This document shows, one piece after another, positions 1 through 34,847 of a stretch of 34,847 bases of DNA (positions are counted from its first letter, which is position 1; each line of letters opens with the position of its first letter). Both the position numbers and the translations under genes were made by a program. The DNA is taken from NCBI GenBank assembly GCA_002706365.1, contig PALM01000015.1, positions 1-34,847 of the forward strand, read 5' to 3'. The notes beneath the pieces are model-generated. The model did not search any database. It saw only the letters and a program-made list of their open reading frames with translations, and was not told the origin of the DNA. This stretch comes from Flavobacteriales bacterium (GTDB lineage: Bacteria; Bacteroidota; Bacteroidia; Flavobacteriales_E; Vicingaceae).

Positions 1-6
1 AAGAAG

Positions 7-32
7 TCTTTCTGGAATTAATTCCAGAAAGA
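7..32. terminator. 26-base perfect palindrome, possible terminator of the gene upstream of the window
   Basis: The two halves are exact reverse complements (13 bases each, centre AATT|AATT, outer TCTTTC/GAAAGA) with no loop bases. A U-rich tail is weak on either strand. It could be a transcription stop for a gene lying before position 1, or a protein-binding palindrome; the sequence does not decide. Confidence 0.4.
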
Positions 33-103
33 TCATCACTATCTTTAACAATGAATTAGTAACCTAAAACGGTCAACACTAATCAGGCAAGCGCAATCTC
101 CAA

Positions 104-138
104 ATTTCCGATTTCCAATTTCCGATTTCCGATTTCAT
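104..138. repeat. Tandem heptamer array, ATTTCCG type
   Basis: Five consecutive 7-base units: ATTTCCG, ATTTCCA, ATTTCCG, ATTTCCG and ATTTCAT. It lies in the leader region of the T9SS-exported protein gene, ending about 70 bases before its start codon. Confidence 0.8.
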
Positions 139-206
139 AAAACCACCCAACCTTTTCACCCTTTCCATCGTCTAATCAATATAAACCCTCTAACAACCAT
201 AACGTT

Positions 207-1967
207 ATGAAAAAACTACTACTCTCTTCTTTAATCATACTTAGTTTCTGCTTCTTTGTCCCTGAGGCCAAGGCTGGCACTGTAACTATTGACACTACTT
301 ATCAGACTCAGTTTGCCGGACCTTGTAATTTTTCTCAAGGTGTACGTATGCAATTATATGGTACAGCAACTGGCTACAACTTATTTGATACATTGATCGT
401 GCAAATTGCCTATGGAGATGGCAGCATAGATAGTGTGTATGCTCATGTTGACTCCAACAATACCTTTTTCGCCTTCTTTGCACATACTTACTCATTGTCA
501 GGCTTTTATACCTTACGCTACATTGCCACAGCTTTGCCAGATGCAGCCGCCGATACTTTGGTGATACCGAATGGGATCATCTATGCGGATTCTTGTGGAA
601 ACGTAGATGGTAGAGTTTATCAAGATCAAAACTCTGATTGTACATTCAACGGATCAGATGTTGGAGTTTCCAATATGCGTGTAAATGCCAAGCAAGGTGG
701 TAGCATTATCGCCTCAGACTGGACAGATTCAAGTGGATATTACTATTTAGAATTGCCTACAGGCCTCACATATACTATTGAGGTAGTTAATTTAGGTGGA
801 TATTCAGTATTATGCCCAAGTGGTGGAACTCACACCGTTTCTTCTTTCCCTAGCTCAGGAAACGACTTTGCCCTAACATGTAATCCAGGTTTCGACCTTT
901 ATGGTAATGTGTTTGGAGGAAGTGTACCAGGACAAATTAGAACCATGTATGCCCGCACATACAATTCATACTGTGCAAGTCAGAATGGTACCATGAAGAT
1001 CGTTTTTGAGGATAGTTTATTCTCTTATAGCGGGACTTCAACCCCTAGTCCAGACGCAGTTAATGGAGATACATTGGAGTGGAATTTTAGCAGTCTTAAT
1101 AATGGTCCTAACAACTACTTTGGAGCCAATATTAGAACCATTACGGATACAACTGCTATGATCGGTGATACGGTATGCGTTACTTATATCGTTGAGCCCT
1201 TTGCAGGAGATTCCAATACCAGCAATAATATTCAGCAGTTCTGCTTTCCTGTGAGAACCTCTTATGATCCAAACATCAAAACAGTTCAACCAATTGGTAT
1301 TGGTGATTCTGGTAAGATCGCTGCAAATGAGGATCTAACTTATACGATTCAGTTCCAGAACACCGGAACTTTCCAGGCATTCAATATCTACATCCTAGAT
1401 ACTTTAGATCTTGCGGTCTTGGATCCAACTACTGTAGAAGTAATTGGTGCTAGTGATCCTATGACGGTGAATTTGATCTCTGCTACTCAGAATGTACTAA
1501 GATTCAGATTCGACAATATCAATCTACCGGATAGCAATACGAATGAGCCAGAGAGTCATGGTTTTGTGACCTATAGAATAAAGCAGCAGCCTAACTTGCC
1601 TCATGGCACAGTTATTCAAAACTCTGCGGCAATCTATTTTGATTATAATCCTGCGGTGATTACGAATTCAACACTAAATAAGATAGATGCGTTCTTGGTG
1701 GGCCTAGAACCATTGGGAGATGCTAAAGAAGACTTTGCCAAGATCTATCCTAATCCGGCAACCCAATTGATAAATATTGAGTTGAACGATTTCAACAACG
1801 CTCAAATCCGTCTCTTCAGTTTAGAAGGACGACTGATTCGAGAAGTGGGTGTTGTCAATGACGTTACTCAGCTAGATGTAAGCAATCTAGAATCGGGAAT
1901 CTATTTATTGGAAATTCGAAATAGTGATGGAGAGCGTCAGTTAAGCAAGATGGTTGTTAGTCCTTAA
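207..1967 (+). CDS. Exported protein with DUF7619-type domain and T9SS type A sorting domain
   Basis: A 586-residue secreted protein of unknown exact role, probably bound for the cell surface or medium. Residues 1-23 form a signal peptide (basic start, hydrophobic core, cleavage after AKA). Residues about 131-195 resemble an SdrD B-like/CarboxypepD_reg beta-sandwich (GNVDGRVYQDQNSDC, then SSGYYYLELPTG). Residues about 353-490 match the conserved Bacteroidota repeat domain DUF7619 (YDPNIKTVQP, LTYTIQFQNTGT, RFDNINLPDSN, EPESHGFVTYRI, AAIYFDYNPAVITN). Residues about 513-586 are a type A T9SS sorting domain (IYPNPATQ, then LESGIYLLEI and the final KMVVSP), which directs export through PorU/PorV-type machinery and is then removed. 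It is a single transcription unit ending in a strong terminator. No enzymatic domain is visible, so adhesion or a surface structural role is only an inference. Confidence 0.9.
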   Translation: MKKLLLSSLIILSFCFFVPEAKAGTVTIDTTYQTQFAGPCNFSQGVRMQLYGTATGYNLFDTLIVQIAYGDGSIDSVYAHVDSNNTFFAFFAHTYSLSGFYTLRYIATALPDAAADTLVIPNGIIYADSCGNVDGRVYQDQNSDCTFNGSDVGVSNMRVNAKQGGSIIASDWTDSSGYYYLELPTGLTYTIEVVNLGGYSVLCPSGGTHTVSSFPSSGNDFALTCNPGFDLYGNVFGGSVPGQIRTMYARTYNSYCASQNGTMKIVFEDSLFSYSGTSTPSPDAVNGDTLEWNFSSLNNGPNNYFGANIRTITDTTAMIGDTVCVTYIVEPFAGDSNTSNNIQQFCFPVRTSYDPNIKTVQPIGIGDSGKIAANEDLTYTIQFQNTGTFQAFNIYILDTLDLAVLDPTTVEVIGASDPMTVNLISATQNVLRFRFDNINLPDSNTNEPESHGFVTYRIKQQPNLPHGTVIQNSAAIYFDYNPAVITNSTLNKIDAFLVGLEPLGDAKEDFAKIYPNPATQLINIELNDFNNAQIRLFSLEGRLIREVGVVNDVTQLDVSNLESGIYLLEIRNSDGERQLSKMVVSP

Positions 1968-1987
1968 TACCCAATTTGGTTAGTATT

Positions 1988-2025
1988 AAACCCCTTAAAG
2001 CTGGATTGTCTTTAAGGGGTTTTTT
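1988..2025 (+). terminator. Intrinsic terminator of the T9SS-exported protein gene
   Basis: A 13-bp perfect stem (AAACCCCTTAAAG at 1988-2000 with its complement at 2010-2022), a 9-base loop and a run of T immediately after. It starts 20 bases after the stop codon and is the clearest rightward rho-independent terminator in the window. Confidence 0.92.
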
Positions 2026-2053
2026 ATTTGGCCCTTCGACAGGCTCAGGGACC

Positions 2054-2095
2054 GAGTATGGAGTAAGGAGCAATGAGTAAGGATTAAGGTCTAAT
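2054..2095. repeat. Tandem heptamer array, GAGTAAG type
   Basis: Six units in strict 7-base register: GAGTATG, GAGTAAG, GAGCAAT, GAGTAAG, GATTAAG, GTCTAAT. The core unit is the reverse of the CCTTACT array at 32835-32883 (CCTTACT is the complement of AGTAAGG). Confidence 0.8.
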
Positions 2096-2149
2096 CTGTC
2101 TAGATCAGCGAAACCTTCCTCTACCGGTAGACATGTCACGTACTCAGTT

Positions 2150-2276
2150 TCAAGATTTCTCTGCGCCCTTAGTACTAAGCGAAGCGCCTTTCTTGCCCAC
2201 CCAAGCTTTAGCGTAGGTGGGGTGCTGCCTCGACATCGTCTAGGCTCCGTGGTTAAAGCGAATGGTCTTGATAGCC
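2150..2276. repeat. Dispersed mosaic element, copy 1
   Basis: Contains AGCTTTAGCGTAGG (2204-2217) inside a CCCACC/GGTGGG hairpin and ends in a 32-base tail at 2245-2276 that is almost identical (30 of 32) to the tail at 3845-3876. The left limit is uncertain. Confidence 0.65.
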
Positions 2277-2324
2277 GATCCTTCGGCGGAGTTTATCCTG
2301 AGCAAGGTCGAAGGGCTCAGGAAC

Positions 2325-2350
2325 CATAGCCGATAGCCGATAGCCGATCC
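2325..2350. repeat. Tandem heptamer array, GATAGCC type
   Basis: CATAGCC, GATAGCC, GATAGCC then GATCC, in 7-base register. The same heptamer family recurs at 32955-32975. Confidence 0.75.
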
Positions 2351-2442
2351 TCCTACGCCAAGGCTTAAACCTACGCTAAAGCTTCGGTTTACATTGTCGG
2401 AGGATGTTATAGCCGAAATTTCAATAATCTTGCTTTAAACGC

Positions 2443-3144
2443 CTAAAATCTATGATGCACGCTAAACTGCGCCTGATTCTTGGCCCAGTTTGCCGTAGTT
2501 TGTCGCATCCAACCCAATTGAACTCTCATGTTCTTTCGAAGACCGTAGCCTAGTCCAAGATATGTACGGTTTCTATCAAAGATTTCAACAGAACGGCCAT
2601 CGCCAATGTCTGTTTGTCCGTTTATAAAGATCTCATTGTAGAAAGCAGCATACATGACCCCTTTTTCGAGTTTTAAGCCATTAAATGGCACATTGACAAA
2701 AAGGTTATATCTATATCTGGTTCGGATGTCTTGACCTTCCACCCAACGTTGCTCGTATCGCAGCCTGTGATTCAAAAGCACTCTATTCCCAATCTTAGAC
2801 GGAAACATTGCTTCTTGATAGATTCTACTTTCATTGACGGTATTATCACTTTCACCAAAGGCGCCAGTTGTAATATTAGCATAACCTAAAGTGAAGAGGA
2901 TATCAGCATCTTTCGGTCGGTAGGTAAATCCAGTTCTTAAGAGTACTTGCTCTAAATCGCTGCCAAAATCCCAAAAACGAAACTGATAATCACCTTGAAT
3001 TCCAAACTGTGAATTATTGAATTGGGTATTAAAAAAATACATATACCAGGCACCAAGCTGCTCCTCTTCCAATTCAGCTTGTCCATTTGAATGAGTCGAC
3101 AGCAGAAATATTATCGTGGCAGTAAGAAAGACTCTAATTCTCAT
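2443..3144 (-). CDS. DUF2490 domain protein, predicted outer membrane beta-barrel
   Basis: A 233-residue protein with a signal peptide (about residues 1-22, ending SNGQA). The rest is rich in alternating aromatic/hydrophobic strands (LGAWYMYFFNTQFNN near the start, YRPKDADILFTLGYA, YRYNLFVNVPF, FYNEIFING, RTYLGLGYGLRKNMRVQLGWM) and ends in an aromatic residue (VHHRF), as outer membrane barrels do. This pattern matches the Bacteroidota DUF2490 family, whose function is unknown. It is transcribed divergently from the DUF1648 gene across only 50 bases. Its promoter match (TTG, 19 bases, TATTTTTG on the minus strand at 3149-3178) ends 4 bases before the start codon, so the transcript is predicted to be nearly leaderless. 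Confidence 0.85.
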   Translation of the reverse strand: MRIRVFLTATIIFLLSTHSNGQAELEEEQLGAWYMYFFNTQFNNSQFGIQGDYQFRFWDFGSDLEQVLLRTGFTYRPKDADILFTLGYANITTGAFGESDNTVNESRIYQEAMFPSKIGNRVLLNHRLRYEQRWVEGQDIRTRYRYNLFVNVPFNGLKLEKGVMYAAFYNEIFINGQTDIGDGRSVEIFDRNRTYLGLGYGLRKNMRVQLGWMRQTTANWAKNQAQFSVHHRF

Positions 3145-3148
3145 TTGG

Positions 3149-3178
3149 CAAAAATAAAGGCTAAGCGCTATGGTTCAA
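3149..3178 (-). promoter_or_regulatory. Bacteroidota-type promoter for the DUF2490 gene
   Basis: Read on the minus strand: TTG (3178-3176), a 19-base spacer, then TATTTTTG (3156-3149), a full match to TAnnTTTG. The last G is 4 bases from the ATG, so the predicted transcript start falls at or next to the start codon. Confidence 0.6.
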
Positions 3179-3179
3179 T

Positions 3180-3187
3180 TATATTTG
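3180..3187 (+). promoter_or_regulatory. Bacteroidota -7 element TATATTTG for the DUF1648 gene
   Basis: A full match to TAnnTTTG, 7 bases before the ATG at 3195, without a TTG at the usual -33 spacing. It overlaps the inverted repeat GTTCAA-N6-TTGAAC (3173-3190), whose left arm also supplies the -33 TTG of the divergent promoter, so one DNA-binding protein could affect both genes. Confidence 0.45.
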
Positions 3188-3194
3188 AACTGAT

Positions 3195-3698
3195 ATGAGT
3201 AAAAGACCCAAGTTAAAAGTTGCTCTCAGTCCTATCGATAAAGGAATGGAGTTGATTAGCATCTTTGTATTGATCTGCATCTGGATCTATACTCTCCTCA
3301 ACTATGCAACGCTACCAGAAACCATTCCCACACACTTTAATGCAGTTGGTGAGCCAAATGGATTTGGGAAAAGATCAAGCATATTCATATTACCAGTACT
3401 TTCATTCATTTTAGGAGTAGGAATGCTCTACTTAAGCAGATATCCACACTTATACAACTACATACAAGAAATCACTGAAGAGAACGCCCTATACCAATAC
3501 ACTCAAGCAAGCAGGATGATCAGGATCTTAAACCTGGTCATCACACTCATCTTTGCTGCAGTTATTTTCAAGATCAATCAGAATGCTCACGGACATGAGG
3601 ATGGATTAGGAGGCTGGTTTCTGCCGATGGTCTTAATAGTTACATTCGTTCCGATTGCTTACTATTTGATCAAATCTATGAAATCGAGTTCTTTGTAA
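3195..3698 (+). CDS. DUF1648 domain-containing membrane protein
   Basis: A 167-residue inner membrane protein with about four hydrophobic segments (residues about 18-38, 57-77, 106-124 and 138-158). Between the first two is the DUF1648 signature LPETIPTHFNAVGEPNGFGKRSS (residues about 47-69; key P-x-H-F-N-x-x-G-x-P-N-G). The family includes the N-terminal region of SdpI-type immunity proteins, but no SdpI C-terminal domain is present here, so a role in immunity is not supported. It is a single gene, divergent from the DUF2490 gene, with a predicted very short leader. The function is unknown. Confidence 0.85.
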   Translation: MSKRPKLKVALSPIDKGMELISIFVLICIWIYTLLNYATLPETIPTHFNAVGEPNGFGKRSSIFILPVLSFILGVGMLYLSRYPHLYNYIQEITEENALYQYTQASRMIRILNLVITLIFAAVIFKINQNAHGHEDGLGGWFLPMVLIVTFVPIAYYLIKSMKSSSL

Positions 3699-3754
3699 GT
3701 GTTCGTTTTGGTTTCCCGCTGATCAGGCGGATTTAATTTGCAGAATACGCAAAT

Positions 3755-3876
3755 CTATCCCTGTGCTCTCCGTGCAGAGCGAAGCGACTCCGTGCTGCCT
3801 GCACGCTGTCGCAGGAGCTTTAGCGTAGGCGCCCAGCTGGCGGGCTCTGTGGTTAAAGCGGATGGTCTTGATAGCC
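3755..3876. repeat. Dispersed mosaic element, copy 2
   Basis: Carries AGCTTTAGCGTAGG at 3816-3829 and the 32-base tail at 3845-3876 shared with copy 1 (2245-2276). The open frame that crosses it (3738-4016) has no start signal or protein-like composition and was not called. Confidence 0.65.
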
Positions 3877-3966
3877 TATTACCGTTTAAATCTAGAATCT
3901 ATAAAACTCAGATTAGTCTTAAAAATGACGAAGTCAGAATCGTAGATTTGATCTCTATCTATAAGC

Positions 3967-4551
3967 ATGAAAACCTACAAAGACATAAAAGCAGTCTTCG
4001 CCAAAGACCGCAATGAATGGCGCAAGTGGCTTGAAGAGAACCACCAGACTGAAGATTCGGTCTGGCTCATCATGTACAAGAAGAAGAGTAAAACCCCTAC
4101 CGTCTATTATCCAGAAGCAGTTGAAGAGGCGCTATGCTTTGGATGGATCGATAGCAAACCAAACAAAAGGGATGAAGACAGCTATTATCAATTCTTTTCT
4201 AAGAGGAATCCCAAGAGCTATTGGAGCAAGATCAATAAGAATAGCATTGCTAGACTAAAAAAGGAAGGAAAAATAATGCCAGCTGGATTAGAAATGATCA
4301 AAATAGCCAAGGCTAATGGCAGCTGGACATCTTTAGATAAGATCGAAGCATTAGTCATTCCAGAAGAACTGAAAGAAGCCTTCACTAAGAACCCAAAGGC
4401 ATTCAAGCATTATGAATCCTTTCCTCCTTCTTCAAAGAAGATCATATTAGAATGGGTATACAGCGCCAAAAGAGCTGAAACCAAGGCTAAGCGAATAAAA
4501 GAGGTGATCGAAAAGGCAGAAAAGAACGAAAGAGCGAATCATTATAGTTAG
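3967..4551 (+). CDS. YdeI/OmpD-associated family protein
   Basis: A 194-residue cytoplasmic protein. Residues about 8-110 carry the YdeI signature: W-R-K-W-L-E-E-N-H, then SVWLIMYKKKSKTPTVYY, then EAVEEALCFGWIDSKPN, then RNPKSYWSKINK. The C-terminal part (about 130-190), with IPEELKEAF and ILEWVYSAKRAETKAKRI, matches the OmdA region. Members are often annotated as bacteriocin-protection proteins, but the biochemical role is not established. It stands alone between repeat-rich gaps, with no partner gene in tight spacing. Confidence 0.88.
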   Translation: MKTYKDIKAVFAKDRNEWRKWLEENHQTEDSVWLIMYKKKSKTPTVYYPEAVEEALCFGWIDSKPNKRDEDSYYQFFSKRNPKSYWSKINKNSIARLKKEGKIMPAGLEMIKIAKANGSWTSLDKIEALVIPEELKEAFTKNPKAFKHYESFPPSSKKIILEWVYSAKRAETKAKRIKEVIEKAEKNERANHYS

Positions 4552-4634
4552 TCAGGACGAGGACGAAGACCAATTCATACACTCATTTGATTCTAAAGGA
4601 TTAGAATGACGATCTGTATACCTATTTTTAATTC

Positions 4635-5615
4635 ATGTATAAAACTCTATATCTCCTTCTCATTTCACTTCTACTTTCTTTTAGCTGCAATGCTCAATCA
4701 GAACGAATTCTAATCGATCAAGAATTGATAACTGATTGGTCGGTTTACCCCTTCTTTGATAAGTTGACTGAAGGAAATGGAGATCAAAGACAATGGAAGG
4801 AGTTGTTTCGTTACTTGGATAGCATCAATATCTATCAGATCTCATACTTAAGCGATGGCTTAAAGATCAAAGGTTTCATGGCTTCCCCTAAAGAAAATGG
4901 AACATATCCTGCAGTAATCTTTAATAGAGGTGGAAATATGGACTTTGGGGCAATTAATCCAGCTATGGCAGCTTCTTTATTGGGGAAACTAGCCAATGAA
5001 GGATATGTGGTAATTGCTAGTCAGTACAGAGGAAATGCAGGTGGAGAAGAAGGTAAAGAAGAGTTTGGTGGCAGCGATGTAAATGATGTCTTGGCCCTTA
5101 TTGATCTATTGGCAGAATTTGAGAATGTAGATACATCTAATATAGGTATGTATGGTTGGAGTCGCGGTGGCATGATGACTTATATAGCCTTAAGAAGAAC
5201 AAATAGGATCAAGGCCGCTGTGGTTGGAGGAGCAGTATCGAATAGTTTTAAAACTATTGATGATCGACCGGAAATGGAGAGTGTCTATCGAGAGCTTATT
5301 CCAAACTACGATACAAATAAGGAAGATGAATTAGAGCAACGATCTGCAATCAAATGGGCAGATCAGTTTCCGAAAGATGTCCCCATCCTCATCCTTCATG
5401 GCAATGCAGACTGGAGAGTGAAAGTGGACCAAAGTCTAAGCCTGGCCATCGAATTTGATAAATACCGCATCCCCTACCGACTCATTATCTACGAAGGCGG
5501 AGATCATGGCCTATCAGAGCATAGAACAGAAGTAGATCGTGAGGTGGTGAACTGGTTCAATCGATTCTTGAAGCAGGGTGAAGCTCTACCCAAGATGGAG
5601 TATCATGGGAAATAA
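4635..5615 (+). CDS. Exported alpha/beta hydrolase, S9 (prolyl oligopeptidase)-like
   Basis: A 326-residue serine hydrolase with a signal peptide (residues 1-21, ending SCNAQ; the Cys gives a weak lipobox, so a lipoprotein is possible). The catalytic triad is readable: Ser176 in GWSRGG, Asp259 in HGNADWRV and His291 in GGDHGLSEH. The oxyanion region NRGG (97-100) and GYVVIASQYRGNAGGEEG match the S9 peptidase catalytic domain. No N-terminal beta-propeller is present, so this is the hydrolase domain alone. It may be a peptidase or an esterase; the substrate cannot be told. It appears to be transcribed alone. Confidence 0.85.
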   Translation: MYKTLYLLLISLLLSFSCNAQSERILIDQELITDWSVYPFFDKLTEGNGDQRQWKELFRYLDSINIYQISYLSDGLKIKGFMASPKENGTYPAVIFNRGGNMDFGAINPAMAASLLGKLANEGYVVIASQYRGNAGGEEGKEEFGGSDVNDVLALIDLLAEFENVDTSNIGMYGWSRGGMMTYIALRRTNRIKAAVVGGAVSNSFKTIDDRPEMESVYRELIPNYDTNKEDELEQRSAIKWADQFPKDVPILILHGNADWRVKVDQSLSLAIEFDKYRIPYRLIIYEGGDHGLSEHRTEVDREVVNWFNRFLKQGEALPKMEYHGK

Positions 5616-5839
5616 TGATGTGGGTAGGATTTCTGTTTCTTTATAGCGGATAACCGACCCTTAGACGGTGCTCAGGGACCGTAATCGTTAGTCGGTAGTT
5701 GAAGTATCGGAATTCCTATTTTACTCTGAGAATCTGCACTCTAAATTCTCGCCCGCTGATCTCGCAGATTTTCGGAGATCTACATAGTGAACCTTAGAGA
5801 TACCTTTGAGAACCTTTGTGCAACAAATTAAGTAAAATC

Positions 5840-5867
5840 GGAGATTGAGGATCGGAGATTAAGGACG
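5840..5867. repeat. Tandem heptamer array, GGAGATT type
   Basis: GGAGATT, GAGGATC, GGAGATT, AAGGACG in 7-base register. Confidence 0.7.
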
Positions 5868-5879
5868 ACATTAAGGTTC

Positions 5880-5987
5880 GAAATGCCGCCGCGCTAACCC
5901 CGACTTTCCCTCGATACAATTCCGCAAAGCGGAATCACTCGGGATCCGTCGGGGATTCTGTGGTTAAGGTGGGTAATCTCAATAGCC
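5880..5987. repeat. Dispersed mosaic element, copy 3 (degenerate), with nested hairpin
   Basis: Outer arms CCCCGAC (5898-5904) and GTCGGGG (5948-5954) enclose an inner perfect hairpin ATTCCGC-AAA-GCGGAAT (5919-5935). The 3' part (5957-5987) is a diverged copy of the tail in copies 1 and 2, beginning TCTGTGGTTAAGG. Confidence 0.55.
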
Positions 5988-6017
5988 CTTCTAAACTCTA
6001 AAGTCTTCAACACATCC

Positions 6018-6045
6018 AGCTTCCTGCTTCTGGCTTCCAGCCTCA
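6018..6045. repeat. Tandem heptamer array, AGCTTCC type
   Basis: AGCTTCC, TGCTTCT, GGCTTCC, AGCCTCA in 7-base register. The complementary family (GGAAGCC) appears at 18844-18878. Confidence 0.7.
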
Positions 6046-6082
6046 TATTTCGAATTTTCATCATATTCATTAATTTACAGGC

Positions 6083-6634
6083 ATGAAAAATCTAAGCCTA
6101 ATCTTCCTGCTCTTTTTAAGTCATTTCGCATTTGCTCAAGAAGCCTCTAGCAATGTAGAAAAAGAGAATTATAAATTCAATGAGGTCATTGAAGCTGAAT
6201 TCGATTTCAATGCCAGATATGATTCTGTGCATTTCCCAGATTTTGTAGATTTCAGGAGATTGGAGTCTTCTTATAAGACTTCAACCGTTTCTATCAAGGA
6301 TGGGAGAGAAAGCTATATAACCAAGAACACATTTAAACTCTTGGCCAATGAGCCGGGAAAATATACCATTGAAGGTCCGATCTACTTCCTAAATGGAAAG
6401 CAATATCAAGCCGAACCATTAAAAGTTCAGGTTGCCAAGCAAGAGCTGGCCAATGGTTTAACACCTCCAAATAAAGTTGCACACCCAGATCATCTTATGG
6501 AAAAGAAAGGAGCCATCCGAATTACTTATTATGATGGCAAGGCAAATCTAGAAGTCTATGACGGGCTATTCTGGAATTTCGAAAGAACCCTGGAAGAGGA
6601 TGAGTTGGAGTTTTTTAGCGAATTGGGGATTTAA
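6083..6634 (+). CDS. Short BatD-like exported protein
   Basis: A 183-residue protein with a clear signal peptide (1-19, ending FAFAQ). Residues about 22-120 resemble one beta-domain of BatD (oxygen tolerance) proteins: YKFNEVIEAEFDFN, then VHFPDFVDFRRLESSYKTST, then a Lys/Asn-Thr-rich strand, then GKYTIEGPIYFLNGKQYQAEPLKV. Full-length BatD is usually around 500-600 residues with a transmembrane anchor. This one has neither the later domains nor a membrane anchor, and no batA/B/C/E or MoxR genes lie nearby. It is probably a periplasmic orphan derivative with a protein-binding role. The reading frame is clean, so it does not look like a recent truncation. Confidence 0.75.
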   Translation: MKNLSLIFLLFLSHFAFAQEASSNVEKENYKFNEVIEAEFDFNARYDSVHFPDFVDFRRLESSYKTSTVSIKDGRESYITKNTFKLLANEPGKYTIEGPIYFLNGKQYQAEPLKVQVAKQELANGLTPPNKVAHPDHLMEKKGAIRITYYDGKANLEVYDGLFWNFERTLEEDELEFFSELGI

Positions 6635-6669
6635 GAGTTAAGTGTCCTCATAAGCCTTATTTTGACAAA

Positions 6670-6706
6670 AACGCCCTCACACGGACAACATGTCCGCGTG
6701 AGCGTT
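6670..6706. terminator. Hairpin terminator after the BatD-like gene
   Basis: A long stem around CGGACA-ACA-TGTCCG with a 2-base bulge, closed outside by AACGC/GCGTT. Only three T residues follow on the plus strand, while the minus strand has a TTTTT run, so termination is plausible but not ideal in either direction. Confidence 0.55.
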
Positions 6707-6756
6707 TCAAAAAAAAATCATTTATCAGCTATCGTTATTTAAATTTCCATTCCCAG

Positions 6757-6786
6757 TCTTAATCCTTGATCCTTAAACCTTAATCC
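6757..6786. repeat. Tandem heptamer array, CCTTAAT type
   Basis: TCTTAAT, CCTTGAT, CCTTAAA, CCTTAAT then CC, in 7-base register, in the gap between the BatD-like and S9 peptidase genes. Confidence 0.75.
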
Positions 6787-6874
6787 AATACCTCGTATTC
6801 CTAGTATCATAAATAAGACGAATTCCATACATTTACCAACCCTTTAACAATCAATCCATTAAAAAAACTACCCA

Positions 6875-9136
6875 ATGAAAAAACTTCTTTTATTCATCTC
6901 ATTAATCTCCTTTATTAGCATGCTTAATGCACAAAAAGTAGAAGGCGACTGGAGCGGTAAGCTCAATGTCCAAGGTCAGGAAGTCCCTCTTGTATTTCAT
7001 TTCTCAGGCACTGATGATGGTTTAACTGGCACTATGGACAGTCCATCTCAAGGGGCTACTGGAATTCCTGTAGATAAAGTAAGCTTCGAAAATGACACCT
7101 TGAATCTTTCATTAATGGGCGGACAGATTGCCTATGTTGCGACCATTGAAGGCGACAATATGAATGGTTCATTCAAGCAAGCCGGAATGGAGTTCCCATT
7201 AATGCTTACTAAAGGCGAATTGGAAAAGCCGGGAAATGCATCTCTGCCAAGTTCTGATGAAGAACTAGAGGCTTTGGCTGCAAAGGAAACAGGTACATAT
7301 AAGTATTCTGTTGCCGATTATTTTGCCAAGCCGGCATCTTCTTCTTTTCAGCTTTCTCCAAATGGTACGTATATGAGTTATCGCGAGAAGGATGAGAACC
7401 TAAAGAATCATGTGTATGTGAAGAACATCAAAAGCGGAGATACTAAGCGAGTAATCACTGAAGGTGAAGAGCTGATTCGCGGCTATGGCTGGGCGAATGA
7501 CAATCGTTTGATCTACGTAATGGACAAAGGCGGAAATGAAGATTATCATCTTTTTGCCGTGGATGTGGATGGCTCCAATCAAAAAGAGCTTACTCCTTAT
7601 GATGGCGTAAAGGTGAACATCTTAGCTTCTCTTAAAGAAGATAAGGATCATATGATCATCTCAATGAATAAGAACAATCCTCAGGTATTCGATCCATACA
7701 AGATCAATATCATCACAGGTGAGATCGAACAACTTTATGAGAATACTGATCTAGCTAATCCAATTATGGGCTACGAATTCGACAAAGATGGTAACCTAAG
7801 AGGATTTGCGAGACTGAAAGACGGTATCAATTCAGAATTGTATTATGCAGTTGAAGATGGAGATTACAAGCTGATGAAAACCACTAAATGGGATGATTCA
7901 TTTAGTATTATCAGCTTTAACTATGCCTCTGATAACAAGCACGAAGCTTATGTGGTATCTAATCTAGAATCCGACAAGTCGAAGATCTATCTATACGATC
8001 TGGCAAAGGATAAAGCAATCAAGGAATTGTTCTCTAATGAGGATTATGATGTTTCAGGCGTTTCACTTTCTAGAAACAGAAACTGGGAACTGGATTACTT
8101 CAGCTATGAGGGTGAAAAATACAATATCATCCCGCAAAGCGACTATTATAAAAAGCTCCACAAAAGACTCAAAAAGGAATTCCCTAATTACGATTTCTAC
8201 ATCTCAGATAAAACAGATGATGAAAGTCAGTACCTTATCTACATTACCAGCGATAAGCTTTATGGTAGATATTACTCTTATGATGTAGCTAAAGATGAGG
8301 TGAAGCTATTATTCGACCTAATGCCTCAGTTGAAGGAAGAGGATATGGCAGAAATGCGTCCGATCTCTTTCATGAGCAGAGATGGTGTTAAGATCCACGG
8401 TTATATCACCTTACCAAAGGGTTCTAAAGGCAAGAAAGTACCTGTGATCGTAAATCCTCATGGTGGCCCACAAGGTGTGCGTGACTCATGGGGATTCAAT
8501 CCTGAAGCACAATTATTTGCCAGTCGTGGATATGCTACTCTGCACGTGAATTTCAGAATTAGCGGCGGTTATGGTAAAGAATTCTTTAGAAGTGGATTCA
8601 AGCAAATTGGTCGTAAGGCTATGGATGATGTTGAAGATGGATTGCAATATGTGATCGACGAAGGTTGGGTCGACGGCAGTAAAGCTGCAATTTACGGTGG
8701 TAGCCATGGTGGATATGCTGTATTGCGCGGCTTGACTAAAACTCCTGATCTATATGCTTGTGGTGTGGATTATGTAGGAGTTTCTAACCTATTTACCTTC
8801 ATGGAAACCATCCCTCCATATTGGGCACCTTACTTGCCTATTTTGAAAGCAGTATGGTATGATCCTGCTGTTCCTGAAGAGAAAGAGATCATGGAAGAGG
8901 TTTCGCCTGTTTTCCATATCGATAAGATCAAAAAGCCTCTATTCGTAGTTCAAGGAGCGAATGATCCTAGAGTGAACATCGATGAAAGCGACCAGATCGT
9001 TGAAGGACTTCGCGAAAGGGATCTAGAAGTGCCTTATATGGTTAAATACGATGAAGGTCATGGCTTTGGCAAAGAAGAGAACCGAATGGATCTTTATGAG
9101 GCCATGATGGGGTTCTTTGCGATGCACCTGAAATAG
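6875..9136 (+). CDS. Exported S9 prolyl oligopeptidase family peptidase with N-terminal lipocalin-like domain
   Basis: A 753-residue exported serine peptidase. Residues 1-20 are a signal peptide (ending MLNAQ). Residues about 22-115 form a separate all-beta module (VEGDWSGKLNVQGQEVPLVF, GLTGTMDSPSQGA, MNGSFKQAGMEFPLML) of the kind found in front of several Bacteroidota hydrolases. Residues about 143-480 are the S9 beta-propeller (FQLSPNGTYMSYRE, GYGWANDNRLIYV). Residues about 495-753 are the catalytic domain, with Ser610 in GGSHGGY, Asp697 in GANDPRV and His729 in EGHGFG. The S9C-type motif VNPHGGPQGVRDSWGF (around 527-541) supports the oxyanion region. The expected role is cleavage of short peptides in the periplasm or at the surface. 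It is transcribed alone and followed by a terminator. Confidence 0.92.
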   Translation: MKKLLLFISLISFISMLNAQKVEGDWSGKLNVQGQEVPLVFHFSGTDDGLTGTMDSPSQGATGIPVDKVSFENDTLNLSLMGGQIAYVATIEGDNMNGSFKQAGMEFPLMLTKGELEKPGNASLPSSDEELEALAAKETGTYKYSVADYFAKPASSSFQLSPNGTYMSYREKDENLKNHVYVKNIKSGDTKRVITEGEELIRGYGWANDNRLIYVMDKGGNEDYHLFAVDVDGSNQKELTPYDGVKVNILASLKEDKDHMIISMNKNNPQVFDPYKINIITGEIEQLYENTDLANPIMGYEFDKDGNLRGFARLKDGINSELYYAVEDGDYKLMKTTKWDDSFSIISFNYASDNKHEAYVVSNLESDKSKIYLYDLAKDKAIKELFSNEDYDVSGVSLSRNRNWELDYFSYEGEKYNIIPQSDYYKKLHKRLKKEFPNYDFYISDKTDDESQYLIYITSDKLYGRYYSYDVAKDEVKLLFDLMPQLKEEDMAEMRPISFMSRDGVKIHGYITLPKGSKGKKVPVIVNPHGGPQGVRDSWGFNPEAQLFASRGYATLHVNFRISGGYGKEFFRSGFKQIGRKAMDDVEDGLQYVIDEGWVDGSKAAIYGGSHGGYAVLRGLTKTPDLYACGVDYVGVSNLFTFMETIPPYWAPYLPILKAVWYDPAVPEEKEIMEEVSPVFHIDKIKKPLFVVQGANDPRVNIDESDQIVEGLRERDLEVPYMVKYDEGHGFGKEENRMDLYEAMMGFFAMHLK

Positions 9137-9149
9137 TTCGTGGTCTTTA

Positions 9150-9182
9150 AAAACCATTGCCTATTGTATTTTAGGCAGTTTT
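9150..9182 (+). terminator. Intrinsic terminator after the S9 peptidase gene
   Basis: TGCCTA (9158-9163) pairs with TAGGCA (9172-9177) across an 8-base loop, extended by AAAAC/GTTTT with a 3-base bulge, ending in TTTT. Confidence 0.65.
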
Positions 9183-9212
9183 CCTAACACACATACGTTT
9201 GTCCGAGGACGA

Positions 9213-9242
9213 CCTTATTCTTTGCATCTGCGAAGAATAAGG
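9213..9242. repeat. Perfect-stem hairpin flanked by CGAGGACG repeats
   Basis: A 13-bp stem (CCTTATTCTTTGC with its complement, one G-U pair) closes a 4-base loop ATCT. Directly repeated CGAGGACG-type sequences flank it (about 9203-9211 and 9245-9253). There is no U tract, so it is unlikely to be a simple terminator. Confidence 0.6.
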
Positions 9243-9327
9243 GTTCGAGGACGGCATTTCTGTCCTCAATTTCTTCTCTTTTACAACTTAGGATATAATT
9301 CCTGAACTAGTTCCTCCTTGTCTCGTC

Positions 9328-9351
9328 TCTAGAATCTAGACTCTAGGTTCT
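9328..9351. repeat. Tandem heptamer array, TCTAGAC type
   Basis: TCTAGAA, TCTAGAC, TCTAGGT then TCT. The same family occurs at 16019-16053, 25540-25574 and 33009-33043. Confidence 0.8.
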
Positions 9352-9511
9352 TTCCTGAATCTGATCAATTATCGATCGGGTTCATTTTTATTGCTCAAAT
9401 TATTGTTAATGCTGGGTCAAAGAGTCGAATTCTGAGGAAGAAGTTTCCATACATCAAACAATAAATCTGCGGTGATCTGCGAGATCTGCGGGAGGGAGAT
9501 AGAAAAGATCT

Positions 9512-9546
9512 CTGATTTCTGATCTCTGATCTCTGATTTCTGATTT
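9512..9546. repeat. Tandem heptamer array, CTGATTT type
   Basis: Five units without interruption: CTGATTT, CTGATCT, CTGATCT, CTGATTT, CTGATTT. The array ends 17 bases from the hutH stop codon. Confidence 0.85.
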
Positions 9547-9562
9547 GTCTTGATTCTAGGTT

Positions 9563-11050
9563 CTATAACTCATAATTCCTTATCAAAACTCTGCTCACTT
9601 CCAACCACTCATACATCACCACATCCTCTTTTACAAAAGGAACTTCATCTCTAAAGGCTTTTCTCAACTTCTCTACTTGCTTAGATGATTTGCCTTCTCT
9701 GAAGTCTAGAGCTTGCATGGAGGTGAAGAGTTCAACTCCTAGAATACTTTCGTAATTGTCAATCACACGCTTGAGCTTGGTTGCTGCATTGGCGCCCATC
9801 GACACATGATCTTCTTGTCCGTTCGAGGAATCTATTGAATCTACTGATGCCGGTGTGCAGAGTTGCTTGTTTTGGCTTACCGCCGATGCTGCCGCATATT
9901 GTGCAATCATAAAACCGGAATTCAGACCTGGATTATTCACCAAAAATGCCGGTAAACCTCTAGTTCCACTGACTAGCTTATAGGTCCTTCTTTCTGAAAT
10001 ACTCCCCAATTCAGCTATGGCAATGGCCATAAAGTCCAATACCAGCGCCAGATGTTGACCGTGAAAATTTCCGGCAGAGATCACCTCATCCTCATCCGGG
10101 AAAACCGTTGGATTATCGGTCACTGAATTGATCTCTACCTCCACTACCCTTTCCGCATGAGCAATAGCATCCTTGCTTGCTCCATGAACTTGTGGTATAC
10201 ATCGCAAGCAATAGGGATCTTGTACATAGACCTTGTCTCTATTCACCATCTCGCTATCCTCAAGGAATGAGCGTATGTTGATGGCGGTCTCGATCTGACC
10301 GTTATGCGGTCTTACTTCCTGAATTGATGGATGGAAAGGCTTAATACTGCCATCGAAGGCATCAATCGATGCAGCAGCAACCAGATCCGCCTTCAAAGAC
10401 AATTCTTTGGCGCGAAGCAGACTGTCAACCGAAAAGGCGCTCATAAACTGAGTTCCATTCAATAAGGCCAGACCTTCCTTTGAAGTAAGTTGGATAGGTT
10501 CAAGCTTCAACTCCTTCAATACATCTGCTGCGGGTCTTTTCTGACCTTGGTAATTCACTTCTCCCTCTCCAAATAGCGGAAGAGATAGATGTGCCAAAGG
10601 AGCCAGATCGCCAGAAGCGCCTAATGAACCCAATTCGTAAACCACCGGATAGACTTTGTAGTTATAGAAGTCGATCAAACGCTCTAAAGTAGAGATGGCA
10701 ATACCCGAATGGCCAAGTGCCAAACCTTTGATCTTGAGTAAGAGCATCAATCTCACTAGATGAGAAGGAACCTCAGGACCCATTCCACATGCATGTGAAC
10801 GAACTAGGTTCAGCTGAAGTTGAGCCAATTGGTCCTTGGAAATTTCAGTATCGCACAATGAGCCAAAGCCTGTATTGATGCCATAGATAGGCTTCTCTGA
10901 ACGATCGATCTTCTCATCCAAATACTTTCTGCAGGCCAAAACTTTCTCTCTGGATTCTGAACCGAGATTGAGGTCTTTGTTCTCTTTCAGGATGCTAGAG
11001 ATGTCGTCCAGTGTCCAGTGGTCTAGGTTGATTGTGTATATTTTGCTCAT
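9563..11050 (-). CDS. hutH: Histidine ammonia-lyase
   Basis: A 495-residue cytoplasmic enzyme that removes ammonia from L-histidine to give urocanate, the first step of histidine degradation. The Ala-Ser-Gly tripeptide that cyclises to the MIO cofactor is at 145-147 in GSLGASGDLAPLAH. YGINTGFGS (56-64) and the RSHACGMG segment (84-91) supply other active-site residues typical of the family. The C-terminal half has SSNGQEDHVSMGANAATK, also conserved. The start at 11050 gives the standard N-terminus and length (about 500). No hutU, hutI or hutG lies in the window, so the rest of the pathway must be encoded elsewhere. It is on the same strand as hisS but 143 repeat-containing bases away. Confidence 0.96.
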   Translation of the reverse strand: MSKIYTINLDHWTLDDISSILKENKDLNLGSESREKVLACRKYLDEKIDRSEKPIYGINTGFGSLCDTEISKDQLAQLQLNLVRSHACGMGPEVPSHLVRLMLLLKIKGLALGHSGIAISTLERLIDFYNYKVYPVVYELGSLGASGDLAPLAHLSLPLFGEGEVNYQGQKRPAADVLKELKLEPIQLTSKEGLALLNGTQFMSAFSVDSLLRAKELSLKADLVAAASIDAFDGSIKPFHPSIQEVRPHNGQIETAINIRSFLEDSEMVNRDKVYVQDPYCLRCIPQVHGASKDAIAHAERVVEVEINSVTDNPTVFPDEDEVISAGNFHGQHLALVLDFMAIAIAELGSISERRTYKLVSGTRGLPAFLVNNPGLNSGFMIAQYAAASAVSQNKQLCTPASVDSIDSSNGQEDHVSMGANAATKLKRVIDNYESILGVELFTSMQALDFREGKSSKQVEKLRKAFRDEVPFVKEDVVMYEWLEVSRVLIRNYEL

Positions 11051-11134
11051 GAATGGTTTAGTCTAAGTAGAATCTCCTCCATGTTCTCTGTTCCTTCTCT
11101 GTGAAATCCGTGTCCAAAACATCATTCTTTTTTA

Positions 11135-11190
11135 GGTCACTGAGCCTCGACTTTGTCGAGGTGCACTGAGTAGGCACGGAGGTCACTGAG
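11135..11190. repeat. CACTGAG direct repeats around a CCTCGAC/GTCGAGG hairpin
   Basis: GGTCACTGAG occurs at 11135-11144 and 11181-11190, with a related GTGCACTGAG at 11161-11170. Between the first two is a perfect 7-bp hairpin with loop TTT (11145-11161). The array ends 3 bases from the hisS stop codon and may act as a stop signal for hisS on the minus strand, although no U tract follows. Confidence 0.6.
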
Positions 11191-11193
11191 TTA

Positions 11194-12552
11194 TTATTTC
11201 AGTTTATCTATTACTTCATTTATTTCTAAGGAATCCTGCTCTCCGGATTTCATATTCTTCAACTGGAATTTCCCGCTCTTGATCTCTTCCGCCCCGATTA
11301 CCAAAACATAAGGGATCTGCTTTTGATCCGCATATTTGAACTGCTTGCCCAATTTGGCCGCATCCGGATAGATTTCCGAGGCAATTCCGGCTTCTCTCAA
11401 CTTCTTCAGTACTCCTAATCCGAACTTAGCTTCTTCTTTTCCAAAATTGGCGATCATCAATTGCGACTGCACTTCAATATCTTCTGGGAAGAGCTTTAAT
11501 TGCTCCATCACATCATAGATGCGGTCGGCACCAAATGAGATTCCCACTCCGCTCATGCCCTTCAATCCAAAGATACCTGTGAGATCATCATATCTTCCTC
11601 CACCGCAAATACTTCCCATCTCAACCTCATTGCTCACTACCTCAAAGATGCATCCGGTATAGTAGTTGAGTCCTCTTGCGAGTGAGAGGTCTAATTGTAG
11701 CTTGGCTTGCTTTAAGCCGATGCTATCGATCATGTCGAGCACTTCTTCTACTTCAGCAATACCTTCCAGACCGACTTCAATATCGGCTAGTATAGTTTTA
11801 ATGGATTCCAGTACTTCTCTGTTATTACCTTCTAGTCCGAATAAAGGCTCCAGTTTATCGATCTCACTCTTGCTCAAATCTCTTGCTTCGAGCTCCTCTT
11901 TTACCTTTTCAACTCCAATTTTATCGAGTTTGTCTATGGCTATTGTGATATCAATCAGCTTCTCAGGTCTGCCGATCATCTCTGCCAATCCGTTCAAAAG
12001 CTTACGGTGATTGAATTTGATAGTGTAGTCCTTCATCCCCAGCTCGGCAAGAACCAGATCAAAAAGCTGGATCAGTTCCACTTCATTGATCAATGAATCC
12101 GATCCAATGATATCGGCATCGCATTGATAGAATTCTCTATAACGCCCTTTTTGCGGACGATCAGCGCGCCATACCGGCTGGATCTGATAACGCTTGAATG
12201 GAAAAGCGATATCGTTCTGGTGTTGAACCACGTACCTTGCGAAGGGGACGGTGAGGTCGTAGCGAAGAGCTTTATCTGAGATTTCAGACTTCAGACTATT
12301 AGAGTTCAGACTTGAGATATCTCCTGAGACTTTTGACAGATAGTCACCAGAATTCAGCACGCTATAGATCAAACGATCTCCCTCTTCCCCATATTTACCT
12401 GTAAGCGTCTCTCTATTCTCCATAGTAGGCGTTTCGATCTGCTCAAAACCAAAGCGCTTGAAATGCTTTTCAATGGTATTGAAGATGAAATTGCGCTTGG
12501 CCATCTCCGATGGGGAGAAATCGCGCATGCCTTTTGGAGTGGATATTTTCAT
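11194..12552 (-). CDS. hisS: Histidine-tRNA ligase
   Basis: A 452-residue class II aminoacyl-tRNA synthetase that charges tRNA-His. It begins with the standard GMRDF (8-12). The class II motif 2 region is at about 119-150 (FKRYQIQPVWRADRPQKGRY, then REFYQCDADIIG). The two histidine-specific motifs are LARGLNYYTG and SICGGGRYDDL, in the second half. The last about 90 residues form the anticodon-binding domain (VLVIGAEE, DAAKLGKQFKYADQ). An unusual feature is residues about 79-92 (rich in Ser/Asn/Leu), which are encoded by a 7-base-period repeat (12275-12317) lying just before the conserved ISDKALRYDLTVPFARY block. That linker varies in the family, so activity should not be lost. Confidence 0.96.
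   Translation of the reverse strand: MKISTPKGMRDFSPSEMAKRNFIFNTIEKHFKRFGFEQIETPTMENRETLTGKYGEEGDRLIYSVLNSGDYLSKVSGDISSLNSNSLKSEISDKALRYDLTVPFARYVVQHQNDIAFPFKRYQIQPVWRADRPQKGRYREFYQCDADIIGSDSLINEVELIQLFDLVLAELGMKDYTIKFNHRKLLNGLAEMIGRPEKLIDITIAIDKLDKIGVEKVKEELEARDLSKSEIDKLEPLFGLEGNNREVLESIKTILADIEVGLEGIAEVEEVLDMIDSIGLKQAKLQLDLSLARGLNYYTGCIFEVVSNEVEMGSICGGGRYDDLTGIFGLKGMSGVGISFGADRIYDVMEQLKLFPEDIEVQSQLMIANFGKEEAKFGLGVLKKLREAGIASEIYPDAAKLGKQFKYADQKQIPYVLVIGAEEIKSGKFQLKNMKSGEQDSLEINEVIDKLK
12275..12317. repeat. Heptamer array inside hisS
   Basis: Plus-strand units TCTGAGA, TTTCAGA, CTTCAGA, CTATTAG, then (one extra base) GTTCAGA and CTTGAGA. The text resembles the intergenic CTGATTT and TCTAGAC families but is in frame-preserving coding sequence. 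Confidence 0.65.
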
Positions 12553-12559
12553 TTGATAG

Positions 12560-12590
12560 ATATTAGAGATTAGAGTTTAGATATTAGAGT
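12560..12590. repeat. Tandem heptamer array, ATATTAG type
   Basis: ATATTAG, AGATTAG, AGTTTAG, ATATTAG then AGT, starting 8 bases upstream of the hisS start codon (hisS reads leftward). The array therefore occupies the hisS leader or promoter position. Confidence 0.8.
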
Positions 12591-12616
12591 GGAATTATTG
12601 AAGATATAGGCTTCTA

Positions 12617-12644
12617 AGCTCTAAAATCTAAGCTCTAAACTCTT
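12617..12644. repeat. Tandem heptamer array, AGCTCTA type
   Basis: AGCTCTA, AAATCTA, AGCTCTA, AACTCTT in 7-base register, 7 bases beyond the ettA stop codon. Confidence 0.75.
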
Positions 12645-12650
12645 AAACAA

Positions 12651-14333
12651 TTACTTAACTAGCTTTCTATACTTAAACTTCGTCGGCTGGTCGCCCAGAC
12701 GTTTTCTTCTATTTTCTTCGTATTCGGTGAAGCCTCCTTCGAAAGCATACACCTGCGCATCGCCTTCAAAGGCCAACATATGCGTACAGATCCTATCCAA
12801 GAACCAACGGTCGTGAGAGATCACCACCGCACATCCTGCAAAGTTCTCGATACCTTCTTCCAGCGCTCTCAAAGTGTTCACATCAATATCGTTGGTAGGC
12901 TCATCCAACAGCAACACATTGGCTTCAGTCTTCAAGGTCATAGCAAGGTGCAAACGGTTTCGCTCTCCACCTGATAGCACGCCCACTTTCTTATTCTGAT
13001 CTCCACCCATGAAGTTAAAGCGAGATAGATAAGCTCTAGAGTTCACGATCTTACCGCCAATATCCATCTGCTCATTTCCACCGGAAACCACTTCAAATAC
13101 GGTCTTATTTGGATCCAAGTCGGCATGCGTTTGATCTACATAACCGATCTTCACTGTTTCACCTACTTTGAAGTCGCCTTCATCCGGCTTTTCTTCACCC
13201 ATGATCATTTTAAAGAGCGTAGTTTTACCCACACCATTCGGTCCGATCACGCCAACAATACCAGCAGGTGGAAGTTTGAAGTTCAGATCTTCCATCAGCA
13301 ATCTATCGCCAAAACCTTTCTTCACATGTATGGCTTCGATCACTTCATTTCCCAGTCGCGGACCGGAAGGAATAGGAATCTCCAATTGCTGGATCTGCTC
13401 CTTACCACTTTCAGAAAGCATTTTCTCATAATTGCTCAAACGCGCTTTCGACTTGCTTCTTCTGGCCTTTGGGTTCATGCGCGACCATTCCAATTCTTTC
13501 TCTAGGTTCTTTCTGCGCTTGCTTTCTTGTTTCTCTTCATCTTTCAAACGCTTCGACTTCTGCTCTAGCCATGAAGTGTAGTTCCCTTGGAATGGAATAC
13601 CCTCTCCTCTATCGAGCTCCAGGATCCATCCTGCTACATTATCTAGGAAGTAACGGTCGTGCGTTACCGCGATTACTGTTCCCTTATATTGTTGCAAGTG
13701 TTGCTCTAACCAGTACACAGATTCCGCATCAAGGTGGTTGGTAGGCTCATCAAGTAGAAGGATATCCGGCTCTTGGAGTAAAAGTCGGCAAAGCGCTACC
13801 CTTCTGCGCTCACCACCAGAGAGGTTGGCTACTGTAGCATCAGCAGGCGGACAACGAAGAGCGTCCATAGCGCGCTCCAGCTTATTATCGAGCTCCCAGG
13901 CATCCAAAGCATCGATCTGCTCTTGCAGTTTAGCCTGCTTGCCCATAAGTTCTTCCATTTTATCTGGATTTGCCAATACATCAGGATCGGCAAACTTCTC
14001 ATTCACTTCTTCATAAGCCTTAAGCACAGCCACCGTTTCGGCCATGCCCTCCTCTACGATTTCCTTTACTGTTTTACTCTCATCTAGCTTAGGTTCCTGA
14101 GGAAGCATTCCCACAGAATAGCCATCGGAGAAAACCACATCACCTTGATAAGACTCATCTTCACCGGCAATGATCTTTAGCAGTGTTGACTTACCTGATC
14201 CATTAAGACCGATGATACCGATCTTCGCTCCATAGAAGAATGAGAGATAGATGTTCTTGAGGATAGACTTTCCGGAATTCAATGTCTTGGTGACATTGAC
14301 CATGGAAAAGATTACTTTTTTATCGTCTGACAT
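12651..14333 (-). CDS. ettA: Energy-dependent translational throttle protein EttA (ABC-F)
   Basis: A 560-residue cytoplasmic ABC-F ATPase. EttA binds the ribosomal E site and gates entry into elongation according to ADP/ATP level. Two ABC domains are present: Walker A GLNGSGKST near residue 43, signature LSGGERRRVALC with Walker B ILLLDEPTNHLDAES, then the second set GPNGVGKTT, LSGGERNRLHLA and LLLDEPTNDIDV. Between them (about residues 245-325) is the charged linker (KSKRLKDEEKQESKRRKNL, MNPKARRSKSKARLSNYEKM), which matches EttA. Length is close to the 555 residues of E. coli EttA. The ATG at 14333 was preferred over a TTG two codons upstream. hisS lies downstream on the same strand, 98 repeat-filled bases away. 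Confidence 0.95.
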   Translation of the reverse strand: MSDDKKVIFSMVNVTKTLNSGKSILKNIYLSFFYGAKIGIIGLNGSGKSTLLKIIAGEDESYQGDVVFSDGYSVGMLPQEPKLDESKTVKEIVEEGMAETVAVLKAYEEVNEKFADPDVLANPDKMEELMGKQAKLQEQIDALDAWELDNKLERAMDALRCPPADATVANLSGGERRRVALCRLLLQEPDILLLDEPTNHLDAESVYWLEQHLQQYKGTVIAVTHDRYFLDNVAGWILELDRGEGIPFQGNYTSWLEQKSKRLKDEEKQESKRRKNLEKELEWSRMNPKARRSKSKARLSNYEKMLSESGKEQIQQLEIPIPSGPRLGNEVIEAIHVKKGFGDRLLMEDLNFKLPPAGIVGVIGPNGVGKTTLFKMIMGEEKPDEGDFKVGETVKIGYVDQTHADLDPNKTVFEVVSGGNEQMDIGGKIVNSRAYLSRFNFMGGDQNKKVGVLSGGERNRLHLAMTLKTEANVLLLDEPTNDIDVNTLRALEEGIENFAGCAVVISHDRWFLDRICTHMLAFEGDAQVYAFEGGFTEYEENRRKRLGDQPTKFKYRKLVK

Positions 14334-14424
14334 GTGCAATGAGATTTAAGGCCCACAAAATTGTGAAATTCTCTGTTGAATCCCCTAAAATACTTCGAAT
14401 AATTCTTATTCTTGATAGCCTGAA

Positions 14425-14871
14425 ATGAAAGCAAGGAAAACACCAAAAACGATTGTCGGCCGAAAAGAGCAGGTCGACTTCCCGGAATTGGGTCTCTATG
14501 CTATTGATGCTAAGATCGATACGGGAGCATACTCCACCGCAATCCACGCCCATAAGATATGGACAGAAGAGATCGATGGAGAAGAAGTATTGAACTTTGA
14601 GTTATTGGATCCAGACAATCCACTATATCGCAAGACCATCATTCGCACCCGCAGTTTTTATCGCAAGAAAGTGCGTAGCAGTAATGGAAGGATCGAGAAA
14701 CGTTTCATTATCAAAACCAAGATGATACTAGGAGGAAGAAAGCGAAAAGCGGATGTGAGCTTGACCAATAGAGGCAAGATGCGTTATCCTGTATTGGTGG
14801 GCAGAAAGGTTCTGAAGAATGGTTTTTTGGTGGATGTTTCGAAAACGAATGTGATACAGAAGAAGAAATAA
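14425..14871 (+). CDS. RimB-like retropepsin-fold protease (ATP-dependent zinc protease family, DUF785)
   Basis: A 148-residue protein of the PF05618 family. The aspartic-protease-like motif is IDTGAYSTAIHA (Asp32-Thr-Gly-Ala), and the second hydrophobic-hydrophobic-Gly element is in YPVLVGRKVLKNGFLVDV (about 120-137), as in single-domain retropepsins that act as dimers. In Pseudomonas the homologue RimB works with RimK in control of S6 glutamate tails. Here rimK is the next gene on the same strand, 191 bases downstream, which supports the same role. The name ATP-dependent zinc protease used for this family is not supported by any ATP-binding motif in the sequence. The start ATG gives a usual family N-terminus. 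Confidence 0.88.
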   Translation: MKARKTPKTIVGRKEQVDFPELGLYAIDAKIDTGAYSTAIHAHKIWTEEIDGEEVLNFELLDPDNPLYRKTIIRTRSFYRKKVRSSNGRIEKRFIIKTKMILGGRKRKADVSLTNRGKMRYPVLVGRKVLKNGFLVDVSKTNVIQKKK

Positions 14872-14930
14872 AACTGTGGTGCCCTGAGACTTCCCTGCGG
14901 TTCCCAGTGTAACAAATTGCAAAGCTAGCT

Positions 14931-14966
14931 CACAGAGAGCACAGGGAAGACACAGAGAAACACAGG
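14931..14966. repeat. CACAGAGA-type short tandem repeat
   Basis: Several CACAGAGA/CACAGGGA units separated by 9-11 bases between the RimB-like gene and rimK. The complementary CTCTGTG text recurs in the mosaic elements. The rest of the 191-base gap shows no consensus promoter. Confidence 0.55.
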
Positions 14967-15062
14967 AAATTAACTTTATATTATCGTTATAGTCAATCCT
15001 TTAATAATTGGCTTTTCTCCTTTTTCTTTGCTCTTTCATCTAAATTGACTTATAATACAAGA

Positions 15063-15971
15063 ATGAAAATCGCTATACTCTCTAGAAACCCAAATCTTTA
15101 TTCTACCAGACGTCTAAAAGAAGCTGGTGAAGCGCGAGGACATGAAATTCGCGTGTTGGATCATGCCAAATGCTATATCGTAAATGAAAGTTTAGAGCCG
15201 GCTGTTTGGTACGGCAACGAACGTATAGAAGGCATCAACGCTATCATACCTAGAATTGGGGCTTCTGTCACATTCTATGGAGCTGCGATCATTCGACAGT
15301 TCGAAATGATGAAGATCTTCTCAACGGTAAAGTCGGTAGCCTTAACCCGCTCTCGCGATAAGCTCAGAAGTATTCAGATCATGTCTAGAGAGCATTTGGG
15401 CATTCCCAAGACCGCCTTTGCTCGTCAGCCGAAAGATGTACCCCATTTGATCCGCACCGTTGGTGGAGCGCCTTTGATCATTAAGGTTTTGGAAGGCACT
15501 CAGGGATTGGGAGTGGTATTGGCCGAGACTCAAAAAGCTGCTAAGTCGGTAATTGAAGCCTTTATGGGTATGAACACTAACATTTTGGTGCAGGAATTCA
15601 TCAAAGAAGCCGGTGGGGCCGATATTAGAGCTTTTGTAGTAAATGGAAAAGTGGTTGGCGCCATGAAGCGACAAGGAAAAGAAGGAGAATTTAGATCAAA
15701 CCTTCACCGCGGCGGTAGCAGTAGCATGGTAAAGCTGAAGCGAAATGAAAAAGCTGCTGCTGTAAGAGCTGCCGCTGCCATGGGATTGAGCATTGCCGGA
15801 GTTGATATGTTGCAGTCGGAGCGTGGCCCATTAATCCTTGAAGTAAACTCCTCTCCCGGACTAAAAGGTATAGAAGAATCTACCGGAGTAGATATCGCCA
15901 CTAAGATCATTGAATATGTAGAGGAAAGTGCGGGGAAGAAAACGAGACTGAAAGATAAGGTGGGAGTGTAA
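15063..15971 (+). CDS. rimK: Ribosomal protein S6-L-glutamate ligase RimK
   Basis: A 302-residue ATP-grasp ligase that adds glutamate residues to the C-terminus of ribosomal protein S6 (E. coli RimK is 300 residues and starts MKIAILSR, as here; the in-frame TTG at 15045 was rejected for that reason). The N-terminal pre-ATP-grasp region runs to about residue 95 (ITALIPRIGAS-like segment [11 protein letters not shown] at 58-68). ATP-grasp elements follow: the glycine-rich loop EGTQGLGV (144-151), VQEFI and GADIRAFVV (177-193), [11 protein letters not shown] (208-218) and the metal-binding EVNSSPGL (260-267). It is flanked by the RimB-like protease and an AstE-like enzyme on the same strand, a grouping that suggests a tail-adding and tail-removing set. 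Confidence 0.95.
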
Positions 15972-16018
15972 ACGAGATGCTCGTTAAAATCAAAAATCTG
16001 AAATCAGAGATCAGAAAG

Positions 16019-16053
16019 TCTAGACTCTAGATTCTAGGCTCTATGTTCTAATT
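16019..16053. repeat. Tandem heptamer array, TCTAGAC type, touching a start codon
   Basis: TCTAGAC, TCTAGAT, TCTAGGC, TCTATGT, TCTAATT: five units that become less perfect toward the gene and stop 3 bases before the ATG at 16057. The array fills the ribosome-binding region of the AstE-like gene. Confidence 0.85.
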
Positions 16054-16056
16054 ACC

Positions 16057-17013
16057 ATGCAATACCGAAAAAACATCCATATCAACGATCAGCTTATCAA
16101 GGCTGGCGAACGTAAGGTGATCAATTTGCAGATTGCCCGTTTGATCTCTGGAACAGAAATAGATCTGCCTATTCATGTATTTCGCAGCAAGAAAGCCGGA
16201 CCGGTTATTCTCTTATCCGGTGGCCTTCACGGTGATGAAGTCAATGGTATTGAGATCATTCGCAGGATCATTGAATCCAAAGTGCTCAATAAGCTCAAAT
16301 GCGGATCCGTGATCGCCATACCGGTGATGAATATCTATGGTTTCTTGAACTTTTCCAGAGAAGTGCCTGATGGGAAAGACATCAATCGCTTCTTTCCCGG
16401 CAATAAAAAGGGGTCACTAGCAGCAAGAGTGGCATACAACCTCACTAGAACGGTATTGGAAGAGATCGACTATGGTATCGACTTCCACACAGGGGGAGCC
16501 AACCGCACCAATTATCCACAAATTCGATATGCACCAGACGATCCAAAAGCAAGAGAGTTAGCTGAGATCTTCAATGCACCCATCAGTTTAGCATCAAGAA
16601 TGATCGACAAGTCGATTCGAAAAGAAGTCTTCAAAATGGGCAAAAGCATGGTAGTTTACGAAGCGGGTGAATCAATGCGTTTTGATGAATTCGCAATAAA
16701 GGAGGGAATCAATGGCGCATTAAAAGTGCTCAATCACTTTGGAATGCTCAATGAAGAAACTACTCCAAACGATTGTCATGACTTCTCTGAGAGCAGCTGG
16801 AGACGAGCTAGGAATTCAGGAATGGTTAAGCTAGAGAAAGAGTCCGGGGAATTCATTAAGGCCGGCGACCTATTAGCCATCATCACAGATCCATTCGCAG
16901 ATTTCAAGACCAAGATCAAGGCCAAAGAAGACGGCTTCATCATCGGACATAACAATGCGCCCTTAGTGAATCAAGGGGATGCACTCTTTCACATAGCTAC
17001 TGCTAAACGTTGA
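16057..17013 (+). CDS. Succinylglutamate desuccinylase/aspartoacylase family metalloenzyme
   Basis: A 318-residue zinc-dependent hydrolase of the M14 carboxypeptidase-like AstE/AspA group. Zinc ligands are His58 and Glu61 in LHGDEVNG and His144 in GIDFHTGG. Substrate-binding residues are in DGKDINRFFPG (about 106-116). A catalytic glutamate is likely in VVYEAGES (200-207). The C-terminal about 75 residues form a beta-rich lid (SGMVKLEKESGEFIKAGDLL). No arginine succinyltransferase pathway genes are near, so true succinylglutamate desuccinylase activity is doubtful. The position 85 bases after rimK suggests action on glutamate-containing tails or other gamma/alpha-linked glutamates, which is inference. 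Confidence 0.87.
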   Translation: MQYRKNIHINDQLIKAGERKVINLQIARLISGTEIDLPIHVFRSKKAGPVILLSGGLHGDEVNGIEIIRRIIESKVLNKLKCGSVIAIPVMNIYGFLNFSREVPDGKDINRFFPGNKKGSLAARVAYNLTRTVLEEIDYGIDFHTGGANRTNYPQIRYAPDDPKARELAEIFNAPISLASRMIDKSIRKEVFKMGKSMVVYEAGESMRFDEFAIKEGINGALKVLNHFGMLNEETTPNDCHDFSESSWRRARNSGMVKLEKESGEFIKAGDLLAIITDPFADFKTKIKAKEDGFIIGHNNAPLVNQGDALFHIATAKR

Positions 17014-17050
17014 TAAACGTTTAAATACGTATATATCCGTATATCATACG
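17001..17050. repeat. ACGT/CCGT motifs phased at exactly 10 bases
   Basis: CGT ends at 17010, 17020, 17030 and 17040, each preceded by an A/T-rich hexamer, then ACG at 17048-17050. The repeat starts at the end of the AstE-like gene and lies about 55-100 bases upstream of ssb. A 10-base period puts the motif on one face of the helix, which suits a cooperative binding site or bent DNA. Confidence 0.5.
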
Positions 17051-17103
17051 ACTAGCTTTTCCCACTCTCCCCATCTTTGATTTGAAATAATTAGCAAATC
17101 AAA

Positions 17104-17445
17104 ATGATGAATACAATACGAAACAAAGTACAGTTGATTGGGAATCTGGGGAATGACCCGGATGTTAAACAGTTGGAGAGTGGGAAAACCTTGGCTAAGT
17201 TGTCGCTGGCTACCAATGATCGATATTACAATAAAGAAGGTGAGAAGATCGAAGAGACTCAGTGGCATAATTTGATCGCTTGGGGCAAGACTGCCGAAGT
17301 GGCCGAGAAGTATTTGAAGAAAGGTAGTGAAGTGGCCATTGAAGGTAAGTTGACGAGTCGCTCCTATGAAGACAAGGAAGGTCAGAAGAAGTATATTACC
17401 GAGGTAATTATTAATGAGATCCTCTTGTTGGGCGGGAAAAATTAA
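17104..17445 (+). CDS. ssb: Single-stranded DNA-binding protein, short form
   Basis: A 113-residue OB-fold protein. Readable SSB features are NKVQLIGNLGNDPDVKQ near the N-terminus, LAKLSLATNDRY, and TQWHNLIAWGKTAEVAEKYLKKGSEVAIEGKLTSRSYEDKEGQ. It stops directly after the OB fold (ILLLGGKN), so the flexible acidic tail and the DDDIPF-type tip that recruits partner proteins in the main replication SSB are absent. It may be a secondary SSB (recombination or competence type) with a longer paralogue elsewhere. MM at the start leaves a one-codon uncertainty (17104 or 17107). An intrinsic terminator follows. Confidence 0.93.
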   Translation: MMNTIRNKVQLIGNLGNDPDVKQLESGKTLAKLSLATNDRYYNKEGEKIEETQWHNLIAWGKTAEVAEKYLKKGSEVAIEGKLTSRSYEDKEGQKKYITEVIINEILLLGGKN

Positions 17446-17462
17446 GCCGGTTTATCCATGAG

Positions 17463-17491
17463 AAAGGGGTGTCTGAAGAGGCGCCCCTTTT
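17463..17491 (+). terminator. Intrinsic terminator of ssb
   Basis: AAAGGGGTG (17463-17471) pairs with CGCCCCTTT (17482-17490, one G-U pair) across a 10-base loop, 17 bases after the stop codon. The T run is short (TTTT then G). Confidence 0.65.
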
Positions 17492-17526
17492 GTCTATCAA
17501 AAAGAAGCTCAGCACGCTAGGTCTGA

Positions 17527-17557
17527 TTTGAAAAAGTTCAAAATAAGCCTACCTTTG
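17527..17557 (+). promoter_or_regulatory. Consensus Bacteroidota promoter for the alpha-oxoamine synthase gene
   Basis: TTTG (17527-17530), exactly 19 bases, then TACCTTTG (17550-17557), matching both consensus boxes in full. The predicted transcript starts near 17563, so the in-frame TTG at 17528 cannot be the start codon and the ATG at 17582 is chosen, with a leader of about 20 bases. Confidence 0.8.
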
Positions 17558-17581
17558 TCGCTTGATTCAAGCAAATATTTC

Positions 17582-18826
17582 ATGAGAGATCTTTTTGATA
17601 AGATAAACGCAAATCCTGGTCCACTAGGTAAACACGCAAAAGAGAGTCACGGTTATTTCACATTCCCAAAGTTGGAAGGCGAGATCAGCCACAGAATGAC
17701 ATTTAGAGGGAAGGAAGTACTTCAGTGGAGTTTGAACAACTACTTAGGACTGGGGAATCATCCGGAGATTCGCAAAGTAGATGCAAAAGCAGCCAAAAAG
17801 TGGGGATTAGCTTACCCAATGGGTGCTCGTATGATGTCTGGTAATACCATTCAACATGAAAAGCTCGAAAAAGAGCTAGCGGAATTCGTACAAAAGCAAG
17901 ATGCGATCCTATTGAATTTTGGATATCAGGGTTGTATGTCGGCCATTGATGCCTTAGTAGACAGAAACGATGTAATCGTGTATGATGCGGAATCACATGC
18001 GTGTATTATCGACGGTGTTCGTTTGCATCAAGGTAAGCGCTATGTATACAAGCATAACGATATAGAAAACCTCGAGAAACAACTTGAGCGCGCGACTAAA
18101 CTAGCTGAAGAGCAAAATGGTGCCATCATGGTGATTACCGAAGGAGTTTTCGGTATGTCGGGTAATCAAGGAAAGCTTAAAGAGATCGTTGAACTCAAGA
18201 AGAAATACAACTTCAGATTGTTCGTAGATGACGCTCATGGAATTGGAACCATGGGAGAAACCGGTGCAGGTACCGGAGAAGCTCAGGGTTGTCAAGACGG
18301 AATTGATGTGTATTTCGGAACCTTCGCGAAGTCCTTTGCCAGCATTGGCGCATTTATCGCAGGTGATGAGCAGATCATCAACTTCTTAAGATACAATACA
18401 CGTTCGCAGATCTTTGCGAAATCACTTCCTATGCCATTGGTTATTGGAGCGCGCAAGCGATTGAAAATGATCAAGACCATGCCAGAGCTCAGAGAAAAGC
18501 TTTGGGAAGTAGCTAACGGACTGCAAAACGGTTTAAAAGAGGCAGGTTTCAGCATTGGAACTACAAATACTCAAGTTACTCCTGTAGTTCTTCAAGGAGG
18601 ATTGGGTGAAGCCACGAACCTTACACTTGATCTTAGAGAAAATCACGACCTTTTCTGTTCTATTGTTGTATATCCTGTTATTCCTAAGGGAATGATCATT
18701 CTTCGATTGATCCCAACAGCGATGCATACAATGGAAGATGTGAAGTATACCATTGAAACTTTCAAGAAGGTGAAAGGAAAGCTGGAAGCTGGGGAGTATA
18801 AATCGGATGAGATAGCTGCAGTTTAA
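17582..18826 (+). CDS. PLP-dependent alpha-oxoamine synthase, serine palmitoyltransferase type
   Basis: A 414-residue fold-type I PLP enzyme. It begins MRDLFDKINANPGPLG, as Bacteroidota serine palmitoyltransferases do. Family features are YLGLGNHPE, the PLP-stacking and Asp region RLFVDDAHGIG, and the Schiff-base lysine in FGTFAKSFASIGAFIAG (about residue 250). It would condense serine with an acyl-CoA to give 3-ketosphinganine, the first step of sphingolipid synthesis, which is common in this phylum. Alternatives in the same family are 8-amino-7-oxononanoate synthase (BioF) and 2-amino-3-ketobutyrate ligase (Kbl); no biotin or threonine genes are nearby. The sulfonolipid enzyme cysteate acyltransferase (CapA/SulA-like) is a further possibility in Flavobacteriales. 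The gene has its own promoter and stands alone. Confidence 0.85.
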   Translation: MRDLFDKINANPGPLGKHAKESHGYFTFPKLEGEISHRMTFRGKEVLQWSLNNYLGLGNHPEIRKVDAKAAKKWGLAYPMGARMMSGNTIQHEKLEKELAEFVQKQDAILLNFGYQGCMSAIDALVDRNDVIVYDAESHACIIDGVRLHQGKRYVYKHNDIENLEKQLERATKLAEEQNGAIMVITEGVFGMSGNQGKLKEIVELKKKYNFRLFVDDAHGIGTMGETGAGTGEAQGCQDGIDVYFGTFAKSFASIGAFIAGDEQIINFLRYNTRSQIFAKSLPMPLVIGARKRLKMIKTMPELREKLWEVANGLQNGLKEAGFSIGTTNTQVTPVVLQGGLGEATNLTLDLRENHDLFCSIVVYPVIPKGMIILRLIPTAMHTMEDVKYTIETFKKVKGKLEAGEYKSDEIAAV

Positions 18827-18843
18827 AAATCAGAGATTTTTAA

Positions 18844-18878
18844 ACTGGAAGCCAGAGACTGGAAGCCAGAAGCCAGAC
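18844..18878. repeat. Tandem heptamer array, GCCAGAA/ACTGGAA type
   Basis: ACTGGAA, GCCAGAG, ACTGGAA, GCCAGAA, GCCAGAC: five units in 7-base register, immediately after the oxoamine synthase gene. Confidence 0.8.
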
Positions 18879-18882
18879 TTAG

Positions 18883-18957
18883 AATCTGCGGAAATCTGCG
18901 GAACCAAAGTTTTTAGTTAGAGTAGATTGATTTATAATCTGCGGGATCTGCGGGAAA
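18883..18957. repeat. ATCTGCGG-type short repeats
   Basis: AATCTGCGG occurs twice at 18883-18901 (units of 9-10 bases) and again as AATCTGCGGG/ATCTGCGGG near 18936-18957. The same text occurs at about 9465-9492. The remaining part of this 230-base gap shows no gene. Confidence 0.65.
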
Positions 18958-19027
18958 AATAGATTCTTCGATTATTACCTAAGAATTTTGCTTTTTAACG
19001 ATGACGGATAATCTTTTGCATTAAGAC

Positions 19028-19062
19028 ATTCGTAATTCCACATTCGTAATTCGTAATTAATT
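19028..19062. repeat. Tandem heptamer array, ATTCGTA type, overlapping a stop codon
   Basis: ATTCGTA, ATTCCAC, ATTCGTA, ATTCGTA, ATTAATT. The last unit covers the stop codon (19057-19059, minus strand) and the final Asn codon of the CNNM/CBS gene. Confidence 0.8.
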
Positions 19063-20094
19063 ATCCTTACTCAACTTCTGCAAATCCTCTACCTGATCGG
19101 TTTCATCTACGATCTCGTAGCCTAGGATGGTTTCTAGTATGTCTTCAAGAGTGACAATACCGGTGACGCTTTGATACTTGTCGCGCACAATGTACATATG
19201 CTCTCGCTTGCGATAGGTTTTCTTGAAAAAATCAGCGAGACTTTCATCTTCACCTACAAAACTTACTTCTCTTTTGAAGTTGACCAATGGTTCATCGCCT
19301 TTTCCATCGACAATAGCCTCAAAAATTGAGCTTTTTAAGACCAATCCAATGATGTGTTCTCCATCATTCGCAAAGAGTGGAATACGCGAGAATTGGGAGA
19401 AACGCTCGTTATTTGTGAGGTCGTTTGGAGTCTCATTCTCCTTTGCCGAGAACATAACCTTTCTGGGAGTCATGATATCCTCGATCTTATAAGTAGGAAG
19501 ATTCAATACATTCTCGATCACTTCTGATTCAGATCTGTGCAGACTCCCATCCTCAGAAACGGCATAGGTCATTGCAAGTAGATCAGCTCTTGTGAGTACC
19601 GACTTATCTTTCTGTTTCTTTAGTCCTTTCGTGATTTTCTGGGAAATCCATACCAATGGACCTAAGATCTTGATCATGATCTTCAAGGTAGTTACGGTAA
19701 ATGGGGCTAGCTTTTTCCAGTTATTGGCTCCAATGGTCTTTGGAATAATCTCGGAAAAGATCAGAATAGCCAGCGTCATCAAGGCTGCGATTACCGATTC
19801 CAGATAAAAACTAATTCCAAAGATCTCAATAGCAGTTCCCCCGAAGATTACAGCGGCTTGCGCGCCAACTCCAATTGCACCTATAGTGTGGGCAATAGTA
19901 TTTAGTGTCAATATCGCCGAAAGCGGGCGATCAATATCTTGTTTGAAATCATTAAGGTCTTTGAATAAGACTGGCCTTAGTTTCTCCTGTTTGCGGATAT
20001 AAGATGGATTCACACTTAGCAATACTGCCTCCAAAACCGAACATAGAAAGGAGAAGGCGATGCTGAGTGTAAAGAAAAGAATGAGTTTTATCAT
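19057..20094 (-). CDS. CNNM/DUF21 and CBS-pair membrane protein (CorC/hemolysin C family, short)
   Basis: A 345-residue inner membrane protein. Residues about 1-140 are a DUF21/CNNM transmembrane domain (LEAVLLSVNPSYIRKQEK, NTIAHTIGAIGVG, ILIFSEIIPKTIGANNWK). Residues about 200-330 are a CBS pair (VIENVLNLPTYKIEDIMTPRKVMFSA, FSQFSRIPLFANDGEHIIGLVLKS, then MYIVRDKYQSVTGIVTLEDILETILGYEIVDETD). The C-terminal CorC_HlyC domain of the long family members is missing, so it ends shortly after the CBS pair. Relatives transport or sense Mg2+/Co2+ or are annotated as hemolysins; metal ion homeostasis is the more likely role. It is downstream of the GlcD-like gene on the same strand, separated by a large hairpin. 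Confidence 0.88.
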   Translation of the reverse strand: MIKLILFFTLSIAFSFLCSVLEAVLLSVNPSYIRKQEKLRPVLFKDLNDFKQDIDRPLSAILTLNTIAHTIGAIGVGAQAAVIFGGTAIEIFGISFYLESVIAALMTLAILIFSEIIPKTIGANNWKKLAPFTVTTLKIMIKILGPLVWISQKITKGLKKQKDKSVLTRADLLAMTYAVSEDGSLHRSESEVIENVLNLPTYKIEDIMTPRKVMFSAKENETPNDLTNNERFSQFSRIPLFANDGEHIIGLVLKSSIFEAIVDGKGDEPLVNFKREVSFVGEDESLADFFKKTYRKREHMYIVRDKYQSVTGIVTLEDILETILGYEIVDETDQVEDLQKLSKDN

Positions 20095-20122
20095 AGATTC
20101 CTAAAAGTAGGATTTCTCTGTA

Positions 20123-20195
20123 GATGTGAAATGTGAGATATGAAATGTGAAAGTTTTTCTGTTGCTTTCATATTTCATATCTCATATTTCATATT
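20123..20195. repeat. 31-bp hairpin built from two opposed heptamer arrays
   Basis: The left arm (20123-20153) consists of GATGTGA, AATGTGA, GATATGA and AATGTGA units plus AAG. The right arm (20165-20195) consists of TTTCATA/TCTCATA units. They pair along 31 positions: 27 are Watson-Crick and the other 4 are G-U in plus-strand RNA (A-C mismatches in the minus-strand RNA that the flanking genes would make). The loop is 11 bases. It fills most of the 105 bases between two leftward genes. Confidence 0.8.
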
Positions 20196-20199
20196 TGTA

Positions 20200-21615
20200 T
20201 CATTCAAATACCTTCCCCGGATTCAAGATCCCATTCGGGTCAAAGACACCCTTAATGTCTTTTTGAAGCTGTATTTCTCGCTCGCTGAACATGATATCCA
20301 TAAACTCCTTCTGCACCAAACCTATTCCATGTTCACCGGAGATAGTCCCTCCCAATTGCTTGCAGAGCTGAAAGATCTCTCGAATAGCCTCCTTCAAATC
20401 CTCATTCCAGGCCTTTTCAGAAAGCTCGCCCTTTAGGATGTTTACATGTAAGTTGCCATCGCCGGCATGACCATAGCAAACCGATTTAAATCCATATCGA
20501 TCACCGATCTCCTTCACTCCCTTCAATAAAGCTGGGAGTTCAGCTCGCTTCACTACGGTGTCTTCTTCTTTGTAGATAGAGTTGGCCTTCACTGCTTCTC
20601 CAAGAGAACGACGCAATTTCCAGAGTCGGTCTTTTTCAGCTTCTGATTCTGCATAGAGGATCTCCCCTACTTCATATTCGGCAATCAGCTCGTAAAGCGC
20701 CTCAGCCTGCTTAGCCAATTCAGCTTCATCATTGCCATCCAACTCGATCAAGAGGTGTGCTTCAATACCATCTTCTATCGGGATCTCAATCCCATCCACA
20801 TACTTCTGAGCAAATTCCAAAGCATCTCTTTCCATGAATTCCAAAGCAGAAGGATCTATTCCCTTATGAAAGATCCTAGCCACAATCGCACAGGCATCTT
20901 CGGCTTTCTTAAAAGGGGCCAAGAGCAAACGGTCGAGCTTTGGAAGCGGGATCAAGCGCATAACAGCTTTGGTGATGATTCCTAAAGTCCCTTCTGAACC
21001 TACCATTAGTTGTGTCAAATTGAGTCCAGTTGCATTCTTCAAGACATTGGCGCCTGTCCATATGATACTCCCATCTGCCAACACAACTTCTAGATTCAAC
21101 ACATAATCCTTAGTCACCCCATACTTCACAGCATGCGGTCCACCGCTACTTTCAGCCAGATTGCCTCCAATAAAACAAGATCCTCTACTTGCAGGATCCG
21201 GTGGATAGTAGAGCCCTTTCTTTGCCACTTCTTCCTGAAAGACTTGTGTGATCATACCCGGCTCAACTGTAGCCTGAAAATTTTGCTCGTCGATATCGAG
21301 CAAGCGATTCAATTTCTCCATCGACAGAATCACTCCACCATTCACCGCCAATGCCCCACCACTTAATCCAGTTCCAGCGCCTCTAACGGTTAGTGGAATG
21401 CGATTCTCATTACAATGTGCGGCAACTTTAGATATCTCTTCTACGCTAGTTGGAATAATCACGACTTCAGGTAAAAAGTGAAGATCCTCTGTATAATCGT
21501 GATCGTATTCACGCCTTCTATCTTCATTCAATACCAGTCGTTCCGAAGGGAGAAAACCCTTAAAAAATTGGATATCAGAATCCTCCAATCGCTTGTAATT
21601 ATCGCTCTGCATCAT
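20200..21615 (-). CDS. FAD-linked oxidase, GlcD/D-lactate dehydrogenase family
   Basis: A 471-residue flavoprotein that would oxidise a 2-hydroxyacid such as glycolate or D-lactate. Residues about 48-190 form the FAD-binding domain: VVIIPTSVEEISKVA, the phosphate-binding loop RGAGTGLSGGALAVNGGV, and RGSCFIGGNLAESSGGP. The C-terminal oxidase domain has GHAGDGNLHVNIL (about residue 394) and GTISGEHGIG (about 433), conserved in GlcD and D-lactate dehydrogenases. No glcE/glcF or iron-sulfur partner lies nearby, so it is probably a stand-alone type. Two ATGs are adjacent (21615 and 21612). A near-consensus promoter (TTG, 20 bases, CAACTTTG, minus strand, 21650-21620) ends 5 bases from the first, so the second ATG may be used and the leader is minimal. 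Confidence 0.9.
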   Translation of the reverse strand: MMQSDNYKRLEDSDIQFFKGFLPSERLVLNEDRRREYDHDYTEDLHFLPEVVIIPTSVEEISKVAAHCNENRIPLTVRGAGTGLSGGALAVNGGVILSMEKLNRLLDIDEQNFQATVEPGMITQVFQEEVAKKGLYYPPDPASRGSCFIGGNLAESSGGPHAVKYGVTKDYVLNLEVVLADGSIIWTGANVLKNATGLNLTQLMVGSEGTLGIITKAVMRLIPLPKLDRLLLAPFKKAEDACAIVARIFHKGIDPSALEFMERDALEFAQKYVDGIEIPIEDGIEAHLLIELDGNDEAELAKQAEALYELIAEYEVGEILYAESEAEKDRLWKLRRSLGEAVKANSIYKEEDTVVKRAELPALLKGVKEIGDRYGFKSVCYGHAGDGNLHVNILKGELSEKAWNEDLKEAIREIFQLCKQLGGTISGEHGIGLVQKEFMDIMFSEREIQLQKDIKGVFDPNGILNPGKVFE

Positions 21616-21619
21616 CTAT

Positions 21620-21650
21620 CAAAGTTGACCTTTTTCTGTATCTTGGGCAA
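21620..21650 (-). promoter_or_regulatory. Near-consensus promoter of the GlcD-like gene
   Basis: On the minus strand: TTG (21650-21648), a 20-base spacer, CAACTTTG (21627-21620; one mismatch to TAnnTTTG). The element ends 5 bases before the ATG at 21615, which predicts an almost leaderless message. Confidence 0.45.
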
Positions 21651-21676
21651 TCATTTTTTGCACAATCCAATTATTC

Positions 21677-23902
21677 ATGAGAAGAATTCTACCACATAGT
21701 TTAGCTATCCTATTGATGCTGTCATTTGCGCAACTCACTACTGCTCAAAGTAGGAATGATAAAAATGATAAAAATGATAAAAATGATAAAAAGGAGATTA
21801 CTATAGCCGATATATGGAAAGATAAAACATTTACTGAGGAAAATGTAAGTGGACTTAGAAGTATGAAAGATGGTATTCATTACACCATCATCGAAGACAA
21901 AGGCTCAGGAAATCAACTTTCGAAATACAGCTATGAAGATGGCAAATTCGTAGAGGCGCTTATCCTACCTTCTGATGTAGTTTATCAGGGTGAAAAACTG
22001 AAGATGGAGGCTTATGAGTTTTCTGCAGATGAGAGTAAGGTGCTTATTGCTACTGAAGTTGAGAAGATCTATAGAAGATCTAGCATGGCTTTCTTTTATA
22101 TTTTGGATTTGCAGAGCAAACAGCTTACACCACTGAATACAGATGATAAGCAGATGTATGCCGACTTCTCACCTGCCGGTTCTAAGGTTGCCTACGTATT
22201 GAATAACAACCTTTTTTACAAGGACTTAGAGACAGATGAATTGATCCAAATCACTGATGATGGAGAAAAGAATAGGATCATCAATGGAGCATCAGATTGG
22301 GTTTATGAAGAAGAACTGAGACTTTCTCAAGCTTTTAAATGGTCGCCGGAAGGAGATTTCATTGCCTTCTACCGCTTTGATGAAAGCCAGGTGAAACTGT
22401 GGAATATGAAGATCTACAACAATCTGTATCCAGAGCAAGAGCAGTTCAAATATCCAAAAGCGGGCGAGCAAAACTCAAAAGTTGAGATCAGGATCTACAA
22501 TCTTAAAAGAGATAAACATCAAGCGGCTAGTATCGATCCTGAGTACGAATACATTACTGGTATTGAGTGGAATAAAGGAAGTGGAGAACTAGCTGTGATC
22601 AGCAGCAATCGCCATCAAAATGAAGTAAAGGTCTCGCTGGTAGACCCCAAAAAGCTACGCTCAAGAGTGATTCATACAGAAGTGAGCGATACCTATATTG
22701 AAATGCCTTTTGATATTCACTTCTTGAACGACGGCAAAGAGTTTATTGTAATAAGTGAGAAAGATGGCTACCGTCACTTCTATCTCTACAATACCAAAGC
22801 TAGATTGAAAAAGCAGATCACCGAAGGTAAGTTCCCGATCACTGAATACTACGGTTTGGATGCAGAAGAAAAATGGCTTTACTATCAAGCAGCCGATCCA
22901 AATCCGCTAGAGCGACATATTTTCAAAGTAAACATCAATAGTGGTAAAAAGGTGCAACTGAGTAAACGAAAGGGAACCAATAGTGCCAAGTTCAGTAAGT
23001 CGTTCGACTACTATCTAAACTATCATACTACGGCTAACCAACCTAAATATATAAGCCTGAACAACAATTCCGGTAAGGAAATTCGCACACTTAAAGACAA
23101 TAAGGATCTCAATAAAAAGCTAAAGGAATACGCCATTAGTCAAAAGACTTTCTTCAGCTTTAAAACCTCAGAAAATATTGAGTTGAATGCCTGGATGATC
23201 AAACCGCCTAATTTCAACGACACCAATGTGTATCCTGTTTTCATCACCATTTATGGTGGACCAGGCTATCAAACGGTGAATGATTCATGGGGAGGTTCAA
23301 ATTACTTCTGGCATCAACATCTTGCTCAACAAGGTTATATCGTTGTTTCTGTAGATATGCGAGGATCAGGCTCTAGAGGAGTTGATTTCAAGAAGATCAC
23401 CTACAAGCAATTGGGGAAATATGAAACCATCGATCTGATCGAAACCGCAAAATACATGGCAGGACTGGATTATGTTGATGGCGATCGTATTGGAGTGCAA
23501 GGCTGGAGCTACGGAGGCTATATGTCGTCTTTGGCTATTTTAAAAGGTGCCGATCAATTCAAAGCTGCAATTGCCGTAGCACCGGTTACCAACTGGAGAT
23601 TCTACGATTCTATCTATACCGAGCGATATATGCAAACCCCACAGGAAAATGAAAACGGCTATGATGATAATTCGCCGATCAATCATGTGGAAAAACTAAA
23701 GGGAAGTTATTTGTTGATTCACGGAACGGCTGATGATAATGTACATTTTCAAAATACCGCTGAGATGATCAGTGCATTGGTAGAAGCCGACAAAGAATTC
23801 GACCTATTTATCTATCCCGATAAGAATCACAGTATTTATGGAGGCAATACGCGATATCATCTTTATAAAAAGATGACAATCTTCCTTTTGAATAATCTAT
23901 AA
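21677..23902 (+). CDS. Dipeptidyl peptidase 4-type S9B serine peptidase
   Basis: A 741-residue periplasmic exopeptidase that would remove X-Pro or X-Ala dipeptides from peptide N-termini. The signal peptide is residues 1-24 (ending LTTAQ). It is followed by an Asn-Asp-Lys repeat (about 26-38) encoded by four 9-base units. The beta-propeller domain spans about 60-490 and carries the DPP4 substrate-anchoring motif DWVYEEEL (Glu211-213 region). The catalytic domain has Ser611 in GWSYGGY, Asp in HGTADDNVHF (686-687) and His718 in PDKNHSIYGG. These are all diagnostic of S9B rather than plain prolyl oligopeptidase. Two POT peptide carriers follow on the same strand at 80-84 base spacing, which fits joint peptide use. 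Confidence 0.94.
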   Translation: MRRILPHSLAILLMLSFAQLTTAQSRNDKNDKNDKNDKKEITIADIWKDKTFTEENVSGLRSMKDGIHYTIIEDKGSGNQLSKYSYEDGKFVEALILPSDVVYQGEKLKMEAYEFSADESKVLIATEVEKIYRRSSMAFFYILDLQSKQLTPLNTDDKQMYADFSPAGSKVAYVLNNNLFYKDLETDELIQITDDGEKNRIINGASDWVYEEELRLSQAFKWSPEGDFIAFYRFDESQVKLWNMKIYNNLYPEQEQFKYPKAGEQNSKVEIRIYNLKRDKHQAASIDPEYEYITGIEWNKGSGELAVISSNRHQNEVKVSLVDPKKLRSRVIHTEVSDTYIEMPFDIHFLNDGKEFIVISEKDGYRHFYLYNTKARLKKQITEGKFPITEYYGLDAEEKWLYYQAADPNPLERHIFKVNINSGKKVQLSKRKGTNSAKFSKSFDYYLNYHTTANQPKYISLNNNSGKEIRTLKDNKDLNKKLKEYAISQKTFFSFKTSENIELNAWMIKPPNFNDTNVYPVFITIYGGPGYQTVNDSWGGSNYFWHQHLAQQGYIVVSVDMRGSGSRGVDFKKITYKQLGKYETIDLIETAKYMAGLDYVDGDRIGVQGWSYGGYMSSLAILKGADQFKAAIAVAPVTNWRFYDSIYTERYMQTPQENENGYDDNSPINHVEKLKGSYLLIHGTADDNVHFQNTAEMISALVEADKEFDLFIYPDKNHSIYGGNTRYHLYKKMTIFLLNNL
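21755..21790 (+). repeat. In-frame 9-base microsatellite, AATGATAAA x4
   Basis: Four perfect copies of AATGATAAA encode the Asn-Asp-Lys repeat directly after the DPP4 signal peptide. Slippage would change the linker by three residues per unit without a frameshift. Confidence 0.9.
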
Positions 23903-23982
23903 ACCGCTGATAATCAAACACTAATTCGGGCCGTAATTATTTACTATTTTAGTCGGCTTTAAAGATCATTTAAGACAAACAT

Positions 23983-25524
23983 ATGGAGCAGAGATCAGAG
24001 TTGTGGGGACACCCTAAAGGACTATATATTTTATTCCTCACAGAAATGTGGGAGCGATTTTCCTATTATGGAATGAGAGCTTTACTAGTTCTTTATATGA
24101 CTGCAACTGCAATGCATGAAAATGGAGAAGGGTTAGGATGGACTGAAAAGGAAGCACTAGCACTTTATGGTTGGTACACCATGTTGGTTTATGTGGCCTC
24201 CATCCCTGGTGGAATGATTGCAGATAGGCTTTGGGGCCAAAAGAAATCTGTTCTCATTGGAGCTGTTGTGCTTTGTTTAGGACATGGAGTACTTGCTATT
24301 GAAGCTCTATGGGCATATTATACTGGATTGGCTTTGGTAATCGCGGGAGTTGGCTTATTAAAACCAAATATTTCAACAATGGTTGGTGGTTTATACCCTC
24401 CAGGTGATGAAAGAAGAGATAAAGGATTTAGTGTTTTCTACGTTGGGATCAACTTGGGCTCACTACTTGCAACTATTATTGTTGGTCTTGTGGTTAAAGA
24501 CTTTGGTTGGCATGCTGGATTCGGGCTTGCTGGGATCGCAATGGTGTTTGGACTCATTGTTTATTTGTGGGGTCAAAAATTTCTAGTTGGCGTAGGAGAT
24601 CTAGTTAAATCTAAAAACAAGTCTGAAGATGTTTCAGTAATGCAGTTATATGGGAACCTTCTAAAATCACCTCTTCAATTAGCTTTTACCGGAATCCTTC
24701 TTGCATTATCTGTTTATGGTGGCATTAAAATTAATGTGGGTTATGGTCTGCTCTTTACCTTCCTTTCATTAATTGTAGGTATGATGATGATGATTTATAA
24801 AGATCTTAATAATCAGATCTCAAGAGACCGATTTCTGGTTCTCCTATTATCTTTCATTATGGTAATTATTTTCTGGGGTGCGTTTGAGCAAGCCGGGGGA
24901 TTGATGAACTTATATACAGATTCAAAAACAGATCGTGTCCTTTTTGGTTGGGAGATACCAACAATTATGTTCCAGAGTTTAAATGCCGGATTTATTATAC
25001 TATTTGCTACTGCAGTTGCTTCTTTCTGGGCAAAAAGAAAACTAAAAAATAAAGAAGCATCATCTTTATTGAAAATGCCTATTGGTATTATAATAATGGG
25101 CTGGGGGTTTATATTCATGGTATTTGCGGCAGCTGAGTACGACAAATCTGGATCTTCCAGTATGATTTGGTTAGTTCTAGCATATTTATTCCATACCATC
25201 GGAGAACTTTGTATATCGCCAGTTGCATTATCATTCATAACGAAACTTGCTCCAATTAGATATGCATCTTTGATGATGGGAGTGTATTTCGCAGCTACCG
25301 GATTAGGTAATAAAGTTGCAGGCATTGTAGGTGAATCAGCTACTGACTTTGGAGAATATACCGTGTTTGCTGGAATTACTTTATTAACAGTTCTTGTAGG
25401 AGCTATTTTTATTGCATTGCTCAAACCTCTAAAGAGAATGACTCATGGTGCTGAAGACATCAAAGATGATACGCATCATGAAGAGCAAGAAGGATTTGAA
25501 TTGGCGGATAAAGCGGAGGCTTAA
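23983..25524 (+). CDS. POT-family proton-dependent peptide transporter (first copy)
   Basis: A 513-residue inner membrane carrier of the proton-coupled oligopeptide transporter family (PTR2/DtpT type), which imports di- and tripeptides with protons. The family's ExxER motif is at 21-25 (TEMWERFSYYGMRALLVLYM). The second signature is PPGDERRDKGFSVFYVGINLGS in the region of helices 4-5, with about twelve to fourteen hydrophobic helices in all. The late signature FHTIGELCISPVALSFITKLAP is also present. The base composition is visibly more AT-rich than the next gene: counted on one 60-base line each, 17 of 60 G+C at 25021-25080 against 27 of 60 at 26521-26580. The reason could be separate ancestry. 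It lies directly after the DPP4 gene. Confidence 0.94.
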   Translation: MEQRSELWGHPKGLYILFLTEMWERFSYYGMRALLVLYMTATAMHENGEGLGWTEKEALALYGWYTMLVYVASIPGGMIADRLWGQKKSVLIGAVVLCLGHGVLAIEALWAYYTGLALVIAGVGLLKPNISTMVGGLYPPGDERRDKGFSVFYVGINLGSLLATIIVGLVVKDFGWHAGFGLAGIAMVFGLIVYLWGQKFLVGVGDLVKSKNKSEDVSVMQLYGNLLKSPLQLAFTGILLALSVYGGIKINVGYGLLFTFLSLIVGMMMMIYKDLNNQISRDRFLVLLLSFIMVIIFWGAFEQAGGLMNLYTDSKTDRVLFGWEIPTIMFQSLNAGFIILFATAVASFWAKRKLKNKEASSLLKMPIGIIIMGWGFIFMVFAAAEYDKSGSSSMIWLVLAYLFHTIGELCISPVALSFITKLAPIRYASLMMGVYFAATGLGNKVAGIVGESATDFGEYTVFAGITLLTVLVGAIFIALLKPLKRMTHGAEDIKDDTHHEEQEGFELADKAEA

Positions 25525-25539
25525 GCCTAGACTGAAGAG

Positions 25540-25574
25540 TCTAGACTCTAGATTCTAGACTCTAGGTTCTGGTT
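25540..25574. repeat. Tandem heptamer array, TCTAGAC type, between the two POT genes
   Basis: TCTAGAC, TCTAGAT, TCTAGAC, TCTAGGT, TCTGGTT, then CCTAATT. The array fills most of the 84-base gap, leaving little room for a separate promoter. Confidence 0.85.
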
Positions 25575-25608
25575 CCTAATTTTAATTAATAACTAAAATT
25601 ACCATAAC

Positions 25609-27279
25609 ATGAGTATCGCATTCTGGATCATGGTGGTAGCCTGGGCATTTGTGCTCGTATGGGTGCCTTTTATCATTTACTCTAACCGAAAACTGCATCC
25701 TAGAGCCCTCTTCGTGCTCTTCTTTGCTGAAATGTGGGAGCGCTTCTCCTACTACGGTATGCGGGCCTTGCTTACCCTCTATATGGTGCAAGAGCTATTT
25801 AAGGAGTTAAGTCAGGGTGAAGCCGATTCAAAAGCTTTAAGCATATACGGGTCTTATACAGCAATGGTCTACCTCTTCCCGGTTGCTGGTGGAATACTTG
25901 CAGATAAGGTCTTAGGGTTTAGGAAGGCGATCCTCTTTGGTGGTTTACTCATGATGGCAGGTCACTTCTCCCTCGCCCTCGAAGGGATGGTCTTTAGCGG
26001 AAACATGCCGCTCTTCTTCCTGTCCTTAGCATTTATCATTGTGGGTAATGGCTTCTTTAAACCGAATATCTCCTCTTTCTTGGGCGACTTCTATGCCCTG
26101 AACGACAGTCGTAAAGACGGTGCCTTCACCATCTTCTATATGGGAGTAAATATTGGTGCTTTACTTTCTATCGTAACCTGTGGGTATGTTGGACAAGAAA
26201 TCTCATGGCATTACGGTTTCGGATTGGCCGGTATTGGAATGTTATTAGGACTGCTGGTTTTCTGGCTTTACGGACCAAAATCCATGGGTAAGAAAGGTGT
26301 GGATCCAGCAGCTTTGGAAGAGTTTCCAGAAGTTGTTGAGGATGAAGCTATACAGCTTTTGGAAGGTCCGTCTGAGAATCGTTTGGCCGCCTTGAAGAAG
26401 GAGGCTGAAGCTTGGATTTCCAAGACTACATCCAAAATCAAGAGGAATCAGGTGATGACCTATATCGTCACTCTCTTATTTATTCCGATCTGTTCGCTCT
26501 TCTTGGATTTTGGAGATGCGGTTGCTGTAGCCTTGATCATCTTGAGTTTGGCCATTCTTGGCTACCTATTGTTTGTAGCCTTTAAGGAAGATAAAGTGAG
26601 CGGACAACGACTCTTTGTAGTGGTGGTGCTCTTCATCTTCCACTCTATTTTCTGGGCTTTGTTCGAGCAAGCCGGAGGTTCCATTACGCTTTTTACGGAA
26701 CGCAACATAGACCGCGTGGTATTTGGCTCTGAGATACCTGCCTCTATCTTTCAGTTCTTCAATGCATTCTTCATTATGACACTTGCCCCGGTATTCTCCT
26801 GGATGTGGATCAAGCTGCGTAAATCGGGCAAAGAACCTTCTACTCCAATGAAATTTGTATTGGGATTAGCGCAATTGGCATTGGGTTTTGCATTTATAGT
26901 GCTGGGTTCTGAGCTTTTCGCCGATTCAGGCATGGTTCCATTGATCTTCCTAGTATTTATGTACCTCTTCCACACCATGGGTGAATTGAGTTTGTCTCCG
27001 GTTGGATTGTCGATGATCACAAAGCTTTCGCCAAAACGCATGGTTGGTTTTGTGATGGGAGTTTGGTTCCTTTCTATTTCCCTGGCCAATAAATTGGCCG
27101 GGATGATTGGAGAATTGACTGCTTCAGAAGACCTGGGAGAAGCCCCCACAGCTGTAGAGACTTTGGAGGTCTACTCTAACACCTATATTATTTGGGGTGT
27201 AGCCGTAGTTGGTGGAGCAGCTCTATTGCTAGTCTTCTTGGTTCCTACATTAAGAAGGTGGATGAATGGAATTCACTAA
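25609..27279 (+). CDS. POT-family proton-dependent peptide transporter (second copy)
   Basis: A 556-residue paralogue of the preceding transporter. It has an extra N-terminal membrane segment (about residues 5-24), then the ExxER motif at 41-45 (AEMWERFSYYGMRALLTLYM), the GDFYALNDSRKDGAFTIFYM signature and the late FHTMGELSLSPVGLSMITKL signature. A longer cytoplasmic insert (about 225-285, acidic then basic: EEFPEVVEDEAIQ, then KKEAEAWISKTTSKIKR) is absent from the first copy. The two copies are therefore not a recent exact duplication and probably differ in substrate range. The next gene starts 16 bases after its stop, so they may be co-transcribed. Confidence 0.94.
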   Translation: MSIAFWIMVVAWAFVLVWVPFIIYSNRKLHPRALFVLFFAEMWERFSYYGMRALLTLYMVQELFKELSQGEADSKALSIYGSYTAMVYLFPVAGGILADKVLGFRKAILFGGLLMMAGHFSLALEGMVFSGNMPLFFLSLAFIIVGNGFFKPNISSFLGDFYALNDSRKDGAFTIFYMGVNIGALLSIVTCGYVGQEISWHYGFGLAGIGMLLGLLVFWLYGPKSMGKKGVDPAALEEFPEVVEDEAIQLLEGPSENRLAALKKEAEAWISKTTSKIKRNQVMTYIVTLLFIPICSLFLDFGDAVAVALIILSLAILGYLLFVAFKEDKVSGQRLFVVVVLFIFHSIFWALFEQAGGSITLFTERNIDRVVFGSEIPASIFQFFNAFFIMTLAPVFSWMWIKLRKSGKEPSTPMKFVLGLAQLALGFAFIVLGSELFADSGMVPLIFLVFMYLFHTMGELSLSPVGLSMITKLSPKRMVGFVMGVWFLSISLANKLAGMIGELTASEDLGEAPTAVETLEVYSNTYIIWGVAVVGGAALLLVFLVPTLRRWMNGIH

Positions 27280-27295
27280 GCTTTAAGTCGATATC

Positions 27296-28843
27296 ATGAA
27301 ATCTTCAGGACTCAGTAAAGTATTCGACTTTCTGTTTCCGCTATTGATATGTAGTCTCTATCTACTCAGGATCAATCTCGATTTCTGGAATGATGAGCTC
27401 TATACGCTAGAGCATTTTGTGCTAGTACCACTAAGCACAACTTTGGGCGATTATCATGTGCCTAATAATCACATCTTCTTTAATCTGCTCAATAACCTCT
27501 ATCTAAAGCTCATCGGACTGCATGAGATAAGGGATTTACTCCCCAGTCCATGGAAACTGCGGATCTTGCCTTTTGCCTATGCTCTAGCACTCTTTTATGT
27601 GGTCTATTTTCAGATCAAGCGATCATTCTCCTCCTTTACAGGGATGGCTGTCCTTCTGCTGATTGCCGGTACCATCCCCTACTTCAACTTCGTGACACAG
27701 ATCAGAGGTTACGGTCTTAGTGCCTTATTGCTAGTGGCTGCTTTTCTCTATTCTCTGAGGTACTTTAAAGAGGCAAAGCGAAGTCATTTGTTTATTGTCG
27801 GACTAGCTTCAGCGCTTTGTATCTATAGCGTCTTATCCAACTCCTACTCCATCTTTTGCTTACATGCTTTCTTGCTCTTGTATTATGGGCTGAGTGGGTT
27901 GAGAAATAAGGATCCAAAGTATATTGAGCGTTTTAAGGCTTTCGGCCTGATGTCAATCGTCTCTGCAATACTGTGCATTGGACTTTATCTGCCAGTCCTC
28001 GAAGACATAGTTAGTAGTAAATACCTGCAGATCTCAACCCCATTCCTTCTATGGCAAATAGAATATTATCTACCTCACTTATGGGAAGGCTGGATTTCAG
28101 GAAGAGTCTGGCTGTTTGTTATGATCCCAATTTCAATCATCATTCTATTTATAAAGTCTTCCTCAAAACTCAAGCCTCAAACTCTTGCTCAAAACCGCAC
28201 TCACACTCGCACTTCACTCACCCTCACACTCGCTCTCACACTGATTCTCTCTGCTCCACTGATCTCTTACATCCGCGGTGATCAGGCTCCTTTGCGCACC
28301 TTTATACCCTTATTCCCATTCTTTGGGATAGGCCTTGGTATACTAATTGGAAATAGTTTCGAACGTATGCCTAAATTCAGCTACAAATTGCTTTCTATCA
28401 TTGTTTTAGCGGGCTTTTCTATCTATAGTTTCTATATGGAATATCAAGCAATACATCGAGCTCAGGCCTTGAAGTTTGCCAATGAAGTGAGCCGACAAGA
28501 TCTCTATCATCAATTCTACAATGCCTCCTATTTCCCTCTAAAAGCAACTGAGGAGTTTGCTCAGAGGGTTAATCTGAATGGACAAAAGTTGCTTATCCTT
28601 GGTTGTCAGGAACACGGAATTCGCCACTATCTTGACCTCTACCAAATCCCTTATATCGAAGAAGAGAGGGCTTTGGAAGGGATTGATGAACTAAAGGCAA
28701 TTAATGCCTTTGAGGAAGTTGAAATGGAGTTGTTTATCGTGACCAACAATCCGAATCAGATTCCTTTTGGAAAAGCAAAGGATTTTGAGCAGCTGAGCGA
28801 CTCAGTCTCATACCATACTTTTATTAAGTATAAGAATCACTAA
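27296..28843 (+). CDS. Multi-spanning membrane protein, GT-C glycosyltransferase-like
   Basis: A 515-residue polytopic membrane protein of uncertain family. The N-terminal helix (about 9-26) is followed by NLDFWNDELYTLEHF. An acidic Asp33-Glu34 pair just after the first helix, followed by a Tyr, is the typical position of the catalytic acid loop in GT-C enzymes (PMT/ArnT/GT39-like). About nine to ten further helices follow, then a soluble C-terminal region (about 385-515). Residues about 289-318 (KLKPQTLAQNRTHTRTSLTL region) are encoded by 7- and 6-base tandem repeats. It is 16 bases after the second POT gene. A role in glycosylation is inference; no sequence motif beyond the DE loop supports it. 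Confidence 0.65.
   Translation: MKSSGLSKVFDFLFPLLICSLYLLRINLDFWNDELYTLEHFVLVPLSTTLGDYHVPNNHIFFNLLNNLYLKLIGLHEIRDLLPSPWKLRILPFAYALALFYVVYFQIKRSFSSFTGMAVLLLIAGTIPYFNFVTQIRGYGLSALLLVAAFLYSLRYFKEAKRSHLFIVGLASALCIYSVLSNSYSIFCLHAFLLLYYGLSGLRNKDPKYIERFKAFGLMSIVSAILCIGLYLPVLEDIVSSKYLQISTPFLLWQIEYYLPHLWEGWISGRVWLFVMIPISIIILFIKSSSKLKPQTLAQNRTHTRTSLTLTLALTLILSAPLISYIRGDQAPLRTFIPLFPFFGIGLGILIGNSFERMPKFSYKLLSIIVLAGFSIYSFYMEYQAIHRAQALKFANEVSRQDLYHQFYNASYFPLKATEEFAQRVNLNGQKLLILGCQEHGIRHYLDLYQIPYIEEERALEGIDELKAINAFEEVEMELFIVTNNPNQIPFGKAKDFEQLSDSVSYHTFIKYKNH
28162..28245 (+). repeat. Tandem repeats within the GT-C-like gene
   Basis: CTCAAAA, CTCAAGC, CTCAAAC (28162-28182) in 7-base register, then a further CTCAAAA, followed from about 28196 by imperfect CACTCA/CTCACA hexamers. 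The frame stays open and gives a Thr/Leu-alternating stretch. Confidence 0.65.
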
Positions 28844-28893
28844 GTATTCGACTGATAGATTTAACTATTTTCGTTTATTGAAATAGCTAGCCA

Positions 28894-30252
28894 ATGCTTA
28901 TCAAAAGAATAACTTCCTCTTTCTTCATTATTTCAGCTTTGCTGATCGTATTCTCCTGCGGAAACTCAAGTCTATTCAACTCTCACAATAAGAATCATGT
29001 GATCGAACTAAGAGCAGAGCCGATCGATACGGTGCGTATTGCATTTATTGGGGTTGGACAAAGAGGCTTGCAGGCTGTGGAACGCCTGGCTCAGATCGAT
29101 GGTGTTGAGCTAGTGGTGATTGCCGATCTGGTTCAGGAAAACCTAGATAGCGCTCAACGCATACTCGCTAAGTATGAACTTCCCAAAGCAGATGAATATG
29201 ATGGCCCGGATGATTGGAAAGTCATTTGTGAAAGAGAAGACATTCACCTCATCTACATCTGCACCCCTTGGGAATTACACACCCCAATCTCTGTTTATGC
29301 TATGGAGAATGGCAAACATGTAGCTACCGAAGTCCCTGCAGCACAGACCATCAAAGAAGCTTGGCAGCTGGTAAAAACTGCTGAAAAAACCAGAATGCAT
29401 TGCATTCAATTGGAAAATTGCATCTATGATTTCTTTGAGCTAAGCGTACACCATATGGTGGATCAGGGCATGTTTGGCGAGATCAAGCATGCTGAAGGTG
29501 CATACATCCACGATCTTCGCTGGAAGCTCTTCGATGATACCGCAAAGGGCTATTGGAATATGTGGCGCTTGAGAAAACTGATGCAAACGGATGGGAACAC
29601 CTACCCTACGCATGGTATTGGTCCCATTGCTCACATTCTGGATATCCATCGTGGTGACCGCATGACTTATGTGAGCTCTTTATCAACCAAGCAATTTCAA
29701 TTGAGTGAATATGCAGATGAAAATTTGGACTCCACTTCAGAATTCAGCGGAGTTGAGTTTAAAAAGGGCGACCTCAACACTTCCTTGATCATGACTGAAA
29801 ATGGCAAAACACTGATTGTGCAACATGATGTGGTGAGCCCCAGACCGTACAGTCGATTATTCACCCTTAGCGGAACTAAAGGTTTTGCTCAGAAATATCC
29901 TCAAAAGAGTATCGCTTTCTCACCAAACAGCCATTATGCTATTGCCAAGAAAAAAATGGACTCCCTACTCAATGCCAACTTACATCCAATAGCCAAAGAA
30001 ATTGCCGATAAAGCCAGGAAGGTAGGCGGACATGGAGGCATGGATTACATTATGGACTATAGACTCATCTACTGTCTTCGCAATGGTTTACCACTCGACA
30101 TGGATGTATACGATGCCGCTGAGTGGTCTGCTTTGATCGAATTGAGTAAGAAGTCGGCAGCCCAAAATGGAAAACGCCTGAAGATGCCCGATTTTACTCG
30201 TGGAGCATACAAACAGGCGTCGCCAATTCGCTATTATCTTTTAGAAGATTAG
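28894..30252 (+). CDS. Gfo/Idh/MocA-fold lipoprotein, GH109-like
   Basis: A 452-residue NAD-binding protein of the glycoside hydrolase family 109 type, which cleaves glycosides (typically alpha-N-acetylgalactosamine) by an NAD-assisted redox route. A lipoprotein signal is likely: hydrophobic residues 10-20, then FSC with Cys22. The Rossmann motif is VRIAFIGVGQRGLQA (GVGQRG at 53-58), then VVIADL. GH109-like blocks follow: CTPWELHTP (123-131), GKHVATEVPAA (140-150), EGAYIHDLRW (201-210), GYWNMWR, and GNTYPTHGIGP (234-244) with His240 at the position of the catalytic histidine. The substrate is not shown. Its stop codon overlaps that of the convergent DUF6691 gene by 3-4 bases. Confidence 0.85.
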   Translation: MLIKRITSSFFIISALLIVFSCGNSSLFNSHNKNHVIELRAEPIDTVRIAFIGVGQRGLQAVERLAQIDGVELVVIADLVQENLDSAQRILAKYELPKADEYDGPDDWKVICEREDIHLIYICTPWELHTPISVYAMENGKHVATEVPAAQTIKEAWQLVKTAEKTRMHCIQLENCIYDFFELSVHHMVDQGMFGEIKHAEGAYIHDLRWKLFDDTAKGYWNMWRLRKLMQTDGNTYPTHGIGPIAHILDIHRGDRMTYVSSLSTKQFQLSEYADENLDSTSEFSGVEFKKGDLNTSLIMTENGKTLIVQHDVVSPRPYSRLFTLSGTKGFAQKYPQKSIAFSPNSHYAIAKKKMDSLLNANLHPIAKEIADKARKVGGHGGMDYIMDYRLIYCLRNGLPLDMDVYDAAEWSALIELSKKSAAQNGKRLKMPDFTRGAYKQASPIRYYLLED

Positions 30253-30662
30253 TGAGGTAAATGATCCTTTAGTTTTCCATAAAGGAATGTCCCTGCTATT
30301 GCCGAGACAAACACAATGATGATCGGGAAATATCCCGCTCCCATCAAGACGAATAATGGGCCCGGACAAGCACCTGCCAATCCCCATCCCAATCCAAAGA
30401 AAATACCTCCGATCAAATAACGACTTATCGACTTTTCTTTTGTGTCGATCTTGATCTCTGCTCCGTAGAACGACTTCAAACCAAAGCGCTTGATCGACTG
30501 TGTTACAATAACTCCGAGGACTACCGCAGCACCTATGATCCCATACATATGGAAAGAGGCGAAATTGAACATCTCATAGATCCTGAACCAAGAAGCTGCC
30601 TCAGATTTGAAAAGTACAATTCCAAAAAATACACCAATAATTAAATACCAAAATGCTCTCAT
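30249..30662 (-). CDS. DUF6691 / YeeE-YedE-like membrane protein
   Basis: A 137-residue inner membrane protein with about four helices. The conserved motif is GLGWGLAGACPGPLF (91-104) with Cys99, equivalent to one half of the YeeE/YedE (TsuA) thiosulfate transporter, whose cysteines pass thiosulfate through the membrane. In many Bacteroidota the transporter is split into two small proteins encoded side by side; the upstream gene on this strand supplies the other half (27 bases apart). Likely role: uptake of thiosulfate or a related sulfur compound as a hetero-oligomer. It is last in the leftward sulfur gene cluster. Confidence 0.88.
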   Translation of the reverse strand: MRAFWYLIIGVFFGIVLFKSEAASWFRIYEMFNFASFHMYGIIGAAVVLGVIVTQSIKRFGLKSFYGAEIKIDTKEKSISRYLIGGIFFGLGWGLAGACPGPLFVLMGAGYFPIIIVFVSAIAGTFLYGKLKDHLPH

Positions 30663-30689
30663 ATCTTCTATTCTCTCTTTATACTTTGA

Positions 30690-31244
30690 TTAAAATATTA
30701 ATGGAAATATTAAATGCACCATTACTAAACCTCCAATAAAGAATCCTATAACGGCTATTAGAGAAGGTAACTGCAGTGCACTTAATCCTGAAATGGCATG
30801 GCCGGAAGTACACCCACCGGCATAACGACTACCAAAGCCGATTAGCAGCCCTGCAATGATCAAGATCACGATCACAAAAGGGTCCGACATAGCTTCTGCT
30901 CCAAAAAGCTCTTCGGGTAAATAGTTTTGATTTACACTTTCGAAGCCCAATCCTTGGAGTTTTTCGCTCACATTCTCTTCTAGAACTACCGTATTCTCTT
31001 TGGTCAAGTAGTTTGATGCTACAAAACCACCGATTAGTACTCCAAGAGCTACAACAAGGTTCCAACGGTAATCTTTCCAGTCGATATCGAAGAAACTGTG
31101 TTTCTTTCCCGCTCCGCAGATGGTGCAAAGGGTTCGAAGGTTCGACGACATACCAAAACGTTTCCCCATCATCAATAGGAGAAACATGATTAAAGCAATT
31201 AAAGGTCCCGACACATACCATGGCCAGGTTCCGTAAATATCCAT
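30690..31244 (-). CDS. YeeE/YedE family sulfur transporter half
   Basis: A 184-residue inner membrane protein. The YeeE/YedE signature is GFGSRYAGGCTSGHAISGLS (136-155) with Cys145, matching the conserved cysteine of thiosulfate transporters. An additional pair, Cys40 and Cys43 (RTLCTICGAGKKH), lies just after the first helix on the predicted cytoplasmic side and could bind metal or carry sulfur. The protein pairs with the DUF6691 product. A strong terminator hairpin ends about 15 bases before its start codon, so its expression probably depends on readthrough from the persulfide dioxygenase gene. Confidence 0.9.
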   Translation of the reverse strand: MDIYGTWPWYVSGPLIALIMFLLLMMGKRFGMSSNLRTLCTICGAGKKHSFFDIDWKDYRWNLVVALGVLIGGFVASNYLTKENTVVLEENVSEKLQGLGFESVNQNYLPEELFGAEAMSDPFVIVILIIAGLLIGFGSRYAGGCTSGHAISGLSALQLPSLIAVIGFFIGGLVMVHLIFPLIF

Positions 31245-31258
31245 TCTTATAAAATTTT

Positions 31259-31302
31259 AAAAAAAAGAACCCCGTTCCGGCCAATGGCCAGATCAGGATT
31301 CT
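31259..31302 (-). terminator. Strong intrinsic terminator between the CstB-like gene and the YeeE gene
   Basis: On the minus strand: a 17-position stem (31302-31286 with 31282-31266; 3 G-U pairs, 1 mismatch), 3-base loop, followed by eight T residues. It lies inside the sulfur gene cluster, 18 bases after one stop codon and about 15 before the next start codon, so it may act as a partial terminator that sets the ratio of enzyme to transporter. Confidence 0.85.
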
Positions 31303-31320
31303 ACTATGTAAATTGATTAA

Positions 31321-32727
31321 TTAAGCAGTAGCTGCCTTTCCGCTTTCAGTCTTGACTCCTTCAGTCACTTTAAGCTTATCGAAACCACCTTCTACATTCA
31401 CCAGATTGTGCATTCCTCTGCTCTTCAAAATAGAAGAAGCGATCACAGATCTATATCCACCGGCACAATGCAAGTAGAACTTTTCGTCTGACGGGAATTC
31501 TGCTAGATGATCATTCAAGTAATCTAGTGGAGTATTCTCTGCATCCACCACATGATTGGTGTCGTATTCACTACACTTTCTCACATCAAAAACAGGAATC
31601 TCACTTTCGTTAATTCTCTTGGCAAATTCCTCTGGAGAAATCGACTCTATAGAATCGATCTCTTTGCCGGCAGCTTTCCAAGCCTCTACTCCACCTTTTA
31701 GGTATCCGAAAGTCTTATCGAAACCAACTCTTGAAAGACGGGTTACAGCTTCTTTCTCCTTACCTTCTGGAGTAACCAAAAGAATTGGCTGCTCTGTGTC
31801 TTTGATCAAGGCACCTACCCATGGAGCAAAGCCTCCGTGAAGTCCGATAAAGATCGAACGTGGCACATGTCCTTTAACAAAGTCATCTTCATGTCTTACA
31901 TCCAAAACAATTGCACCTGTTTCGTTGGCTGCAGTTTCAAATGTATCAGGATCCATTGCTGTTTCACCTCTTTCTAAAACATCGTCGATATTCTCATACC
32001 CCTCTTTGTTCATCTTCACATTCAATGGGAAGTATGCAGGAGGAGGCAATAGTCCATCGGTAACTTCTTTGATGAACTGCTCCTTGCTCATATCTCTCAA
32101 TGCGTAATTGGTAGCTTTTTGATTTCCAAGGGTGTCAACAGTATCTGTACTCATATTCTTCCCACATGCAGAACCTGCACCGTGAGCCGGATATACAGTA
32201 AGATCATCTGATAAAGGCATGATCTTCGTTCTCAAGCTATCGTAAAGCATTCCAGCTAATTCTTCTTGAGTCATGCTAGCAGCTTTCTGGGCAAGATCAG
32301 GTCTTCCAACATCACCTAAGAATAAAGTATCTCCAGTAAAGATGGCGTGATCCTTTCCGTTTTCGTCCTTCAAAAGGTAAGTTGAACTCTCCATGGTATG
32401 ACCAGGAGTGTGTAGCACCTTGATGGTCAGTTTTCCAACTTTGAACTCTTGTCCGTCTTCAGCGATGATCGCATCAAATGAAGGATTTGCTGTAGGACCG
32501 TAAATGATATCCGCTCCTGTCTTTTCAGCCAAACTCACATGGCCAGACACAAAATCAGCATGGAAATGAGTTTCAAGAATATACTTGATCTTCGCTCCAT
32601 TCTCTTCTGCTTTCTTGATATAAGGTTCAACTTCTCTCAATGGATCAATGATGGCTGCTTCGCCTTCACTTTGGATGTAATAAGCTCCTTGAGCTAGACA
32701 TCCGGTATAAATTTGCTCGATTTTCAT
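31321..32727 (-). CDS. CstB-like persulfide dioxygenase-sulfurtransferase fusion (MBL fold plus two rhodanese domains)
   Basis: A 468-residue cytoplasmic enzyme. An ETHE1-type metallo-beta-lactamase domain spans about 1-235: THFHADFVSGH (54-59 core), TPGHTMESS (His110), GDTLFLGDVGRPDL (Asp133) and YPAHGAGSACG (His182). These are the non-haem iron ligands that oxidise glutathione, CoA or bacillithiol persulfide to sulfite. The rhodanese-homology domain at about 255-355 has no cysteine in its loop (LLVTPEGKEKE), so it is a pseudo-rhodanese. The second rhodanese domain at about 360-460 has the active loop HCAGGYRS (Cys421). This layout is that of Staphylococcus CstB. The ATG at 32727 was chosen over a TTG seven codons upstream. 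The usual third His of the HxHxDH motif is Phe here. Confidence 0.93.
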   Translation of the reverse strand: MKIEQIYTGCLAQGAYYIQSEGEAAIIDPLREVEPYIKKAEENGAKIKYILETHFHADFVSGHVSLAEKTGADIIYGPTANPSFDAIIAEDGQEFKVGKLTIKVLHTPGHTMESSTYLLKDENGKDHAIFTGDTLFLGDVGRPDLAQKAASMTQEELAGMLYDSLRTKIMPLSDDLTVYPAHGAGSACGKNMSTDTVDTLGNQKATNYALRDMSKEQFIKEVTDGLLPPPAYFPLNVKMNKEGYENIDDVLERGETAMDPDTFETAANETGAIVLDVRHEDDFVKGHVPRSIFIGLHGGFAPWVGALIKDTEQPILLVTPEGKEKEAVTRLSRVGFDKTFGYLKGGVEAWKAAGKEIDSIESISPEEFAKRINESEIPVFDVRKCSEYDTNHVVDAENTPLDYLNDHLAEFPSDEKFYLHCAGGYRSVIASSILKSRGMHNLVNVEGGFDKLKVTEGVKTESGKAATA

Positions 32728-32834
32728 TGCTTCGTTCTTTAATTTCAATTATGTATTCTAAATTTTAATTCTTTACTCAATTTCCTATTGTGAGTTCGGA
32801 GTTTCGTGCTTGAAGTAAGGCTCTTAATAGTCAT

Positions 32835-32883
32835 CCTTACTCCTTACTCCTTACTCCTTACTCCTTACTCCTTATTCCTTACT
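32835..32883. repeat. Seven-copy perfect heptamer array, CCTTACT
   Basis: Seven contiguous units at 32835-32883, six identical (CCTTACT) and one CCTTATT. It is the longest and least diverged heptamer array in the window, so probably the youngest. Confidence 0.92.
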
Positions 32884-32954
32884 CCAAATCTTTTGTTTTT
32901 ACTTCCCTTTCCTATTATATCGTATTCTGTTTTTTTAATTCCTTTTTAGTGTGG

Positions 32955-33043
32955 GCCGATAGCCGATAGCCGAAATCTCGGATTTTCATATTTCATATCT
33001 CATATTTGTCTAGGTTCTAGGCTCTAGATTCTAGATTCTCATC
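32955..33043. repeat. Three heptamer families end to end
   Basis: GCCGATA, GCCGATA, GCCGAAA (32955-32975); TTTCATA, TTTCATA, TCTCATA (32984-33004); TCTAGGT, TCTAGGC, TCTAGAT, TCTAGAT, TCTCATC (33009-33043). The last array stops 3 bases from the TauE stop codon. Confidence 0.88.
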
Positions 33044-33046
33044 ATC

Positions 33047-33835
33047 CTAACCAACTTCTTTATAAATAATGAAAATTGCCATCACAAGTACAAAGTACCC
33101 AAAGGCCTTTTTCAGTTTCTTTCCTTCGATCCACTTGTTCAGATAGATTCCCAGGAAGATCCCAATGATGGAAAATGCTGAGAACTTCAATAGGAACATC
33201 CAATCGATCTGCAAGTTTTCTACATCCCCAATGAATCCGATCAGCGATTTTACTGCAATGATCAAAAGGGATGTTGCTACTGCTTTCTTCATTGGCAAGC
33301 CTGCGAGCAATACCAATGCCGGGATGATCAAAAATCCTCCACCTGCACCCACTATTCCCGTTAGCAAACCAACTCCTGCGCCTTCTAAAATTACCCAGAA
33401 AGCTTTACCCTTGACCTCTTTCTTTTGATCTAGTTCATCTTTCTTATTTCTAATCATAGAAAATGCAGCCAGCAACATGATGATCGCAAAAAATACCATG
33501 ATACCAAAGTCTTTACTTACTTCATATCCACCAAGAGTGAATAAGGTATCCGGTAAAGCAGGCATAATGTACTTTCTGGCAATATAAACTGCGATAAAGG
33601 CGGGAATCGAAAAGAGTATTGCTACTTTATAATCGATAAGTCCTTTAGTTGAATTTCGAATAGCTCCTGTTAAAGCTGTCAATCCTACAACAAAAAGCGA
33701 ATATGCCGTAGCTTGCATTGGGTCTATACCTAATAAATAGACAAATACCGGAACAGTTAGAATTGAACCTCCACCTCCTATGAGTCCGAGGACAACTCCA
33801 ATTATCAATGCTGCTATAAAACCTGCTATTTCCAT
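33047..33835 (-). CDS. TauE/SafE family permease
   Basis: A 262-residue inner membrane protein with about eight helices and the internal duplication of the family: GLIGGGGSILTVPVFVYLLG (18-37 region) and, in the second half, GIVGAGGGFLIIPALVLLAG followed by KKAVATSLLIIAVKS. Relatives export sulfite, sulfoacetate or other organosulfonates, and similar genes accompany persulfide dioxygenases. Export of sulfite formed by the CstB-like enzyme is the likely role (inference). A -7 element (TAACTTTG, minus strand, 33860-33853) lies 17 bases before the start codon, with a 5-4-5 inverted repeat at the usual class II activator position upstream. Confidence 0.92.
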   Translation of the reverse strand: MEIAGFIAALIIGVVLGLIGGGGSILTVPVFVYLLGIDPMQATAYSLFVVGLTALTGAIRNSTKGLIDYKVAILFSIPAFIAVYIARKYIMPALPDTLFTLGGYEVSKDFGIMVFFAIIMLLAAFSMIRNKKDELDQKKEVKGKAFWVILEGAGVGLLTGIVGAGGGFLIIPALVLLAGLPMKKAVATSLLIIAVKSLIGFIGDVENLQIDWMFLLKFSAFSIIGIFLGIYLNKWIEGKKLKKAFGYFVLVMAIFIIYKEVG

Positions 33836-33852
33836 TTGTCTTATTTACACGA

Positions 33853-33860
33853 CAAAGTTA
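33853..33860 (-). promoter_or_regulatory. -7 promoter element of the TauE/SafE gene
   Basis: TAACTTTG on the minus strand, a full match to TAnnTTTG. No TTG lies 19-21 bases upstream, which suits a promoter that needs an activator. Confidence 0.65.
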
Positions 33861-33882
33861 AAAAGGAAGTATAGCCTAAAAA

Positions 33883-33896
33883 GTAACCTTTGTTAC
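33883..33896 (-). promoter_or_regulatory. Candidate operator GTAAC-CTTT-GTTAC
   Basis: A perfect 5-4-5 inverted repeat, the geometry of Crp/Fnr-family sites. Its centre is 36.5 bases from the last base of the -7 element, close to -41.5/-42.5 from the predicted transcript start, as for class II activation. The adjacent regulator gene ends at 33893, so the site overlaps its last codons. Confidence 0.6.
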
Positions 33897-34525
33897 ACTG
33901 TTTGATAATAGATTCGGTTGCGTTCAAGCTTAAGCATACCTTCCTTTTCTAAAGCTTTGAGTAGTCGAGAAATAACTACTCTTGATGAATTCAATGCGCG
34001 TGCAATTTCTTTGTGTGTTTTTCGAATTTCACCATTTTCATTCAAGCTTGCCTCATGCTCTAGATACTCCAATAGACGTTCATCAAGCTTTTTGAATGCG
34101 ATCTTATCTATAGTATTGATCAATTCCATCATTCTTTGATGGTATGATTCCAACACATAATTCCTCCAGCTATCGTATTTACTGCTCCACTCTTCCATTT
34201 TTTCAACTGGAATGAATAGGATCTGACTATCCATCTCGGCTTCTGCTTCAATTTCAGATCTTTTTTGACCTAGACAGCAATTGAGCGTCATGGCACAAGT
34301 TTCTCCTTCTCCTAAATAATACATCAGCAATTCATCTCCATTATCATCAATACGGTAAACACGGATCAAGCCATTCAAAAGAATAGGAATACTTCTAATT
34401 ACATGTCCGGCTTGCACTATGGTTTCTCCAGCTTTAAAAGTCTTGAACTTGCCTTCTCTTTCTATTTCCTCCATTAATTCTGGTTCAAAACCCAAGGAAA
34501 AATTCTTCAACTGCTCTTTCGTCAT
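33893..34525 (-). CDS. Crp/Fnr family transcription regulator with sensor-domain cysteines
   Basis: A 210-residue DNA-binding regulator. The cyclic-nucleotide-binding-type beta-roll covers about 10-115 (FKAGETIVQAG, then SIPILLNGLIRVYR, then DELLMYYLGEGETC). The dimer helix is about 118-145. The winged helix-turn-helix is at about 168-200 (THKEIARALNSSRVVISRLLKALEKEG). Cys77, Cys83 and Cys84 lie in ETCAMTLNCCLGQ, where true Crp has its cAMP phosphate-binding cassette. This is not the Fnr N-terminal four-cysteine cluster, so neither a 4Fe-4S Fnr nor a cAMP sensor is indicated. Given the sulfur genes downstream, a persulfide or redox sensor is likely but not shown. It is the first gene of the leftward cluster. 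Confidence 0.92.
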   Translation of the reverse strand: MTKEQLKNFSLGFEPELMEEIEREGKFKTFKAGETIVQAGHVIRSIPILLNGLIRVYRIDDNGDELLMYYLGEGETCAMTLNCCLGQKRSEIEAEAEMDSQILFIPVEKMEEWSSKYDSWRNYVLESYHQRMMELINTIDKIAFKKLDERLLEYLEHEASLNENGEIRKTHKEIARALNSSRVVISRLLKALEKEGMLKLERNRIYYQTV

Positions 34526-34551
34526 CTATAAAATGAATCTAATGTTAAATC

Positions 34552-34570
34552 TCAATCTCTTTTAGATTGA
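34552..34570 (-). promoter_or_regulatory. Inverted repeat TCAATCT-N5-AGATTGA in the regulator leader
   Basis: A perfect 7-bp inverted repeat with a 5-base centre, 27-45 bases upstream of the regulator start codon. It could be an RNA hairpin in the leader or an autoregulatory operator. Confidence 0.45.
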
Positions 34571-34574
34571 AAAC

Positions 34575-34586
34575 TGATATATATCA
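34575..34586. promoter_or_regulatory. Candidate Crp/Fnr-type operator TGATATATATCA
   Basis: A perfect palindrome with the TGA-N6-TCA core shared by Crp and Fnr sites. Its centre is 35.5 bases from the last base of the universal stress gene -7 element, giving a class II activator position. It also lies upstream of the regulator gene itself. Confidence 0.6.
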
Positions 34587-34616
34587 TTGAATAATCTTCT
34601 TTTTTTATTCAATTTG
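34587..34616 (+). promoter_or_regulatory. Near-consensus promoter of the universal stress protein gene
   Basis: TTG (34587-34589), 19 bases, TCAATTTG (34609-34616; one mismatch to TAnnTTTG). The -7 element overlaps another perfect inverted repeat, AATTTGG-TAGT-CCAAATT (34611-34628), that could host a repressor. The same region read on the minus strand gives TAAATTTG (34630-34623), a possible -7 for the regulator gene. Confidence 0.55.
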
Positions 34617-34635
34617 GTAGTCCAAATTTAGCCAT

Positions 34636-34847
34636 ATGAAACGCATTGTTATTCCAACCGATTTTTCTGAGAATTCTATTCACGCAATCGACTTTGCAGT
34701 GCATAAATTAGGAGATGACGACTGTAAATTCACTATTGTACATGTTTACCAAATACCACAAGGTGGACAAAGCGGATTGTTCTATTTATTAGAAGAGATG
34801 CACAAACAGGCAACTTCTGATATGGAAGAGCTCATGGAGAAACTCTC
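34636..34847 (+). CDS. Universal stress protein, N-terminal part (cut by the window end)
   Basis: The first 70 codons are in the window and the frame is open at the right edge. The start MKRIVIPTDFSENSIHAIDFA is the standard UspA-fold first strand and helix with the conserved Asp of the nucleotide-binding site (PTDFS), followed by FTIVHVYQIP as strand two. It is a cytoplasmic stress-related nucleotide-binding protein. It is transcribed divergently from the Crp/Fnr regulator across 110 bases holding three inverted repeats, so it may belong to the same regulon. Confidence 0.93.
   Translation, partial: MKRIVIPTDFSENSIHAIDFAVHKLGDDDCKFTIVHVYQIPQGGQSGLFYLLEEMHKQATSDMEELMEKL

Follow-up and report, generated by a model that had tools for sequence, protein, structure and literature searches.

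In Flavobacterium psychrophilum, 67 transcribed regions designated 3' PT lie behind predicted intrinsic terminators and are described as the outcome of partial termination (PMC9723704), and in Methanococcus maripaludis termination inside operons, with transcript ends mapped by Term-seq, leads to unequal gene doses (PMC10450193). The locus described here lies in a window of 34,847 nucleotides (the whole stretch of DNA that was analysed) from a Flavobacteriales bacterium. As with the 3' PT regions described in F. psychrophilum, a hairpin and a U tract stand between genes, although in the window the region behind them is a transporter gene pair 14 nt away and the readthrough is presumed (PMC9723704). 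The likeness to M. maripaludis is in termination inside operons, although M. maripaludis is an archaeon (PMC10450193).

The genes themselves also have described counterparts. In the bigR operon of Xylella and Agrobacterium, BigR is a winged-helix repressor, whereas the neighbour in the window is a Crp/Fnr-type protein; the passages that describe the bigR operon make no mention of an internal terminator (PMC5823870). The persulfide dioxygenase (PDO) of the window reaches 69.5 bits where the Blh family cut-off is 625, which rules it out as a Blh. PmpA and PmpB are described as two short YeeE-like proteins that represent the C- and N-terminal halves of the full-length family (PMC11582611), and the window likewise holds a pair of short proteins, which match positions 257-309 and 12-104, respectively, of the 310-position Pfam model Sulf_transp and are putative transporters. 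In NtcA-activated cyanobacterial promoters, a Crp-family site of the form GTAN8TAC is centred about 41.5 nt before the transcription start (PMC3898017).

The regulator, tauE, PDO-rhodanese, yeeE1 and yeeE2 genes follow one another in this order, all of them on the minus strand. The Crp/Fnr-type regulator gene (33893-34525; Pfam cNMP_binding and HTH_Crp_2), which adjoins tauE in relatives too, is followed by a tauE/safE-like sulfite exporter gene (33047-33835; Pfam TauE), the first of the unit. Next comes the PDO-rhodanese gene (31321-32748; Pfam Lactamase_B and Rhodanese), coding for a metallo-beta-lactamase fold with two rhodanese stretches; an alternative ATG start at 32727 is possible, and the TAA stop codon occupies 31323-31321. 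The half-size YeeE-like transporter genes are yeeE1 (30690-31244; PmpA-like, the C-terminal half) and yeeE2 (30249-30662; PmpB-like, the N-terminal half, also matching Pfam DUF6691), and both reading frames are intact, which suggests that the pair is in use. The yeeE1 ATG (31244-31242) is at a position common to relatives, so we ruled out a later start codon that would make space for a promoter.

The hairpin between PDO and yeeE1

The gap between the PDO stop codon and the yeeE1 ATG measures 76 nt (31245-31320). It contains a minus-strand stem-loop (31302-31266) with a predicted folding energy of -24.4 kcal/mol and a 3-nt loop; 16 of the 17 stem positions are paired, three of them as G-U, and the remaining one is an A.A mismatch. 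Eight T residues (31259-31266, minus strand), the first of which doubles as the last stem base, form what would be the U tract of a terminator, and an A/T-rich spacer of 14 nt (31245-31258, minus strand) without a promoter match separates them from the start codon. With its stable, G+C-rich stem and the T run directly behind it, the element has the make-up of an intrinsic terminator, at which transcription would be expected to end in the cell.

The 83-nt stretch with the hairpin folded at -24.5 kcal/mol compared to a mean of -13.25 for its shuffles (z -3.89), and only 1 of 200 shuffles did as well. Within a 240-nt transcript the stem pairs had predicted probabilities of 0.98-1.0, except for the outermost pair (0.88) and the A.A mismatch, and a hairpin scan ranked the structure as the strongest terminator-like hairpin of the whole window. 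A simple consensus terminator scan did not list it (5 sites in the region versus 5.8 in shuffles), presumably because of the stem mismatch. The plus strand of the gap folded unremarkably (z -0.90), and this value together with the absence of a T run on that side ruled out a plus-strand terminator. A search for copies of the gap elsewhere in the same genome returned only the self-match. The initial annotation had described a strong terminator with a 17-position stem and eight T residues in a 76-base gap, and the fold and its z value agree with this. It had set the terminator 15 bases before the yeeE start, which is right as to closeness and off in the exact distance, the T run ending 14 nt from the ATG. 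Its further claim that the hairpin falls within the leader needed by ribosomes is weak, since the stem and the ATG are 21 nt apart and the nucleotides in between are mostly A/U.

The closeness of a terminator to the next start codon turned out to be ordinary. A simple longest-ORF script, applied to the window and 20 further stretches of this genome (432,813 bases in all), gave 242 co-directional neighbour pairs. Terminators of -14 kcal/mol or better between two co-directional genes were counted if no more than 150 nt separated them from the first gene; three of 21 candidates exceeded this distance and were left out. In six of the remaining 18, the window's included, the next start lies within 27 nt of the T run (one of the six needs a TTG start), on which grounds we regard the juxtaposition as nothing out of the common. 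The closest junction was found behind an htpG-like gene, where the T run of a strong terminator ends 6 nt before a lemA-like ATG (L165 14676-14730; names assigned by eye), and the window hairpin was the strongest of the 18. The missing promoter before yeeE1 is more informative than the juxtaposition, and the locus is a new example of an already known kind, a terminator with possible readthrough.

Terminators behind PDO in relatives

The comparison of PDO took in 30 loci from the same family (the window's own included), taken from the matches listed in a search of 46 genomes. A terminator call was obtained behind PDO in 18 of the 30, where shuffles would be expected to give 3.0 at that cut-off; once three calls that fell within the yeeE frame (G065, G066 and G022) had been removed, 15 remained. 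Among the 13 closest PDO loci listed, ten (own included) carry a hairpin with a T tract, at -16.8 to -24.4 kcal/mol, and three have no terminator. The other 17 loci listed comprise five with a terminator, nine without and the three calls inside yeeE.

In the same-genus genome G001 the regulator, the operator-like palindrome (see below), tauE and PDO are arranged as in the window, with a hairpin terminator following the PDO stop at a distance of 16 nt; this genome, 93% complete, gave no match to yeeE1. Together with this genome, 8 of the 11 next-closest PDO loci listed have a hairpin terminator at that place. The hairpins of the relatives begin 12-24 nt after the PDO stop and that of the window 18 nt after it; they have their place in common and differ in sequence. 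In none of the 12 closest relatives listed does yeeE directly follow the PDO terminator, and in five of them (G003, G015, G021, G026 and G012) yeeE1 lies 1.4-3.4 kb further on. As the relatives' terminators stand at the same place behind PDO without yeeE next to them, the window hairpin looks like an ordinary operon end and is best taken to be the regular terminator behind a putative tauE-PDO unit for sulfur detoxification beside the Crp-type regulator gene. The idea of a special device within a sulfur operon, put forward in the initial annotation, finds no support in this distribution.

Candidate promoter signals before tauE and, in relatives, yeeE1

Upstream of tauE, on the minus strand, we found an operator-like palindrome, GTAACAAAGGTTAC (33883-33896), the only exact copy in the window, and 22 nt behind it the -7 box of the presumed tauE promoter, TAACTTTG (33853-33860), an exact match to TAnnTTTG. 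The latter is the sigma-A -7 consensus, located at -12 to -5, in F. psychrophilum (PMC9723704). With the box at these positions, simple arithmetic puts the palindrome centre at -41.5. Since this is the site position in canonical NtcA-activated promoters, a Crp-type activator likely acts here. The pattern GTAAC-N4-GTTAC also fits GTAN8TAC, with a like centre, although cyanobacteria belong to another phylum (PMC3898017) and the window regulator scores far below the NtcA family cut-off (38.8 versus 244.95 bits).

A second palindrome in the window, with one mismatch, is at 23576-23589. The box alone is not enriched there (19 TAnnTTTG words versus 28.8 expected), and exact palindromes occur at six places genome-wide, two of them inside ORFs, versus 16 for a control pattern, so the operator assignment rests on position and not on number. 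From its position, the likely reader of the palindrome is the Crp/Fnr-type protein. Exact palindromes were also seen in the same genome at L111 1471-1514 and L114 1501-1514, 46 and 68 nt before the starts of a fatty-acid-hydroxylase-like and a peroxiredoxin-like gene, respectively (names by eye), and at L111 a TAnnTTTG box again stands exactly 22 nt behind the palindrome. Both genes are possible members of the same regulon.

The same arrangement precedes yeeE1 in many relatives. The comparison covered 80 named and 27 unnamed yeeE loci, of which the unnamed L089 was too short, leaving 26 tested. When no more than one mismatch was allowed, 61 of the 80 named loci and 7 of the 26 unnamed ones had the palindrome in the 110 nt that precede the yeeE1 ATG; as the loci are related to each other, these counts do not represent independent events. 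The reversed pattern was found in 0 of 106 loci, and a control interval 310-420 nt upstream held the palindrome in 4 of 79 named and 0 of 26 unnamed loci. The distance from the palindrome to the start of the -7 box is exactly 22 nt in 55 of 67 yeeE promoters. When up to one mismatch was allowed, the box was found in 73 of the 80 named loci and the reversed box in 48, and for the box only the fixed 22-nt spacing is convincing evidence.

In the tree, YeeE1 of the window shares a fork (support 87/85) with eight members of the family and seven loci from Aquimarina, and 12 of the 14 testable relatives in this fork have the palindrome. The two members without it are L052, where yeeE1 begins 7 nt behind PDO, and L088, where it begins 195 nt behind another ORF. 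Tight junctions of the former kind are also found in G065, G066, G022 and G013 (yeeE1 start -4 to 6 nt from the PDO stop), and co-transcription of PDO and yeeE1 is plausible in all five. Two Aquimarina loci (L014 and L045) have the gene order of the window and a 73-nt gap with the palindrome and without a terminator. A terminator shortly before a yeeE without the palindrome was seen behind a sigma-factor-like gene (L097) and a small rhodanese-like gene (L091; names by eye). The direct succession of PDO, a terminator and yeeE1 with no palindrome was seen in this genome alone among the loci compared.

Within 110 nt of the yeeE1 ATG of the window there is no palindrome (the best match has three mismatches), the gap contains no word closer than two mismatches to TAnnTTTG, and the palindrome with a -7 box 22 nt behind it is found at tauE instead. 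The best score of the gap in a model of this promoter type was 2.7, versus a median of 11.4 for the training promoters and 3.2 for the shuffled gap, the model having been trained on the same yeeE loci with which the gap is compared; the tauE promoter, which is outside the training set, scored 8.8. The initial annotation had noted that no promoter motif follows the hairpin, and none is recognisable. The lowest tenth of the training promoters reaches no more than 1.3, under the value of the gap, and 19 of the 80 named relatives and 19 of the 26 unnamed ones likewise have no palindrome, so its absence is no proof that a promoter is absent. A word inside the 3' part of PDO scored 5.2 in the model, and for this reason a promoter may lie there, upstream of the hairpin.

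Probable readthrough into the transporter pair and its alternatives

Because the gap has neither palindrome nor box and their combined geometry is found at tauE, yeeE1-yeeE2 is probably fed by readthrough. Transcription would begin at the Crp-type activator promoter before tauE, under the regulator, and most polymerases would stop at the hairpin and T8 tract, the end of the tauE-PDO unit. Some would read through the terminator and provide the main transcription of yeeE1-yeeE2, so that the transporter pair would keep the same regulator at a lower dose than the soluble enzyme. On balance, we favor this reading, an end terminator of tauE-PDO followed by a transporter pair that is without its own palindrome-promoter and fed mainly by readthrough; the yeeE promoter may then have been lost in this lineage, unless the pair arrived without it. 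Given the predicted strength of the hairpin, the fraction of readthrough may be low.

The alternative that survives best, which we nevertheless consider unlikely, is that yeeE1 has its own promoter, which would overlap the terminator and consist of the TTG of the hairpin loop followed by a degenerate -7 box, for instance TAAAATTT; the transcript would be leaderless or nearly so, and the terminator would merely insulate two units. The distance from this TTG to TAAAATTT is 22 nt, in front of an rnpA-like gene of this genome (named by eye) another terminator is directly followed by the box-like word TATCTTTA, and at L075 a terminator is followed by the word TTAATTTGC and then yeeE. Against this stand the mismatches of all box-like words in the gap (at least two each), its best model score, which is below the shuffled-gap median, and a start site that would fall on or beside the ATG.

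Much less probable is a regulated attenuator, in which a signal (persulfide, a protein or PDO translation) would choose between termination and readthrough into yeeE. The site does lie between co-directional genes of one pathway, and until the 3' arm of the stem has been transcribed, the 5' arm can find partners in the RNA further upstream (single-base probability up to 0.98), but most stretches of a long RNA would find some partner, making this no special sign. When the hairpin was forbidden in the 240-nt fold, the best structure was 24.4 kcal/mol worse and left the 5' arm unpaired, with no antiterminator of comparable energy, and the window gave 0 Rfam matches to described RNA families at gathering scores. 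Moreover, the relatives' hairpins at the same place differ in sequence, and the 18 nt between the PDO stop and the hairpin, a distance inside the range of the relatives, probably put it beyond reach of a ribosome at the stop codon. Thus, of the earlier proposal that the transporter genes depend on readthrough or on regulated attenuation, the first part is probable, given the strong terminator and the lack of a recognisable promoter, and the second finds no support in these folds, searches and distances.

About equally improbable is that the hairpin chiefly stabilises the 3' end of the PDO message or marks a processing boundary in it, in which case polymerase would pass through and the enzyme message would outlive the transporter message. 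In favour of this, a Zeaxanthinibacter locus (L009) has, behind a PDO-like gene (38% identity) and before yeeE1, the hairpin GGCCGG-TATG-CCGGCC with no T tract, whereas T8 directly behind the stem in the window marks a terminator and not a stabiliser only. The gap before yeeE1 in the Zeaxanthinibacter locus is 59 nt long and lacks the palindrome. The least probable version is that the pair gave up its own operator-promoter and that the leak of the terminator responds to sulfur stress via an antitermination factor, in which case transport would follow detoxification in time and dose.

If readthrough is proven, the locus will be a natural case of terminator leakage standing in for a missing promoter. 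The relatives show other states, namely separate palindrome-promoters and a tight PDO-yeeE operon without a terminator, and here there is the terminator only. The comparison further leads one to expect that Bacteroidota have a sulfur regulon of Crp type in which the spacing of palindrome and box is fixed; we found no published description of such a regulon in the open-licence full-text literature, partly judged by title.

The gap between tauE and PDO (32834-33039) holds four tandem arrays of period 7 in succession, with differing units, and the same-genus genome has one such array in its own tauE-PDO gap (L153 1920-1958). In the 432,813 sampled bases of this genome, 64 of 173 tandem arrays have period 7, 35 have period 14 and 11 have period 21; the same bases when shuffled gave 12 arrays, with period 7 outside the five commonest periods. 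Of the 64 period-7 arrays (loci L154-L173 and the window), which have many different units, 56 are intergenic, and eight family loci (L146-L153, 65,980 bases, the same-genus locus included) contain two arrays of this period.
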